Of a DNA stretch of 64,000 nt, positions 1 to 64,000 are shown piece after piece. The stretch is taken from NCBI RefSeq assembly GCF_007747995.1, contig NZ_CP036276.1, positions 3,277,001-3,341,000 on the forward strand. The letters run 5' to 3'. Numbering within the stretch: position 1 is the stretch's first letter; each line of letters starts with the position of its first letter. Made by a program: the position numbers and the translations under genes. The notes beneath the pieces are model-generated. The model had not been told where the DNA came from. It searched no databases and was given only the letters and a program-made list of their open reading frames with translations. This DNA is from Symmachiella dynata (GTDB lineage Bacteria > Planctomycetota > Planctomycetia > Planctomycetales > Planctomycetaceae).

Positions 1-1
1 G

Positions 2-1039
2 GGGCATCTGTATGCGGGAACCGGTCGTTATCTCTCCGCTGGATCGGCGCTTCCTGAATCGCCGAATGAAACGCCGGGGGGGAAAGTGTATCGCTATGAA
101 GGTCCGGGGCAGTGGGTTGATTGCGGCAAATTGCAAAATCCAAAGACCGGCGAATCATTCACAACCGGTGGTTTGGTTGTTTATCAAGGCGCGTTGTACG
201 CCGGACCTTCCAAGCATCCCGGGCGGGGGTTGTATCGCTACGAAGGGGGCAAGAATTGGGAATTTCTGGGAGAGCCGGGGCATCGCGTGACCTTTCCCGT
301 GGTCCATAACGGATCGATGTATTTCGCATCGCTGGATGGCGGGGGCATTGAACGTTACGACGGCGAGGGAAAGTTCGCCGATGTCGGAAAACCCGAGGGA
401 ATCACCCAGTCGTATGGGTTTGCGATTTACCGCGGTGACTTGTACTGCTCGACATGGCCCAATGGTGAAGTGTTTCGTTATGGCGGCGGGCAGGATTGGA
501 TCAATGTCGGTCGACTCGGCGACGAAAAAGAAGTGATGGGGATGGCGGTCTACAACGGCGGGTTCTTTGCGGGCACACTGCCGTTGGCTGAAGTGTATCG
601 CTACGACGGCGGTAGCAATTGGTCGCGGACCGGGCAATTGGATACCACGCCGAACGTCAAATATCGCCGCGCATGGTCGATGGCTGTGCATGACGGCCGG
701 TTGTATTGCGGGACCTTGCCTTCGGGACATGTCTATTCGTTGGAGGCGGGCAAAAGCGCGACGTATGGTCACGCGCTGCCTGCGGGTTGGGTCCATCTGG
801 CAGCGGTGCGGGGGCGTGATCATTTGCGGCTGTACGTCAATGGAAAACTCGTCGCCCGTTCGTCGCAGTTTGCTGCCAAGGACTATGACGTCTCCACCAC
901 CAAACCGCTGACGATTGGCTTCGGTCCACAGGATCATTTCAACGGCAAGCTTGCAGAGGTGCGTCTGTATGGCCGCGCGTTGACGGATGCCGACATCGCG
1001 CAGTTGGCGAAGGTGAAAAAGAGTGCTGCAGGTCAATAA
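2..1039 (+). CDS. Exported beta-propeller protein with C-terminal LamG domain (5' end outside window)
   Basis: The reading frame is open from the first bases of the window, so the gene starts upstream; the ATG at 86 is internal. About 345 codons are present. The body is built of repeats of the type LYxGT...VYRYxGxxxWxxxG, seven or so blades, as in kelch-like or galactose-oxidase-like propellers. The last ~90 residues (from about 760) have the LamG/concanavalin fold signature, with WVHLAAVR, LYVNGKLVA and AEVRLYGRALTDADI. LamG modules in planctomycetes usually sit on exported glycan-binding or degrading proteins. The ligand is unknown, and without the N-terminus the signal peptide and any catalytic domain cannot be judged. 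Confidence 0.8.
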   Translation, partial: GHLYAGTGRYLSAGSALPESPNETPGGKVYRYEGPGQWVDCGKLQNPKTGESFTTGGLVVYQGALYAGPSKHPGRGLYRYEGGKNWEFLGEPGHRVTFPVVHNGSMYFASLDGGGIERYDGEGKFADVGKPEGITQSYGFAIYRGDLYCSTWPNGEVFRYGGGQDWINVGRLGDEKEVMGMAVYNGGFFAGTLPLAEVYRYDGGSNWSRTGQLDTTPNVKYRRAWSMAVHDGRLYCGTLPSGHVYSLEAGKSATYGHALPAGWVHLAAVRGRDHLRLYVNGKLVARSSQFAAKDYDVSTTKPLTIGFGPQDHFNGKLAEVRLYGRALTDADIAQLAKVKKSAAGQ

Positions 1040-1522
1040 ACGATAAAAGGCGGATGGGAAAAATGCGCCGAGGTTAGTGAATACGCGCGTCGTATTTACG
1101 TTGTATTTATCAGAGGCATGTTCATCGGCACGAAACCACAAATGATTGCGGCGTGCTTGGCAGCTTTCCGGAAATGACTTTTCATACAGACCTTTTTTTC
1201 ATCTATCGCATCCCTCAGTGAGCCGATTAGGATGAAAGAAGAACATCGAATTGAACGGTCATGTCTTTCGGGGTTTGCTGAGTACATTAGCACTGAATTT
1301 TGTTGTTGAAATGGTGGTTACCGTCGTGTCGAAACGTAAACACTACACTGCTTGGCAGATCCTTGCCGGGCATATCTTTCACGTCCCTTTTTCTTTCCGG
1401 TTGGTGTCTTAGCCACCCGGGAGGAGCAACGCGACAAGCCTGTCGTACTCATTGTTGAACGACGCCTCATCGTCTTGTCTCACTCCCCATCCCTAGACCT
1501 TTCCCCACAAATGGAGTCATCC
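1040..1522. other. Intergenic stretch without recognised gene
   Basis: About 480 bp between the propeller gene and the peroxidase. I see no convincing small gene, RNA gene or strong hairpin. The frame upstream of the peroxidase start is open back to 1352 but carries no signal peptide or domain and is treated as untranslated leader. Confidence 0.5.
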
Positions 1523-3703
<2,181 letters not shown>

Positions 3704-3763
3704 GCAGGACAACGTTGGACTTTGGCGTTGATCCGATAATTCCCGTAGCCAAGCATGGCAAAG

Positions 3764-3797
3764 CCGCTGAGTCGTTGATCTTTGAACGGCTCAGCGG
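3764..3797 (+). terminator. Hairpin downstream of the peroxidase gene
   Basis: A 13-bp stem (3764-3776 paired with 3785-3797, one G-U pair) with an 8-nt loop lies 60 bp after the peroxidase stop. There is no clear T-run, so it may be a weak terminator or 3'-end stabiliser. Confidence 0.45.
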
Positions 3798-3981
3798 TGG
3801 AGCTTATGCGCCTTGGTCAATTCTCCCGTCCCCCCCCCGCATTCTCAGTGCTGTTTTTTTGGCATAGTGGCCGATGCCGCCTGCCGGTATAATCCCGCCC
3901 CGCGGAGATTCTGTTCAGAAATCCGCGCATTCTCCTCTCTCAAAACTTCCCCTTTTCCTCTCTACTAGTGACGCAACTATT

Positions 3982-5556
3982 ATGTCTTGCGCCACGAATC
4001 GTGGACTCGTGCGCTTACGGCAGTGTTTACTGTCCGTAGTGATCGTCGCATGCGCCGGCGCCACTGGATTCGGGCAATCTGGCGGGGTGGATGAGATCGC
4101 TGAAGCGGATGGATTCGAACAGCGGATTCAAAAACTGGAAGCGGAACTCGCTGCGCTGCGGCGCGACCACGCGGGCGTGACTGCAGAGTCAGAAGCTGCG
4201 GAATCCGAAACTGTGGAATTCGCGGAGGCATTGATTCCTGCAGAGGAGTCGACGGGCGTTGTCACCATCTCGAATTGGACAAACTCTGGGTATTTGAGGT
4301 TCCAAGACGAGCCCAACGGTGCTGCCCTGCCCCAACCCAACTTGGGTGAGGATCCTGATTTGCCGAATCTTCCTCCGGGTTTTCGGGATCGTCTGGGACA
4401 ACCGCGGAGCTTGTTTGATACCTCCGAGTATCCCACCGTGAATTGGAGCGGGTTTTTGCAGTTGGATACGGGAATTGTGGATCAGGATGAACTGAATGTT
4501 GAGTCTGTGGGGCGGGTCGCGGCCGAGAGCGGTCTGCGGCGTGTCCGTTTGCGTGTGGATGGAAATGTGCGGGAGACCAGTACGTATGTGATCGACCTGG
4601 ATTTTGCCGCTTCGGGACATCCCAGTTTTCGCAACGTCATGCTGGCATTTCACGAAGTCCCGGTTGCGCAGAATGTTCAGATGGGATACTTCAAACAGTC
4701 GATTGGCATGCAAGCCATGACGAGCTCTAAAGACTTGCGGTTCATGGAACGCACTTTGCCGTTCGCGTTTGACCCGTTTCGACAAACCGGCGTGGGAGCC
4801 TTTGGGAACTGGGCGGGACGGAGGGGGAGTTGGTCATTATCCACCTTCGGATACCCGACCGATTCGTTCGGGGTGACTACTGGAGATGCGCTGGGGACCT
4901 CGATGTCGACCCGTGTTACCGGACTGCCTTATTATGAGGACGAGGGAGCACGATTGCTCCACATGGGAATGGGATATAGTTTCGGCTCTCCGTCAGACAA
5001 TATCGTGCGATATGCCATTCAACCCGGTTTTTTCGTCTCGGATCCCGGCAATCCGGACGCATCCACGGGGGTGCCCACGTTTGTGGATACGGGAAAAATT
5101 CCGGCGCGGGCTTTTCATATTTTTAATGCGGAACTGGCCGGGAACTTTGGATCTCTGTCGCTTCAGTCCGAGGCGACGTTTGCTGTCGTCGATCAAATTG
5201 GCGGCCCCACGTTGGCATTTGCCGGCGCGTATGCCTCGGTCGGATATGTCCTGACCGGGGAGACATATGGCTATAACCGGCGTAACGGAATTCTCCGCAA
5301 TATCGTTCCCAAAGAGAACTTCGATCTCAGTGGCGGGACCGGGGCATTGGAGCTGACGGCTGGTTGGTCGTACATCGATTTGAATAACAAGAATATCCTG
5401 GGGGGAGACATGCGCAACTTCATCCTCGGGGTGAATTGGTACGTCAGTCAAAGCGGACGGTTTACGATGAATATCATTCCCACACATTTGATTGACCCCG
5501 AGTACGGTTCGAGCGATGCAGTCGTCATCGGGGGACGGGCTCAGGTTGAGTTTTAG
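3982..5556 (+). CDS. Outer-membrane porin, OprO/OprP (phosphate-selective) family
   Basis: 524 aa from the ATG at 3982, which directly precedes a signal peptide (RQCLLSVVIVACAGATGFGQ). A short coiled coil (~50-75, QRIQKLEAELAALRRDH) is followed by an acidic linker and a beta-rich barrel with many alternating aromatic residues, ending in Phe (RAQVEF), as expected for an outer-membrane barrel recognised by BamA. The motif MGYFKQSIGMQ and conserved FMERTLP are typical of the OprO/OprP group (Porin_O_P). Family members pass phosphate or polyphosphate, but specificity is not shown by the sequence. It lies 180 bp before a second porin of the same family. Confidence 0.85.
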   Translation: MSCATNRGLVRLRQCLLSVVIVACAGATGFGQSGGVDEIAEADGFEQRIQKLEAELAALRRDHAGVTAESEAAESETVEFAEALIPAEESTGVVTISNWTNSGYLRFQDEPNGAALPQPNLGEDPDLPNLPPGFRDRLGQPRSLFDTSEYPTVNWSGFLQLDTGIVDQDELNVESVGRVAAESGLRRVRLRVDGNVRETSTYVIDLDFAASGHPSFRNVMLAFHEVPVAQNVQMGYFKQSIGMQAMTSSKDLRFMERTLPFAFDPFRQTGVGAFGNWAGRRGSWSLSTFGYPTDSFGVTTGDALGTSMSTRVTGLPYYEDEGARLLHMGMGYSFGSPSDNIVRYAIQPGFFVSDPGNPDASTGVPTFVDTGKIPARAFHIFNAELAGNFGSLSLQSEATFAVVDQIGGPTLAFAGAYASVGYVLTGETYGYNRRNGILRNIVPKENFDLSGGTGALELTAGWSYIDLNNKNILGGDMRNFILGVNWYVSQSGRFTMNIIPTHLIDPEYGSSDAVVIGGRAQVEF

Positions 5557-5735
5557 GATGACGTTTTGAAATTGTGAAGATTGATCCAATCTCTTAAACT
5601 CCTGCCGCGGCCTCCCTCCCCACTCCATTGTGGTGCATTCTCTCTCACCTCCCCAAACCAACTCACTCAAATCCAAAAAATCTTGGCGCCTCGTTTTCGG
5701 TCGCACTGCGCCGTTTGCCCTTTTATATCTGCTGA

Positions 5736-7304
5736 ATGAAACACTTTTCCTCAACAATCATAACGGCAATCGCAGCCGGGGTTTTGCTGGCGACCATGCC
5801 TGCTTCCGCTCGCGCAGACAAACCGGTTGATGTGGACGCGTTGCTGCGACGATTGGATGAGGCGGAACGGCGTTTACAGGTTTTAGAAAACGGGACGCCA
5901 CACGCACCCGCTGGCGAGGCACCGACCGGACAAGAAGCGGTTCCAGATCCTTCAGTGCGTAGTGAAGTCCAGGATGCGGCATTTTCCACCGCTAACCCGG
6001 TGTTTGATACCGAACCGGTGTCGTTCACTTATCAAGACCAAGGCAGTAACACCGGCGGTGGGACGAACGCAACCTCTCAACAGGGGACGTTGCCGCGGGC
6101 GAGCTCATTTGCGATCGATTACGATACTGGATTTGTGCTCCGTCCCGATGATAAAGATTCGATTCCCTATCAATTGCAAGTGAACGGTCGCATGCAAATC
6201 CGGCATGTTGGATTTAGTCGGGATGCGGATTTTTACTTCAACCGGGGCGATACCTTTCGCGGCGGGCCGCTACGGATTGATAACCGGAATGAAATCGAAC
6301 TCGAACGGGCGCGGCTGGTGTTCAGCGGATTTGTTCACGATCCCAAATTGGAATTCTTTTTGAATATCGACGGTGATACCGACGACAATCATCAAGCGAT
6401 CTTTCATGACTTTTGGTTCAACTATGAATTCAATGAGACCTTTGACTTGTATTTCGGCAAGGCATTCGTGCCTGGTAGCCGCGACTGGTTAAATGGCTCG
6501 ATGCGGACGCACTTTGCGGACCGGTCGATGGCGACGACGTTTTTTCGTCCTGATCGCAGCGTGGGCGTGTGGGCCATCGGCGAAGTGACTGAGGATCTGT
6601 TCTACCGCGTGATGGTGGCCAACGGATTTAGTGCGTCCGATTTGCAGTTTTCGCAATTGGATACAAGCTTAGCCTATTCGGGAACCATGTGGTGGGATGC
6701 GCTCGGTGATTATGGCAAGGGCTATGCCGACTTGAAGTGGCACGAAGACTTGGCAGTCCGCGTGGGGCAGAGTTTTACTTATGCCAGCCAACACGGGATC
6801 GATTCCTTGGGGGTTCCCGGATCGGAACAAAACTTCCTGCGGATCAGTGATGGGACGCGGTTGATTACTCCTAGTGCGTTGGCTCCGGGAGTGACGGTAG
6901 TCGGGTCGGACATTTACTTGTATGCGGTCGACGCCGCCTTCAAGTATCGGGGTTGGAGCGTCAACTCCGAACTGTACTTTCGCTGGTTGAATCAATTCAA
7001 AACAGTTGGCGGCACGATTCCGTATTCGCAATTGTATGCCTACGGTTTTTATGCCGACACCGGCTACATGATCTTGGAAAAGTCGTTGGAAGTCATTGCT
7101 CGCGCATCGCTCGTCGATGGCATGTTCGGAACCCGTTGGGAATACGCAACCGGTATCAACTGGTATGTCAACGGGACGCACCAGAACAAGGTGACCTTTG
7201 ATATCACAAAACTCGACGGCAGCCCCGTCTCCAATTCCGGCCCCAACTACGAAGTCGGGCAAGAAGGACTTCTGACGCGGCTACAATGGCAGATCGCGTT
7301 TTGA
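5736..7304 (+). CDS. Outer-membrane porin, OprO/OprP family (second copy)
   Basis: 522 aa. The signal peptide is residues 1-27 (IITAIAAGVLLATMPASARA), followed by a coiled coil (VDALLRRLDEAERRLQVLE), a disordered linker of ~80 residues rich in Thr, Ser and Gly, then the barrel. Family signatures include QVNGRMQIRH, ELERARLVFSG, FDLYFGKAFVPGSRDWL and the terminal Phe (LQWQIAF). The layout (leader, coiled coil, linker, barrel) matches the gene just upstream, but sequence identity looks low, so this is an old paralogue pair rather than a recent duplication. Substrate is not evident; phosphate or anions by family. Confidence 0.87.
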   Translation: MKHFSSTIITAIAAGVLLATMPASARADKPVDVDALLRRLDEAERRLQVLENGTPHAPAGEAPTGQEAVPDPSVRSEVQDAAFSTANPVFDTEPVSFTYQDQGSNTGGGTNATSQQGTLPRASSFAIDYDTGFVLRPDDKDSIPYQLQVNGRMQIRHVGFSRDADFYFNRGDTFRGGPLRIDNRNEIELERARLVFSGFVHDPKLEFFLNIDGDTDDNHQAIFHDFWFNYEFNETFDLYFGKAFVPGSRDWLNGSMRTHFADRSMATTFFRPDRSVGVWAIGEVTEDLFYRVMVANGFSASDLQFSQLDTSLAYSGTMWWDALGDYGKGYADLKWHEDLAVRVGQSFTYASQHGIDSLGVPGSEQNFLRISDGTRLITPSALAPGVTVVGSDIYLYAVDAAFKYRGWSVNSELYFRWLNQFKTVGGTIPYSQLYAYGFYADTGYMILEKSLEVIARASLVDGMFGTRWEYATGINWYVNGTHQNKVTFDITKLDGSPVSNSGPNYEVGQEGLLTRLQWQIAF

Positions 7305-7453
7305 AACGGTGCTGGCTGTGCAGTTTGAGCTTGGCTGGTAACTGCGGTTGCAACTCGCTTTGAGACCATGCAGTATGGAGTTGCCGTCTCGGGTGGCCTG
7401 GCGGTGAAAGTTGCTGCGGTGATTTTTAGACTCTAATGATTTTAAGGTGAAAT

Positions 7454-7912
7454 ATGACAAGTCGACCCACTAGGCGTCTTTACGCGTTAGGTCTGTTCTT
7501 GGCTTGTTCACTTTCGTGGGTTGGCTGCAGCAGTTCCTCACACCGGAATGAACCGATCACTATGCAGGGTCGTCTTGTCATTCAAGAGTATTCCGATGTC
7601 AAACCAGGGTCTCTTGATCGCGAAATTGAACTCACCAAGGACAGCGATTTCCAAAAGAATTTCAATGTATGGTTATCGAAGCCTCATAAAAAACAACACA
7701 GCTTCGAAACTTACGTCCCCATATTGGTTGTCGAAACCGATAAAACCATGGTGAATTTTGTGGGCGATACGGTCGTACTCGCTTCCAGAGAAAATCAAGA
7801 CGACGTTTGGACACAATATACATGGCCAGCTGACGAGGAAGCCATAAGATTGAAAGGAGAACTGCTCGAGTTATTTGAAAACCAAATCGACCGAGCGGCT
7901 CCCAATAATTGA
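7454..7912 (+). CDS. Putative lipoprotein of unknown function
   Basis: 152 aa. A good ribosome site (AAGGTG, 5 nt before ATG) supports the start. The N-terminus is a basic, hydrophobic leader ending in a lipobox-like LSWVGC, so the mature protein would begin at Cys ~25. The rest is short, mixed alpha/beta with no recognised domain. Composition is more A+T-rich than the porins, and the gene sits at the edge of the accessory patch with the 131 bp repeats and the SUKH-like gene, suggesting a shared origin. Function unknown. Confidence 0.65.
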   Translation: MTSRPTRRLYALGLFLACSLSWVGCSSSSHRNEPITMQGRLVIQEYSDVKPGSLDREIELTKDSDFQKNFNVWLSKPHKKQHSFETYVPILVVETDKTMVNFVGDTVVLASRENQDDVWTQYTWPADEEAIRLKGELLELFENQIDRAAPNN

Positions 7913-7959
7913 CGAGGGAAAGTTGAACGTCCCGAAATTTAGTTTGGGACGTTGGGTGA

Positions 7960-8090
7960 CCCCGAAAGATTCTTTCGGGGCGGCGTAGCCGCGGGAGATG
8001 TTGAGGAATTGTCAGCAACTTCGCGGCAAGCTCTCCTGCCGACTTCGTCGGGCCAGATAGAATCTATCTGGGGCACGCTGTGGAGCATGA
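7960..8090 (+). repeat. 131 bp multi-hairpin repeat, copy 1
   Basis: This direct repeat is ~89% identical to 8893-9023 (about 14 differences, no gaps). It contains five small dyads in series: 10-bp arms at 7960-7980; GCGGC/GCCGC at 7980-7992; CGGCA/TGCCG at 8024-8041; CCGAC/GTCGG at 8039-8051; and an 8-bp arm dyad at 8054-8070. It resembles a REP/BIME-like or non-autonomous hairpin element. No ORF of note. Confidence 0.85.
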
Positions 8091-8129
8091 TACTACGCGT
8101 TGTATTTCAAACTGGAGTTCACCAGATAC

Positions 8130-8855
8130 ATGACCGAACAGTCGATCGCAACCGTTTATGTTGACACAGCCATTGAGAGTCTGCGTCGGCACGATTTAAT
8201 GTGCTGTCCGGACCCGAATATGCCGGCGGAAATGCGTGATCCAAACGTGCCACCCTCGGGGGCTTGGCTAGCGTGGCAACCCATTGCGAGTACCGTGACC
8301 GACCAGGACATCGATGAGCTAGAAAGTCTTTACTGTGGCAAGTTGCCCGATTTGTATGTCGAGTTTCTCAAATACCGCCATTTCTACGAACTCACCGAAT
8401 GCGGAGTCTGTTTCGAAAGCCATGTCATCGGTCAATGGAAGGAGGAACTCACCAGATTGTATGACGTCTGCCGACAGGACTTTCCGACTGGTTCCCACCT
8501 TATTCCATTTGGTTCCCATGCATTATCGGATGCAGGTCCCGTATGTTTTGACTTTCAACAAAGGCACACAGACGGTGATTGCTCCATTGTGATTTGGGAC
8601 CACGAACCCCTAAACACAGATCAGGAAATAATTCCGCTATTCTCCTCTTCGGCGAAAATGTTTGAATCGATGACATTCAGTGCCAAATCGGAAATCGATT
8701 TTTTGGGTGGTGATCCCGTTGAAGACTCAGAAGAGGAGCTTATTCAAAAAGGGCAGTTACTTTCTCAATTCCTCGCAATAGACCCTAATGGTGCAGGTGG
8801 TCCAGCACGTGAGATTTGGACATGCTGGGGCGTTACACCACAAGCCACTAAGTAA
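8130..8855 (+). CDS. SUKH (SMI1/KNR4)-like protein
   Basis: 241 aa from ATG 8130; the frame is open upstream to a TTG at 8100. The central part (~45-200) resembles SMI1/KNR4 domains: an N-terminal helix ending in LPDLYVEFLKYRHFYEL, then the strand pattern LIPFGSHALSDAGPVCFDF and CSIVIWDHE, where the acidic/aromatic residues are typical. Many SUKH proteins are immunity proteins against contact-dependent toxins, others are of unknown role. No toxin gene is beside it. It is bracketed by two direct copies of a 131 bp hairpin repeat, which suggests acquisition or movement as a cassette (inference). The family assignment is by pattern only. Confidence 0.6.
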   Translation: MTEQSIATVYVDTAIESLRRHDLMCCPDPNMPAEMRDPNVPPSGAWLAWQPIASTVTDQDIDELESLYCGKLPDLYVEFLKYRHFYELTECGVCFESHVIGQWKEELTRLYDVCRQDFPTGSHLIPFGSHALSDAGPVCFDFQQRHTDGDCSIVIWDHEPLNTDQEIIPLFSSSAKMFESMTFSAKSEIDFLGGDPVEDSEEELIQKGQLLSQFLAIDPNGAGGPAREIWTCWGVTPQATK

Positions 8856-8892
8856 AAATCGCGTGAAACGAAGTGGTGGACCATGTGTTTGT

Positions 8893-9023
8893 CCCCGAAA
8901 GATTCTTTCGGGGCGGCGCAGCCGCGGGAGTTATTGGCAAATAGTCAGCAACTTCGTGGCAAGCTCTCCTGCCGACTTCGTCGGCCCAGATAGAATCTAT
9001 CTGGGCTACCCTGTGCTGCATGA
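8893..9023 (+). repeat. 131 bp multi-hairpin repeat, copy 2
   Basis: Second copy of the repeat at 7960-8090, same orientation, 37 bp after the SUKH-like gene. In this copy the last dyad is extended to 11 perfect base pairs (around 8984-9006), and compensated changes keep the stems, which argues for selection on structure. Confidence 0.85.
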
Positions 9024-9120
9024 CAGATCGCGTTTTGAATGTGCGACTGTCGCCTGTGCCGCGGCGTTGCCAGCCAACTGCAGTTGCATCTCGCTATCAA
9101 ATCAACCAGAATGCATGTGT
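9024..9120 (+). repeat. Diverged copy of the sequence that follows the second porin
   Basis: Bases 9024-9039 are identical to 7290-7305 (the last codons and stop of the porin), and a second block near 9076-9095 matches 7340-7359 at nearly the same spacing (36 versus 38 nt). This looks like a decayed duplicate of the porin 3' end and trailer. No functional gene is left here. Confidence 0.45.
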
Positions 9121-9197
9121 TGAGTTCATCCTGGAACGGGTGGCGTCGACTGCGCTACGGAATTGCCATGAATTGAGCAATGTGATCGGGGGGATCT

Positions 9198-10625
9198 ATG
9201 ACGGGCCCACGGACCGAAACGTTGACGTTGCCGCCGCGGGTCTCTCGCCGGGATGTGTTGCAGGCTGGAGCTCTCGGACTGGGAGCAGCATCGTTACTTC
9301 CCACATCTACTATCGCCGCTCCCCAGGTCGCCACGCGGCGAAAGTCTGTGATCTTTGTGTTTCTGACGGGCGGAATTTCGCAGCAGGACAGCTTTGATAT
9401 GAAGCCGGCGGCGCCGGTGGATGTTCGGGGCGAATTTCAACCGGTCTCCACGCGGACACCGGGCCTGCAAATCTGTGAGCATCTGCCGCTGTTGGCGCAG
9501 CGGACCGACAAATACGCGATACTGCGGACACTCGCCACCGGCAGCAATGGCCACGAACTGGCTTGTCACATGATGCTCACCGGGCGGTTGGATTTGCCGC
9601 CGGCATTCAACACGAACGACGCACCCAGCCCCAACGAATGGCCGTCGATTCCCTCGCTGGTGACGTATGCCACGCGCGGACGAAATAATTTGCCGCCGGC
9701 GGTCGTGCTGCCGCAACCAAGCATCAACGAGATCGGCCGCTTTCGACCCGGGCAGTATGCCGGACGGTTGGGACCGCGTTGGGAAGCATGGCACGTCGAC
9801 ATTGCCGCGAAGTGCCCGTTGGGGAATGGCGCCTGCCCGGACTGTTTTCGCTTCGACGGCTCGCCGTTTCAGCATGGCTCGCCAACGATCTTTGACACGC
9901 CACACCTCAAATTGCCCAACGGCGGCAATGGGCGGTTATCGGAACGGTTGAGTTTGCTGGCAGGAATCGAGCATCAACGGGAGCACATGCAGCGCGTGGC
10001 CCGTGTTGAGCAGCACGCAAAATTTCGCGAGCAGGCGGTTTCGGTCTTAGCCGATCCAACCACGAAAGAGGCCTTCGATGTGGAGAACGCCGATCCGAAA
10101 CTTGTGGAGCGGTATGGCAAAAACAAGTTTGGCCTATCCTGCTTGATGGCGTTTCGGCTGTCGCAAGCGGGGGTGAATTATGTGCAGGTCAATTTGGGGA
10201 AAAATTCCTCCTGGGATACACACTACGGCAATTTTGCGAATCTTAAAAACAACCTGCTCCCACCAATGGACCGAGCTGTGTCGGCGTTGATGGACGATCT
10301 GTTTGAAAGCGGCCTATCGGAAGAGACGTTGCTGATAGTGGGAGGCGAATTTGGGCGGACGCCAAAGATCAACAAAGATGCGGGGCGCGACCATTGGGAT
10401 CCGGTCAATTCGGTGTTGTTTGCCGGTGCGGGTGTCCCTGGCGGAAAGGTCATCGGCAAGACCGACGCGCTGGCAGCCTATCCGCTTTCCGGCCGGCAAA
10501 CGACGGAAAACTTTGCCGCGACAATATTTGATACGTTGGGCATCCCCTCCTCTACCAGTTGGACCGACCTCGACGGCCGTCCGCATCAGATTTATCATGC
10601 ACAGCCGCTTGAAGGATTGCTCTAA
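9198..10625 (+). CDS. DUF1501 family exported protein
   Basis: 475 aa; a GGGGGGA ribosome site sits 4 nt before the ATG. The Tat-like leader SRRDVLQAGALGLGAASLLP is followed by VIFVFLTGGISQQDSFDMKP, the usual DUF1501 entry. The alkaline phosphatase/sulfatase-like core shows LIVGGEFGRTPKIN and GRDHWDPVNSVLFAGAG. DUF1501 proteins are abundant in planctomycetes and usually pair with a PSCyt1/DUF1549/DUF1553 gene; this one has no such partner and instead precedes a second DUF1501 gene by 60 bp, likely in one transcript. The biochemical activity of the family is not established; a hydrolase role on sulfate or phosphate esters is inferred from the fold. Confidence 0.9.
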   Translation: MTGPRTETLTLPPRVSRRDVLQAGALGLGAASLLPTSTIAAPQVATRRKSVIFVFLTGGISQQDSFDMKPAAPVDVRGEFQPVSTRTPGLQICEHLPLLAQRTDKYAILRTLATGSNGHELACHMMLTGRLDLPPAFNTNDAPSPNEWPSIPSLVTYATRGRNNLPPAVVLPQPSINEIGRFRPGQYAGRLGPRWEAWHVDIAAKCPLGNGACPDCFRFDGSPFQHGSPTIFDTPHLKLPNGGNGRLSERLSLLAGIEHQREHMQRVARVEQHAKFREQAVSVLADPTTKEAFDVENADPKLVERYGKNKFGLSCLMAFRLSQAGVNYVQVNLGKNSSWDTHYGNFANLKNNLLPPMDRAVSALMDDLFESGLSEETLLIVGGEFGRTPKINKDAGRDHWDPVNSVLFAGAGVPGGKVIGKTDALAAYPLSGRQTTENFAATIFDTLGIPSSTSWTDLDGRPHQIYHAQPLEGLL

Positions 10626-10685
10626 CAGGCCATCGTATGCCGCTCCCCCCTTGCAAAAACTAAGGGGCTGAAGGACGATTAACGA

Positions 10686-12098
10686 ATGCTGACAATTCAG
10701 GGCAATAAAACACAGTACTGCGACGGTGTTTCTCGCCGCGGTTTCCTCACGATAGGTGCGCTGGGGGCTGCCGGGCTGACATTGCCGGAATTATTGCGCG
10801 CGGAAGCGGCGGCGGGAATTGGATCGTCGAATAAAGCGGTGATCAACATCCATCTCGACGGGGGTCCGCCGCAGATGGATATGATTGATCTTAAGCCGGA
10901 TGCTCCGGTGGAAATTCGCGGTGACTTTTCGCCGATCTCCACGGCGGTCGCGGGAATCCAAATCAGCGAACTGCTGCCGAAATTGGCTGCGAATGCCAAT
11001 GATTTTGCCTTCATCCGCTCCTTGGTCGGCTCGGCTGGGAGGCATGATGCGTTTCAGTGCCAATCGGGATTTCATGCCAAAGACCTTGCTTCAATCGGTG
11101 GACGTCCGTCGATGGGAGCTGTGCTTTCGAAACTGTATGCCACCGCGGGACAAGCAGCGCCGACGTTTGTCGATTTGATGCAGGGGCGTCCGCTGGTGCG
11201 CAACAGCGCCCGTCCCGGTTTTCTTGGACCGGCCTATCAGCCGTTTCGGCCCGACATTTCCCACCTGTTCACCCGGCAACTCGAACCGGGAATGAAAGGT
11301 GAGTTGGCCCGCTTAGGAACTGGGCATGCGACGAGTCTGGTGCTGAATCCACAATTGTCCGCGCGGCGATTGACCGACCGTACGCAGTTGTTGACAGGCT
11401 TGGATCGCATTCGCCGCGACGTCGATTCCAGCGGCATGATGGATGCGATGGACCGTTTCACACAACAAGCCGTCAATATCCTCACGTCGGGGGCATTGGC
11501 CGATGCGTTGGACTTGGAGAAGGTCGACCCCGCGACGCTGCGGCGGTATCAGTTTTCCGCTGAGACTAGTGGGGAGCGTTCAAAATATAGCGACGGACCG
11601 GAGGCGACCTACAAATTGCTTTTGGCGCGGCGATTGATTGAGGCGGGGGTTCGCTGCGTGAGTGTCTCGTTTAGTGACTTTGACACTCATCGCAACAATT
11701 TTAGCCGGTTGCGGAATGTTCTGCCGATGATCGATCACGGGCTCGATGCGCTGGTCACAGACTTGCGCGAGCGGGGAATGTTCGATGACGTTTCCATCGT
11801 CGCCTGGGGCGAGTTTGGACGCACACCGCGGATCGATACTAAAACAGCCGGACGCCACCATTGGCCGCGCGTGGGCATGGGATTGCTGGCCGGTGGCGGG
11901 ATGCGAACCGGGCAGACGATCGGCGTTACGGATCGCCAAGCGGCAACGGCGGTCTCCCGGCCGGTGCAATACAAAGATGTCTTTGCCACGCTCTACCGGA
12001 ACCTGGGGATCGACGCGACGGGTGTGACGGTCGATGATCCCACCGGCCGCCCGCAATATCTGCTGGACAGCGGCACGCCGTTGAGCGAATTGGTCTAA
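10686..12098 (+). CDS. DUF1501 family exported protein (tandem paralogue)
   Basis: 470 aa. AAGGA lies ~10 nt before the ATG. The Tat-like leader is SRRGFLTIGALGAAGLTL. The core repeats the pattern of its upstream neighbour: INIHLDGGPPQMDMIDLKP, APVEIRGDFSPIST, IVAWGEFGRTPRID and AGRHHWPRVGMGLLAGGG. The two tandem genes clearly share ancestry but are strongly diverged, so different substrates are likely. The gene is convergent with the small membrane-protein gene that follows (13 bp apart). Active-site assignment is not possible from sequence alone. Confidence 0.9.
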   Translation: MLTIQGNKTQYCDGVSRRGFLTIGALGAAGLTLPELLRAEAAAGIGSSNKAVINIHLDGGPPQMDMIDLKPDAPVEIRGDFSPISTAVAGIQISELLPKLAANANDFAFIRSLVGSAGRHDAFQCQSGFHAKDLASIGGRPSMGAVLSKLYATAGQAAPTFVDLMQGRPLVRNSARPGFLGPAYQPFRPDISHLFTRQLEPGMKGELARLGTGHATSLVLNPQLSARRLTDRTQLLTGLDRIRRDVDSSGMMDAMDRFTQQAVNILTSGALADALDLEKVDPATLRRYQFSAETSGERSKYSDGPEATYKLLLARRLIEAGVRCVSVSFSDFDTHRNNFSRLRNVLPMIDHGLDALVTDLRERGMFDDVSIVAWGEFGRTPRIDTKTAGRHHWPRVGMGLLAGGGMRTGQTIGVTDRQAATAVSRPVQYKDVFATLYRNLGIDATGVTVDDPTGRPQYLLDSGTPLSELV

Positions 12099-12111
12099 TC
12101 ACAGGGATTCG

Positions 12112-12327
12112 TTACCAGACCCGTCGCGGCACGTCTTGCCGTTTGCGCGCTTTCACAGGAACCGGTTTTGGCCGTTGTTTCCAGAGGACCGTAATGATTC
12201 CCGCGGTCCCGGCGAGAACGACCCATGCTGAAATTGCAGCCAAGACTGCACTATTTTCGAAAGCGAAACCTACTACGGTGATCCCACACAACAATAGGGC
12301 CGTAACGAATAGTGCGGCGCAGCGCAT
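12112..12327 (-). CDS. Small two-helix membrane protein of unknown function
   Basis: 71 aa. ATG 12327 is chosen because GAGG lies 5 nt upstream; a GTG at 12333 is possible. Two hydrophobic segments (~3-22 and ~28-50, AAISAWVVLAGTAGIITVLW) are followed by a strongly basic cytoplasmic-looking tail (KQRPKPVPVKARKRQDVPRR). No domain is recognised. It is convergent with the DUF1501 gene on the other strand. Confidence 0.6.
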   Translation of the reverse strand: MRCAALFVTALLLCGITVVGFAFENSAVLAAISAWVVLAGTAGIITVLWKQRPKPVPVKARKRQDVPRRVW

Positions 12328-12404
12328 AATCACCTCATAGGGGCATGTGTCATTCGAACCGTAAAGGCAGTCGCCATCAGGAACAGACGTTGTGCGTCCG
12401 CGCG

Positions 12405-12635
12405 TTACCTGTGGTATCCCAATTCCGCCATCACATCGTACAGTTCCTCGAATGTGATAAACCGCCGTCGGTGACGCAATTTGTATTGATCGACCGCTTC
12501 GGCGAGTTCGATGACTTCCGGACGTAATGTCTGGTGGGAACTGGAGAATTGACGTCGTTCTTGACCGGGATTCGACCCGTCGGAATTGCTCCGTCGATCG
12601 ACGAAAGTTGGGTTCTGTTCGCTGGTCTGTTGCAT
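12405..12635 (-). CDS. Small conserved planctomycete-type protein
   Basis: 76 aa from ATG 12635, with GGGAG 8 nt upstream; the longer frame to 12737 has no good start. The first half is polar and probably disordered. The second half is helical: LRPEVIELAEAVDQYKLRH then RRRFITFEELYDVMAELGYHR. The C-terminal block reads like a conserved small protein I associate with planctomycetes; no function is known to me. The basic RHRRR patch could bind nucleic acid (speculative). Confidence 0.6.
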   Translation of the reverse strand: MQQTSEQNPTFVDRRSNSDGSNPGQERRQFSSSHQTLRPEVIELAEAVDQYKLRHRRRFITFEELYDVMAELGYHR

Positions 12636-13002
12636 TAAGATGCTCCCGCGAGGACGATGCTTGTAGTCAACCGTAGTCTTCAAATTAGCGCCTGGCAAAT
12701 GGAATTCTCGGATATCTCGCTCCGACAGTGAAAACATCGTAAAATCGGCGTGATAATCGTCGACTGCGCCGCGTCATTTGTTGTCAGTGGGTTCGGCTAC
12801 AATTGGAATTGGTATTGGCCCGCGAACATTCGGTCGCGTTGCAGCTCAACAAGATGGTGATCAGGACAAGGTCGGAGCTCATCATTTGGACTTTACCGGC
12901 TAATTCCAAGAGGCGCCTGACCGGTCGCTGAGCACCGAGTCACGGCGTTCCTGAAACGAACCCGAAAAAACAATGTGATTCCATCTTTAGAATCGGACAA
13001 CC
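12636..13002. other. Divergent intergenic region before gpsA
   Basis: About 370 bp between the start codons of the 76-aa protein (minus) and gpsA (plus). It must hold promoters for both. A TACAAT (12798-12803) is present, but the TTG-type -35 candidates upstream are badly spaced. I see no RNA gene or repeat. Confidence 0.4.
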
Positions 13003-13998
13003 ATGGGAAATAAAGTAACTGTTCTGGGTGGTGGAGCGATGGGAACCGCGTGTGCGATCCTATTGTCCGAAAATCCGGAACAAGAGGTCGCCCTCTGGAC
13101 CCGTAATCCCGAGCATGCGGCGGTTATGGCACAATCGCGCCAAAACGAACGACTGCTTCCCGGCGTCAAAATCCCCGCATCAGTCGCCATCACCGCCGAC
13201 GTCGAAGCCGCCATCGATGGTGCGGATATTCTGGTTGCCGCAGTTCCTACGGCTTTCTTGCGGGAGGCACTCACGGATTGGGCCCCGCTGCTAACGGCCG
13301 ATCGCCCGATGGTCAGCGTGATCAAGGGGATCGAGAACGAAACCTTTCTCCGGCCCAGTGAAATCATTAGCGAGATCCTGGGGCAACGTGGCGTCGTGGC
13401 TCTGGGGGGGCCCAGTCACGCCGAAGAGATCTCACGACGACTCCCGGCCAGCGTCGTGGCGGCCAGTGGCGATTTGTCGTTGGCCAAACGGGTGCAGGCT
13501 ATGTTCACCACCGATCGGTTCCGGGTGTATACAAATGTGGACATCATCGGCGTAGAAATGGCTGCGGCGCTCAAAAACATCGTGGCCATTGCCGCCGGTA
13601 TCTGTGACGGCCTCGGGTTCGGTGACAATGCCAAGGCGGGATTGATCACGCGGGGATTGGTCGAAATGACCCGTTTCGGCACTGCCATGGGGGCCGAAGC
13701 CTCCACATTTTCCGGCCTTGCTGGATTAGGCGATTTGGTCACGACCTGCGTGAGCCCCTACGGGCGTAATCGCGAAGTCGGCGAGCGTCTCGGAAAAGGG
13801 GAAACCTTAGAGCAGATCCAAGCAGACATGAAGTCGGTCGCCGAAGGTGTCTGGACCACGCGCAGTGTGTATGAACTGTCGGATCAACGCGATGTAGATA
13901 TGCCGATTGCCAACGAGGTGTATCAAGTGCTATTCGAAGGCAAATCGCCGACGGCTGCCACCGAATCGCTGATGCTTCGCCCGCCGAAGCGGGAGTAG
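13003..13998 (+). CDS. gpsA: Glycerol-3-phosphate dehydrogenase [NAD(P)+]
   Basis: 331 aa, the usual length. It reduces dihydroxyacetone phosphate to sn-glycerol 3-phosphate for phospholipid synthesis, in the cytosol. The N-terminal Rossmann motif is VLGGGAMGTACAILL. The central KGIE and GGPSHAEEI blocks are conserved, and the catalytic Lys lies in AAALKNIVAIAAGICDG, followed by GFGDNAKAGLITRGLVEM, a family hallmark. The C-terminal helical domain with GLAGLGDLVTTC and SPYGRNREVG is complete. Single gene; a sigma-70-like promoter for the next small gene begins 28 bp after the stop, so the two are likely separate units. Confidence 0.97.
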   Translation: MGNKVTVLGGGAMGTACAILLSENPEQEVALWTRNPEHAAVMAQSRQNERLLPGVKIPASVAITADVEAAIDGADILVAAVPTAFLREALTDWAPLLTADRPMVSVIKGIENETFLRPSEIISEILGQRGVVALGGPSHAEEISRRLPASVVAASGDLSLAKRVQAMFTTDRFRVYTNVDIIGVEMAAALKNIVAIAAGICDGLGFGDNAKAGLITRGLVEMTRFGTAMGAEASTFSGLAGLGDLVTTCVSPYGRNREVGERLGKGETLEQIQADMKSVAEGVWTTRSVYELSDQRDVDMPIANEVYQVLFEGKSPTAATESLMLRPPKRE

Positions 13999-14026
13999 GC
14001 GAAACGATCGGTTGTGCTGAGGGAGC

Positions 14027-14056
14027 TTGACAGTTCCAGCGACGGCACATTATATC
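14027..14056 (+). promoter_or_regulatory. Sigma-70-like promoter for the 48-aa protein
   Basis: Perfect TTGACA at 14027-14032, followed after 17-18 nt by TTATATC (14050-14056). Transcription would start near 14063, about 40 nt before the GTG at 14103. Confidence 0.6.
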
Positions 14057-14102
14057 CGATCGCGTCCCATCGGCTTATTCAATCTGTTCACCGGGGTTCG
14101 TT

Positions 14103-14249
14103 GTGGTTGAAAAACTCCTGTTCACACTCGCCTGTCTCGTCCTGCCCGTAATCTGGGGCATTGTCGTGAACTGGCTGTTCGTGAAGTGGCAGAATCGAAA
14201 CCCACCCCAAAAACAAGCCGACCCCAACCTACCCGACTACCAAATCTAG
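14103..14249 (+). CDS. 48-aa single-pass membrane microprotein
   Basis: The frame from GTG 14103 to TAG 14249 encodes 48 aa. One hydrophobic helix occupies ~4-27 (LLFTLACLVLPVIWGIVVNW), followed by a basic/polar Pro-rich tail (KWQNRNPPQKQADPNLPDY). A sigma-70-like promoter sits 47 bp upstream and a structured trailer follows. Topology would put the Lys/Arg/Pro tail in the cytoplasm. No homologue is recalled with certainty and no function can be assigned. The GTG start has no strong ribosome site, which is the main doubt. Confidence 0.6.
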   Translation: MVEKLLFTLACLVLPVIWGIVVNWLFVKWQNRNPPQKQADPNLPDYQI

Positions 14250-14269
14250 TGCGGCATAGCCGCTTGGTT

Positions 14270-14365
14270 CGTGCTTCCGCACGATGTGGTGCCGGGGGCA
14301 CTTGGTGCGTGCTTCCGCACGATGTGGTGCCGAGGGCACTTGGTGCGTGCTTCCGCACGGTGTGC
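14270..14365 (+). repeat. Tandem 38-bp hairpin repeat, about 2.5 units
   Basis: Units begin at 14270, 14308 and 14346 (the last partial). The first two differ at one base. Each unit can form GTGC-TTCC-GCAC and GTGCC-GGG-GGCAC hairpins, so the array would be a string of stems in RNA. Confidence 0.85.
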
Positions 14366-14440
14366 ATGGGCCGCTCCCGTTGGTCGCTGGGGGGGAATTG
14401 GTTGGGGATTGTGAGAGTGGTGTACGACTTTGCTGTGGGG

Positions 14441-14460
14441 GCGTTGCAACGCACTTTTTT
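14441..14460 (+). terminator. Short palindrome followed by a T-run
   Basis: A 12-nt perfect palindrome GCGTTGCAACGC is followed by AC and six T. It could end the transcript of the 48-aa gene, although the stem is short. Confidence 0.35.
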
Positions 14461-14515
14461 GGGGCGGACGAAAGATTGTCCCAACGAAAAACTTTGACGA
14501 CCGAGAACTATTCGG

Positions 14516-14563
14516 CGAAAACCCTCACCCCTGCCCCTCTCCCAGAGGGAGAGAGGGTTTGTT
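14516..14563 (-). repeat. Dispersed 48-bp hairpin repeat (copy A)
   Basis: Reverse complement of the sequence at 23008-23054 with a few changes. The core is a C/T-rich arm pairing with a G/A-rich arm (CTCTCCC-AGA-GGGAGAG). It lies just after the 3' end of the minus-strand Ldh-family gene, where it can act as a terminator. In translation it gives the CPSPRGRE-type peptides often mis-annotated as proteins. Confidence 0.8.
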
Positions 14564-14583
14564 GTTTACCGTGCGACGGATTT

Positions 14584-15645
14584 TTAAATTCCGTCCAGCG
14601 TGGCTCCGACCCTTGTGGCTTGGTCCAGGGTTTGTTTCCAGGTCATATCGGGGATGGTGATCCCGTCGCGGCGGCGCTCGGCTTGGCGGCGGAGTTCGAT
14701 TTCACCAGGCATCAGGATTTCGTCGACACCGGGGATTTTACGGCTGCTTTTGATGTAATCGACGTATTGGCCCATGACGGTGGCGTATTGATCGGCCGAC
14801 ATCAGCTTTTCGACATCGATCAGATACATCCAAACGCCATTGGTGCCGGGAGGGACATCGGTCCGGGCAATGCCTGCTCCTGACAGAATGCCACAGACAA
14901 TGTCCAACATCACGCTCATTCCATAGCCCTTGAAACCTAACGGTCCGCCGAGCGGAAGGATGGCGCCCGGTGCGATTCCTTTGTCGGGGTCGCCATACAA
15001 ATCGGCGGGGTTGTTCGTGGGATTCCCGGCATTGTCGATGACCCAACCGTCGGGGATTGATTCCCCTTTTTGCAGGGCGACGCGGACCTTGCCCTCGGCT
15101 GTAGCGGAGGTGGTCATGTCCAGCACGATCGCTTCATCGTTCCAGGGAGCTGCCATCGAGATGGGATTGGTGCCCAATTTGCGATCCAGCCCGCCCCAGG
15201 GAACGACTCCACCCGGTCCGGGGGCATTGACGGCCATCACGGTGAAGAAACCTTGGAGCGCCGCTTGATAAGTGTAGGAGCCGAGCCGGCCGATGTGATT
15301 GCATTCGCGGCACAGGACGGTGCAGGAACCTGCCTCGCGAGCACGCGTTGTGGCGATTTGCAGCGCTTTGGTGGCGACCACCTGCCCAAAATTTCCACCG
15401 CCATCGAGTACGGCGAGCGTCGGCGTATCGACATCGAGTTTGACCGGTGCGCCGGGGCGAATATGCTTCTGCTCGATGTAGTCGACATATTGTTTGAGCC
15501 GCATGATGCCGTGGCTGTCGTGGCCGACGAGGTTGGCCCCCGCCAATTCCACGGCGACGGTTTGAGCCTCTTCGGCCGAAGCCCCGGCGCCTTCTAAGAT
15601 ACGCCGCGTGATTTCTTCCAACTGCTGAGTATTGAATGTGGGCAT
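14584..15645 (-). CDS. Ldh family oxidoreductase (malate/L-lactate/ureidoglycolate dehydrogenase type)
   Basis: 353 aa from ATG 15645; the longer frame to 15840 has no domain. Ldh_2 (YlbC/AllD/ComC) fold enzymes reduce 2-oxoacids with NAD(P)H. Visible signatures are GANLVGHDSHGIMRLKQYV (catalytic His), GGGNFGQVVATKAL, NHIGRLGSYT, the cofactor loop PWGGLDRKLGTNP, and GPLGFKGYGMSVMLDI near the C-terminus. The length is standard. The substrate cannot be read from the sequence. It appears to be transcribed alone, and the dispersed hairpin repeat lies 20 bp past its stop. Confidence 0.88.
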   Translation of the reverse strand: MPTFNTQQLEEITRRILEGAGASAEEAQTVAVELAGANLVGHDSHGIMRLKQYVDYIEQKHIRPGAPVKLDVDTPTLAVLDGGGNFGQVVATKALQIATTRAREAGSCTVLCRECNHIGRLGSYTYQAALQGFFTVMAVNAPGPGGVVPWGGLDRKLGTNPISMAAPWNDEAIVLDMTTSATAEGKVRVALQKGESIPDGWVIDNAGNPTNNPADLYGDPDKGIAPGAILPLGGPLGFKGYGMSVMLDIVCGILSGAGIARTDVPPGTNGVWMYLIDVEKLMSADQYATVMGQYVDYIKSSRKIPGVDEILMPGEIELRRQAERRRDGITIPDMTWKQTLDQATRVGATLDGI

Positions 15646-15884
15646 AATTGATTTTTGAGATGCGTTTTGTGTCGGGAAAAATTGTTTGTTTCGAGGATAG
15701 CAATCGCCATCGACAATCACCAGCGCGGCGGCGGATTTCCGCGGTTTGAGGCTTGTTAGAGCAACGGGATCAATCGAGACAAGGGGGGATGCAATCAGGG
15801 AAATCACTCCGTTCCTCAGGCCTGTCCCCTCATGCCTCAAGCCGACTTTCGCATTTTCACGACCCGATTCAACCTGTGCGGGTT

Positions 15885-15904
15885 ATAACGACGATACTCG
15901 TTAT
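15885..15904. promoter_or_regulatory. Perfect dyad upstream of scpA
   Basis: ATAACGA (15885-15891) and TCGTTAT (15898-15904) form a perfect 7-bp inverted repeat with 6 nt between, overlapping a TATAAC -10-like hexamer 60-80 bp upstream of scpA. Operator-like; the regulator is unknown. Confidence 0.4.
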
Positions 15905-15963
15905 GAGACTGGTGCGCGCATGATGCGCAACGGCGTTGACTGCTGGCGGATCTCAAAACTGTT

Positions 15964-16836
15964 ATGGATTACCGCGTCGAACTTACAACCTATACCGGCC
16001 CCATTGACTTGTTGCTGTACCTGGTACGGCGTCATGAGGTGGACGTTACGGATTTGCCGATCGCGAAAATCACGGCGCAGTTTGGTGAGTTTCTTGAGGT
16101 GCTGGAGCTGATCGATTTTGACTTGGTCGGTGAATTTGTAGTGCTGGCCAGTACCCTGGTCGAAATCAAAAGTCGCATGGTGCTGCCGCGACCTGAGGAA
16201 GAAGAGGCTCCCGAGGTTGATGTCACCGAAGACCCCCGCAGCGAATTGGTGCGGCAACTGCTGGAGTACAAGAAATTCAAGGATGCGGCTAAGCTTCTCG
16301 AAGACCAAGCGGCGCTGTGGCAGCAACGTTATCCACGGCTCAGCGATGAGCGGCCCGCAGGCGGAAAAGAGGCGCGGCAGGATCATATCAAGGATGTGGA
16401 GCTGTGGGACTTGGTGAGCGCGTTCTCGCGAATCGTGCGTCAGATCGATCCGGAAGAACAGAAAAGTATCGTCTACGACGACACACCGATTTCAGTTTAT
16501 ATTGATCGTGTGGGCAAACGGGTCAAGCAGGACCAGCGTGTTGCCTTCAGCGCATTTTTTGAGGGGAGCAATTCTAAGAGTAAGATCGTCGGAATCTTCT
16601 TGGCCATATTAGAATTGCTGCGCAACTATTATTTCCGTGCAGTGCAAGAAGAGAGCGGCGAAATCTGGGTCATGCCTCCCGACCCCAATCGCCCGCCGCC
16701 GGCTGAATCCGAAACAGAGACCGCTACGGATGCCACCGTGGATGCTACCACGGATGCCGAAGTTGCTGAGGCAGCGCCTGCTGATCTTCCGACCGCGGCT
16801 GAGTCCGGCGAATCGCCACCTCCCGCAGCTGAGTGA
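15964..16836 (+). CDS. scpA: Segregation and condensation protein A
   Basis: 290 aa. ScpA is the kleisin that bridges SMC heads together with ScpB in chromosome segregation. The N-terminal domain is clear: YRVELTTYTGPIDLLLYLVRRHEVDV, IAKITAQFGEFLEV and LVEIKSRMVLPRPEEEE. The C-terminal winged-helix region binding the SMC cap is around 150-225 (VAFSAFFEGSNSKSKIVGIFLAILELLR). A low-complexity tail rich in Ala, Thr, Asp and Glu (~235-290) is extra compared with the usual ~240-260 aa. The usual neighbour scpB is absent; the next gene is bacterioferritin. Confidence 0.95.
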   Translation: MDYRVELTTYTGPIDLLLYLVRRHEVDVTDLPIAKITAQFGEFLEVLELIDFDLVGEFVVLASTLVEIKSRMVLPRPEEEEAPEVDVTEDPRSELVRQLLEYKKFKDAAKLLEDQAALWQQRYPRLSDERPAGGKEARQDHIKDVELWDLVSAFSRIVRQIDPEEQKSIVYDDTPISVYIDRVGKRVKQDQRVAFSAFFEGSNSKSKIVGIFLAILELLRNYYFRAVQEESGEIWVMPPDPNRPPPAESETETATDATVDATTDAEVAEAAPADLPTAAESGESPPPAAE

Positions 16837-17053
16837 GAACGGTTTTCAATCACAGTCCGCAGAGGGTTGTGAGTTGTCGAGAAATCGTGTCAATCCTTGG
16901 ATTCCCCGCGGAATTCGGCCTTGTTTCACTTGTATGTCCACGACTCGCGATTAGCATTTGTGCAAGCAATATAGAAACCGGTCGAATGGCGCTGCCTTCG
17001 ACAGAATTCACCGCACAAACTTTGAAATCAAACGCGAGAACGGGAACCGAGCG

Positions 17054-17536
17054 ATGCAAGGCAATCAAAAAATCATCGATGCACTCAATGCCGGATTGAC
17101 GATCGAGCTGACGGCGATTAACCAGTACTTCATTCAAGCCAAGATGTGCACAAATTGGGGCTTCAATAAATTGGGCGCCAAGCACTACGAAGAGTCGATG
17201 GGCGAAATGAAGCACGCGGAGCTGTTGATCGACCGGATTCTTTTCCTGGAAGGCGTTCCCGAGATCGCACGTTATGATGTGATTCGCGTGGGCGAGAACG
17301 TCAAAGAGCAGTTTGAGTATGATCTCAAATTGGAAACCAGTGGCGTGAATGCCTACAACGATGCGGTGGACTTGTGCATTCAACTCAAAGATGGCGGCTC
17401 GCGGGATTTGGTTGAGAAAATCTTGGTTGAGTCCGAAGAGCACGTTGATTGGCTGGAAACTCAACTTGAGATCATCGGCACCATCGGCATCGAGAATTAC
17501 CTGCAATCGCAATTGGGCGAAAGCGAAGAAGGGTAA
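17054..17536 (+). CDS. bfr: Bacterioferritin
   Basis: 160 aa from ATG 17054; the frame upstream is untranslated. It stores iron in a 24-mer shell with heme between dimers. Canonical residues are present by E. coli numbering: E18 (LTIELTAINQYF), E51, heme-ligand M52 and H54 (GEMKHAE), E94 (LKLETS) and H130. The sixth ferroxidase ligand, normally E127 three residues before H130, is Ser here (ESEEHVDWLE), while a Glu sits one position earlier. The C-terminus NYLQSQLGESEEG is typical. It faces a Bfd-like ferredoxin gene, its usual iron-release partner. Confidence 0.96.
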   Translation: MQGNQKIIDALNAGLTIELTAINQYFIQAKMCTNWGFNKLGAKHYEESMGEMKHAELLIDRILFLEGVPEIARYDVIRVGENVKEQFEYDLKLETSGVNAYNDAVDLCIQLKDGGSRDLVEKILVESEEHVDWLETQLEIIGTIGIENYLQSQLGESEEG

Positions 17537-17722
17537 TCACGGCAATTGGAGCTTCGCCGCGCATTATGCAGACGACCGGGCGCTGGGGGTCGGACGAAGT
17601 CCGTCCCTGGTGCGTTGGGGCTGGCAATTGGCCCGGGGGGGACGCGCTAATGCTCGTTCACAACCACCCTCATCTTGCGATATCGTAAGCCGACCACAGG
17701 ATGGGTTGTGGCTACGCGGGCT

Positions 17723-17995
17723 TTAGAGGCTGTTTTCGAATTGCTCGCGGCGGGCGGCGAGGATTTGCTTGAGCACGCGGTGGCAGGCGGTGCAGCCGCT
17801 GCCGGCTCCGGTTTGTTGCTTCAAATCCTGGACCGATTCGGCGTTGAACACGCTGACCGCAGAATCGATTTCCTCAGACGTGACGCCCAGGCAACGGCAG
17901 ATCACATCGTTACTACAGCCGCTCGCAGTGGACTTTTCCACGACGGTAGAGGTTTTCACTGCGAAGAGAGTCGCTTTAGCTGCCCAATTAGTCAT
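17723..17995 (-). CDS. bfd: Bacterioferritin-associated ferredoxin-like [2Fe-2S] protein
   Basis: 90 aa. Bfd reduces the heme of bacterioferritin so that stored iron is released. The Cys pattern is typical of the BFD-like fold: CRC (C-x-C) then CTAC (C-x2-C) about 32 residues later (VICRCLGVTSEEI ... GAGSGCTACHRVLKQIL). It has a ~32-residue N-terminal extension compared with E. coli Bfd. It is convergent with bfr, 186 bp away, and has a Fur-box-like palindrome just upstream of its start, which fits the known iron-starvation induction of bfd in other bacteria. Confidence 0.85.
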   Translation of the reverse strand: MTNWAAKATLFAVKTSTVVEKSTASGCSNDVICRCLGVTSEEIDSAVSVFNAESVQDLKQQTGAGSGCTACHRVLKQILAARREQFENSL

Positions 17996-18025
17996 ATCGG
18001 TCGTTCCGATGCAGTCAACATGAAT

Positions 18026-18040
18026 TGAGAATGAGTCTCA
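18026..18040 (-). promoter_or_regulatory. Fur-box-like operator upstream of bfd
   Basis: The 15-nt palindrome TGAGA-ATGAG-TCTCA matches about 11 of 14 informative positions of the 7-1-7 Fur consensus (TGATAATNATTATCA). It is 31 bp upstream of the bfd start codon, a repressor-like position. The call is by motif and context only. Confidence 0.5.
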
Positions 18041-18265
18041 GTTGCACTGGTTCAATTCTACCGAAACGTCAGACGATGTCAAATCCAATTGGCACTGTCT
18101 CAATCGTGAGCGTGTAGTCCTCCGGCGCGCCCTTCATAAACCGTTTTGAGGCAATGGGTTATCAGGTTTGACTCACAATTCTGTTAGGGACCCCGTATAC
18201 TGTTCGTTGAGCGCTTCGTCGGTGGCGGGGCGATAGCTGGTGACTATTGTGTTACGGATTTCAAC

Positions 18266-20356
18266 ATGCCTGAGTTTCAATTACAGAGTGAATTCCAGCC
18301 CGGCGGCGACCAGCCGGCAGCGATTGAAGCGTTGGTCAAAGGGATTCAAGCGGGGCAGAAGGAACAGGTGCTGTTAGGGGTCACCGGCTCTGGCAAGACC
18401 TTCACGATGGCCAATGTGATCCAACAAATGCAGCGGCCTGCGCTGGTGTTGTCGCACAATAAGACGTTGGCGGCGCAGTTGTATTCGGAGTTCAAGGCGT
18501 TCTTTCCGCATAACGCCGTGTCGTATTTTGTTAGTTATTACGATTATTATCAGCCCGAAGCGTACATTCCGCAGCGCGACATCTACATCGAAAAAGATGC
18601 ATCGATCAACGAAGAGATCGATCGTTTGCGGCTGCAGGCGACCAGTTCGTTGGTCAGCCGGCGGGATGTGATTGTTGTGGCGAGCGTGAGTTGCATCTAC
18701 GGTTTGGGGTCTCCCAAAGACTATTTGGAGATGATGTTGCCGTTGCGGGTCGGAGACGAAATCGACCGCGACGAGATGCTGCTGAAACTGATCGACATCC
18801 AATACGATCGTAACGACATCAGTTTTCAGCGAGGCACCGTCCGCGTGCGGGGTGACGTCGTCGAGTGCTGGCCGGCGTACGAGGAATTTGCCTACCGCAT
18901 CGAGCTGTGGGGCGATGAGATCGAAAAACTGTCGATCATCAACCCGCTGACCGGACAAGAAGCCCGTGTGTTGGAAGAGGCGTACATCTATCCCGCCAAG
19001 CATTTTGTCATGCCGCAAGAACGGATTACGGCGGCGATCAAGGCGATCGAAGACGAGCTGAATGGGCGGTTGCAAGAATTGCGAGAAGCGGGCAAATTGC
19101 TGGAAGCACAGCGATTAGCGGCTCGGACGCGGTTTGATTTGGAAATGATGCAAGAGGTCGGGTATTGCCCCGGTATCGAAAATTACAGTCAGCCGTTATC
19201 GGGCCGTCCCCCGGGATCGCCGCCTGATACGTTGATGGACTTTTTCCCGGACGACTTTGTGGCATTCATCGACGAATCGCACGCCACAACACCGCAAATC
19301 CGTGCCATGTTTGCCGGCGATCATTCGCGGAAGACGACGCTGGTCGAACATGGATTCCGTCTGCCTTCGGCGCTCGATAATCGGCCGTTGAAGTTTGCTG
19401 AATGGCGCGAGCGGCTGAATCAAATCGTGTACGTGTCGGCCACTCCCAGCGACTGGGAATTGGAACAGACCGGCGGTGAATTTGTCGAACAGGTGATTCG
19501 CCCGACCGGTCTGGTCGATCCCGTGATCCACATCGTTCCCGCCCGCGGCCAAGTCCCGCATTTGATGGAACAAATTCGCAAGCGAGCGGAGGTCCAGGAA
19601 CGGGTCTTGGTCACGACGCTCACTAAGCGATTGTCGGAGGAACTCACGCGTTATTTGTCAGAACAGGGCATTCGTTGCAAGTGGCTGCATTCGGAATTGG
19701 ACGCGATTGAACGTGTGGAGATTCTCCGTGAATTACGGGAACACAAATTCGATGCGTTGATTGGCATTAACTTGCTGCGGGAAGGTTTGGACTTGCCGGA
19801 AGTCTCCTTAGTCGCCATTCTGGATGCAGACAAAGAAGGTTTCTTGCGCAGTGAAACGAGTCTGATTCAAACCATCGGGCGGACGGCACGGAATGTGAAC
19901 GCTGAAGTCTATTTGTATGCGGATCGCGTGACCAATAGCATGCAGCGGGCGATTGATGAAACGAATCGCCGTCGCGAATTACAGTTGGCCTATAATGCGG
20001 AGCATGGGATTACGCCGGAAACGATTCGCAAGGCGATTTCTCGCGGGATTGAAGAAGATATCGAAGCGCGGCAAGTCGAGCAGTCGGCGGCGGGGATTGG
20101 GGATGAACAACAGTACGTCACCATGGAGTTCGTCCAAGAATTGGAAGCGGAGATGCTGGCGGCGGCTGAGGATTTGCAATTCGAACGGGCAGCCGAACTG
20201 CGCGATCGGATTTTGCAGCTCAAGCAACAGCTTGGACAACCGCTCACGGCGGACGAAAAGGTGGCCGAGGGACAAGTCAAATCGCAGACCAAGAAAAAGC
20301 GGGGCCGCCGCCGTGGGGGTGGAAAACGGGTTCCCAAACCAGGAAAGCGAGAGTAA
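18266..20356 (+). CDS. uvrB: Excinuclease ABC subunit B
   Basis: 696 aa. UvrB verifies DNA damage in nucleotide excision repair and loads UvrC. Walker A is [15 protein letters not shown]; the damage-probing beta-hairpin region is [12 protein letters not shown]; the Walker B region is FIDESHAT; motif V/VI is [29 protein letters not shown] and QTIGRTARN, each conserved. The UVR domain that meets UvrC is near the C-terminus (~635-675, [24 protein letters not shown]). The last ~25 residues are a basic [11 protein letters not shown] tail. A TATACT -10-like hexamer lies at 18196, but no -35 at proper distance. No LexA site was recognised. Confidence 0.98.
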
Positions 20357-20416
20357 CAAACTGTGTTGAACGGTTGTGACAAGAATTGATGGGGTGGACC
20401 GGGAGAAACGCGTCAC

Positions 20417-21703
20417 ATGCTGAGCGCTAAGGCAGTGGACCGTTGGGCCGAAGATTGGGCCGATGGATTGAACCCGATTTTGGTGAAGGAGACGCGGCAG
20501 GTCTTTAAAACCCATCTGGTGACAATCCCGTTCTTTGTGGCGTTGGTGGTCGCCTGGTTCGTGTCGATGTCGGTCGTGATCGAACCGGCGCATCCGGAGA
20601 GTGTTCTCGGCCCCAGACTTCTTATGCCCTTGTTGATGGTACTGGGGGCTGCACTTTTTTACGTCGTGCCCTACATCAGCTTCCGCAGCATGACTGCCGA
20701 GCGCGAACGGCACACGTTTGAGATGCTGGCCGTCAGTTCGCTGTCCGACACGCAGATCTTTTGGGGAAAACTCAGCTCGGCGCTCGTCGTGATTGGATTG
20801 TTTGTCGCAGCGTTTGCGCCGTTCATTTCGATGACTTATATGCTCCGCGGCTTGAGCGTATTCGACATCCTCGCGGCACTGATTGTTATTGCAGCCACAG
20901 CCACTATGTTGTCATTATTTGGTCTGATGTTGGGTGCGCTGGCGACGAAGCTGCATTTTCAAATCATGAATATGCTGCTGTTGCTATTTGGTTCCACCAT
21001 TGCTGCTATTTTCTTGTCGGAACTTACTGCATCCATTGCGTATACCGGCGGGGGTGTCGATCTGTGTGGCATGACCTGTTTTCTGATTGGGTTTGTGGGA
21101 TTTCCCGGTCTGTTTTTTGCAGCGGTGACATTGGGCAGCTTGCGTCCGCCGACGATAGGGTTGGTGCGGACTTATGTCGGACAGGAGGACCTGCCGGCGA
21201 TCGTGCAGGCTGCGGATCATCTCGCCGAGACGATTGAGCAACATGTTCCGCTACGACCGGAGTCGTACACGCTGCGTCATCTTAAAAAAGTTACGATCAC
21301 GCCTGAGGCAGTGCAATCGATGGTGCCGGTCGTTGTGCGGATGGAGCGGTTGTTGAATCCCCGTCAACGGCAGTTCGGCCATTTGGGGCGTTATCGATAT
21401 CTGACCATCAAAGGGGCGGCGGAACCATTGGAGATGATTTGTACCGTGCAAAACATGGTCTTGCACCGCTTCGGTTGGAGTGAATTATGCGCGGCGGATG
21501 CCGATGAAATTCCGCTCACCGAGGAACAGCTCGTCTATACAATAGGCCCCGATGATTTACGGGTATTGAAACTGGCGGTTTCTCGACTACAAGAACTGTT
21601 GGATCGCGACGAGCCGCCGGAACTGGAAGAAGCGGGGATTTTCTCAGAGCGACCCGAAGCGGATGCATTGAATTTGAGCGACCCGAATGCTGAACAGCAG
21701 TGA
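20417..21703 (+). CDS. ABC-2-type transporter permease, first of a pair
   Basis: 428 aa; GGGAGA ~10 nt before the ATG. Begins WADGLNPILVKETRQVFKTH, the amphipathic entry helix typical of ABC-2 permeases, followed by six membrane segments (about 35-55, 70-90, 115-135, 145-170, 180-205, 220-240). The C-terminal ~190 residues are soluble, an unusual extension with no known domain. The next gene begins 15 bp later with the same layout, so the two probably form a heteromeric channel. No ATPase gene is adjacent. Substrate unknown. Confidence 0.8.
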   Translation: MLSAKAVDRWAEDWADGLNPILVKETRQVFKTHLVTIPFFVALVVAWFVSMSVVIEPAHPESVLGPRLLMPLLMVLGAALFYVVPYISFRSMTAERERHTFEMLAVSSLSDTQIFWGKLSSALVVIGLFVAAFAPFISMTYMLRGLSVFDILAALIVIAATATMLSLFGLMLGALATKLHFQIMNMLLLLFGSTIAAIFLSELTASIAYTGGGVDLCGMTCFLIGFVGFPGLFFAAVTLGSLRPPTIGLVRTYVGQEDLPAIVQAADHLAETIEQHVPLRPESYTLRHLKKVTITPEAVQSMVPVVVRMERLLNPRQRQFGHLGRYRYLTIKGAAEPLEMICTVQNMVLHRFGWSELCAADADEIPLTEEQLVYTIGPDDLRVLKLAVSRLQELLDRDEPPELEEAGIFSERPEADALNLSDPNAEQQ

Positions 21704-21717
21704 TTGGAAAGATCGAA

Positions 21718-23007
21718 ATGTCGGATGCGCCTTTACCATTTCCATTGTTGTCCGATAATCGCAGTCCGCGGTTGCAGCAGTGGAATGACGCGCTGAATCC
21801 GATTTTGGTGAAAGAGTTGCGGCAACTTTGGAAAAGCCGGCAATTCGTGATGATCTTTTTTGCGTTGCTGAGTGCTGCTTGGGGCATCAGCATTACGGCG
21901 CTATTGGCGCCGGAAGTTGTTTTGAAATTCGTCCCGTTTGGCTATGGCCATACGGGACAGATCCACGCCGCCGCCCTGTTCTTCATGCTGTATGGTTGTT
22001 TGGTGATTGCGCTGAACTTTGCGGTGCCGCTTCGCGCGTTGGATAGTTTGGCGCATGAATTCGCCGGCAGCACGATGGAGACGTTGGTCCTGACGCGGAT
22101 CCCTTCGGACCGGATTACGATCGGCAAATTTTGGTGCGCCGCTCTGCATATGGGGCTGTACTTCGCCGCCTTGGGGCCGTTTATTGTGGTGACTTATTTA
22201 TTGCCGGGGATCGATCTGCTGACGATTCTGTTGATGCTGCTGGTGGCGATCGTGCTTTCGGTCGGGCTCAGTAGCATCGCTTTGTGGCTGGGATCGTACT
22301 GCAAGTCGGCGGCGATGCGACCCGTGTTGACGATGGTGCTATTGGCGGCGTGCAGTCTGACCACTTGGTTTTGGTTAACCACCGTGTACCAAGCTTTGGA
22401 GTTGGGTAACACAGGTTGGATGGTTTGCACAGGGCTTCCCTGTTGTTTTGTGCCGTGGTTGGTGATCTCCAGTGCCAGCTTGGCGGCGGCGGTGGTGCGC
22501 GTGCGACCGAAATCGCCACGTTTGAACCGCATTCAGTTTATTCCCCCCGAGGAATTGCAGCCGATCGCGCAGAGCGTTCTAGATTTCGCCGAAGCTGTGC
22601 GCGTGCAGTTCCCCGTCGAATATGACGAACCCCCTGCCCGTCCGCCACAGTCCATGATGTTCCGCGAGGCTCACGCGCATGTGCTCAAACTCGCTCGTCA
22701 AACGGATCGATTGATGAACCGTCAGCGACACTTGCACGAAACGGTCATGTCCATGATGCCACTCGTCCCGCACCAAGCCCGCAAGGCCTTTGCGCAAGTC
22801 CGCAGCGGGTTTTATGCGATCATCGCCACCTATCTGTGGTACGGAATCTGTCACGACGACGTACACCCACACGTTTGGCCCAACCGCCTGCACATGCCCA
22901 AAATCCCCGAGGGACAGCTAGACAAACTTGAAGCCGCAGCCCGTGACCTGATCGCCGCATGCGAAGAGATCACGTCGCCACCTCCTGCACCCAACAACAC
23001 ACCCTAA
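21718..23007 (+). CDS. ABC-2-type transporter permease, second of a pair
   Basis: 429 aa from ATG 21718 (GGAAAG ~6 nt upstream); a GTG at 21700 overlapping the previous stop is a possible alternative. The opening WNDALNPILVKELRQLWKSR mirrors the gene before it. Six hydrophobic segments lie within the first ~265 residues (e.g. FVMIFFALLSAAWGISITAL), then a soluble tail of ~165 residues that also resembles the partner. The pair is a tandem duplication that has diverged, expected to form one translationally linked unit. ATP-binding subunit missing from this window; substrate unknown. Confidence 0.8.
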   Translation: MSDAPLPFPLLSDNRSPRLQQWNDALNPILVKELRQLWKSRQFVMIFFALLSAAWGISITALLAPEVVLKFVPFGYGHTGQIHAAALFFMLYGCLVIALNFAVPLRALDSLAHEFAGSTMETLVLTRIPSDRITIGKFWCAALHMGLYFAALGPFIVVTYLLPGIDLLTILLMLLVAIVLSVGLSSIALWLGSYCKSAAMRPVLTMVLLAACSLTTWFWLTTVYQALELGNTGWMVCTGLPCCFVPWLVISSASLAAAVVRVRPKSPRLNRIQFIPPEELQPIAQSVLDFAEAVRVQFPVEYDEPPARPPQSMMFREAHAHVLKLARQTDRLMNRQRHLHETVMSMMPLVPHQARKAFAQVRSGFYAIIATYLWYGICHDDVHPHVWPNRLHMPKIPEGQLDKLEAAARDLIAACEEITSPPPAPNNTP

Positions 23008-23054
23008 AACAAACTCCCTCTCCCTCTGGGAGAGGGCCGGGGTGAGGGTTTTCG
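23008..23054 (+). repeat. Dispersed hairpin repeat (copy B), terminator-like
   Basis: It starts at the base after the permease stop codon. The core is a perfect 9-bp stem CCCTCTCCC-TCT-GGGAGAGGG (23016-23036), followed by a G-rich block and TTTTCG. It is the inverse copy of 14516-14563 and probably serves as a terminator. Its minus-strand translation (LTPALSQRERE) is a classic spurious peptide. Confidence 0.8.
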
Positions 23055-23175
23055 CACGACAATTAGCGTCCGTTAATATTTTTAAATGGAAAGCTTCCTC
23101 GCAGAGATGCACCAAGGAACACGACAGCGATGCCGAGCTCTCCACGCCTGGAATCAAGAGTGCTACTCTTTCGTT

Positions 23176-23276
23176 CTCTGTGGCTAAATCCTTTTCGTCG
23201 TTTGGTGTGCGACGTTATGATTTGTTGGGGGGATCGACCCGACTACCTAGAAAGGTGCGTCGCGACGCACCCTACG
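23176..23276 (+). repeat. ~100 bp inverted repeat, left copy
   Basis: It is homologous, in opposite orientation, to 26682-26781. The most conserved part is 23248-23276 with the perfect 18-bp palindrome GGTGCGTCGCGACGCACC (23254-23271); another conserved block is CTCTGTGGCTAA at the far end. The pair brackets three minus-strand genes. Confidence 0.8.
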
Positions 23277-23291
23277 TTGGGGCCAATAGTC

Positions 23292-24419
23292 TTAGGTGCA
23301 CCAGCGGCGGATTAGTTTTTCGAACATCTCGGTCCCCTGCTCCAATTGTTCAAGCGTGATCCATTCGTCGTCGGTGTGGGCTTGGGCGATGTCGCCGGGG
23401 CCGTACACGACCTTTCGTTTTAAGTCGCTGAACATGGCGCCGTCGGTTCCGTAGGTGACGGTTTGGGCTTCGGTCTTTCCGGCGATTTCTAAAAACTCGT
23501 TGACGAAATCTGAATGGGGATCAACGTACAACGGCGCACCGTTGCCGTGTGCTTGGAATTCCAAACCGCACTTCTCAGCGACTTTGCGGGCGCGGTCGAC
23601 GAGAATTTGCGCGTCCATATTGGGCATCACCCGAAAGTAGACGGTGCAGACCGATTGCGGCGGCGTGATGTTAATTGCCGTCGTGTGGTCATTGATGCCG
23701 ATGTTCCAACTGATTGTCGGCGGGTTAAAACGTTCATCGCGCCAAGTGGGGTCTTGCAGGGTTTCGTCGTGGATCGCCTTCATCTCGGCCAAAAAGGGAA
23801 TCATCGCCAAGTTGGCGTTGAGTCCTTTATCGGTGCTGGAGTGGGCGGCGCGGCCCTGTGAAACTGCGGAAAACCCGGTCGTCCCTTTGTGAGCATAGAC
23901 GACCTCCAGCATGGTCGGTTCGCCAATGATGCCACGGGCGTCCCCCTCGACCATCTCGCGATACATCTTCGATTTCTCGGCGACCTGTTTGGCGCCGATA
24001 TAGCCGACTTCTTCATCAGCGGTGCAGGTGATGTAAAACGGTTGCTTCAATTCGTCCGCGGAAAAACGATCGGCGGCAGCCAGGGCGCACGATAGTGAGC
24101 CTTTCATGTCGCAACTGCCGCGGCCGTAAAGTTTGTCTCCCACGACCGCCGGTTCGAACGGGCCGTGCTCCTTGATGCTCCAGGTGTCAGCGGGGACCAC
24201 ATCGGTATGGCAAAAATAAGCCACGCCGCCAGTGCCGTTTCCTTTTTTCGCCATGACGTTGGCTTTGCGAACGCCGTTGGCGTCATCGTATTCGATCCGC
24301 TCGGTGACAAAGCCAAGCCCTTTTAACTTGTCCTCGCAATAATTTGAGACTTCGACATTCGAGAGCGGACTCGTCGATTCAAAACGGATCAATTCCTTGT
24401 TGTAAGCCAATGCGTCCAT
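23292..24419 (-). CDS. M20 family deacylase (acetylornithine deacetylase/DapE type)
   Basis: 375 aa. M20 di-zinc amidohydrolases remove acyl groups from amino acids or cleave dipeptides. Metal ligands are visible: H in YFCHTDVVPADTW, D in GRGSCDMKGSLS (also bridging), the E-E pair in TADEEVGYIGAKQ, and the C-terminal His in IAQAHTDDEWI. The dimerisation domain inserted at ~175-285 has the usual AHKGTTGFSAVSQGRAAHSS motif. It is closest by pattern to ArgE-like acetylornithine deacetylases, but arginine genes are not nearby, so substrate stays open. Probably a single transcription unit or leader of the minus-strand block. Confidence 0.88.
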   Translation of the reverse strand: MDALAYNKELIRFESTSPLSNVEVSNYCEDKLKGLGFVTERIEYDDANGVRKANVMAKKGNGTGGVAYFCHTDVVPADTWSIKEHGPFEPAVVGDKLYGRGSCDMKGSLSCALAAADRFSADELKQPFYITCTADEEVGYIGAKQVAEKSKMYREMVEGDARGIIGEPTMLEVVYAHKGTTGFSAVSQGRAAHSSTDKGLNANLAMIPFLAEMKAIHDETLQDPTWRDERFNPPTISWNIGINDHTTAINITPPQSVCTVYFRVMPNMDAQILVDRARKVAEKCGLEFQAHGNGAPLYVDPHSDFVNEFLEIAGKTEAQTVTYGTDGAMFSDLKRKVVYGPGDIAQAHTDDEWITLEQLEQGTEMFEKLIRRWCT

Positions 24420-24549
24420 GTCCGCGTTTCACCGTTGTTAATATTGCGTTTGTTGATGACCGAATATGCTGCGAGCGTTAGCCGGTGTAATTTCCCCAGC
24501 GGTGGCGCGAGCATCTCCTGCCACGATAATTCACTGGTCCCCGGCATGT

Positions 24550-25539
24550 CTACCCATCGGTTGGTAACCCACAGGCGAGCAAGATGGATTCTTGGACGGC
24601 CAAATCGTGCTGGGGTGTGAATTCGAATTCCTTTTCGCCTCGGATGACTTGAGCCAAGTCTGTGAAATCAGCGTCGTACCTTGGGAGGTTTTCCAGCGGG
24701 ATGTCTTGGTACCCTTTTTTATAGGGTCCCCGCGGTCGCGAAAAGGCGGCCTTGAGTTTGGGCGGTTCCAACGGACGCAGGTCGGCGGTGCCGCCATCGC
24801 CACTGACGACAAATTGCCGCCGCCGAAACCCATCGACCTCCATCAAGGCACTCAGCACTGTGACCGTGGCGCGCGGGTATTCGAAGACCGCCAATTGATT
24901 GTCCAACAGTCCGTCGTCGTATCGTGCCGAATGTCGGGCGAATGGCACGACGCGGTCTGGTTTGCCCATCACAATCACAGCGGCGTCGATAATATGGCAG
25001 CCGAGTTCAAACATCGTGCCGCCGGGATATTGCAGCAGCGAGCGTCGTGCTTCCAACGACATGGTTTTGCTCATCACCGTGTGCAGCGAAAATATGTCCC
25101 CCAGCCAACCGTCGCGGACCGCCTTGAAGATGAATTGAAATCCCGGGTTGTAGCGATACATGTAGCCCATCTGCACGGTCAAATGCTGCCGCGTGGCATC
25201 GTCGAGCAGTTGTTTGAATTGCGGTAAATTCTCGCCGGCCGGTTTGTCCAAATGAATATGTTTTCCAGCAGCAACGGCCCGCGCCCCGGTATCGAGCAAG
25301 TCCTTGACCTCGGTTTCGATAGCGACCGCCTTGAGTCCATCGACATTGAGGAGTTGTTCTTCGGTGAGCCAACGGACGTCTTGATAGGCTGCGGTTTTCT
25401 CCATCTCGCGCCGCCGCTGTTCATCGGGTTCGACGACGCCGACGATTTCAAAATCTTTGGAGCGCTTGAGCGATCCAATTTTTCCCGAGGCATGGGCGTG
25501 TCCGGTGCCGATTTGACCGATTTTAATAGGCTGCGGCAT
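24550..25539 (-). CDS. Gfo/Idh/MocA family oxidoreductase
   Basis: 329 aa from ATG 25539, with GAGGA ~8 nt upstream on the coding strand. The N-terminal Rossmann domain starts IKIGQIGTGHAHASGKI (the GxGxxH variant common in this family) and shows VGVVEPDEQRRREM. The EKP motif region appears as HIHLDKPAGENLPQFKQL, where DKP replaces EKP, a frequent variant, and carries the catalytic-region Lys. The C-terminal domain has the expected GYMYRYNPGFQFIF. These enzymes oxidise or reduce sugars or inositols with NAD(P). Planctomycetes have dozens. Substrate not predictable. It shares strand with its neighbours on both sides. Confidence 0.9.
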   Translation of the reverse strand: MPQPIKIGQIGTGHAHASGKIGSLKRSKDFEIVGVVEPDEQRRREMEKTAAYQDVRWLTEEQLLNVDGLKAVAIETEVKDLLDTGARAVAAGKHIHLDKPAGENLPQFKQLLDDATRQHLTVQMGYMYRYNPGFQFIFKAVRDGWLGDIFSLHTVMSKTMSLEARRSLLQYPGGTMFELGCHIIDAAVIVMGKPDRVVPFARHSARYDDGLLDNQLAVFEYPRATVTVLSALMEVDGFRRRQFVVSGDGGTADLRPLEPPKLKAAFSRPRGPYKKGYQDIPLENLPRYDADFTDLAQVIRGEKEFEFTPQHDLAVQESILLACGLPTDG

Positions 25540-25642
25540 GGCATGGTTCCTCAATCTTGTGGTGGTCGTTGTGTTTTGGGCTGTGTCTTGGATTGTGGTG
25601 CGGGGCGGGCGGCGGTTGGCGCACGCGGAATTAACGTATTGC

Positions 25643-26659
25643 TCAGGCTGTCAAATGCTTGTCAAACCAGGCCTTGGTGCGAGCCCACATTTCTTCAGAG
25701 AGGATGTGGCCTGAGCCTTCTTCGATGTAGTAGGAAAACTTCTCTTGGGCGTGCATTCCTTGATAGGCGGTAGCGATGGTTTGGATGCCGCGGCGGACTT
25801 CGTCGATAGGACTGCCGGAATCGTGTTCGCCGAAATTCATGTGCAATGGTCGCGGCGCGATGAGGGCAGCAATGTCGGGGGTGTCGCCGTATTGATGAAT
25901 GCCGGGTACGAAGTTGGGAAAGCAGTGCAGCATATGTTCGCGATGAATTCCTGCGTATGTGGGCAAGCAGCAATTGGCCACCAAGCATTTGATACGTTTT
26001 TCCCACGGCCCGACCAGCCAAGTGTGCGTGGACCCCATCGAATGCCCGTAACAGCCGATCTTATCCGCATTGACTTCGGGGCGGCTGACGAGGAAGTCGA
26101 TCGCCCGTTTCATATCGAGGATGTTTTTCCAAGCCATGCTTTTCCCGTCAACGACGTAACGCAAAAATTCGAAGCGTTCGAACTGGCCGTCTTTGAGTTT
26201 GCCGGTGGGGTCGCGGCGTTCCTCAAAGCAGAGGGCATCGGGACAGAGCACGACGTAACCCGCACGGGCGAGTGCTGCACCGGTGTGGTGCATGGGATTT
26301 CCAGCCAACCCCGCCGGTTCGCTTTTGCCGAGATGATACTGCCCGGCATGTTGATGCCAAACGGCCACCGCCGGAGCGGGGTGATCGGCGTTGGTTTGGT
26401 CGGGAATCAACAAAAAGGCGGGAACCTGATCGCCCGGTTGACTGTCATAAAACACGGAATGGATTGTAAAGCCATCTTGCGGGATCGTTTCGCGAAGTTT
26501 GACATTCAGCATTCCCGGCTGCGGCCATTCGCCGCCGAGGCCGGTCAATAATCTCTCTCGAAAATCGATGGCAGCCATGTTCAAATTCACCCGTGTTTGA
26601 TAGGAAACAAGCTCAGGTCCAGCGTAACTGATTTCCAACTCATCCGCCATTCCGAGCAT
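25643..26659 (-). CDS. Alpha/beta hydrolase (dienelactone hydrolase/acetyl-xylan-esterase-like)
   Basis: 338 aa. The fold follows the Abhydrolase_7/DLH pattern: VPAFLLIPDQ, PAVAVWHQHAGQYHLGKSE (oxyanion region), ARAGYVVLCPDALCFEER, the nucleophile elbow IGCYGHSMGSTHTWL (Ser), an acid region LHMNFGEHDSGSPID, and the His in GSGHILSEEMW. No signal peptide is seen, so it is likely cytoplasmic. Such proteins deacylate sugars or small esters. ATG 26659 is used; ATG 26650 is an alternative and neither has a good ribosome site. It lies inside the inverted-repeat bracket, upstream of the Gfo/Idh gene by ~100 bp. Confidence 0.82.
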   Translation of the reverse strand: MLGMADELEISYAGPELVSYQTRVNLNMAAIDFRERLLTGLGGEWPQPGMLNVKLRETIPQDGFTIHSVFYDSQPGDQVPAFLLIPDQTNADHPAPAVAVWHQHAGQYHLGKSEPAGLAGNPMHHTGAALARAGYVVLCPDALCFEERRDPTGKLKDGQFERFEFLRYVVDGKSMAWKNILDMKRAIDFLVSRPEVNADKIGCYGHSMGSTHTWLVGPWEKRIKCLVANCCLPTYAGIHREHMLHCFPNFVPGIHQYGDTPDIAALIAPRPLHMNFGEHDSGSPIDEVRRGIQTIATAYQGMHAQEKFSYYIEEGSGHILSEEMWARTKAWFDKHLTA

Positions 26660-26989
26660 AACAAACGACAGACCCGATAGGCGTAGGATGCGTCGCGACG
26701 CACCTTTCTATGCAGCAAGTTCGATTCTCCCAACGCCCCAAGACGTCGCACACAAAATGACGTAAAGAATTAGCCACAGAGGTCACCGAGGACACAGAGA
26801 ACAGAGATGGGTTTCATGGTATGCAATCTTTGACCGGTCTCTGTGAGGATCTAAGGGGGGGCGAGGCGATACGTCTTTGCCTGAAACGCGGTTCGGCGGG
26901 AGACTCGTGCTTGCTGGGGTGTTTTCTTGAATAGAGGCTCGCGGTAATATAATCCGGCTATTCATTCTTCTCATTCTTACCGAGACGTC
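26660..26989. other. Intergenic region with the right inverted-repeat copy
   Basis: 330 bp between divergent genes. The left third is the repeat at 26682-26781, and the following ~60 bp (ACAGAGG/CACAGAG phrases) resemble a low-complexity dispersed sequence. The frame on the minus strand through this region is not credible. Confidence 0.5.
26682..26781 (-). repeat. ~100 bp inverted repeat, right copy
   Basis: Reverse-complement homologue of 23176-23276. The 29-nt block 26682-26710 differs from its partner (23248-23276) at one base, and the rest is more diverged with small indels. Confidence 0.8.
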
Positions 26990-27781
26990 ATGTCCCAAGA
27001 AATTGTCATTGTCGACGCGTTTACCGATCAACCTTTTGCTGGAAATCCGGCAGCGGTTTGTGTCTTGCCAGAGCCACGCGATGCGGAGTGGATGCAGCGT
27101 GTGGCGGGGGAAATGAATTTGTCCGAGACGGCGTATGTTTATCGCGAGGAAGATGCGTTCCGATTGCGGTAGTTTACGCCGACGATGGAAGTCGATCTGT
27201 GCGGACATGCGACGTTGGCGACGGCGCACGTGCTGTGGAGCGAGGGGCATTTGGCGAACGATGTGCCGGCGTTGTTCAACACCAATAGCGGGCGGTTGAC
27301 GGCTTCGCGTGACGGCGAATGGATCAAGCTCGATTTTCCCGCAGAGCCGCCGGTGGACACCGAAACGCCCGATGTGTTGGCGGCTGCCTTGGGGACGACG
27401 CCGATTTATGTGGGGAAAAACCGGATGGATCTGCTGGCGGAGATTGATTCGGAGGCGACCTTGCGGGCGCTGTCACCGGACCTTCAGTTGATATCAGAGA
27501 TCCCCACGCGGGGGGTGATTGTGACGTGTCGCTGCGCTTCGGGCGAATATGATTTCGTGTCCCGTTTTTTCGCGCCGAATTGCGGGGTCAACGAGGATCC
27601 GGTCTGCGGCTCGGCCCATTGTTGTTTAACGCCCTATTGGAGTGCAAAGTTGAGCAAACCGGAATTGCTGGCCTATCAAGCCTCGGCACGCGGTGGGGTT
27701 TTGCAGTTGCGATTGGCTGGTGAACGGGTAGAACTGGGTGGCCGCGCAGTCACAACCATGCGTGGCCAACTGACGGTCTAA
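26990..27781 (+). pseudogene. PhzF-family isomerase gene with one in-frame amber stop
   Basis: The frame from ATG 26990 to the stop at 27781 encodes a full-length PhzF-like protein (~262 aa) except for TAG at 27170-27172. Before it: VDAFTDQPFAGNPAAVCVLP and the catalytic-Glu motif NLSETAYVYRE. After it, in the same frame: EVDLCGHATLATAHVLW and GVNEDPVCGSAHCCLTPYW, both canonical. In the family the interrupted position is normally Trp in RWFTP, so one TGG-to-TAG change explains it. Other genes here end in TAG, so amber is not reassigned. Recent pseudogene, sequencing error, or readthrough. PhzF proteins isomerise or racemise small metabolites. Confidence 0.9.
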
Positions 27782-27787
27782 CGAAAA

Positions 27788-27812
27788 TACCCCCCGGATC
27801 TGCCGGGGGGTA
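27788..27812. terminator. Strong bidirectional terminator hairpin
   Basis: A perfect 10-bp stem (27788-27797 with 27803-27812; TACCCCCCGG/CCGGGGGGTA) with a 5-nt loop lies between the convergent phzF-like and DUF6263 genes. TTTT follows on the plus side and an A-run precedes it, so it can stop both strands. Confidence 0.85.
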
Positions 27813-27843
27813 TGGTTTTCTCCATGTCTGAATTGGCAGAAAA

Positions 27844-28803
27844 TTACTCGGGGATTTTATCGACAAGTTTCCGCGTGTTCTTGAGCGTCTGGCTAAAATT
27901 GACAGGAATCGTCATCCCACCGGCTTCGATTGTTAAATCTCCGGAGAATGTCTGCTCCAAATCCATCGAGAGAATGCGACCGCTGGCCGGGTCAAATTGA
28001 ACGGTTCCGGACGCACTATCGGTTTCGAACTTTCCCGAAACTTTTGTGGCTCCCATGTCGATATCGAGATCGCCGCTCAGATCGGTATCGATTGTGATCC
28101 GCAGTGTGGGGATTTCACCCACTTTGTCGGGACCAACATAGGTATAGTTCCGCTTGCCTTCGAATTCTCCCAGACCGGGCATTTTGACTTTGTAGGGCTT
28201 GTCCCATGTGTCGCCCGGTTTGACCGGCTCCTCTTTAAACAAGACGAAGAGGTCTTGGAAATTGGAGACGGCCGCTTCCTCCGAACCGCCCCCGGCAAAT
28301 CGCTGCGCGATAGGATTGTCTTTGAGCACGTCTTGCAATAGTTGTATATAACCGTTGACTTTTTTGACCTTGCCAAGCGGTGTGACTTCTACTCCCAGTA
28401 TCGCGCCGCTCAACCGTTCGTAAAGCGGTGTGATGGCGGCGCCGATTTGGCTGGTCGTATCATGGTCGTCTGACTGGGAATCGAATTTGAACGTTACTTG
28501 CGGCGCAAACTCGCCTTCAACTTTCAGGCGTTCAATTTGTGTCTCGAAAATGATTGTGCCATCTTCGGCGATTTTCTTAACGGTGTAGGTCGTTACGTCG
28601 GATTGCTCAAAGGTGGTGTCGACATCCTTTCCGTTGATCGATTGATTGACCTCTGTGGTGAGCGAGCTCTGGTAGATCGACTTCTCACCGACCTTGGCTT
28701 TGTAGCGTAGCTCAATGGTATCGTTAGCATACGCGATCGCGGGCAACAGGGTAAGACCAACGGCGCATGCCGTCGCTGCGGCTGTGAAACGAGACAACTT
28801 CAT
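27844..28803 (-). CDS. DUF6263-like exported protein
   Basis: 319 aa from ATG 28803, with AGGGAG ~7 nt upstream. The signal peptide is residues 1-25 (FTAAATACAVGLTLLPAIAYA). The rest is beta-rich and acidic: the opening IELRYKAKVGEKSIYQS, the central PGDTWDKPYKVKMPGLGEFEG, and GTVQFDPASGRILSMDLEQTFSGD are typical of the DUF6263 group, which has no known function. It is probably secreted or periplasmic. The upstream neighbour on the same strand is the DUF1559 gene, 168 bp away. Confidence 0.75.
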   Translation of the reverse strand: MKLSRFTAAATACAVGLTLLPAIAYANDTIELRYKAKVGEKSIYQSSLTTEVNQSINGKDVDTTFEQSDVTTYTVKKIAEDGTIIFETQIERLKVEGEFAPQVTFKFDSQSDDHDTTSQIGAAITPLYERLSGAILGVEVTPLGKVKKVNGYIQLLQDVLKDNPIAQRFAGGGSEEAAVSNFQDLFVLFKEEPVKPGDTWDKPYKVKMPGLGEFEGKRNYTYVGPDKVGEIPTLRITIDTDLSGDLDIDMGATKVSGKFETDSASGTVQFDPASGRILSMDLEQTFSGDLTIEAGGMTIPVNFSQTLKNTRKLVDKIPE

Positions 28804-28971
28804 GGCGAACTCCCTGGTTTTAGCATTGTTGGATGCGGTGCACCGTGACAAAACGATTGCCGCCCACTTTCGATTCGTTTCTCGGCGACATTTCTTGGGG
28901 GAAATCGCCGAGACGCCTTATTCGCTACGCATGACTTGGACGAGTGGATCACCAGGAAATGGATTTATTGC

Positions 28972-30585
28972 TCATCTTTGAATCACTTCACCACCGCCTG
29001 GAGTTACGAATGCGCGCATCGTGTCCTCATCGACGTTGAGGCTAATAAATTGAACCGACCCGTCGGCAAATAAGGCGAAAAATCCTCCTTGCCGCAGTTG
29101 CCCTAGACCTTGGAATGGGTTTTCTTCGTCGAATTCCCAATCGTCCGGTTTGGTCCAAATGACGGCTTGATCCTCATTGGCCTCAACGGCGAGAATGGTA
29201 TTCGAGGTGCCGTCGGTGAATTGACGAATTGGCATTCCCTCCTCGCCGAAAAAGGCGGCATCTTCACCGGTGACAAGTAGGTAATTGGTTTTGAAATCCT
29301 TGTTGTTCATGTTGGGGTTTTGGTAGACCGGCGGCATTTCTTTGATTAACGCTTTGTTGTGTTCACTATCCCAGGGTTCATCGAGGTGAAATTTCTGGTA
29401 AAGTGCGGCTTGATCCAGGTAAGGCAACACGTGCACGCGCCAACTGAGCAGCGGTTTCTTCTTTTCGTAGTTCGCGTGTGCCGGAAACTCGCTGAAGACG
29501 TCGTGATAATTGTGCATCGCCAAGCCCAATTGTTTCAGTTTGTTACGTGTTTCCGCGCGGCGAGCCGCTTCGCGGGCCTGTTGGACCGCCGGGAGTAAGA
29601 GTCCCGCTAAAACGGCTGATGAGGAGTAAGCGGGATTGAACGTGGCCGAGATGGTAACATTGTCTCCTTCCCGGACTGGTTTCAGTTTGTTTTCGATCAC
29701 GTCGCCGGCGCGTGCCAAGTATTTGAGGGTTGCTTCCGCCACGGCGCCTTCATCCATGCGCATGCTCATGGTGCTCTGCGCGATAAACATTTGTTTCGCA
29801 AATGCCACGGCTTCGGTGAGGATCCGCTCTACCTCCTCGGCCGACTTCTCGTCGCGGCCAGCCAGGCGGATAAACGTGGCATCGGGGGGAGAGATGTTCA
29901 GGCCAATGTGGACCGAGTCCAAATGATCGGGCAACGTGAGCAACTGCTGAATAGGTGGAGGCATGGGGGGAGCTCCGACCAGTGCTTGATTGATCAAGTC
30001 GCGGACCGGTTCAACGGCCAGAATTCCCGTGGCATTGGCATCCGTTGCTGATTGGGACAGCAGCGTTCGCAACTCGCTTTCGGCCGGCTGGTTGGCAATC
30101 ATGAGGGTCAAAAACGATTCCGGAGCGATCAGGATCGTCTTTTCCTTGTAGAGGCAAAAACTTAGATCCCGGGGGTGGTTGGCGGAGAAGTATTTGACGT
30201 CATTGATTTCGTTCGACTCAGTCCGTCGTGTTAAATCCTTGGAAAGATCCTGCGGTGCTGAAAAATGGAGGATCAAGCCCCAACTCGGCGGGTTTCCCCC
30301 CATGGGCGGGGCGATGAGGGCGATTGCCTGTTCGATTTCCATGGGATTGAAGCCGAAATCCCGTTTGCCGGCTGCGGCGATCACCTCTGTCGGCAGTAGT
30401 TCCAATTCTGGTTTCGCCGCCAGTGTTTGTGGAAATAGAAACACAGCACCGACGGCCTGGTCGGGGATGTGGTCCAAATTCAGTTTGGGATCAGCTTGAG
30501 CGGTGGCGGTACCAGCTGAGCTGGCAAGTAAGCAGGTCGCCAACGTGACAGCGGCCAAAGGCCGAAATCGCAGAAATGAGTGCAT
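28972..30585 (-). CDS. Exported protein with C-terminal DUF1559 domain
   Basis: 537 aa from ATG 30585 with AAGGAA 7 nt upstream. A signal peptide ([21 protein letters not shown]) precedes an N-terminal half of unknown fold (~35-330). The C-terminal part begins at [39 protein letters not shown], the hallmark of planctomycete DUF1559 proteins (related to type IV pilin-like entry sequences), and ends with [16 protein letters not shown] and [13 protein letters not shown]. In most DUF1559 proteins this motif is at the N-terminus; here it is ~340 residues in, so the front half is a fused extra domain. Function unknown. Confidence 0.85.
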
Positions 30586-30734
30586 CGAGGGATTCCTTTT
30601 GTGCAAAATGCCCGCACGTGGAAAACATAACCATTTGATTCTGACGGCATCGACCATCGATGAGTCGTGCTGGAGGGATGCTCAAAACCACTCTATTTGT
30701 CTACTTTTTTACAAATCCCTGCCATTGAAACGAT

Positions 30735-30932
30735 TCAAACCATGGCGTCGTGCCGCTCGACCGCTTCATGGGCTTCGACATCAGGGTGCATGCCCTGTTC
30801 GATCATCGCCATGCGTTCGCGGTGCTTGATCAGGATCTTGACGATGCCAGTGAGACCGAACACCAGAATCGCCGCGATCGGCACCAGGAACACAAGTGTT
30901 TCAGGACGTGAAATTACATTCATCCAAGTCAT
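30735..30932 (-). CDS. Small single-pass membrane protein
   Basis: 65 aa from ATG 30932, supported by GGGGGAGG ~9 nt upstream. One membrane helix (~11-33, LVFLVPIAAILVFGLTGIV) is followed by the basic KILIKHRERMAMIEQGMHPD, a pattern seen in many small inner-membrane proteins with a HRERMAMIEQG-type cytoplasmic helix, and an acidic/His tail. Function unknown. Confidence 0.7.
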   Translation of the reverse strand: MTWMNVISRPETLVFLVPIAAILVFGLTGIVKILIKHRERMAMIEQGMHPDVEAHEAVERHDAMV

Positions 30933-31139
30933 GGAAACCATCCTCCCCCGAATTTGAAAAGTCCCGCAGACACTCTGCATCGTATCGCATCATTCGCAGC
31001 AAGGCGAGAAATCTTGACAGAATCCGATGATTATCGTCAGATTCAGGCGGCCCTTGTTGCGCGTCCATGGATCGCATTGTGGAAATCGGGATGATGCGTG
31101 GAGGGATTGGCTGCCCGTACGGTCGGGAGGAGAGGCACG

Positions 31140-31916
31140 ATGATTCGTCGAGAACAGGGCGCGGACTGGTTGATTGTTTCCCAGGTTGATCATGCGCGGT
31201 TAGCGGCCGAATTGGCCCAAGCATGGCGGCATAATGTTGCCAGTAGTTGGGGAATCAGTGAATTGTTATTCCACGCCGTTCTGAAACATGATGACGGGTG
31301 GCGCGCTTGGGAAACGGGGTTGGAAATTGATCCTGCTAATGGGATTCCGCGGGACTTTACTGAAATGCCCATGGAGGTCGCGGCGGGGATCTGGACATCC
31401 AGCATCGAAACCTGCGCAGCTGAGCATCCGTTGGTCGGAATTTGGGTCAGCCGCCACTTTTGCTACTTGGCCCAGCATTCGCTCTCCAGTCGTGCGGACA
31501 ACGCAGCGGATGTCTCCGCCGCCCGACGTTTTTTGGCGGAACAAGAACAGTTGCTACAGCAACTGCAAAGTGTGGCACTGCGGGATGTCACGGCGCGGGA
31601 ATTCGAAACACTGAGCGAATTGGGGTTTCGCTTCTTGCGGCTGTTCGACGGGCTGAGCTTGTGGTTGTGTTGCGCAGAGCGGTCAGAACCATTTGGTGTT
31701 CAATGCGACGGACAGTCCGCGCGGTTCATTCCGTATGCAGGCGGACGCGTTGTGAGCGATCCCTACATGCTGACGCAGCAACCATTGCAGCTGTCTGTTC
31801 CAGCTCGGCGGATAGCGGCGCGGGCTTATACCGACAACAAGGATCTGAGAGCCGCGCTTGAGGCAAGTCCCGTGGAGGAATTGTCGTGGACTTTTACTGC
31901 GCAGGATCTTTCGTGA
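31140..31916 (+). CDS. DUF3891 family protein
   Basis: 258 aa; GGAGG upstream of ATG 31140. The start MIRREQGADWLIVSQVDHARLAAELAQAW and the following HDDGWRAWE are DUF3891 signatures (DxH and HDDGW look like metal-binding residues of an HD-like fold; inference). No signal peptide is present. The C-terminal part has FLRLFDGLSLWLCC. The molecular role is not known. It is convergent with the lipoprotein gene (7 bp between stops). Confidence 0.85.
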   Translation: MIRREQGADWLIVSQVDHARLAAELAQAWRHNVASSWGISELLFHAVLKHDDGWRAWETGLEIDPANGIPRDFTEMPMEVAAGIWTSSIETCAAEHPLVGIWVSRHFCYLAQHSLSSRADNAADVSAARRFLAEQEQLLQQLQSVALRDVTAREFETLSELGFRFLRLFDGLSLWLCCAERSEPFGVQCDGQSARFIPYAGGRVVSDPYMLTQQPLQLSVPARRIAARAYTDNKDLRAALEASPVEELSWTFTAQDLS

Positions 31917-31923
31917 GCGCTGG

Positions 31924-32562
31924 TTAGTACCTTTGACAGGCCATGCCGCACAAATGGCTCATGACTTCATGTACTGTGCGCGCGTCTGTGGGGGTCTTGA
32001 GGTGATTCTCGGTGTTGATGTAATACACCGAAGCACGGGGAATGCCCGTGGGGGCGGGGTTTTTCTTACGGTACACCAAGCTGACCCGGCCGACGTTGTT
32101 GGGATGCGGGTCGGGCATCGTCAATCGGAACATAAAGCTATCGATGTAACAAACCCCTTCGACACCGATGCAATCCTTCTCCAAAGAGCACAGGGCATTG
32201 CAAACAATCGTGCAGCCGGAGCTGAACCCGGTCAGCATCACTTGAGCGTTGGGGTTACAACATTTGATTTCGCGAATACGGTCGGCTAGCGCTTCTGAGC
32301 CTCCTCCATCGTAGTAGTTGGAGATTTCGACGTTCCGAAAACCACAGGATTTGACGTATTCAGCGAATCGATCCATTCCACCAATATCGAATGCGTCGAC
32401 GGGTGAAAGCACAAAGATCGGATAGATGTTGTCATAGGCACAAGGGGGGGCGGAGCGCAGATTGACCTCCAACGGCGACTCATGGACCGTGGCGCACCCT
32501 GTGCTGCAGAGGGGGATCAGCCCGGCCAATAGAAGCAGGAGTTGTGGGGCGCGTGCAGGCAT
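31924..32562 (-). CDS. Lipoprotein, serine-hydrolase-like
   Basis: 212 aa from ATG 32562; the frame extends far upstream but a clean lipoprotein leader starts here (LLLLLAGLIPLCSTGC; lipid-modified Cys ~23). The body looks like a shortened alpha/beta hydrolase: YPIFVLSPVDAFDIGGM, then VMLTGFSSGCTIVCNAL, a GxSxG-like nucleophile elbow (G-F-S-S-G), and a late His in VHEVMSHLCG. No acid residue can be assigned. It contains nine or so Cys, suggesting disulfides outside the cytoplasm. Substrate unknown. Confidence 0.6.
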   Translation of the reverse strand: MPARAPQLLLLLAGLIPLCSTGCATVHESPLEVNLRSAPPCAYDNIYPIFVLSPVDAFDIGGMDRFAEYVKSCGFRNVEISNYYDGGGSEALADRIREIKCCNPNAQVMLTGFSSGCTIVCNALCSLEKDCIGVEGVCYIDSFMFRLTMPDPHPNNVGRVSLVYRKKNPAPTGIPRASVYYINTENHLKTPTDARTVHEVMSHLCGMACQRY

Positions 32563-32825
32563 TGCGTTGGATTCGCCGTTGTAAGTCGGTTCGTTGTTCC
32601 CTATCTCATACGCGGGGCTAGTTTTCGTATCGGAATTCGTTGGTGTGGGATTGAACATTGGCGGCGCAGTCGATTTAATCGGCTGAACCGGAATTGTGGC
32701 CGGTGTTTTGGGCGATCTAAGACGCTGTTTTCGGCCAGCAACGTGCGATTTCGCACGGCTGGGTTTTGACCGGTGTCCCGCACAACAGATACGTTTGCAA
32801 CAACAAATTAAGGAATGACAGTACG

Positions 32826-33269
32826 ATGAGTGTTGAAGAAAAGGCTGCGGAACTGGGGCTGACGTTTTCTGAGGTGGCACCGGGTTATTTGAATCTCTGC
32901 GCGCAAACCGGCAATTTGCTGATGACCTCCGGCCATGTCAGCGACCTCAAAGGCAAGCTGGGGGACGGCGTGACGGTCGAACAGGGGTATGAAGCGGCCA
33001 AGGACTGCGCGATCAAAATCCTGAACTCGGTCCGCAGCCATCACGGCACGTTGAATGGTTTGAAGGTGATCAAATTGTTGGGCTGTGTGAATTCGACGTT
33101 GGATTTCACCGACCAGCACCTGGTGATCAACGGGGCCTCGGATCTGTTGCACGAACTGTACGGCAAAGACGGGGACGGCTACCACGCCCGTAGTGCACTG
33201 GGATTCGCCGCTCTGCCGACGGGGGTTGCCGTGGAAGTCGAAGCTGTTTTCGAAATCATTGACGGGTGA
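32826..33269 (+). CDS. RidA/YjgF-family protein
   Basis: 147 aa from ATG 32826 (AAGGA ~12 nt upstream). It is the subgroup with the pattern LLMTSGHVSDLKGKLGDGVTVEQGYEAAKDCAIKILNSV, LKVIKLLGCVNSTLDF and a conserved late Arg (YHARSALGFAALPTGVAVEVEAVFEI). RidA proteins deaminate reactive enamine/imine intermediates of pyridoxal-phosphate enzymes; members of this subgroup have a longer loop and less certain activity. It forms its own transcription unit ending at the strong terminator 70 bp later. Confidence 0.88.
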   Translation: MSVEEKAAELGLTFSEVAPGYLNLCAQTGNLLMTSGHVSDLKGKLGDGVTVEQGYEAAKDCAIKILNSVRSHHGTLNGLKVIKLLGCVNSTLDFTDQHLVINGASDLLHELYGKDGDGYHARSALGFAALPTGVAVEVEAVFEIIDG

Positions 33270-33340
33270 ATCTTAGCAGCGGTCTTGCCGCTGGGGGTGA
33301 GTGAGCGCACACAGGGCCTAAGGCTGCTCAGTGCATAAAA

Positions 33341-33374
33341 AAACGCCGCGTGAACTTTGGTTCACGCGGCGTTT
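33341..33374. terminator. Bidirectional terminator after the RidA-family gene
   Basis: A perfect 15-bp stem (33341-33355 paired with 33360-33374) with loop TTTG, flanked by A-run and T-run. It sits between the convergent RidA-family and Cys-rich protein genes. Confidence 0.93.
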
Positions 33375-33390
33375 GAATTGCTATTGCCAA

Positions 33391-34197
33391 TTAACGTTTG
33401 GCGATATTGTCGGTGGAAGGCACGACGAGCCATTCCCCCTTCGCTTGCCGCGGACGCCGGATCACCCGGGCTTTGGCATAGGTGGGACGGCGGGTGAGAC
33501 GTTGGTTTTTCACCGACGGCCGCCAGGTCACCTTGTGCAGTTCATTGAACAAATCGGGGCCGGCGTTTGCTCCGTCTTTTTCAGCGCCAGCTTCTGGGGA
33601 GTCTGTCGAGGGGAAACCAGGATTCGTATCCCCATCTTTGAGTTCAGGTGTCGGTGCTGGATCCTTGCCAGGAATCGGCTCTTCCGGCTTGTAGGCATCA
33701 ACACTTTCCGCATCTTCGCCCGGCATGGGAGGGGAAGCTTCTGCTGGCGATTTACTTTTCCAGTCAGCGTCGGGAGTTGCTCCTTGACCGCCGTTTCCAT
33801 AGGTTTGCGGGGGAACGCCCGGGTCTGGCTCAGGTGTGCGTGCGGACGTGGCCGGAGTGGGGATGCTGCAATTGCCAGACGGACAACCAGCGGGACCGCA
33901 TCCGCCGGAGTCGCACGAGCTAACGCCGCAGACCGATGTGCCGCAGGAAGAGCAGCCACTGGGGGCATAGTAGGAACTCTGCACGCCACAACCGCCGGGA
34001 CCACAGGGGGATGGGGCATAGCTGGGGCTACATGCGGGAGCACACGCCGGGGCGCATTGGTTTTTGGGGCAATGCGGGCCGAAAATTCCGTTCCAGACCC
34101 ACGGAATCAATCCGGCGTTGCCGACGGACGCTGTTAATAGCAACACACATGCGGAGCAGACCAGTGTGGCGCTCCATTTCAACCCAATCCGCTTCAT
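33391..34197 (-). CDS. Exported Cys/Gly/Pro-rich protein of unknown function
   Basis: 268 aa from ATG 34197 (GAGG 8 nt upstream). The signal peptide is ~1-28 (ATLVCSACVLLLTASVGNAG). Residues ~35-110 are Cys-rich with repeated CAPAC, CGPGGCG, CSSCG and CGPAGC; the middle (~115-205) is acidic, Pro-rich and disordered; the end is basic (RRPTYAKARVIRRPRQAKGEW). The layout suggests a structural or metal-binding cell-envelope component; planctomycetes are known for Cys-rich envelope proteins. I recognise no family, and no function is assigned. Confidence 0.75.
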   Translation of the reverse strand: MKRIGLKWSATLVCSACVLLLTASVGNAGLIPWVWNGIFGPHCPKNQCAPACAPACSPSYAPSPCGPGGCGVQSSYYAPSGCSSCGTSVCGVSSCDSGGCGPAGCPSGNCSIPTPATSARTPEPDPGVPPQTYGNGGQGATPDADWKSKSPAEASPPMPGEDAESVDAYKPEEPIPGKDPAPTPELKDGDTNPGFPSTDSPEAGAEKDGANAGPDLFNELHKVTWRPSVKNQRLTRRPTYAKARVIRRPRQAKGEWLVVPSTDNIAKR

Positions 34198-34517
34198 CGT
34201 TAGCACCTCAATCAGCAGGGAAATCTACGAGAGAATTCGTTTTTGTGGTACGGCTGTCTACGTCGAAAGCTTGGTCTTGAATCTTTTCCGCCGCAGGGCG
34301 ACAGGACACCTCTTTCGCCGTACTTACCTAATCTCTGTTAACTCTACCTTAGTTTTTTATATCAGACCCTGTCCGACGAATCCACCAATTTCAAGTCTAT
34401 TGCATGCACTTCGATGGTTTCCGTACCCCCTGTAGGGCTAGTTCTTCCCCAGACGGTATCCCGGACACAACCGCTACGACTTAACAGGCCTGAACGAGCC
34501 CAGTCGCGGCAAAACAG
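34198..34517. other. Intergenic stretch without recognised gene
   Basis: 320 bp upstream of the Cys-rich protein gene (minus strand). It must hold its promoter. A T-rich segment near 34350 is present, but no hexamer pair at good spacing was found. No RNA gene seen. Confidence 0.4.
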
Positions 34518-35744
34518 CTAATTGATGCGGGTTTCGGCGATTTCAAACAGCAATGCTCGTGTTTTTTCGCTATCAGAAACCGGCTGATTTTTAGAAAGGT
34601 CGACTTCGAATGGCCGTCCTAAGCTATTTCCGGCCAGATCTTCGAGGGTGGTCTCGACGATGACCGCAAATTTGCCGACCGACCAGGGTTGATCTGGAAT
34701 AAACCGCCAGATGGTTTCGGCGTCGGTGACTTCGATTTTGCCAACGACTTCCACGTTGTCCGCAGCGACAACGAAGATCCTTTCGAGCAGCGCACGGTCC
34801 AAGGATTCATCGAAGCGGATTACCAGCGGCTGCGTCGTATGCGCCTGCGGCGGTTCGATGTGCCAGTCGTCAACCGAGGGCTGTGTTGCATCAGGAACAC
34901 TCACATCGAAAGACTTACGAAACTCTGCGGCGAGCGGGTTGCCTTGGGTATCGCACCAATCCGCATCGATCACGAGTGTGTAGTGTCGGCCTGGCAGTAG
35001 CGGTGGACCGACATCTTCATGCGGTTTCAGCCCCTTTTTGATGCGCCCCGGGTCAAACAACAATGTGAACCGCGTCCGGGAATCGTTCCAGAGTTCTTGA
35101 TCCAGCTCCAGAAAGGGATCGGCGATCGGCTTTTCATTTTCGTCGAGGAGGTGAATGTAACGGTAGGAATCCCCCGCGCGCATCGGGGCAGAGAAATGCA
35201 GGTAAAACTTCAACAGGTTTTGTGGAAGCTGTTCGCGGCTGGGGAAGACTTCGGTGACCACCGTTATGGTGGGCGCTTGGTCGGTGGGCATCTCGAAGGT
35301 GCGACGCAGTTCGCCGCTGTTGTCGATACCCGCAAATACCGCTGTGTAGGTTTGTCCTGGTTCCAAGCCATATTCAGGAGTGAATACGACTTGCTGCTGA
35401 TCAACGGCATAGGTACCGAGCATAGCGGGTTGATCGCTGGCGATATTTGTCCCGACATAGACCTTGAAGTGTTCTCGCCAGTGCTCTGCCGTAGTGTTTT
35501 CGATCTGGGCTGCGGAGAGGCCCTGGAGGGCAAATGCGGATTGGTAATTTTCTATGGCGACTTTTGCCAACTCTAATTTCTGAGTGGTTGGAGCGGTGCG
35601 CGTCGAACTGGCCGGTGTCTCGTTGGTGTGGGAACCGGTCTCGGTTACGTTACCGTTGCAGCCCAGACAAATCGCGGCGACGAAGCAACTCAGCCCGATT
35701 CGAAGGGGTTGGCGATGCGTGAGGAAGTGTGTGCGAATTCGCAT
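34518..35744 (-). CDS. Lipoprotein with Ig-like (Big_5-type) domains
   Basis: 408 aa from ATG 35744. The leader LRIGLSCFVAAICLGCNGN has a lipobox ending at Cys ~29. Then come Thr/Ser-rich linker and beta-sandwich repeats whose phrases (VVFTPEYGLEPGQTYTAVFAGI, LLPGRHYTLVIDADWCDTQGNPL, LVIRFDESLDRALLE, EDLAGNSLGRPFEVDL) match Big_5-like Ig domains that look for maximum and minimum states in sugar-active and adhesin proteins. No catalytic domain is seen. Probably attached to a membrane facing the periplasm or outside. Confidence 0.72.
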   Translation of the reverse strand: MRIRTHFLTHRQPLRIGLSCFVAAICLGCNGNVTETGSHTNETPASSTRTAPTTQKLELAKVAIENYQSAFALQGLSAAQIENTTAEHWREHFKVYVGTNIASDQPAMLGTYAVDQQQVVFTPEYGLEPGQTYTAVFAGIDNSGELRRTFEMPTDQAPTITVVTEVFPSREQLPQNLLKFYLHFSAPMRAGDSYRYIHLLDENEKPIADPFLELDQELWNDSRTRFTLLFDPGRIKKGLKPHEDVGPPLLPGRHYTLVIDADWCDTQGNPLAAEFRKSFDVSVPDATQPSVDDWHIEPPQAHTTQPLVIRFDESLDRALLERIFVVAADNVEVVGKIEVTDAETIWRFIPDQPWSVGKFAVIVETTLEDLAGNSLGRPFEVDLSKNQPVSDSEKTRALLFEIAETRIN

Positions 35745-35846
35745 GCATCCGATTCCGATGGATCTTGCGTGAAAGAATGAGGAAACCCGGATGGTGTGGT
35801 GTGCATCCGGGTTTCCGTGCGAACTCAATAGCGGATGTCCCAGGGT

Positions 35847-36962
35847 TTAGGGAAGTGGGACGGTCTTGAGGTTAAACTGATTTTCGTTGGCGGGATCGAC
35901 CATGAGTACGATCGCTGAGGCGTCATCCAGACGATCCAATTGGACGACTCCTTGGAGTTCCTCGATCGTTTCATACGGATGCCCGGCTTTGTCCTTGACC
36001 TTTTCGTTGAGGTGTTCTGCCTTATCAATGCCTTCGGTGCTGAACTTCATGACACCTCGAGAACTGTTGGCCATCATCACGAATCGCTGGCCATCTTGTT
36101 CGTAAACGATCATGTCCAACGGACGATTGTGATTGCCCAATTCAGCGACGGTTTTTCCCGTGACTTTCGTGTCGGGGGTCAACCGCGATATGGGGAACGT
36201 GACCAACGGAGTGCAGGTGTAAGAGGCGAGTAGATGCGGCTCGCCGCCGATGTCGAACGGGACAAAGGTCCGCACGGGGGAATGCGTTTCGATTTTTCCG
36301 TGCGAGGCGTGGTAAATCTCGACGCTCGTGCCGTTGTCGACTTCAGTGAATGGAAACGCCAGCGACCGCAGTTTGGAAGCGAATTCTTCATTCGACAGTC
36401 CGGCAACATAGACGCGGTTGTCAAAAAAGGCGATGTCGGTAATCGATTCGTTACGATTGTTTCTTTTTTTGCCGCGTTTTGTATATTCCTGATCCGCAGG
36501 AGCTTTGGGCAGTTCCGCTTTGGCAAATGCAATGTCCTTCAGTGGCACGGCGGCAACGTCGCCGGCTGCGTTGACCTTAATCAACGCGGGTCGAGGCTCG
36601 CCCACAGCGCGGGTCACGGAGAGATAGACGTTGCCGCTGAGCGGGTTGACGGCGACGTCATTGATTTGGATGTTTTTCCCGGAAGTACCCAATAGGCTGC
36701 CGATTTTTTTGTTCACGTTATCGACATTGACGTCGGCCGGCTTCCGCGAATCGGGGGCGTCGCCGGTGTCGATTGCGAAAATGGCCGCGGATTTTGCATC
36801 GCCGATAAAGAGCACGCCATTGGGACCAAACGCCAACGGCCCGGCGGATTTGATGTCGGGTGTGCCTGATTTCAGACCGGCTGGAGAATCAGCGAGCGAG
36901 ATTCCGGCCAAAAAGGTACCGCTGATCAGCACGACCAACATAAGACACTTTTTGTTGAGCAT
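35847..36962 (-). CDS. Exported beta-propeller-like protein
   Basis: 371 aa from ATG 36962 with AAGGAG 7 nt upstream, a strong ribosome site. The signal peptide is ~1-25 (CLMLVVLISGTFLAGISLA). The body has short WD/NHL-like strands: GPLAFGPNGVLFIGDAKSAAIFAID, DVAVNPLSGNVYLSVTR and PLDMIVYEQDGQRFVMMANSSRGVM. A basic insert (RGKKRNNRN) sits near residue 165. This is similar to planctomycete secreted proteins of unknown role; no active site is recognised. It is divergent from rsmB, with ~320 bp between starts. Confidence 0.7.
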   Translation of the reverse strand: MLNKKCLMLVVLISGTFLAGISLADSPAGLKSGTPDIKSAGPLAFGPNGVLFIGDAKSAAIFAIDTGDAPDSRKPADVNVDNVNKKIGSLLGTSGKNIQINDVAVNPLSGNVYLSVTRAVGEPRPALIKVNAAGDVAAVPLKDIAFAKAELPKAPADQEYTKRGKKRNNRNESITDIAFFDNRVYVAGLSNEEFASKLRSLAFPFTEVDNGTSVEIYHASHGKIETHSPVRTFVPFDIGGEPHLLASYTCTPLVTFPISRLTPDTKVTGKTVAELGNHNRPLDMIVYEQDGQRFVMMANSSRGVMKFSTEGIDKAEHLNEKVKDKAGHPYETIEELQGVVQLDRLDDASAIVLMVDPANENQFNLKTVPLP

Positions 36963-37198
36963 ATCCAAACTCCTTGAGCAGACGTTGGTGACTACAAAAT
37001 CCGGGGCGGCTGCGCCTCCCCCCTCGAACGATGATTATCCTGTCTGCCGGTAGACATTCAATCCCGAAATGCAAATTTCACCGTCCGACGGGACGGTTTT
37101 TACGGCAGGTGAAACCGCTGGATTGATGCTGCTAGGGCAACAGTGGCTTGATTGGTTTTCCAAGGAACTGCGGCGTCGGTATGGAAACCGGGGCCGAT

Positions 37199-37213
37199 GC
37201 AGTACGATACTGC
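37199..37213. promoter_or_regulatory. Short perfect dyad upstream of rsmB
   Basis: GCAGTA-CGA-TACTGC, 73 bp before the rsmB start. Operator-like; no known regulator motif. Low weight, since short palindromes occur by chance. Confidence 0.25.
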
Positions 37214-37285
37214 CGATATGCGACGAACAGTTATTGTGAAATGTGTCGCAGGCTTTCTTGTGTCTGTATAAAAAAATGAGTTTCG

Positions 37286-38680
37286 GTGACTACAAATCTT
37301 CAAAACAGTCCGCTTGATTTTTCAAACATCCAAACGGCGCGGGGACTGAGTTATCGCGTGTTGTGTGCGGGGTTGGATGGAACGCAGTTCGCGTCGCGTT
37401 TGTTGGAGGATGCCCTGGGCATGGGGGATGTCTCCGGGCAGGATCGACGGTTGGCGACGGAATTGACGTACGGGGTTGTCCGCCGCGAACGAACTTTGGA
37501 CGCGATCATCGAGACGTTTGTGAGCCGGGGGCGTGCCAGCGTGGAGCCGGAATTGTGGTGCCTGTTGCGGTTGGGGGCCTATCAACTCATTTTTCTCACC
37601 GGGGTCCCCACACATGCGGCTGTCAACGAAACAGTCGCGTTGGCTGGCAGTGTGGGACGCGCGCGTTGGACTGGTTTTGCTAATGGTGTATTGCGGTCGA
37701 TGACTCGTGCGCTCACTGGAGAGCCGGTGAATGAACCCGGACGCCGTGCCGTGCCGCTGCGGGATGGCGATTATCTGGGGTTTGATCGTGATTTGTTTGC
37801 CGATCCGCACGAACAACCGGCCGAGTATTTTGCCGCGGCGTTCGGTTTCGGCGACTGGGCTGCGCAGCGCTGGTTGGAACGGTTCGGTTTTGAGCGATTG
37901 TTAAAAATGGGGTTTTGGTTCAATGCCGCTGCCCTGCCCTGCCTGCGCGTGAATTTGTTGCGTGTGGATCGCGAAGTTCTGCTCGAAGACCTATCCGCCG
38001 CCGGGGTGTCGGCAACCGAGGGGACGCTTCCGGAATCCGTACGTTTGGGCGAAATGGCTCGCATCACCGAGTTGCCTGGATTTCGACAAGGCTGGTTTAC
38101 CGTACAGGATGAGTCCGCCATGGCGGCTGCGCGACTTTTGAACCCGGCGCCCGGCACGCGGGTGTGGGACATGTGCGCCGCCCCGGGTGGCAAAACGACG
38201 CACATGGCGGAGATCATGCAAAATCAGGGGACGCTGTTGGCCTCGGATATCGAGTTTCGCCGGATCATGAATGTCGAGCAGACACGGGATCGATTGGGGC
38301 TCAGTGTGATTTCGACACGGACGATTTACCCCGACAGTCGCAATTTGCCCGACGGTCCGTTCGACTCGATTTTGGTTGATGCGCCCTGTTCGAATTCGGG
38401 CGTTTTGGGCAAACGCCCTGAAGCGCGACATCGTGTGACAGCCGAGAACGTGGCGGAACTCACTGAGTTGCAGGCACGATTGTTGGGGGCGGCGCTGGAT
38501 CGCTTAGTGCCCGGCGGACGGTTGGTCTACTCCACTTGTAGTATCGAGCCGGAGGAGAATCGCGAACTCGTGCTGAGCGTCTTGGCGGGGCGCAATGATG
38601 TGGAGTTGCTGGAAGAACAAGAACACATCCCCGGCGAACCGGTCGATGGTGGTTATCAAGCGCTGCTGCAGCGGACTTGA
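37286..38680 (+). CDS. rsmB: 16S rRNA (cytosine(967)-C5)-methyltransferase
   Basis: 464 aa; the start is GTG 37286. The N-terminal NusB-like domain (~15-150, RVLCAGLDGTQFASRLLEDAL, LRLGAYQLIFLTGVPTHAAVNE) is followed by the class I methyltransferase: SAM-binding VWDMCAAPGGKTTHMAEIM, FDSILVDAPCSNSGVLGKRPE with the Cys of motif IV, and LVYSTCSIEPEENRELV with the catalytic Cys of motif VI. Length is typical. fmt is often adjacent in other bacteria but is absent here. Confidence 0.96.
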   Translation: MTTNLQNSPLDFSNIQTARGLSYRVLCAGLDGTQFASRLLEDALGMGDVSGQDRRLATELTYGVVRRERTLDAIIETFVSRGRASVEPELWCLLRLGAYQLIFLTGVPTHAAVNETVALAGSVGRARWTGFANGVLRSMTRALTGEPVNEPGRRAVPLRDGDYLGFDRDLFADPHEQPAEYFAAAFGFGDWAAQRWLERFGFERLLKMGFWFNAAALPCLRVNLLRVDREVLLEDLSAAGVSATEGTLPESVRLGEMARITELPGFRQGWFTVQDESAMAAARLLNPAPGTRVWDMCAAPGGKTTHMAEIMQNQGTLLASDIEFRRIMNVEQTRDRLGLSVISTRTIYPDSRNLPDGPFDSILVDAPCSNSGVLGKRPEARHRVTAENVAELTELQARLLGAALDRLVPGGRLVYSTCSIEPEENRELVLSVLAGRNDVELLEEQEHIPGEPVDGGYQALLQRT

Positions 38681-38752
38681 AAATTGTGAGTTGTCTGATC
38701 TGCCTCCGACTCGCCAGTGCCTGGGATGATGTCGGTCGTTACCGTTCCGCAA

Positions 38753-38781
38753 TTGACGGTGGATGTTCCTGCGCCTATAAA
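38753..38781 (+). promoter_or_regulatory. Sigma-70-like promoter for the SET-domain gene
   Basis: TTGACG (38753-38758), 17-nt spacer, TATAAA (38776-38781): 5/6 matches in both hexamers. Start of transcription near 38788, ~75 nt before the ATG. Confidence 0.65.
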
Positions 38782-38862
38782 CTAAAGGCCATATCTTGGA
38801 AGCGCGCCGTCCAAATCGTTGCGATTCGCTGTAATGATCATTGACGTGAATGAGTGAACACG

Positions 38863-39357
38863 ATGGAAGTGGTTGAAAACTCGAAGACGGGCGTTTCGTA
38901 TTGGAAGATTCCCCAATCGAAATTGCGGATACGCACCGGCAACACGCCGTATGGTCAGGGCGTCTTCGCCTGCGACCCCATCCCCGCCGGCACAGCATTG
39001 GGTGAGGTGCGAGGCACGATCATCCAGGGGTCGGATTACCAATCGGACTACTGCATGGATCTGGGCGAGAATCAAAGTCTCGAACCGCATGCACCGTACC
39101 GGTATGTCAACCATTGCTGCGAGCCGAACTGCGAGTTGTATCAGATCGATCTGGAAGACGAGTCTGGCGTTGAGCATCCGATGATTGTGATAGAAGCCAG
39201 TCGCGATATCGCCGTCGACGATCAGTTGACGATCGATTACGCCTGGCCGGCCGAGGAAGCGATTCCGTGCGGTTGTGGTGCAGCAACTTGCCGGGGTTAC
39301 ATTGTGCATCCAGACGAACGCGAGTTGGCGGTGAAGCTGCACAGCCGCGGGGCGTAA
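38863..39357 (+). CDS. SET-domain protein methyltransferase
   Basis: 164 aa from ATG 38863 (GTG 38854 possible). SET-domain enzymes methylate protein lysines with SAM. Visible motifs: GNTPYGQGVFACDPIPAGT (SET-N GxG), YRYVNHCCEPNCEL (the NHSCxPN pseudoknot), DDQLTIDYAW (the GEELTxDY region), and a post-SET zinc knuckle CGCGAATCRGYI, whose three Cys plus the CxxNC Cys give the usual Zn site. This compact eukaryote-like layout is known in some bacteria. Substrate unknown; a ribosomal protein or a basic DNA-binding protein would be usual guesses. It has its own promoter. Confidence 0.88.
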   Translation: MEVVENSKTGVSYWKIPQSKLRIRTGNTPYGQGVFACDPIPAGTALGEVRGTIIQGSDYQSDYCMDLGENQSLEPHAPYRYVNHCCEPNCELYQIDLEDESGVEHPMIVIEASRDIAVDDQLTIDYAWPAEEAIPCGCGAATCRGYIVHPDERELAVKLHSRGA

Positions 39358-39719
39358 ACCGTTTGCGGTTAGAGGTTCTCAACGATTGAACCAAGAGTGC
39401 TCATGTGCGCCTGATCGCGTCTGGCCGTGGAAATTTCCAACGCACGTCTATCTCTTCCCGCTGGTCGCTGCAGCGGGCGATGCAGAGAATTTTAGATGAT
39501 TTTCAGAGAAAATCATGGTTTCTCCGATCAATTTCCCCGCGCTTCTGCAAACCATTCTAGGAAGTTCATTGTTCGTGGTTGTTTTGTGAATGTGTCGGGA
39601 CTTCGTCTCGATTTGCTGGAATCGGCACGAGATGCAAGATTCTCGATAAGATTTGATGCTCACGAACGAATGGGCGCAAGGGTCTCGCTATTCTGCTCAA
39701 ATCACGAGAGAGAGTCTTG
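39358..39719. other. Intergenic stretch with one hairpin
   Basis: 362 bp without a credible gene. A 9-bp perfect stem ATGATTTTC/GAAAATCAT with a 3-nt loop lies at 39496-39516; the surrounding T-rich sequence makes it terminator-like. Otherwise nothing recognised. Confidence 0.45.
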
Positions 39720-39953
39720 ATGAATTCGCAACGAACGACGCTAATCAACGACTTTTGGATCGTTGTTGTGGCCATTGTGATGTTTTCTATCATCCTGGGC
39801 GTGCGGAAGTGGGGTGACCAGCGATACGTGGCAGGTTACACCGAAGGGTATGCCCAGGCGGAAGGGTATACACGGGCCCAAGCACAACGCAGCGGATTGA
39901 ATGAATTGACAAAAAGGGTCGCATGGAGGGGAGATCACGCGAAGCCCCAATGA
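39720..39953 (+). CDS. Small membrane-anchored protein of unknown function
   Basis: 77 aa from ATG 39720 after a GAGAGAG ribosome-site-like run. One membrane helix (~10-29, FWIVVVAIVMFSIILGV) and then a polar tail with a YxxGYxxGYxxAEGY pattern (VAGYTEGYAQAEGYTRAQA), an imperfect Gly-Tyr repeat. No family recognised. It stands alone before the DUF1549/1553 gene, which has its own promoter. Confidence 0.6.
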   Translation: MNSQRTTLINDFWIVVVAIVMFSIILGVRKWGDQRYVAGYTEGYAQAEGYTRAQAQRSGLNELTKRVAWRGDHAKPQ

Positions 39954-39996
39954 TGTACCGCTCCTGGCGTGGCGTCTTACCGCTCCTCGTTACGAA

Positions 39997-40025
39997 TTGA
40001 CAAGATCTGCGTTGCCAACGATAGT
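39997..40025 (+). promoter_or_regulatory. Sigma-70-like promoter for the PSCyt1/DUF1501 operon
   Basis: Perfect TTGACA (39997-40002), 17-nt spacer, GATAGT (40020-40025, 4/6). Transcription would start ~40032, 54 nt before ATG 40086. Confidence 0.5.
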
Positions 40026-40085
40026 AAACGGCGCAGCGTCTTACATTTGTCTTGAGGGAACCAGTTGGTGCGGAAGGGCGTCCGA

Positions 40086-43000
40086 ATGATGCGGACTTGT
40101 GTGATCACGTTGGGCTTGCTGTGCTCGTTCGTGGTTCAGGCTCAGGCGGCGGAGCCGCGCTCGGTCGATTTCAATCGCGATGTGCGGCCGATTTTGTCGG
40201 AGACCTGTTTTCGTTGCCACGGCCCCGATTCGGCTGCGCGTGAGGCGGATTTGCGGTTGGACAACGCTGACGATGCCTTTGCGGATCGCGGCGACTTCTT
40301 TGCCATCGTACCGGGCGAGCCGGAGAAGAGCGAAGCATATCAACGATTGGTGGCGGATGACGAATCGCTCCGAATGCCGCCTCCCGATTCGAAGCTGGCG
40401 CTAACCCCAGAGCAGGTCGAGACGCTGCGGCTTTGGATTGCGCAAGGGGCAAAGTACGAAAAGCATTGGTCCTTCATCACCCCCACCCGCCCTGCTCTAC
40501 CGACAGTCCAACAGGCTGATTGGCCGCGGAATGATATTGACCACTTTATCCTGGCTCAACTGGAGGCACGAGGCATTGCGCCGGCGCCTCGCGCCGCTCG
40601 GGAGACATTGATTCGCCGGTTGAGTTTGGACCTCACCGGCTTGCCGCCGACCCTGGAGGAACTCGACGCCTATTTAGCGGATGAGTCGCCCGAGGCCTAT
40701 GAAAAAGTTGTCGACCGACTGTTGGCGTCGCCGGCCTATGGGGAGCGGATGGCGAAGCTGTGGCTCGACGGGGCACGGTATGCGGATACCAATGGATATC
40801 AAAACGATGCCGAGCGGTTCATGTGGCGCTGGCGCGATTGGGTGATCAACGCCTACAACGCGAACATGCCATTTGACCAATTTACGATCGAACAACTTGC
40901 CGGCGATCTATTGCCTAATGCGACGTTGGAACAGCGGATCGCGACCGGTTTTAACCGGAACCACACGACGAGCGATGAAGGGGGGATCATTCCCGAAGAG
41001 TATCGCGTCGACTACGTAGCCAATCGCTTAGAGACGACGTCGACCGTCTGGCTGGGGTTGACGATGGGCTGTGCGCGTTGCCATACGCACAAGTACGATC
41101 CGATCACGCAAACGGAGTATTATCAGCTCTTCGCGTTTTTCAATAACATTCCCGAAAAAGGTAAGGATGGCGACAAAGGCAATTCGGTGCCATTCATTAA
41201 GGCTCCCACTCCCCAGCAATTGGCCGAACAGAAGCGACTCAACACGGCGATTGCTGAGGCTGAGAAAACGATCGCCGAATTGATTGACGGATCGGCGGAA
41301 CAGCGGCGGGCTTGGGAAACGGCGACACGTCAACGTTGGTCCGCCCAAATTGTGAATTGTGCCAAAGCGACAGCCGACGGTGTGACTCGTTTTGCGTTTG
41401 ATGGTCTCGATTCCCGCCTCACGGGGAATGCGAGTCTTGTCCCGGCCCATGCGACGCCGGGGGTGTTGTTGACCGCGGATTCACCGGTGACTCTGGGCGA
41501 TGTGGGAGCATTTGATACAGCGACTCCGATTACCATCAGTTTGTGGATACGTCCATCAGAAACAGGGCACGGGACATTGATTGCCCGTCGCGATGACAAA
41601 CGTGGATACGAAATCGGCTTGACTGACAAACGTGCTGTCAGCGTGCGGCTGTTTCACGATGGTGCTGAAAATGCCATCAACGTTTCTGCGGCTGGAGAAC
41701 TGCCTGCGGGACGCTGGTCCCATTTGGCGGTTACGTATGATGGTTCCGGCAAGGCGGGCGGCGTGCAGGTTTATCGGGACGGCCGTGCGGAGAAACTGGA
41801 CGTTCATCAAGACACGCTTGACGGTTCGATCGCTACTTCGGAGTCCTTGGTGTTGGGAACGGCGACTACGGACGCTCCACGGTTCCGGGGTGTCGTCGAC
41901 GACCTGTGCATCTTTGCGACGGAACAGACCGCCGAGCAAATCCAGGAACTCTATGCGGGACGCGGCGCCGATTGGGATATTGCACACATTGAGTCGGTGA
42001 ATTCGGATGGCGGTGCGACGTTTGAAATGCGCGAGGATGGTTCTGTCTTCGTAACCAGCGCGAACCCGCCGCGTGAGGACTATCTCGTGGAAATTCAAAC
42101 CGAGCGGACTGATCTCTCCGCCATTCGCTTGGAGGTGTTGGCGGACGAACAGCTCCCTAAGCAAGGCCCGGGACGCGGTAAAGATGGGGTGTTTCATCTG
42201 AGCGAAGTCGAGGCCGAGGCGGTTTCGGTCGTTGATCCTCACAACACACAACCAATTCACTTCACTGCCGCCTATGCTGATGAATCGCGGGACGGGTTTG
42301 ATGTGGGGAAGCTGATTGATGGAAATGTTGAGGGCAAAAACAGTTGGTCGGTTGAGGCCGATTCAAAACGAGTTGCACGTAGCGCGATTTTGGTGGCGAC
42401 GGAACCATTTGGTTTTGAGGGCGGTACGATTTTAAAGATCAAACTGCGACATCAAGGCGAGATTCCGTCTGCGACGTTGGGACGATTTCGGGTTTCGCTC
42501 AATGCACGGCCGACCGCTGTACCGGGCGTTGTGGAGCAAATTGCCGTCGATGTGGCAACTCCTTCGGAGCAGCGTACCGAATCACAACAGCAGCGATTGG
42601 AGCGGCATTTTATCGGCGAACAGGTCGATGGGGGCAAGCAGGCACTCGCGCGGTTGGCGACCTTACAGCGTGAACAAACCGAGGTCGAAGCGGCGATTCC
42701 GACCACGATGGTGATGCAGGAAATGGTACAGCCACGGACCGCACATGTGTTGATTCGCGGCCAGTACGATCAACATGGAGACGAAGTCACAGCGGGCGTT
42801 CCGGCGAGTCTGAATCCATTTCCGGCCGATGAGCCGCGCAATCGTTTGGGGCTGGCTCGCTGGTTGACCTCCGGCGAGCATCCGCTCACTGCGCGGGTGA
42901 CCGTGAATCGGTACTGGAAAATGTATTTCGGCACCGGATTGGTCAAAACCGATGAAGACTTCGGCGCCCAAGGGGAATGGCCGGTTCATATTGATCTGTT

Positions 43001-43790
43001 GGACTGGCTCGCCACCGAGTTTGTGCAAAATGGCTGGGACATTAAGGCGCTGCAGAAAACAATCGTGATGTCGGCTGCTTATCAACAGGATGCGCGGGTG
43101 GGGGCCGAGTTACTGAAAACTGACCCACATAACCGTTTGATCAGTCGTGGACCACGGTTTCGTATGTCGGCGGAAATGATTCGTGATAACGCGTTGGCGG
43201 TGAGTGGGTTGCTGGTCAAGAAAATTGGCGGGCCGAGTGTGAAGCCCTACCAGCCACCCGGTCTATGGAAAGAGGTCTCGTCCGGTGTGGTGCGTGCGAA
43301 TCTGTTTGAACAAGACCACGGCGACAATTTGTATCGCCGCAGTTTGTATACGTTCTGGAAACGAGCTGCGCCGCCCCCGGCATTGCAGACGTTCGATGCG
43401 CCGACGCGGGAATATTGCGTCACCAATCGCTCGCGTACGAACACGCCGCTGCAAGCATTGATTTTGATGAACGATGTGACCTACGTCGAAGCGGCACGCG
43501 TATTTGCCCAACGGTTAATAAACGAGGGGCCACAGGATTCCGCCGGCCGTATCACGCGCGCCTTTCGGTTAGCTGTCGGGCGCAAACCCTCGCGGCTAGA
43601 GATTGTGGTGCTGCTGAAGTTGCTCAAATCACGGATGTCGTACTATCGGACGCATGGGGATGCGGCGACTGAGTTGTTGGGTGTCGGCGAAGCCCCCCTG
43701 GACGAAACCGTCTCCCCGGCTGAGTTGGCGGCTTGGACGAATATTGCTTCGCTGATCCTCTGTTTAGATGAATCGATTACCAAAGGTTAA
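40086..43790 (+). CDS. PSCyt1/DUF1549/DUF1553 protein with internal LamG domain
   Basis: 1234 aa from ATG 40086 (AAGGG 8 nt upstream); TTG 40065 after GAGGGA is an alternative. A signal peptide ([16 protein letters not shown]) is followed by the PSCyt1 heme-binding motif CFRCH (~41-45) and DUF1549 (~145-350, [27 protein letters not shown]), with a second CARCH. A LamG domain (~435-625, [20 protein letters not shown]) is inserted, then DUF1553 (~915-1190, [26 protein letters not shown]). The family is planctomycete-typical and thought to act in exported polymer degradation with electron transfer; mechanism unproven. It runs into a DUF1501 gene 4 bp later. Confidence 0.93.
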
Positions 43791-43794
43791 CCTG

Positions 43795-45270
43795 ATGCAC
43801 CCGTTATTAGAGCGCGCGATGACGACGACGCGGCGGCAGTTCTTCAGCCGCGCCGCAACAGGAGTCGGCATTGGGACTGCTGCGTTGGCGTCGCTGTTGA
43901 ATCAGCCGCTCTCAACCGCTGCGGAGTCTGCGTCTGCCGAAGGGGCTGACGGCGGATTGCCGGGCATGCCGCATTTTGCTCCGCGGGCGAAGCGAGTGAT
44001 CTATTTGTGCCAGTCGGGCGGACCGTCGCAGTTTGAGACTTTCGACTACAAACCAGAGTTGGCCAAACTGTTTGACCAAGATGTCCCGAAGTCAGTATTC
44101 GGTTCACAGCGGCTGACCGGGATGACATCGGGACAGGCGCGGTTTGCCGTGACGCCCAGTTATTACAAATTCAAACAGCATGGTGAATCAGGAACCTGGG
44201 TCAGCGAATTGTTGCCGCATCTGGCGGAGATCATTGATGAACTGTGCTTGATCAAATCGGTGCACACTGAGGCGATCAACCACGATCCGGCGATCACGTT
44301 TTTTCAGACCGGTTCACAGCAACCGGGACGTCCCAGTTTCGGGGCCTGGGTCAATTATGGCTTGGGGAGCGAAAACCAAAATCTGCCGGCGTTCGTCGTG
44401 ATGAATTCGATGGGAACGGGGCGTCCGGTGGGGCAACCGCTGTATGCGCGTTTGTGGGGGAGTGGCTTTCTACCGTCGAGTTACCAGGGGGTGCAGTTTC
44501 GTTCGGTGGGTGATCCGGTGATGTACCTGTCGAATCCGCCCGGATTGGATGGAGCGGGTCGCCGTGAGTTGTTGGATGGGTTAGCGCAAATCAACCAACT
44601 GCAACAGTCACAATTCGGCGACCCGGAGATCGCTACGCGGATCGCGTCGTTTGAAATGGCGTATCGCATGCAGACTTCGGTGCCGGAATTGATTGATGTT
44701 TCGGGCGAGACAAAACAGACGCTCGAGATGTACGGCGACGACGTCGCCAAACCGGGGACCTATGCGCGGAATTGCCTGTTGGCGCGGCGCTTGGCTGAAC
44801 GGGGCGTGCGGTTCATTCAACTGTATCATCGCGGTTGGGACCAACATGGGGATCTGGTTCCGCAAATCAGTCGGCAATGCCACGACGTCGACCAACCGAC
44901 GGCTGCACTGATTAAAGACCTCAAGCAGCGGGGAATGTTGGAAGACACGCTGATCATCTGGGGCGGCGAATTCGGTCGCACGGTTTACAGTCAGGGAACG
45001 CTCACCAAAGACAACTACGGCCGCGACCACCATCCGCGTTGCTTTACGATGTTTCTCGCCGGCGGCGGCAGCAACGGGGGATATAGTCACGGGGCGACTG
45101 ATGATTTCAGCTACAACATCACCGAAGCCCCGCTACATGTGCATGACCTGAATGCGACGATCCTGCACTTGTTGGGAATCGATCATGAGCGGCTGACGTA
45201 TCGATTCCAGGGACGCGACTTCCGTTTGACCGACGTTCATGGGACAGTCGTAAGTGAGCTTATTGGATGA
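43795..45270 (+). CDS. DUF1501 family exported protein (operon partner)
   Basis: 491 aa from ATG 43795 (AAAGG 8 nt upstream), 4 bp after the previous stop, so translationally coupled. The Tat-like leader is [25 protein letters not shown]. Core signatures are [58 protein letters not shown] and [17 protein letters not shown]. The ending [22 protein letters not shown] is the common DUF1501 C-terminus. It is the classical partner of DUF1549/1553 proteins; joint export and action are inferred from this conserved pairing. Confidence 0.92.
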
Positions 45271-45315
45271 CGCGGTGTGTTAAGTGTTCCACCGTTGTTC
45301 GGGGTTGCCGCAGGG

Positions 45316-45338
45316 CACTGGCGGACAAGCCGCCAGTG
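45316..45338. terminator. Perfect hairpin between convergent genes
   Basis: A 9-bp stem CACTGGCGG/CCGCCAGTG with loop ACAAG. It lies between the DUF1501 gene and fbp (convergent). It has no T-run; this CACTGGCGGACAAG type sequence also looks like a dispersed repeat family. Confidence 0.5.
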
Positions 45339-45386
45339 GCACCCGACTGAGGGCATTCGCTACGTTTTATGACGCAGAAGACATCC

Positions 45387-46424
45387 TCACACCGTGGCTT
45401 CCATCGCTTGTGAGAAGGCTGCCATTTCTAACGGGCCGCCGACGATGAATGGGGTTCGTTGGTGAATTTCCTCCGGTTGAATATCCATAACCCGCTGCAT
45501 GCCATCACTCGCGATGCCGCCGGCTTGTTCGGCGATGAAGGCGATGGGGTTGGCTTCGTACAATAAGCGGAGTTTGCCATCGGGGTTTTTCTCGGTGGGC
45601 GGATAGAGGAAAATCCCCCCCTTGAGCAGCGTGCGATGGAAATCGGCGACGAGAGAACCGATATATCGCAAGGCATAACTTTGGCCGTGTACTCCGCTCC
45701 GGAGGTCGGTAATAAAGTCGCGATACGGTTGCGGGAAGGATTCCCAATAGCCGTCGTTGGAGGAGTAGTACGTGCCGGAGGTGGGCATGCGAATGTTTTC
45801 GTGGCTGAGAACATAGGCGCCGACTGAGGGGTCGAGTGTAAATCCGTGTACACCGTGGCCGGTGGTGTATACCAAAATTGTCGACGATCCGTAGACCACA
45901 TATCCCGCAGCGATCTGTTTGACGCCTGGTTGCAACACCGCTTCTCGGGGATCGGCATCTTTGGGGAGGTCTTTGGGCATGCTCAAAATCGAAAAGATGG
46001 TTCCCACGCTGACGTTGACGTCGATGTTGGAGGAACCATCCAGCGGATCGAAGACGACGACATATTTTCCTTCGCCCGAGCGGCCGTCGAACATGATCGC
46101 TTCTTCGTTTTCTTCCGAGGCAATCACGGCCACATTTTCGCGGACACCCAAACAGTGAATTAGGGCTTGGTCGGCATAGACGTCCAGGATCTGTTGGGCT
46201 TCTCCTTGGACGTTGATGGCGCCCGCTGCTCCGGCGACTTCCAGCAAACCAGCCCGACGCACGCGCGATTCGGTCATTTTTGTCGCCAGTGTAATTCCCG
46301 ACAGCAGCCAGGAAAAACTGCCGGAGGCGGCGGGAGAGTATTTGCGCTGTTCAGCCAAAATGTGCTGTTGCACCGTCGTGATCGACGGTTTGGAACTCTC
46401 CATTGCTCGACTGGTATAAGCCAT
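45387..46424 (-). CDS. fbp: Fructose-1,6-bisphosphatase, class I
   Basis: 345 aa. It hydrolyses fructose 1,6-bisphosphate to fructose 6-phosphate in gluconeogenesis (Mg-dependent, cytosolic). The metal-site motif is VVVFDPLDGSSNIDVNVSVG with the upstream VIASEENEE; the substrate region has YYSSNDGYWESFPQPYRDFI and YALRYIGSLVADFHRTLLKGG; the late Arg/Glu region is LRLLYEANPIAFIAEQAGG. The length and order match FBPase class I. ATG 46424 is used, though an in-frame ATG at 46403 exists and neither has a strong ribosome site. Confidence 0.96.
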   Translation of the reverse strand: MAYTSRAMESSKPSITTVQQHILAEQRKYSPAASGSFSWLLSGITLATKMTESRVRRAGLLEVAGAAGAINVQGEAQQILDVYADQALIHCLGVRENVAVIASEENEEAIMFDGRSGEGKYVVVFDPLDGSSNIDVNVSVGTIFSILSMPKDLPKDADPREAVLQPGVKQIAAGYVVYGSSTILVYTTGHGVHGFTLDPSVGAYVLSHENIRMPTSGTYYSSNDGYWESFPQPYRDFITDLRSGVHGQSYALRYIGSLVADFHRTLLKGGIFLYPPTEKNPDGKLRLLYEANPIAFIAEQAGGIASDGMQRVMDIQPEEIHQRTPFIVGGPLEMAAFSQAMEATV

Positions 46425-46765
46425 TGTGTTTCTCGGTCCGTTTTTCCAAAATTCGGTGTCAAGTTAGATTTCAAACATGAGACAGTCGCGGCGCGCCTGA
46501 AAACAGAATAGCGACTTGGATAAGGGAGCAATACCCAAAGAATCGGCATTTTATTAGACAATTTCCTACGTTGTTCTCCCATGAGCCACTCGCCATTTCT
46601 GCTGGCACTGGAATTTTCAACTCAGATCGACTTGGAATTTGATCCAGCTATATTGGAAATAACACTAAACTGCGTGTGACACCTGCACATGACAACCGTT
46701 AGGATATAGCCGTTGGCCTTTACCGTGTGGTTGGTTTGACGCCTCTGCTGAGTGGAGTCACTGCT
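46425..46765. other. Divergent intergenic region, fbp / acetyltransferase
   Basis: About 340 bp. A weak promoter candidate for the plus-strand gene is GTGACA (46676-46681) with TAGGAT (46700-46705), spacing 18. No RNA gene or strong repeat seen. Confidence 0.35.
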
Positions 46766-47269
46766 ATGGCGATCGTGGTGAACATGCCGAGAGAACGATC
46801 CAATTTCACAATTCGCGACACCAACGTTCGAGATGCGGCGGCTGTCGCGGAAGTCGTAGATGCTGCATTCGAGCCTTTGCGCACCATTTACCAACCGACG
46901 CGGCAAACAATCGAGCGTCAGGCCATTCATCGCAATCATAGGAACCGGCTGATTGGTGAGGCCGATGGACGCATGGCGGGGACGGTTCAATACGATGTTC
47001 ATCCCGACCGACTGCACGCCATGGGACTCGCCATTCATCCCGATTATCAACGGATGGGGCTCGCGCGGCTTCTGCTGCAGTCGATCGAGGACCGCGCGCG
47101 ATTGACTGGTCGCCCGCTCGTTGTCTTGAATACGATTGAGGAAACAGGCAACGTACCGATTTTTGAAAAACTCGGATTTCAAGTCGTAAGCCGAGTCGTT
47201 GCGACATGGTGTGTCAGCACCCTCCATTCAGCAGTGCATGATGTCACTCTGCAGCGTAATGTCTCGTGA
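46766..47269 (+). CDS. GNAT family N-acetyltransferase
   Basis: 167 aa from ATG 46766, with GGAG 9 nt upstream. The GNAT fold transfers acetyl from acetyl-CoA to an amine. Motif A is clear: MGLAIHPDYQRMGLARLLLQSIEDRAR with the QxxGLA loop that binds CoA pyrophosphate; NVPIFEKLGFQVV is the usual motif B end. Acceptor not predictable. It stands alone between fbp and the HEAT/sialidase gene. Confidence 0.85.
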   Translation: MAIVVNMPRERSNFTIRDTNVRDAAAVAEVVDAAFEPLRTIYQPTRQTIERQAIHRNHRNRLIGEADGRMAGTVQYDVHPDRLHAMGLAIHPDYQRMGLARLLLQSIEDRARLTGRPLVVLNTIEETGNVPIFEKLGFQVVSRVVATWCVSTLHSAVHDVTLQRNVS

Positions 47270-47342
47270 CTAGAGACCGACTTCGCACGGATGAACTCCC
47301 ATATTCTTGAAAAGAGCGAATGGGGTAATTCTCGGCCGCGAA

Positions 47343-47371
47343 TTGACACCCGTGCGCCCACGGGATTTAAT
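47343..47371 (+). promoter_or_regulatory. Strong sigma-70-like promoter with a dyad in the spacer
   Basis: TTGACA (47343-47348), 17-nt spacer, TTTAAT (47366-47371): 6/6 and 5/6 matches. The spacer holds CCCGTG-CGCC-CACGGG (47349-47364), a perfect 6-bp inverted repeat lying between -35 and -10, where a MerR-like or repressor protein would bind. Confidence 0.6.
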
Positions 47372-47446
47372 CGCAATGTAGCGGTTACTAATTTGATCGC
47401 TCCATTTTAAAATTCGCATTGCACATTCTGAAACTGGAAAATCCAG

Positions 47447-49369
47447 ATGAAACTGTTGATTCTGTTGGGTGTAACGTTCGGCCTATTCGTTGGCGGTCCT
47501 GCAAGCATTTCCGCTGAATCGCCAAAGTCCGGCGATCCTATTGAACTCTCTGCGGAGTTACGCCAACGCTGCGTAAAGATCCTTCGCGATGGTTTTGCAG
47601 CGGACGAGTTTTGGCCGTCGATGCATGCCGCTGAAGCGTTGACGGTGGCCGGTCACAGCGACGAGGTCCGCGCAGGATTGTTGAAAAAATCGCCCAAGGT
47701 GACCGACGACCAGCAGCGGTGCGGCATTGCCCGCGAAATGGTGCGCGCCGGTGACCGGGGTTATGCCGAGACGATGCTGACGATTCTGTCGCAATCAGAT
47801 GATTACGCACACACGCATGCCGCGGAAAGTCTTTATAAGGTTTACGAAATCGGCGACGGATCGCAGTTGCGGGCTGCGATGGCGAATGAGGACAATTCGA
47901 CTTGCCAACTGATGGCGGCGGCGGCGCTGGCGCGGTCGGGCAGTCCGGAGGCGTTTGAGTTTATCCGCAAACAATTGGTCGACGGCAACACCGATGGGCG
48001 GCGTATCGCCGCATGGATTTTGGCCCGCATCGGCAATGCCAACGACATTCCCGCTCTGCAAGCGAATTTGAAACGTGAAACCGATCCGCTGAAAAAGAGC
48101 TATTACGTCAATGCCTTGGCCGCGCTGGGCGATAGCGCTGGGCAAGAACAGTTGGCGAAAAACCTCAGCGACGAATCCCCGGCGATTCGCACTTATGCTG
48201 CTGTGTTTGCCGGCGATGCCCGAATGACCAATGTGGCTCCGCAATTGGAGAAACTGTTGGATGATCCTGAATTGGATGTGCGGATCCGTGCGGCGCAGTC
48301 ATTGTTGACGTTGGCACAACCGGTGGTCGAGTCGGGTAACTTTGCACGCGATGTGTATCCGGCGACGCCCGAAAACCCGCGGTATAGCGAAGGTTCGATT
48401 GCCGTGTTGGGTGACGGGACGTTGCTGTATGCGACGACGGAATTCATCGACAGCGACTCCGATTTTGCCAAGGCGCGAATCATTGCTAAAACGTCTACCG
48501 ATGGCGGACGCACGTGGAGCAAATCCCGGGTCCTGCAGGAAAACATCGGCGGCAAGAATGTGATGTCGGTCACACTGCGGCGTTTGCCGAAAGATAAGTC
48601 GGGCAAAGCGCCGTTGGGGATGTTTTTTCTGATCAAGAATGACTTCAACGACCTGCGCGCCTATTTGCGGATTTCACATGACGATGGCAAAACGTTTGGC
48701 GATCGAATTCTGGTCACCGACGGGCCGGGTTATCATGTGGTGAACAATGATCGTATTACGGTATTGAAAAACGGACGGCTGTTGTGTCCGGTCGCTTGGA
48801 CCGAAGACGTGAAAACGGTCAATCACTTCACCTGTTACTGTGCAATTTCTGACGATGGGGGCCTGACGTGGCATCGCGGTAAAGGGGAAGTCGATCAACC
48901 CAAGCGTGGAGCGATGGAGCCGGAGGTGTTGGAGCTGAGCGACGGGCGGGTACTAATGATTGTGCGGACGCAATTGGGATACATCGCCGCTAGTGAATCG
49001 ACCGACGGGGGAGAAACATGGAGCGAGGCGAAATCATGGGGTGTCAAAGGTCCGGAAGCCCCCGCGACACTTCGCCGGATTCCCGCGACGGGAGATTTGC
49101 TGTTGGTTTGGAATCATACGTTTGTCGAAGGGGCCGGGCATGGTGGAAAACGGACCCCGTTGACCGCGGCCGTCTCGACGGATGAGGGGAAGACTTGGAG
49201 TTACGAGCGGAATCTTGAGACGCGCGACGATCAGACCTATGCCTACACCAGCATTGAGTTTGATCGCGGCCGTGCGTTGTTGAGCTATTACGTCGGCGAC
49301 GATAAGACGGGACGCATTTTCAGTCGGTTTCGCTCGGTGCCGGTCAGTTGGTTTTATCAACAGCCGTGA
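47447..49369 (+). CDS. Exported HEAT-repeat plus sialidase-fold (BNR/Asp-box) protein
   Basis: 640 aa. The signal peptide is ~1-23 (LLILLGVTFGLFVGGPASISA). HEAT-like helical repeats cover ~45-285 (AAWILARIGNANDIPALQANL, PAIRTYAAVFAGDARM). The sialidase-like six-bladed propeller runs ~300-640 with five Asp boxes: STDGGRTWS, SHDDGKTFG, SDDGGLTWH, STDGGETWS and STDEGKTWS. The FRIP-like opening is weak (YSEGSIAVLGDG). Arg-triad residues cannot be fixed, so it may be an exo-sialidase or a non-enzymatic glycan binder. It has a strong promoter with an internal dyad, suggesting regulation. Confidence 0.88.
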   Translation: MKLLILLGVTFGLFVGGPASISAESPKSGDPIELSAELRQRCVKILRDGFAADEFWPSMHAAEALTVAGHSDEVRAGLLKKSPKVTDDQQRCGIAREMVRAGDRGYAETMLTILSQSDDYAHTHAAESLYKVYEIGDGSQLRAAMANEDNSTCQLMAAAALARSGSPEAFEFIRKQLVDGNTDGRRIAAWILARIGNANDIPALQANLKRETDPLKKSYYVNALAALGDSAGQEQLAKNLSDESPAIRTYAAVFAGDARMTNVAPQLEKLLDDPELDVRIRAAQSLLTLAQPVVESGNFARDVYPATPENPRYSEGSIAVLGDGTLLYATTEFIDSDSDFAKARIIAKTSTDGGRTWSKSRVLQENIGGKNVMSVTLRRLPKDKSGKAPLGMFFLIKNDFNDLRAYLRISHDDGKTFGDRILVTDGPGYHVVNNDRITVLKNGRLLCPVAWTEDVKTVNHFTCYCAISDDGGLTWHRGKGEVDQPKRGAMEPEVLELSDGRVLMIVRTQLGYIAASESTDGGETWSEAKSWGVKGPEAPATLRRIPATGDLLLVWNHTFVEGAGHGGKRTPLTAAVSTDEGKTWSYERNLETRDDQTYAYTSIEFDRGRALLSYYVGDDKTGRIFSRFRSVPVSWFYQQP

Positions 49370-49468
49370 ACTGGGCTGAGGCGCTTGACGCGGATTGTCC
49401 GGGAGTCGATCATGGGGGAGTCCGCTTAAGATGGTGATGAACATCGCCCGTTCGGAAATCGACTCCCC

Positions 49469-52400
49469 ATGCATTGTCCCCCCCTGACATTCTTCTCTCG
49501 AAATCAACGTCGCGTCCTAACGACGTTGGCTGTGGTGTTTTCCATCGTTGGGACGTGCCGGGGCGATGATGCGGCTGGTTTGGAGTTATTTGAGAAAAAA
49601 ATTCGGCCGGTGCTGATCCAGTCCTGTTACGAGTGCCATTCCAGTCAGGAGGACAAACCCAAAGGGGGACTGCGGCTGGATAGTCGTGAGGCAACGCGCA
49701 CGGGGGGAGACAGCGGCGCGGCGATTGTTCCCGGAAAGCCGGACGAAAGTCTGCTGATCGAGGCGATGCGGCACGAGTCGTTCGAGATGCCTCCGCAGGC
49801 CAAATTGTCCGACGAGACGATTGCCGATTTTGTAAGATGGATTGAAATCGGGGCACCCGACCCCCGCGATCGCCCCGATAGCAACACGGTCGACAATGCG
49901 TGGCCGGTACTGCTCAACGCGCGGCGCGATTGGTGGTCGCTGCAACCGGTCGTCCGTCCTGAGGTGCCGGAGATCAAGGCGAACCCGCCGAGGGGCACGA
50001 TTGACCGTTTTATTTTGGCAAAGCTTGCGAATGCAGGAATTGCGCCGCCGGAACAAGCGGCGCCGCGAACGCTCATTCGGAGGTTGAGTCTGGTACTCAC
50101 TGGCCTGCCGCCAACACCTAAAGACGTCGACCGTTTTTTGCGGGACAGCGAAGTGAATGCGGAAGCGGCGTATGAGTCGCTCGTCGATCGCTTGTTGAAT
50201 TCGCCGCACTTTGGCGAACGTTGGGCGCGACATTGGATGGACGTGGTTCGTTTTACCGAAACGCACGGCAACGAGTGGAACTACGAGGTGCATCACGCTT
50301 GGCGGTACCGCGATTACCTGATTCGCGCATTCAACGCCGATGTGCCGTACGACCAATTCGTCCGCGAGCACATCGCAGGGGACTTATTGGACCACCCCCG
50401 TTGGAATGACGAACAGCAGTTGAACGAGTCTTTGATCGGTACGTCCTTTTACCGTTTCGGTGAAGTGAACCACGACGATTGTGTGACGTTGACGTCGATC
50501 GGTTACGACATTTTAGATAACCAGATTGATACGCTGACAAAAGCATTTCAAGCAACGACCGTCGCTTGTGCGCGGTGTCACGACCATAAAATGGATGCGG
50601 TTTCCGCGGCGGATTATTATGCGCTGTTGGGCATCCTCAAGAGTTCACGGCTGACCGCCCACACGCTCGATGCGCCGACGGTGAATGCAGAATTGATGGA
50701 GCAGTTGCGTGTGTTGAAAACGCAACTCCGCGAGGAGTTGGCGCAGCATTGGCAGTCGCAGACCGGTGATGTTGCCAAATATATGCTGGCGGCGCAGGCG
50801 CGGATTGCCAAGTCGTCGGAAGCGGATGTTTTGGCGACCGGTTTGAGCGCGCCGCGGTTAGAAGGTTGGGTCAAAGCCCTTTCTGTGGAGAAGCCGGGAA
50901 TTGACCATCCCGCGCGGGCTTGGCAGACGGTGAACGCTGCCGAGAATGTTCCCACAGCGTGGCGCGAATTAGCGGTGAGTTTTGAAAAGGATCGCCAAAC
51001 GCATGAGTCGTTCAATGCTAAGCAATTCACACGCCTTGCCGATTTTCGCGATGACGATCCGACCGAATGGAGCGCCACCGGCCAAGGTCTGCGTCAGGGG
51101 CACACGTCAAGTGGCGCATTCACCGTGGCGCATGACGGCGACAACGTTGTTCGGCAAATTCTTCCCGCCGGTCGCTTTACGCATGTCTTGTCGGAGAAAC
51201 TCAACGGCACGCTCCGCTCGCCCGTAATTAGCGGCGGGAAGTCGCACATCAGTTTTCAGGTGTTGGGAGAGAACACGAGCGCCGTGCGTTTGGTTTCCAA
51301 CAACTGTCAGCTCAACTATGCCAACTACCGTGCATTGACCTCGCCGCAGCCGACGTGGGTTACATTTAAGGTCCCCGCCAATGCGGAAATGTTGCGGACG
51401 TTTGCGGAACTGGTCACGAAATTCGATAACCCCAAGTTTCCGGATCAATTGGGAACGTTAGGAGGCGATAAGACCAACGACCGCATACCGTGGTCCGAAG
51501 CAGCCGCGGACCCGCGATCGTATTTCGGCATTCTGCAGGTCGTGGCGCATGACGGCGGCGATCCGCCTAAGCCGGACCTGTCGCCGTTGGCCCGGTTGTA
51601 TGGCGAGGCCGATACGGTGGTCGCGCCCGCTGATATTGCCGACAAGTATTCCGCGGCGATTCAAACGGCAGTGGAGCACTGGTCGGCGGGGACTGCTGGC
51701 GACGATGATGTTTATTGGCTCTCTTGGTGTGTGGAGAACAATCTGTTGGACCATGCCGTGAACGCCTCGTCGCAGATTAAAAAATTGGTGGGCGCTTACC
51801 GCAAGATAGAAGAACAACTGGCGCGGCCGCGCCTGGCGGCGGGGATTGCCGACCTGGGTGCAGGGCAGGATCATCGCATATTGCTGCGGGGCAACTTTGC
51901 GACTTTGGGAGATGTCGTGCCGCGGAGGTATTTGGAAGTGCTGTCGAATTCCGCAAAGAATTCTCAACCCACGGGCAGTGGGCGGCGGGAGCTTGCCGAT
52001 CAGATTGCATCGTCGCACAATCCGCTGACGGCTCGGGTGATGGTCAATCGTGTCTGGCATCACCTGTTTGGTGCGGGAATCGTACGGAGCGTTGATGACT
52101 TTGGACATGTCGGCGATCTGCCGTCGCACCCGCAATTGCTGGATCATCTCGCCGCACGCTTTGTGGAACCTGCCGGCAGTCACGGCGACGGCATGGGCTG
52201 GTCGGTGAAGACGTTGATCCGTGAAATAGTGTTATCACGTACATTTCGCGCGACAGGCCGCGCCGAGTTATCGGCCACAGAGATCGACCCACAGAATCGC
52301 TTGTTGCATCACTATCCGGTACGGCGGATGGAGGCCGAGGCGATTCGGGATTCGATTTTGACCGTTTCCGGCCGGCTGCAACCAAAATTATTTGGCGAAA

Positions 52401-52879
52401 GCATTCAGCCGTTTCGCCCTGAATCGAATCCCACCCGTCGGCTGTTTGCTGGGCCGCTCGATGGGGCGGGCCGCCGCAGCGTGTACATTAAGGTCAATTT
52501 AATGGAGGGGCCGAAGTTTTTGAGTGCCTTCAATCTCCCCGGCGGAAAAATCACCCAAGGCCGCCGTGATATCACCAATGTGCCGGCGCAGGCACTGACG
52601 CTCTTAAACGACAGTTTTGTCCTGCAGCAAGCGGGGGTCTGGGCAGAGGCGGTGATCGAAGACGAGACCATTACAGTTGGCGAACGACTCATGACGATGT
52701 TTGAGGCTGCTTTGGGACGCCCGGCTACGCCGCTGGAAATCGAGCGGTTTGAGGAACTGATCGGCACGCTCGCGCAGCTAAAGGAAATTCCCGGCGACCA
52801 GATTCTGTCGTCCAAAGAGATCTGGCAGGACGTGGCGCATCTTTTGTTTAATGGCAAAGAATTCATTTACATCCCTTGA
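49469..52879 (+). CDS. PSCyt1/DUF1549/DUF1553 protein
   Basis: 1136 aa. A leader (VLTTLAVVFSIVGTCRG) then PSCyt1 with CYECH (~53-57) and KPKGGLRLDSREA, IVPGKPDESLLIEAM, FEMPPQAKLS. DUF1549 is ~165-370 (RRLSLVLTGLPPTPKDVDRF, DQFVREHIAGDLLDH) ending with a second CARCHDHKMD. A long middle segment (~400-830) lacks the LamG found in the 40 kb paralogue. DUF1553 is ~840-1090 (NPLTARVMVNRVWHHLFGAGIV, RLLHHYPVRRMEAEAIRDSIL). Possible redox/heme role by motif. It is followed 51 bp later by DUF1501. Confidence 0.93.
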   Translation: MHCPPLTFFSRNQRRVLTTLAVVFSIVGTCRGDDAAGLELFEKKIRPVLIQSCYECHSSQEDKPKGGLRLDSREATRTGGDSGAAIVPGKPDESLLIEAMRHESFEMPPQAKLSDETIADFVRWIEIGAPDPRDRPDSNTVDNAWPVLLNARRDWWSLQPVVRPEVPEIKANPPRGTIDRFILAKLANAGIAPPEQAAPRTLIRRLSLVLTGLPPTPKDVDRFLRDSEVNAEAAYESLVDRLLNSPHFGERWARHWMDVVRFTETHGNEWNYEVHHAWRYRDYLIRAFNADVPYDQFVREHIAGDLLDHPRWNDEQQLNESLIGTSFYRFGEVNHDDCVTLTSIGYDILDNQIDTLTKAFQATTVACARCHDHKMDAVSAADYYALLGILKSSRLTAHTLDAPTVNAELMEQLRVLKTQLREELAQHWQSQTGDVAKYMLAAQARIAKSSEADVLATGLSAPRLEGWVKALSVEKPGIDHPARAWQTVNAAENVPTAWRELAVSFEKDRQTHESFNAKQFTRLADFRDDDPTEWSATGQGLRQGHTSSGAFTVAHDGDNVVRQILPAGRFTHVLSEKLNGTLRSPVISGGKSHISFQVLGENTSAVRLVSNNCQLNYANYRALTSPQPTWVTFKVPANAEMLRTFAELVTKFDNPKFPDQLGTLGGDKTNDRIPWSEAAADPRSYFGILQVVAHDGGDPPKPDLSPLARLYGEADTVVAPADIADKYSAAIQTAVEHWSAGTAGDDDVYWLSWCVENNLLDHAVNASSQIKKLVGAYRKIEEQLARPRLAAGIADLGAGQDHRILLRGNFATLGDVVPRRYLEVLSNSAKNSQPTGSGRRELADQIASSHNPLTARVMVNRVWHHLFGAGIVRSVDDFGHVGDLPSHPQLLDHLAARFVEPAGSHGDGMGWSVKTLIREIVLSRTFRATGRAELSATEIDPQNRLLHHYPVRRMEAEAIRDSILTVSGRLQPKLFGESIQPFRPESNPTRRLFAGPLDGAGRRSVYIKVNLMEGPKFLSAFNLPGGKITQGRRDITNVPAQALTLLNDSFVLQQAGVWAEAVIEDETITVGERLMTMFEAALGRPATPLEIERFEELIGTLAQLKEIPGDQILSSKEIWQDVAHLLFNGKEFIYIP

Positions 52880-52930
52880 AAACGTTTTCGTTTGGTGCTG
52901 AAGTACGAAATCGTGGGAACAGTTGGCCGT

Positions 52931-54346
52931 ATGAATCCTCATAGCAACAATTGTCCGGGACGCGGACCGCGGCTGTTTTCGCGGCGTAGCATGCTGAAAT
53001 CGTCTGCCAACGGTTTTGGAATGTTGGCGCTGTCGGCGTTGATGTCGGAACGCGCCTATGGGGCGCCGGCCACGGGACCGCATTTTGCCCCGACGGCTAA
53101 AAACGTCATCTTCTGCTTTCTGGACGGAGGAGTCTCGCATGTCGATTCGTTCGATCCCAAACCGAAGCTTGCGGAGGTCGACGATCAACCGGCCGGTGAG
53201 ATCGATAACCCGACGGCGAATGTGAATCGCAAATGGCTCAAGTCCCCCTGGAAGTTCGCTAAGCATGGCGAGTCAGGACTGCCGGTCAGCGAATTGTTTC
53301 CGCACATTGCCAGTTGTGTCGACGATTTGGCTGTGATTCGTTCGATGAAAGCGGACCTGCCGATTCACTCTACGGGGGTGTTGTTTTTACATACCGGGTC
53401 CAACGTAGCTGGGCGTCCCAGTCTTGGCTCGTGGGCCAGTTATGGACTGGGCAGCGAAAATCAGAATCTGCCGGGGTTTGTGGTCTTAAATTTTGGCGTG
53501 ATTCCTTGCGGGGGATTGGAAAACTATTCCAGCGGTTTCCTACCGGCCAGTTTTCAAGCGACGTTGCTCAATGCCGATGGTCCGCCGCTGGAGAATATCA
53601 CGCCGGGCGACAGCCGCGCGGGGGTGCAGCGTGCCAAACTGGATTTGCTCAAACTGCAGGACCGCGCGTTTGCTGAGACATTAGGGGGCAACGACGCCGT
53701 TGAATCGGCCGTTAAGAACTATGAACTTGCCTACCGCATGCAATCGCTCGTCCCGGACGTGCTGGATTTGTCGCGGGAAACGAAAGCGACGCAGTCGCTT
53801 TATGCGATCGATTCCAAAGTCGACTCGCAGCGGCTGTATGGGATTCAATGTCTCCGCGCGCGGCGGTTGATCGAATCGGGTGTTCGTTTTGTGGAGATCA
53901 CCTGCCCCCCGGGCGCCTCGAACGGTACGTGGGATCAACATGGGGCGCTGAAGAAAATGCACGAGAAAAACGCTCTCGACACCGACCAAGCGATTGCCGG
54001 TTTGATCAAGGACCTCAAAGCACGTGGGCTGTTTGACGAAACGCTGATCGTCTGGGCGGGAGAATTTGGACGCACGCCGCATGCGGCCTCCCGCGACGGA
54101 CGTGATCATCATCCCGAAGGCTTTACCGTTTGGCTGGCCGGTGGAGGCGTCAAAGGGGGCGTGGCGCATGGGGCGACTGACGAGTTGGGCATGCATGCGG
54201 TGGAGAATGTCTGCACGATGCACGACCTGCATGCGACGATATTGCATCTCTTGGGCTTGGACCACCAACGCCTAACCTACCGTCACGGCGGCCGCGACTT
54301 TCGCCTCACCGATGTACATGGTGAAGTGATTCACGAAATTCTGTGA
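52931..54346 (+). CDS. DUF1501 family exported protein (operon partner)
   Basis: 471 aa from ATG 52931. The Tat-like leader is FSRRSMLKSSANGFGMLALSAL. Core: [71 protein letters not shown], and the shared C-terminus [22 protein letters not shown]. It resembles the 43.8 kb DUF1501 protein more than the tandem pair at 9-12 kb. Its cotranscription with the 1136-aa PSCyt1 gene is inferred from the 51 bp gap. Convergent with cysE. Confidence 0.92.
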   Translation: MNPHSNNCPGRGPRLFSRRSMLKSSANGFGMLALSALMSERAYGAPATGPHFAPTAKNVIFCFLDGGVSHVDSFDPKPKLAEVDDQPAGEIDNPTANVNRKWLKSPWKFAKHGESGLPVSELFPHIASCVDDLAVIRSMKADLPIHSTGVLFLHTGSNVAGRPSLGSWASYGLGSENQNLPGFVVLNFGVIPCGGLENYSSGFLPASFQATLLNADGPPLENITPGDSRAGVQRAKLDLLKLQDRAFAETLGGNDAVESAVKNYELAYRMQSLVPDVLDLSRETKATQSLYAIDSKVDSQRLYGIQCLRARRLIESGVRFVEITCPPGASNGTWDQHGALKKMHEKNALDTDQAIAGLIKDLKARGLFDETLIVWAGEFGRTPHAASRDGRDHHPEGFTVWLAGGGVKGGVAHGATDELGMHAVENVCTMHDLHATILHLLGLDHQRLTYRHGGRDFRLTDVHGEVIHEIL

Positions 54347-54361
54347 ACCGTACAAGCTGAT

Positions 54362-55192
54362 TTAAATCCCGCTGCCGTCGGCGTGGTGATGCGGCAGCAT
54401 GTGATCCATGTCGAGTGCCGGTTCGGCAACTGAGAGCCGTCCCACGATTTTGGCCGGAATTCCGGCGACCGTGCAGTGCGCGGGAACATCGTCTAAAACG
54501 ACGCTGCATGCGGCGATTTTCGCTCCGGTACCGATTTCGACATTCCCCAGGATTTTAGCACCGGCGCCGACCAGTACGCCATGCCGGACTTTGGGATGGC
54601 GGTCTCCCGTGGCTTTTCCGGTTCCCCCCAAGGTCACTTCGTGCAGCATGGAGACGTTGTTTTCCACGACGGCGGTTTCACCGATCACGACCGAGGTGCC
54701 ATGATCCAGCAAGATACCCTGTCCGATGCGGGCGGCCGGGTGAATATCCGCAGCAAAGACCTCTGAAATGCGGCTTTGGAGGTGCAGCGCCATCGCCCGC
54801 CGATTCTGCCCCCACAACCAATGCGCGACACGATAACTTTGCAGCGCATGAAAGCCTTTGAAAAATAGCATCGGCACATAATAGTATTCCGATGCCGGGT
54901 CACGGTCGCGGACCGCTTGAATGTCACACCGCAGGGCGGCGCGGACCTGCGGGTCGCTGGCAAAGGCCTCGTCGATCACTTCGCGGATCAACATGGCCGT
55001 TACATTCACATCGGCCAGTTTGCCCGCGAGGTGGAAACTCATCGCATCTTCGAGCGTCTCGTGTTTGAGAACCGTGGCGTGCAGAAAGCTGGCCAAGATC
55101 GGCTCTTGGGTAGCCGCAGACTGAGTCTCTGCGCGGATCGTGTCCCAGATCTTATCGTCGCCTATGTGTTGTGCGGCGTCTGACACCGGCAT
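54362..55192 (-). CDS. cysE: Serine O-acetyltransferase
   Basis: 276 aa. It makes O-acetylserine for cysteine synthesis. The N-terminal helical SATase domain is intact (DKIWDTIRAETQSAATQEPILASFLHATVLKHETLEDAMSF). The left-handed beta-helix has FAADIHPAARIGQGILLDHGTSVVIGETAVVENNVSMLHEVTLGGTGK, with the catalytic His/Asp in the LDHGT region. The C-terminus ends in DGSGI, matching the Ile-terminated tail by which CysE docks into CysK. A cysK gene is not in the window. It lies 47 bp downstream of the large PQQ-type gene on the same strand, so readthrough transcription is possible. Confidence 0.95.
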   Translation of the reverse strand: MPVSDAAQHIGDDKIWDTIRAETQSAATQEPILASFLHATVLKHETLEDAMSFHLAGKLADVNVTAMLIREVIDEAFASDPQVRAALRCDIQAVRDRDPASEYYYVPMLFFKGFHALQSYRVAHWLWGQNRRAMALHLQSRISEVFAADIHPAARIGQGILLDHGTSVVIGETAVVENNVSMLHEVTLGGTGKATGDRHPKVRHGVLVGAGAKILGNVEIGTGAKIAACSVVLDDVPAHCTVAGIPAKIVGRLSVAEPALDMDHMLPHHHADGSGI

Positions 55193-55239
55193 TGCCTTTG
55201 GTCAAAGTTGGTGATGAAAACGTGCTGCGTGGGGCGCGA

Positions 55240-58200
55240 TTACTCGCGTTCGATTTTAATGCCGCTGAGAATCGGAGCATCACTTCCATCGCGCGGGACG
55301 AATTCGACAACGAGATTGTCAGTTACGGAAATCCCGGCCACTTCGTGAATTGCTGAGCGCCCGTTACCCTGATCCGATTCGTCGAGGCCTACGTTTTCCA
55401 GTAACGTTTCACCTTGGATTTTTACATCAAATTTCGCTGCTGCGGATGGATCACCCTGGCGCGCTGTGAAATAGAATTTCACGCGATAGCTTGCCGGGTC
55501 GGCCCCCTGCTCTTGCAGTGGGATGGTGAGTTGTTTCAACCCTTCGGCCCAATAGGAATAAATCCAGGGTGACTCAACGTCAGTTAACGCCTCCGCTTGA
55601 CTATTGATTCCGGAGTATTTTTTGCCGTCGGCGAAGTCGGTTTGCAATTCCAAGGGTAGGACCAAACCGGTCTCCTTGTAGGCTTTGGGCCGCGGATACG
55701 CCAACCAGACGGTTCCGCTGGCGTCGCGACGATCTCCCGGGGCACCGAAGTTGAGTGCCAAATGTTTCACCGGCGTCGATTTTCCTACGGAACTATAGAT
55801 CGTCCAATCCCGCCGGGGTTCGCGCGGTTCCATGACGATGGTCGAGGCGATCGAGAATAGACAGACACAACCCGCACTCGCTTCGGGAACCATCAACAGG
55901 CCGTTGGCGGGAATCATGTTGATCCAGCATCCGGTACGGTGTCCGGCGAAGTGCCGCGTGCCGTTGTCGGCGTTCAGATCGTAAAACCCAGTGAAGCCGG
56001 AGCGGAAAAACATCATATCCGGTGTAGCAGTCATCATGCCGCAATGGTGTCCGGTACGGACCATGCTCCAGGGGACCTCTTCGCCGGTGATGGGGTGCTT
56101 CCGCATGCGCTGCGCGCCGGTGTAGAGGTCAAATCCCCATGGTTCGGCGACGATCTGATCTTCGATAATGATCGGGCGATGTCGATAGTTGGCATCCTTG
56201 GCCCACAACTTGTGTCCATCTTCGCCCGATAGCGCCACGAGTCGGCGACTTTTGAATTCCCCGGCGAGGAATTGTTTCCAGTAGTGACCGTTGGCGTTGG
56301 CGCCGCAGAGTACCAGCACGTTGTTTTGCACCATTAAAGTCAACTTGCCGCCGCCGGTGCCGATTTCACTGCAATCGGTCACGTCGACCGGTGTTTCCCA
56401 CAATTTTTCGCCGGTCCGCGCATCTAGAGCAACCGCCAAGCGAGCGTCGATCCGCTTCATCCGTGCTTCGGCCTCTTTGGCCTCCTCGCCGGTCAGTTTT
56501 TTAAGTTCAGTTTTGTCTTCACGCAGCAATTCATCGCGTTGGTCACTGGTGATCGTGCTGTCGATGAAGAAGACCCGTTCCGGTCCCAAAGCAATGGTGT
56601 GATGGGCGATATGTTTGCCTTGATAGCTCCAGGCGGTCTTGCCCGTTTTAGTATCGATTGCGAACAGCCCGGTCGTGCTGTCATCGGTCACTTTGCCGCG
56701 ACGTTGCTTACGGCGTTCGACTTCTTGGCGGATCGTGGCGGTGCCGATCAGCAGGCCGTCTTGGTAGGCCAGATAACCCCATTCGTGATCCTCGTTGCCT
56801 GCTTCGGGGGGAACGGTGTAGGTGGCTTTGATTTTGCCGGTCGCCAGATCGAGGTTGTGGCATTCACCCCGGACCATGACGAATAGATCGTCGCCGCCGG
56901 CGACGAGGTTTCCGGGATTTTGATTTTGAAAGACACCGGTCCGCACGGCATTGGGCTCCTCCCGCTCCCACAAGAACATGCCATTGTAGGCGTCGTAGGC
57001 CATGACGCTGTTTTCGCCCTGCACGATCAAACGGCCATCGATGGAAAGTGGGCCAACGGCGCCGTCGTGCCGGTTGACCATTTTGCCGGGGCCGGGATCG
57101 CCATACCACAGGACGCCCAGTCCGCCCTTTAAGCGGCGGTCGGTGCTACTGGCGGTGTTTCCCGGATCGCCGTATTGGTGCGACCAATTGGCTGCGCCCG
57201 GCAGTTTGTCGCGGGTCAATGTGATCGCCGTGCCATCGGTCGAGGTGTGTGATTGGTCGGCTAATTTCATGCCTGCCAACCAGTCCTGACGGCTTTGAAC
57301 GGCTTGCGCGGGATCGTCCTTTTTGCCGCCCAGATAAACCACGCCACCAAGCGGTTTGAGGTGCCGCGCGATTTCCGCTGGATTTCCAGGAACGGTCCCA
57401 CCCAGTAACTGGGTGTCGGATACGATCATGTTTGCAAAATAACTTGAGTAAGGGACCGGCGCAAAATCGGCCTGATGTACGGTCACCCGACTGCCGTAGA
57501 GCCCTGCGGCGTTGAGGGCTTTGCGGGAGGCGGCTACTTTGTCCGCGTCCGGTTCCAAACAATACAGCGTCAACTCGCTTTGCCGCGCCAGCTCATAGGC
57601 GAGTCGTCCCTGTTCGCTGCCCAACACGAGTGCAAAGCCGCGATTGACGCCTGTGGTCTTTAAGATGTCTGCCGCTGCGTCTTGATAAAACTTGGTCAAC
57701 TCATCTTGAGGATAGGGATCAGCGCCGATGTTCTTTTTGGCGACCGCTGAGGGAACGGCGGGCGTATCGGCTGATGCGAAAGCATAGATCTTGCCCGTGC
57801 TGGTGCTCACAAACAGATTTCCGCCGGCGACTGCCAATCCGCGAGCTTCGCCGTCGACCGGGGCGCTCCAGAGGGGCTTGCCTGTTTCGGCGGAAAAGGC
57901 GGCGACTTCTCCATCTTTGCCGGCGAAGACCAAATCCCCCGTCACCAAGAGTGATGACTCTCCATCAAACGGTGTTTTCCAGATGACACCGACTTGGTCT
58001 GCTTGTTGGATTTTGGCTTCTAGTTCCTTCATCTCCTTTTTGGCTTGCTCTAGTTCTTCGCCTTCGGTGGTATAGATCTTGCGCATGATCGGCCGCCGGC
58101 CTTGTTCCATTTTGTGGCGTTTGCGGCTACCGGCGGCATAAGCGTCTCGGTCGAGTTTGATCAACGATTGTCCGCTGAGCGTGTATGCGTATTTATCGGC

Positions 58201-59229
58201 CATCGCCAATTGATAACCGGTAAACCAACCGTACCCCACATCGCCGGTCTTTTGTTCCATCGGCAGAATATGGTGATCGCCCCAGCAGAAGATTTGCCCC
58301 GACGCTAGCAACGCCTTCGAGCCGCCAACAACCCCACCCGCGTCGCCCCGCCAACCGTGAACGCGTTTGTGGACGACCTTGCCTGTCTTGCGATCCACAG
58401 CCGCCGGCAATGAACGCCCGGAGGGGACAAACAACAGTTCGTCGTTGGCTAACAGATAACCTTGCGGCGACAGGTCATTTCGACCGGCATCCTCTTCACT
58501 GATCGTGTCTCGTTTCCAGACCAAGGAACCGTCATTCGCGTTGACCGCGTAGAGGTAGATATTTTCATGCGGAAAAATTCCAGCGCCGAAATAGGCGATG
58601 CCGTCATCGACGAGAATTCCCGTGCGGATCGGCCAGCGTGAAATCATCTCTTGGCGTGCGATCAGCCAGTCGTCGTCGGGCCCGGCGCGGTGTTTCCAGA
58701 TCAAGCCGCCGTCGTCGCTGTTGAGGCAATAAGCGTTGCCATCGTCCGATCCGAAGTAAACGCGACCATCGGCGACTGTCGGGGCCAATCGAATCGGCCC
58801 CCCGCTGTAGAAACTCCACAGCTCTTTTCCGTTGTTGATGTCAACGCAATGCAATTGATCATCGACAGATGAGCCGTAGTACAGGCGATCGCCCACAACG
58901 GCGACGTGAAACGCGTCGTCGAAGGTCATGCGATCTCGCACTAGCTTTCCTTCAATAGTCCGGTTGTCAGTTCCCGACCACGCCATTTGCGGCGCAGCAT
59001 CAGGCGAGATCGTCCAGCGTAGTTGCAGCGGCACTTTGATGGATTCGGAGGTGTGACCGGCGCGGGCGTTATCGTGCATATATGTTGGCCAGTCATCGGC
59101 CAGAGACGAATTGGGCAGCCAGCTTCCCAACCCGATGATCGCCGCGCACAACAAGAACGCAGCCTTAGCGAAATCACGCCACATCAAATGATTGTCATTA
59201 TTGTTTGTTGAACGAATAACGTGATCCAT
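55240..59229 (-). CDS. Giant exported double propeller (PQQ/BamB-like) with embedded methyltransferase-like domain
   Basis: 1329 aa from ATG 59229, AAGGAT 6 nt upstream. N-terminal membrane/signal segment ~15-45 (FLLCAAIIGLGSWLPNSSLA). Propeller 1 (~50-500): repeats of VGDRLYYGSSVDDQLHCVDI, NGKELWSFYSG type, with a short coiled coil (~385-415). Residues ~515-680 are a class I Rossmann methyltransferase-like domain: FALVLGSEQGRLAYELAR, LYCLEPDADKVAASRKAL and VHQADFAPVPY. Propeller 2 (~700-1150) continues the PQQ-type blades (VMAYDAYNGMFLWERE, LVALSGEDGHKLWAKD). The end (~1165-1329) is a malectin/carbohydrate-binding-like domain. Exported, so a SAM-dependent activity is doubtful. Role unknown. 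Confidence 0.82.
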   Translation of the reverse strand: MDHVIRSTNNNDNHLMWRDFAKAAFLLCAAIIGLGSWLPNSSLADDWPTYMHDNARAGHTSESIKVPLQLRWTISPDAAPQMAWSGTDNRTIEGKLVRDRMTFDDAFHVAVVGDRLYYGSSVDDQLHCVDINNGKELWSFYSGGPIRLAPTVADGRVYFGSDDGNAYCLNSDDGGLIWKHRAGPDDDWLIARQEMISRWPIRTGILVDDGIAYFGAGIFPHENIYLYAVNANDGSLVWKRDTISEEDAGRNDLSPQGYLLANDELLFVPSGRSLPAAVDRKTGKVVHKRVHGWRGDAGGVVGGSKALLASGQIFCWGDHHILPMEQKTGDVGYGWFTGYQLAMADKYAYTLSGQSLIKLDRDAYAAGSRKRHKMEQGRRPIMRKIYTTEGEELEQAKKEMKELEAKIQQADQVGVIWKTPFDGESSLLVTGDLVFAGKDGEVAAFSAETGKPLWSAPVDGEARGLAVAGGNLFVSTSTGKIYAFASADTPAVPSAVAKKNIGADPYPQDELTKFYQDAAADILKTTGVNRGFALVLGSEQGRLAYELARQSELTLYCLEPDADKVAASRKALNAAGLYGSRVTVHQADFAPVPYSSYFANMIVSDTQLLGGTVPGNPAEIARHLKPLGGVVYLGGKKDDPAQAVQSRQDWLAGMKLADQSHTSTDGTAITLTRDKLPGAANWSHQYGDPGNTASSTDRRLKGGLGVLWYGDPGPGKMVNRHDGAVGPLSIDGRLIVQGENSVMAYDAYNGMFLWEREEPNAVRTGVFQNQNPGNLVAGGDDLFVMVRGECHNLDLATGKIKATYTVPPEAGNEDHEWGYLAYQDGLLIGTATIRQEVERRKQRRGKVTDDSTTGLFAIDTKTGKTAWSYQGKHIAHHTIALGPERVFFIDSTITSDQRDELLREDKTELKKLTGEEAKEAEARMKRIDARLAVALDARTGEKLWETPVDVTDCSEIGTGGGKLTLMVQNNVLVLCGANANGHYWKQFLAGEFKSRRLVALSGEDGHKLWAKDANYRHRPIIIEDQIVAEPWGFDLYTGAQRMRKHPITGEEVPWSMVRTGHHCGMMTATPDMMFFRSGFTGFYDLNADNGTRHFAGHRTGCWINMIPANGLLMVPEASAGCVCLFSIASTIVMEPREPRRDWTIYSSVGKSTPVKHLALNFGAPGDRRDASGTVWLAYPRPKAYKETGLVLPLELQTDFADGKKYSGINSQAEALTDVESPWIYSYWAEGLKQLTIPLQEQGADPASYRVKFYFTARQGDPSAAAKFDVKIQGETLLENVGLDESDQGNGRSAIHEVAGISVTDNLVVEFVPRDGSDAPILSGIKIERE

Positions 59230-59429
59230 GTCAGAATCCTTGCCTGTATGGGCGGTCTATTGAACAATGGCTCGTCTTGCAGTTTTCCGCGAGACTGTCG
59301 CGATAACTGTGAATTCCAGTATACTTGTTGGAATCCCTCAGTTCGAGTGACTCCGTTGAGGGTAAATAATTGTATGAAATTCTTATGAATACCATGCCCG
59401 CCAGAATGGGCAGTCTGAAGGGAGACGTG

Positions 59430-60512
59430 ATGATGGGTTTGCAGCAGAGGTTGTCAACATTGATAGGGGCAGTCGTCATGGGAGTTGCGTTGTTTTCCGG
59501 CGCGCAGGCCGCGGAACAGCAGCCGGGAGTCCTCAAAGAGGAATTCATTTACGAGACCGCTCCATTTCCCTCGTGCCACGCCTCGACGATTGTTGAAACC
59601 GATACCGGTCTGGTTACCGCTTGGTTTGCCGGCAAACATGAGAAAAACCCCGATGTTGGGATTTGGGTCTCGCGGCAAGAAGATGGAAAATGGACGCCGC
59701 CGGTTGAAGTCGCCAATGGAATTCAATATGCCGGAAAACGGCATCCTTGTTGGAATCCCGTGCTGTTTCAACCCAAAGAGGGCCCGCTGTTGTTGTTCTA
59801 TAAAGTTGGTCCGGACCCGCGCACGTGGTGGGGCATGTTGACGACTTCGGCCGATGGCGGAAAAACTTGGGACCAACCGCGACGGCTCCCCGAGGGCATT
59901 GATGGTCCAGTCAAAAACAAACCGATTCAATTGGCCAATGGCGACATCCTGTGCGGATCGAGCACCGAATACGATGGTTGGCGGGTCCACTTTGAACGGA
60001 CGAGCGACTTGGGGAAAACCTGGGAGCGCGTGGGACCGATCAATGACGGCAAAGAATTCAACGCGATTCAGCCCAGCATTTTGACGTACGAAGATGGACG
60101 GATGCAGGTCCTTTGCCGTAGCCGCGAAAAGGTGATTACACAGAGTTGGTCGGAGGATGGTGGCGAAACCTGGAGCAAGATGACAGCGACCGAGTTGCCC
60201 AATCCCAACTCCGGCACCGATGCGGTCACGTTGGCCGATGGACGACAAATACTGATTTATAATCATTCGATCCGCGGTGGTCGTGGGCGGGGATTGCTCA
60301 ACGTGGCGGTTTCGGAAGACGGAAAAAATTGGAAAGCGGCGTTGGTGCTCGAAGATGAAAAAGGGGAATTCTCCTACCCCGCCGTCATTCAAACCGCTGA
60401 TGGTTTGGTGCATTTCACCTACACCTACCAACGCAAAAAAGTGAAGCACGTCGTTGCGGATCCCTCGAAATTTGTGCTTCACGACATTGTCGATGGCAAA
60501 TTGCCTGATTGA
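59430..60512 (+). CDS. Exported sialidase-family protein
   Basis: 360 aa from ATG 59430 (GGGAG ~9 nt upstream; ATG 59433 equally possible). The signal peptide is ~1-27 (LIGAVVMGVALFSGAQAA). The body is a six-bladed BNR propeller with ASTIVETDTGLVTAWFAGKHEKNPDVGIW at the front (the R/W/AG pattern of sialidase-like glycosidases) and Asp boxes TSADGGKTWDQ, TSDLGKTWER and SEDGGETWSK. The planctomycete homologues are annotated as exo-alpha-sialidases, but some family members act on rhamnose- or fucose-containing substrates. Divergent from the double-propeller gene. Confidence 0.87.
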   Translation: MMGLQQRLSTLIGAVVMGVALFSGAQAAEQQPGVLKEEFIYETAPFPSCHASTIVETDTGLVTAWFAGKHEKNPDVGIWVSRQEDGKWTPPVEVANGIQYAGKRHPCWNPVLFQPKEGPLLLFYKVGPDPRTWWGMLTTSADGGKTWDQPRRLPEGIDGPVKNKPIQLANGDILCGSSTEYDGWRVHFERTSDLGKTWERVGPINDGKEFNAIQPSILTYEDGRMQVLCRSREKVITQSWSEDGGETWSKMTATELPNPNSGTDAVTLADGRQILIYNHSIRGGRGRGLLNVAVSEDGKNWKAALVLEDEKGEFSYPAVIQTADGLVHFTYTYQRKKVKHVVADPSKFVLHDIVDGKLPD

Positions 60513-60647
60513 TTCGAGTGCCAATGGGCAAGTCGTTGCAGACCAGACGTGGTTTTCTGACCGTGTCACTGCGGCGACCGGCTCGTCGGTCAAGTCAATG
60601 ATGACCGGCGAGCAACGAAGGTGGAGAGACTTCCGCGAAAACGTCAG

Positions 60648-61577
60648 CTACGGAATCTGTCGAAACTCTGCATCGAACATCGCGCGGCAAGTTTGTCGTT
60701 CCTCATCGCTCAACCCGAGATACGGGGGGAGCATGCGCGTGGGGAATTGTGGATCACGCAGCCACAAAAAGGTCTTATCATAACAGCCATCGATCATCCG
60801 TCGCTGACAATGCGCAAACAGACGCCCGGTGATGCCGTGCAGCAAGGCGGTGATGCGAAACAGCTCGGGCAGATCATCGTCTAACCCCGCTTGGAACAGT
60901 TGCCAGGTGGTCTTGGGAAATAGCCCTGCCTGGCTGCAGAGCAGCGAACATTCGCCGATCGAGCAGCCCATGGCAAAATTGGACTCGAGCAGGAAGTGCT
61001 GCAAGTCGGGAGTATGTTTCAGCAGGTCGGCGGTCCGTGCGTAGTCGGTGGAACTGTTTTTGGTGGCGACGAGATTCGGAACAGCATCGGCAAGGCGGCG
61101 ATACTCCGCTCCCCCGATGATCCGTCCCACGCGCGGCAAGTTGTAATGCAGGAATCGGCAATCGGGGAATGCGCCGCACACCGATTTGAAGAAAAGCATG
61201 GTTTCCGATTCATCGAGCGGGCCCCAACTGGGCAGTGATATCTGAAACATGCGGATGCCATAGTGATACGCGCAAGCAATCCGTTCGGTGATCTGTTCCA
61301 GGGACAACGCGATCACGCCAACTTGCGGATCAAGCCCCTCGCCGACGGTCAATTCGGCAAAGGTTTGGACGACCTGCTGAAACCGTCGATCACTGAGCGC
61401 ATAGCCTTCGCCCGCGGTACCCAACACATACAGGTTGCGGTAACCTGCCTGTAAGAACGTGTTGACATGCTCGGTGAATGCGGCGACATCGAGTTCCCAG
61501 TGTTCGGTCCAAGGGAGCATACAAGCCGCCAAATTGCAGCGGGGGTAACGCGTGGCGACGGGGGCGGCTTCGATCAT
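60648..61577 (-). CDS. Dihydrodipicolinate synthase/N-acetylneuraminate lyase family protein
   Basis: 309 aa from ATG 61577. DapA/NanA-type aldolases bind a 2-oxoacid as Schiff base. The substrate-binding YVLGTAGEGYALSDRRF (GTxGE), the catalytic FLHYNLPRVGRI (Tyr, YNxP) and the Schiff-base Lys in LVATKNSSTDY are all present. The rest of the TIM barrel is complete to the C-terminus. Family members make dihydrodipicolinate or cleave sialic acids and 2-keto-3-deoxy sugar acids; because two sialidase-fold genes lie nearby, a NanA-like role is attractive (inference). The gene sits just downstream of a strong terminator, so it needs its own promoter. Confidence 0.85.
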   Translation of the reverse strand: MIEAAPVATRYPRCNLAACMLPWTEHWELDVAAFTEHVNTFLQAGYRNLYVLGTAGEGYALSDRRFQQVVQTFAELTVGEGLDPQVGVIALSLEQITERIACAYHYGIRMFQISLPSWGPLDESETMLFFKSVCGAFPDCRFLHYNLPRVGRIIGGAEYRRLADAVPNLVATKNSSTDYARTADLLKHTPDLQHFLLESNFAMGCSIGECSLLCSQAGLFPKTTWQLFQAGLDDDLPELFRITALLHGITGRLFAHCQRRMIDGCYDKTFLWLRDPQFPTRMLPPYLGLSDEERQTCRAMFDAEFRQIP

Positions 61578-61654
61578 CGGCGGTTCATACTCCAATCGGC
61601 TGGGATGTTTCTTGCGCTGCTCAAACGGTGCTGGGAGTGTTTGACTGCAGGCGC

Positions 61655-61685
61655 ACAAAAAAACCGCCCGAATCAATTCGGGCGG
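61655..61685 (-). terminator. Rho-independent terminator on the minus strand
   Basis: A 9-bp stem CCGCCCGAA/TTCGGGCGG (61664-61672 with 61677-61685), 4-nt loop, followed on the minus strand by seven T. It ends a transcript coming from the right, i.e. the 34-aa gene, 45 bp after its stop. Confidence 0.88.
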
Positions 61686-61729
61686 CTAACAGTCTATCGT
61701 AATTGTTCACACCTTTCAGAAAAGTGGGC

Positions 61730-61834
61730 CTAAAAACCGAAGCGATTGGCGAATCGCACGGCACGGTGCTGGGCATACCATCGACGCTTGGCAATGTTCG
61801 ACGAATGTCGTCGTTTTCGGGTTCCATCGGGCAT
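61730..61834 (-). CDS. 34-aa highly basic microprotein with its own terminator
   Basis: Encoded from ATG 61834 (GGAG 9 nt upstream on the coding strand) to TAG 61730; ATG 61852 would give 40 aa. The sequence is dominated by Arg/Lys/His: RKRRHSSNIAKRRWYAQHRA then VRFANRFGF. A rho-independent terminator lies 45 bp beyond the stop. The charge suggests RNA or ribosome binding. The pattern is not one I can tie to a named ribosomal protein. Too short for usual ORF callers. Confidence 0.6.
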   Translation of the reverse strand: MPDGTRKRRHSSNIAKRRWYAQHRAVRFANRFGF

Positions 61835-62272
61835 TGTGCCAGTCTCCACCATGTCGAGCAAAAAATGTGATTGCCTTTGAGGCTGAGCGACCGCGGCGTT
61901 TAGTTGACAATCCCTTGGTATTTGTCATTGAGTGTTTGGCCGGGTTGTGTCTTGCCTCACCAAGAAGGATCGCAAACCGCCGACAAAACCGGACACACAT
62001 TTTTCCGGAAACTGCTTTTTATTCGTAATTCAGTTTTCGATGGCTGGGGGTGGTCCGTCGGATTATTCGTTACACCTTGTACAACAGCACCTGGAAGGGA
62101 TGATGTCGCATTGTCTGTGGCGTCCCGAAAATGGTTTTCTGGACTGACTCATAGGATCGTGAGCTATCTTGGTATTGTTGTTTAGTTTTTGAAAATTCGC
62201 TTTGGCAATTGCGATGTTTTCCCAGACACCGATCCCCGGCCGTATCTCTGGTCAGTAACTAGCGAACCAACG
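61835..62272. other. Intergenic stretch upstream of the PilZ gene
   Basis: ~440 bp between the microprotein (minus) and the PilZ gene (plus). A plus-strand frame of 35 codons at 62040-62147 has no ribosome site and is not called. No repeat or RNA gene recognised. Confidence 0.4.
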
Positions 62273-62707
62273 ATGGAACAATTCTCACCACCGGCTCCCT
62301 TGACGGACAGTCAAGATGAAGCAGCGATTCGACTCTTGAATGATCTCGATCATTGGGCGGACCGTTGCAAAGGGCATTATTCGACAAAGCGAACGCAGCC
62401 TCGCAACGCGTTTCGGCAGCGAGTTGCGGTGTTCGTTCCGGACGGGTATACGGCATTCGCCGAAAAGACAGTGCGCTATTCCTTCGAGGCTTGGGCACGC
62501 AACCTTTCCTCGGGTGGTGTTTCGTTGCTGTATCCCGGGCAACTCAAGTTTGAGAAGGCGATTGTTTGCCTCAGTCCGGATCAAGAGGAAAAACGGTTTT
62601 TCTACGTACGCACCTGTCGTAATCGCCGTGTCTCCCAGGATTTCTGGGAATACGGAATGCAATTCGAAGGTGTGGTGGAAGACGGCGATTCTCCGTCACT
62701 GGATTAG
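62273..62707 (+). CDS. PilZ-domain protein
   Basis: 144 aa from ATG 62273; the frame is open upstream but that part lacks a domain. PilZ domains bind cyclic di-GMP. The two binding motifs are present: RxxxR as RNAFR (~44-48) and (D/N)xSxxG as NLSSGG (~78-83, ARNLSSGGVSLLYPG), with beta-barrel strands after them ending in FWEYGMQFEGVV. It has no other domain, so it may act as an adaptor in c-di-GMP signalling. Specific partner unknown. Confidence 0.75.
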   Translation: MEQFSPPAPLTDSQDEAAIRLLNDLDHWADRCKGHYSTKRTQPRNAFRQRVAVFVPDGYTAFAEKTVRYSFEAWARNLSSGGVSLLYPGQLKFEKAIVCLSPDQEEKRFFYVRTCRNRRVSQDFWEYGMQFEGVVEDGDSPSLD

Positions 62708-62732
62708 CATCGCAATTTTCCGCCCCAGCGAA

Positions 62733-62761
62733 TTGGTCCGCAGCCGTGACCTCACTACAAT
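62733..62761 (+). promoter_or_regulatory. Sigma-70-like promoter for queF
   Basis: TTGGTC (62733-62738), 17-nt spacer, TACAAT (62756-62761, 5/6). Transcription would start at ~62768, inside or just before the leader hairpin at 62765-62786. Confidence 0.5.
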
Positions 62762-62764
62762 GCA

Positions 62765-62786
62765 CTCTGGATAGGTATTTCCAGAG
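62765..62786 (+). promoter_or_regulatory. Leader hairpin just upstream of the queF ribosome site
   Basis: A 6-bp stem CTCTGG/CCAGAG with a 10-nt loop, followed by an A-rich CAACAGAAAGG that contains the ribosome site. The position is like that of a preQ1 riboswitch aptamer, but the conserved loop and tail of preQ1-I do not clearly match. Confidence 0.35.
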
Positions 62787-62809
62787 CGGCAACAGAAAGG
62801 GTCCCCCGC

Positions 62810-63172
62810 ATGGCTGAAGGATTTCGCCAGGAATTGGAAACATTTGAAAACCAGTTTCCTGATCGCGACTATACAATCGAAACGATTTGTCCCGAGTTTA
62901 CATCAGTCTGTCCCAAGACGGGGCAGCCCGATTTTGGCGAACTGACGATTACGTACGTTCCCGACAAATTGTGCTTCGAGCTAAAGTCACTCAAAATGTA
63001 CCTGCAGCGTTTTCGCAACCATGGTGCATTTTACGAGCATGTCACCAACTTGATTCTGGATGACTTGGTTGCTGTCACACAACCTCGCTCGATGACGGTT
63101 CACGCCGCCTTCACACCGCGGGGCGGCATCCGCACCAATGTGATTGCGCAGTACACTGCCGAAAACCAATAA
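62810..63172 (+). CDS. queF: NADPH-dependent 7-cyano-7-deazaguanine reductase (unimodular QueF)
   Basis: 120 aa; AAAGGG 8 nt before ATG. It reduces preQ0 to preQ1 in queuosine synthesis. The catalytic Cys lies in [24 protein letters not shown]; the QueF NADPH motif is [21 protein letters not shown]; the C-terminal [15 protein letters not shown] is canonical. The length is that of the unimodular type I enzymes. Other queuosine genes are not nearby. Convergent with the cytochrome c peroxidase gene, with a shared hairpin between. Confidence 0.97.
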
Positions 63173-63177
63173 AAAAA

Positions 63178-63205
63178 GCCCGGCCGCGCGATGGTGCGGC
63201 CGGGC
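63178..63205. terminator. Terminator between queF and the peroxidase gene
   Basis: A perfect 10-bp GC stem GCCCGGCCGC/GCGGCCGGGC with an 8-nt loop. Seven A precede it on the plus strand, so it is a textbook rho-independent terminator for the minus-strand gene. Confidence 0.88.
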
Positions 63206-63249
63206 AGATTTGGTTTCGATTTCCCCTCGCTGGGGCGAATCGCAGGCTC

Positions 63250-64000
63250 CTATTTGGGGAGTCGGTCGCGCTCAACTTTGGGGAACGGTCCCGTGAGTGC
63301 TTTCATGAACGCCACCAGATCCGCCTTGTCCTGATCGGTCAGGTCCAGCTTTTTGATCTTATCGCTCAGGTGCGGATTGGGGTGACCGCCCTTAGCGTAC
63401 CATTCGACGACTTCTTCCAGCGTCTGCTGGCTGCCGTCGTGCATATAGGGAGCTGTGAATTCCACATTGCGAAGCGTGGGAGTCTTAAACGCGCCGCGGT
63501 GCTTTTCATCTTTGGTTTCGGTGAAACGTCCGAGATCCGGCTCTTCGGCATCCATTCCCACACCGAGATTATGATATTGCTCGTCGGTGAAGTTTGCACC
63601 GGCGTGGCAGGCCTTGCAGTCGGTTTTTTGTTCGTCAAAGAACAGCGCCCAACCGCGTTGTGCGCTTTCCGACATCGGATGAGCCTCTACGTCTTTTTTA
63701 GCCTGCTCGATTTCCGCATAGAACTCCGGATCATCGGTTTTGATCTCGGCCAACTCTTCGTCGCTCAGGTCGGCAAACCGCTTGGCGTTTTCGGCATAGT
63801 CAAACGGTGATGCGCCGGTGACGATCACGCGTTCGAATGAGGCGAGAGCACGGCCGACGTTGTCGATGGTGACTCCTTCGTCACCAAAAATCGACTCAAA
63901 TTGCAGACGATAACCCTCGATCCCCTTCAGGCAAGCCACGCACGCATCGTGTGTGTTGCCCATTTCGATGGGGTTGGCGATCGGTCCGACTGCTTGTGCT
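63250..64000 (-). CDS. Di-heme cytochrome c peroxidase (3' part; 5' end outside window)
   Basis: About 250 codons to the window edge; the ATG at 63963 is internal because IANPIEMGNTHDACVA continues the family sequence in frame. Bacterial di-heme peroxidases (CcpA/MauG group) reduce H2O2 in the periplasm. Visible: the C-terminal heme motif CKACHAGANFTDE (CxxCH), FKTPTLRNVEFTAPYMHDG (the conserved TPTLRN...YMHDG with Met ligand region) and the final VAFMKALTGPFP. The N-terminal heme is not in the window. Its relation to the upstream secreted heme peroxidase at 1.5 kb is functional only by analogy. Confidence 0.93.
   Translation of the reverse strand, partial: AQAVGPIANPIEMGNTHDACVACLKGIEGYRLQFESIFGDEGVTIDNVGRALASFERVIVTGASPFDYAENAKRFADLSDEELAEIKTDDPEFYAEIEQAKKDVEAHPMSESAQRGWALFFDEQKTDCKACHAGANFTDEQYHNLGVGMDAEEPDLGRFTETKDEKHRGAFKTPTLRNVEFTAPYMHDGSQQTLEEVVEWYAKGGHPNPHLSDKIKKLDLTDQDKADLVAFMKALTGPFPKVERDRLPK

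Follow-up and report, generated by a model that had tools for sequence, protein, structure and literature searches.

An exported methyltransferase fold set between two propellers in Symmachiella dynata, a candidate ligand-binding bridge of a proposed planctomycete envelope system

The window, a stretch of 64,000 nucleotides of Symmachiella dynata DNA, encodes a protein that carries, in this order, a signal peptide, a propeller (P1), a class I methyltransferase fold (MT), a second propeller (P2) and a weak malectin-like end. In our estimate there is about an even chance (50%) that the MT of this protein is a non-methylating, ligand-binding bridge between the propellers and that the whole unit is part of a conserved envelope system. 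The original prediction placed the gene correctly at positions 55240-59229; the gene itself lies on the minus strand, where the interval is one open frame, while the plus-strand frame is riddled with stop codons. The order of domains, predicted from this single protein, proved real, but the arrangement belongs to a large family in which the modules are also split and permuted. A literature search of titles and the opening parts of abstracts returned no description of the P1-MT-P2 arrangement. The features of the gene are collected in Table 1.

Table 1. Features of the P1-MT-P2 gene, in positions of the window
Feature	Position	Strand	Basis
Whole gene, P1-MT-P2-malectin-like, 1329 aa	55240..59229	-	Open frame; one of five copies in the genome
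N-terminus with Sec-type signal peptide, residues 1-44, putative cleavage after SLA	59098..59229	-	Reading by eye; hydrophobic N-terminus in 154/160 of the family
P1, residues 45-490	57760..59097	-	PQQ_2, E 2.9e-26 (residues 44-478); predicted model
Helical insertion in P1, residues 361-410	58000..58149	-	Model helices 318-333, 335-344 and 348-367 (model residue 1 = protein residue 44)
MT domain, residues 505-690	57160..57717	-	PDB 3dlc profile, E 2e-14; AF2 pLDDT 93.9; Foldseek
Altered motif I, residues 535-542, V-L-G-S-E-Q-G-R	57604..57627	-	Alignment of 177 domains
E559, acid ending strand 2, ribose-binding position	57553..57555	-	Acidic in 153/177 domains
P2, residues 691-1150	55780..57159	-	PQQ_2, E 1.3e-15 (residues 691-1150); predicted model
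Four-cysteine signature of P2: C1063, C1101, C1121, C1123	55861..56043	-	74/74 rows of set A2; C-C-CxC in 135/137
C-terminal malectin-like domain, residues 1151-1329	55243..55779	-	Pfam Malectin, E 0.018 (below cut-off); L009 paralogue, 4.2e-13

Judging by sequence comparison and structural models, the central domain is a genuine class I methyltransferase fold. A phmmer search with the whole protein matched PDB 3dlc at residues 512-636 (E 4.5e-5), and the profile built from the five paralogues matched the same entry far more strongly. With E up to 1 allowed, the Pfam scan of the whole protein gave no methyltransferase; the isolated domain matched Methyltransf_25 at E 3.9e-5 with 24.7 bits, just under the family cut-off of 27 bits, and this model was matched by all five paralogues (E up to 1). 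In the AlphaFold2 model of MT, the elements followed the order a-b-a-b-a-b-b-a-a-b-a-b-b. At the level of element order this fits a seven-stranded Rossmann-like fold, b6-b7 hairpin included, and the first Foldseek match of this model was 3dlc, a putative class I methyltransferase. P1, MT and P2 were modelled with confidence as one unit (pTM 0.91). A chance resemblance to methyltransferases was rejected on the phmmer, profile and Foldseek matches, and the predicted methyltransferase-like Rossmann domain between the propellers was thus confirmed, with a confident structure prediction of the central region.

Motif I of this domain is altered. In place of GxGxG with an acid ending strand 1, the window protein has V-L-G-S-E-Q-G, in which the outer glycines G537 and G541 are kept, the middle glycine is E539 and the upstream Asp is V535; the acid ending strand 2 (E559) is present. 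The earlier claim that motif I lacks its usual glycines therefore held for the middle glycine but not for the outer two, and the SAM-binding residues as a whole are mixed, with the middle Gly and the upstream Asp gone but the ribose-type acid kept. With motif I altered in this way, methylation by the window copy is unlikely, and most likely it does not occur. Going by what is known of the fold in general, Glu539 would be expected to project into the place that SAM normally takes; since the ribose-binding acid is kept as well, we expect the site to serve a different small ligand, nucleoside-like or other, or to work as a charge lock. The quinone named as a possible ligand in the original prediction found no support in specific evidence.

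The same site was compared across 177 domains, from which domains with a profile score under 40, domains starting after model position 30 and near-identical ones (183 to 177) had been excluded. The complete D-x-G-x-G-x-G motif was found in nine domains and GxGxG was kept in 46, while 76 kept only the outer glycines (GxxxG), 57 of these with Glu at position 539, and 55 had lost one or both outer glycines. Position 559 was acidic in 153 of the 177. Mapped on the tree, the four classes of motif I require a minimum of 41 changes; the window MT falls in a set of 65 rows, 50 of which are of the GxxxG type. R569, R581, P626 and GG628-629 were nearly invariant in a set of 114 domains, although these residues may be structural. 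Three members with the full motif also have a signal-like N-terminus (L012, L154 and L168), and in L168 the signal-like stretch stands immediately before the MT domain. As some relatives retain the full SAM motif, non-methylation may not hold family-wide. The proposal of a repurposed fold thus fits the altered motif I of the window copy, but a SAM-type site has not simply been lost in the family.

The predicted PQQ/BamB-type propellers on both sides of MT were borne out by two PQQ_2 matches and by the model. The window protein shares the blade type and the overall propeller fold with BamB, other PQQ_2 propellers and PQQ dehydrogenases, but it lies far below the NCBIfam cut-offs for the BamB equivalog (TIGR03300, 74.3 versus 285.2 bits) and the PQQ alcohol dehydrogenase subfamily (TIGR03075, 63.1 versus 480.05 bits), and it differs from them in having two propellers, an MT between them and a four-cysteine signature. 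By our counts, the four-cysteine site of P2 is the most constant feature found in the family. Among 184 ORFs scoring over 40, 137 were not cut at the 3' end and were counted, with the half-length L036 ORF excluded; 136 of the 137 sequences were distinct. The C-C-CxC signature, in a relaxed pattern written after inspecting nine of the 137 proteins, occurred downstream of MT in 135 of them, compared with one of 137 reversed and one of 137 shuffled controls. A stricter pattern requiring a GC pair was found in 111 of 137. We infer a metal or redox role for these cysteines, although four constant cysteines in an exported protein may simply form two disulfides.

The malectin-like C-terminus that had been predicted is clear in the L009 paralogue (50 bits) but weak in the window protein, which scored 15.4 bits against the gathering score of 23 bits for Pfam Malectin PF11721. 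A phmmer search of the C-terminus in PDB gave only weak NagJ matches (best E 0.3). The extra domains around the P1-MT-P2 core differ between family members.

The window protein is predicted to be exported and to work outside the inner membrane. A Sec-type signal was read by eye at residues 21-44, ending SLA|DDW. Of the family ORFs whose start is complete (n=160), 154 had a strongly hydrophobic stretch within the first 130 residues and 139 within the first 60; control stretches of 130 residues taken from inside the proteins gave 13 of 159 and 16 of 152. The secretion or membrane N-terminus of the original prediction is thus supported, and a cytoplasmic location was rejected on the family-wide signal pattern at the N-termini.

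At E<=1e-5, MT matches were found in 56 of 294 genomes of the phylum, in a scan in which, for most genomes, no more than ten first-look candidates were scored. At E<=1e-3 the number was 84; the 28 genomes with E above 1e-5 were left out as a group, their matches being probable ordinary methyltransferases. One genome had at least 13 MT domain matches, reflecting repeated duplication. Relatives, taken as the best 80 by similarity of 280, also occurred in records named Verrucomicrobia, Armatimonadota, Lentisphaerae, Hydrogenedentota and Zipacnadia, and 60 further loci, picked by choice among the matches listed, were added to the family set. P1, MT and P2 were found fused, split across neighbouring genes or permuted: a separate P1-like ORF adjoined the MT gene at eight loci (L079 and L080 being near-copies), and the order was MT-P2-P1 in L070, L167, L174 and L179. 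A one-off insertion in a single protein was rejected on this phylum-wide spread and on the fused, split and permuted forms.

Two further genes accompany the family. A secreted Cys/CxC protein, ACC, was present in 45 of the 294 genomes, and 38 had a binding protein of tandem ModA-like form (SBP), all of them within the 56 MT genomes, in counts that ignore kinship; 33 genomes had both and six of the 56 had neither. Genomes carrying ACC are spread over 19 family codes. When all 84 MT genomes were taken, ACC was present in 45 of 84 versus 0 of 210, and at E<=1e-8 it was present in 44 of 52, with one ACC genome falling outside. For the SBP search an E-value limit of 1e-60 was chosen so as to exclude ordinary ModA; it gave 41 genomes, from which the single-domain matches in G216, G257 and G121, none among the 56, were dropped; the matches in G277 and G281 cover about half of the model, and without both there are 36 SBP genomes, 31 of them with ACC too. 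ACC had no PDB match at E up to 1 and no NCBIfam match at E up to 0.001, and of five members scanned with Pfam, one had a single RIFIN match that scored far under the cut-off and the others had none.

ACC and the tandem SBP are partly clustered with FtsX/LolD, ModB/ModC and MoeB/MoaD-like genes, and these clusters recur. The stretches around ACC (n=20) held an MT gene in eight cases, a MoeB-like gene in seven and a MoaD-like gene in one. Among the cluster genes, the modA model was above its NCBIfam cut-off and the MoeB- and MoaD-like matches were below theirs, while ThiF and ThiS were above the Pfam cut-off. MoaA was present in 36 of 45 ACC genomes versus 200 of 249 others. MoaA and ACC thus show no association, and a molybdopterin role of the standard kind, for which this gives no indication, was rejected as support. 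In this genome the window copy adjoins neither ACC nor the transporter genes. Of its own neighbours, cysE recurred only at L013 among the ORFs compared, the sialidase recurred at L013 and, weakly, at L153, DHDPS had one weak match, and PilZ and the cytochrome peroxidase showed no recurrence among the ORFs compared; DUF1549/DUF1553-like and DUF1501-like neighbours recurred seven times each and suggest no function.

Because the family travels with recurring envelope and transport genes, it may be the core of a cell-envelope system. We propose an exported three-module unit that arose when a methyltransferase fold of class I was taken up to bridge two propellers of BamB/PQQ type; in the window copy its MT would bind a different small ligand, nucleoside-like or other, in place of SAM, or would act as a charge lock. 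The unit would act outside the inner membrane with ACC, the tandem ModA-like protein with ModB/ModC and the FtsX/LolD transporter, possibly assembled into one complex, and MoeB/MoaD-like proteins would join in some genomes. A more specific version, which we consider unlikely, places P1-MT-P2, as catalyst or as acceptor, on the extracytoplasmic side of an envelope system not described so far, one of metal-sulfur or oxyanion-dependent type: the oxyanion would enter through the tandem ModA-like transporter, sulfur would come from the MoeB/MoaD-like proteins, FtsX/LolD and ACC would serve delivery or insertion of the product, and the cofactor would sit on the four-cysteine propeller with a nucleotide-type group in MT.

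Other explanations would give MT a different part. It could be a dead pseudo-domain that spaces or stiffens the propellers and binds nothing, as the loss of outer glycines, the many changes of motif class and the confident single model of three modules suggest; but a mere linker does not explain why the ribose-position acid persists in most domains, why Glu is so common at 539 among GxxxG domains, which is not random, or, unless they are structural, the nearly invariant Arg, Pro and Gly residues, and we regard a pure linker as possible but rather doubtful. Conversely, some members at least might be active transferases outside the cytoplasm, with SAM or a different nucleoside as donor. The nine full motifs, three of them behind signal-like N-termini, point that way, but we know of no periplasmic SAM pool and the window copy has neither the Asp nor the middle Gly of motif I, so that exported transfer activity seems quite improbable.

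Equally, the propellers match PQQ_2/BamB and the domains around the core vary, as would be the case if PQQ- or BamB-type proteins had received MT by accident and shared no system. This is very improbable, given that the MT family extends across the phylum and into records bearing the names of other phyla, that its modules may be fused, split or permuted, and that ACC and the tandem SBP are confined to family-bearing genomes among the 294 sampled. The non-methylating, ligand-binding bridge is the reading that we retain.

Compared with class I SAM-dependent methyltransferases (Methyltransf_25; PDB 3dlc, MMP1179), the window MT shares the fold, the element order, the acid after strand 2 and the KPxGG region, but it is exported, set between propellers and has the motif I G-S-E-Q-G without the Asp. 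Pseudo-methyltransferases such as METTL14 would offer a parallel, a methyltransferase fold that serves a partner and has no catalysis of its own; unlike the window protein, METTL14 is not known to be exported or joined to propellers. The linked genes resemble those of ModABC molybdate uptake with MoeB/MoaD (modA above cut-off; ModB/ModC-, MoeB- and MoaD-like), but the binding protein is here a tandem two-domain form and MoaA does not follow ACC. In this family a methyltransferase fold would have moved outside the cytoplasm and been kept in a large, often duplicated family. Its tie to a specific gene set offers a testable route to the function of exported proteins of planctomycetes and of the records named as other phyla, and it may also lead to envelope cofactor chemistry that is new.

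The gene of the original prediction kept its coordinates as one gene, and its strand is minus. Above the cut-off, Pfam matched only propeller-type families in the whole protein. Residues 512-636 matched PDB 3dlc with an E value of 4.5e-5 (phmmer, whole protein), and a profile built from the five paralogues of this genome reached the same entry at E 2e-14. Methyltransf_25 was matched at E up to 1 in all five paralogues, the best value being 1.5e-10 and that of the window copy 3.9e-5. The original prediction had proposed structure prediction as a check on a methyltransferase-like domain between two propellers. AlphaFold2 modelled residues 44-1165 with a pLDDT of 90.1 and a pTM of 0.91 (74 sequences), and the methyltransferase-fold (MT) domain alone with a pLDDT of 93.9 (94 sequences). 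Foldseek matched the MT model to class I methyltransferases, 3dlc being the first (E 3.3e-12), and PQQ dehydrogenases, BamB, and tetrathionate hydrolase were among the matches listed for the whole model. Sequence matches and models thus agree with the predicted domain, and the central stretch is a class I methyltransferase fold. The malectin-like C-terminus that had been claimed was clear in one paralogue and only a weak match in the window protein itself.

Family gene (P1, MT, P2: propeller 1, MT domain, propeller 2) and its neighbours in the window
Feature	Position	Strand	Remarks
P1-MT-P2 family gene	55240-59229	minus	1329 aa, single gene
Two large adjacent genes, planctomycete DUF1549/DUF1553 and DUF1501 pair-like	49469-54346	plus	
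Serine acetyltransferase-like gene	54362-55192	minus	47 bases downstream of family gene; name by eye

For each of the two large genes, which we take to be of DUF1549/DUF1553 and DUF1501 type, relatives were found in the vicinity of other family members (7 ORFs). Among the ORFs compared, a relative of the acetyltransferase-like gene lay beside a family gene only at locus L013 (78% identity).

The secretion or membrane N-terminus of the original prediction was borne out across the family. Of the 160 family ORFs whose start is complete, 154 had a hydrophobic stretch (11 residues, mean hydropathy ≥1.8) in the first 130 residues (139 in the first 60), compared to 13/159 and 16/152 for internal 130-residue control stretches. 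By eye, four of the remaining six had a weaker signal-like start and two were apparently mis-started.

The genome carries five family copies: the window gene, loci L009, L011, and L012, and a split pair, L010, in which P1 is a gene of its own and the next gene reads LamG-Fn3-MT-P2 (Fn3 and MT below the Pfam cut-off). Blast with window segments found both propellers in 155 of 184 MT ORFs. A lone P1-like ORF adjoined an MT gene at eight loci (L010, L079, L080, L085, L125, L134, L159, and L173), of which L079 and L080 are near-copies of each other. Where MT is N-terminal, the first propeller was matched by the P2 query and the second by the P1 query, giving the order MT-P2-P1; both matches were obtained at L070, L167, L174, and L179, and a P1 match alone at L042, L150, L168, and in two L181 genes. 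P1, MT, and P2 thus remain associated across three arrangements, our strongest evidence that they form one working unit.

At L036, 8605-9069 encodes a signal and the first half of MT, and 9071-11881 the rest of MT and the propellers; this pair may be a split gene of the MT-first type, either broken or a sequencing error. Two differing members stand in tandem on one strand at L054, L063, L066, L070, L072, and L074, which suggests paired paralogues, and L181 (1026-7335) holds two MT-first genes in head-to-tail overlap on one contig.

Among 177 aligned MT domains, Gly occupied position 537 in 152, 539 in 59, and 541 in 142 (numbering of the window protein), and an acid was found at 535, ahead of the loop, in 19, at 559, after strand 2, in 153, and at 588 in 82. 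GxGxG was present in 46 domains, including nine with the full D-x-G-x-G-x-G; 76 kept the outer glycines alone, 57 of these with a middle Glu like the window copy, and 55 had lost at least one outer glycine. The L012 copy reads G-C-G-D-G with an Asp ahead. On a FastTree tree that excluded the motif columns and gave weak support to 72 of its 174 inner branches, the four motif classes required at least 41 changes, compared to a mean of 83 with shuffled labels, and the set holding the window copy comprised 65 rows, 50 of GxxxG type. By these class counts and changes, the site has been reshaped many times. In the window type the reshaping is specific, Glu being common at the middle position, and this would argue for a site that changed rather than merely decayed. 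The claim that motif I lacks its usual glycines thus applies to the middle position, now Glu, but not to the outer ones, which the window copy keeps; the proposed repurposing of the fold agrees with this altered motif, but nine relatives hold the full one.

A C-C-CxC-type four-Cys signature followed MT within 620 residues in 135 of 137 proteins, permuted ones included, compared to one of 137 reversed and one of 137 shuffled sequences, and the four Cys were invariant in a 74-row alignment. These residues may have a metal or redox role.

In 20 fetched loci, the MT gene was adjoined, divergently or downstream and in several cases with an overlap of a few bases, by a gene for ACC, a secreted protein that carries AC-x-VPVFRYALE close to the N-terminus and a G-x-C-x-C stretch further on. 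As these loci had been chosen for the MT gene, co-occurrence was tested genome-wide in the same 294 phylum genomes throughout. MT was found in 56 (E≤1e-5) and ACC in 45, spanning 19 family codes; all 45 lay within the 56, compared to 0 of the 238 others (Fisher 5e-43, kinship of genomes ignored). A tandem two-domain ModA-like binding protein (SBP) occurred in 38 genomes, or 36 minus two half-length matches, again all within the 56. Its members (e.g., L198 12504-14150) have conserved Cys in YCAAG, NGCG, and ACD, unlike single-domain ModA. Both proteins occurred in 33 genomes and at least one in 50 of the 56, the exceptions being G027, G028, G037, G111, G144, and G160. In the window's genome, ACC with FtsX (C1:4486451) and SBP-ModB-ModC (C1:2493797) lie away from all five MT loci.

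Gene content was counted in 20 selected ACC stretches from 18 of the 45 ACC genomes, several sharing a genus code (three g3, three g2). These held SBP (12), FtsX-like (11), ModC-like (10), LolD-like (9), ModB-like (9), MT (8), MoeB/ThiF-like (7), and MoaD-like genes (1, perhaps undercounted as ORFs <110 aa were left out). By NCBIfam, modA was above the cut-off and the MoeB, MoaD, LolD, and WtpC matches below it; with Pfam, ThiF and ThiS were above the cut-off. MoaA was about equally frequent in ACC genomes (36/45) and the others (200/249), and we therefore do not favour a standard molybdopterin link.

The titles and abstract openings listed from one open-licence library gave no description of this exported domain order, of the versions in which it is split or permuted, or of the linked gene set. 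As the constituent folds are known, we regard the window protein as a variant of them, and the novel claim would be the larger system. Most likely, P1-MT-P2 is part of an exported complex in which MT would be a non-methylating, ligand-holding bridge joining the two propellers, P2 would carry a functional Cys site, and ACC and the transporters would serve the complex.
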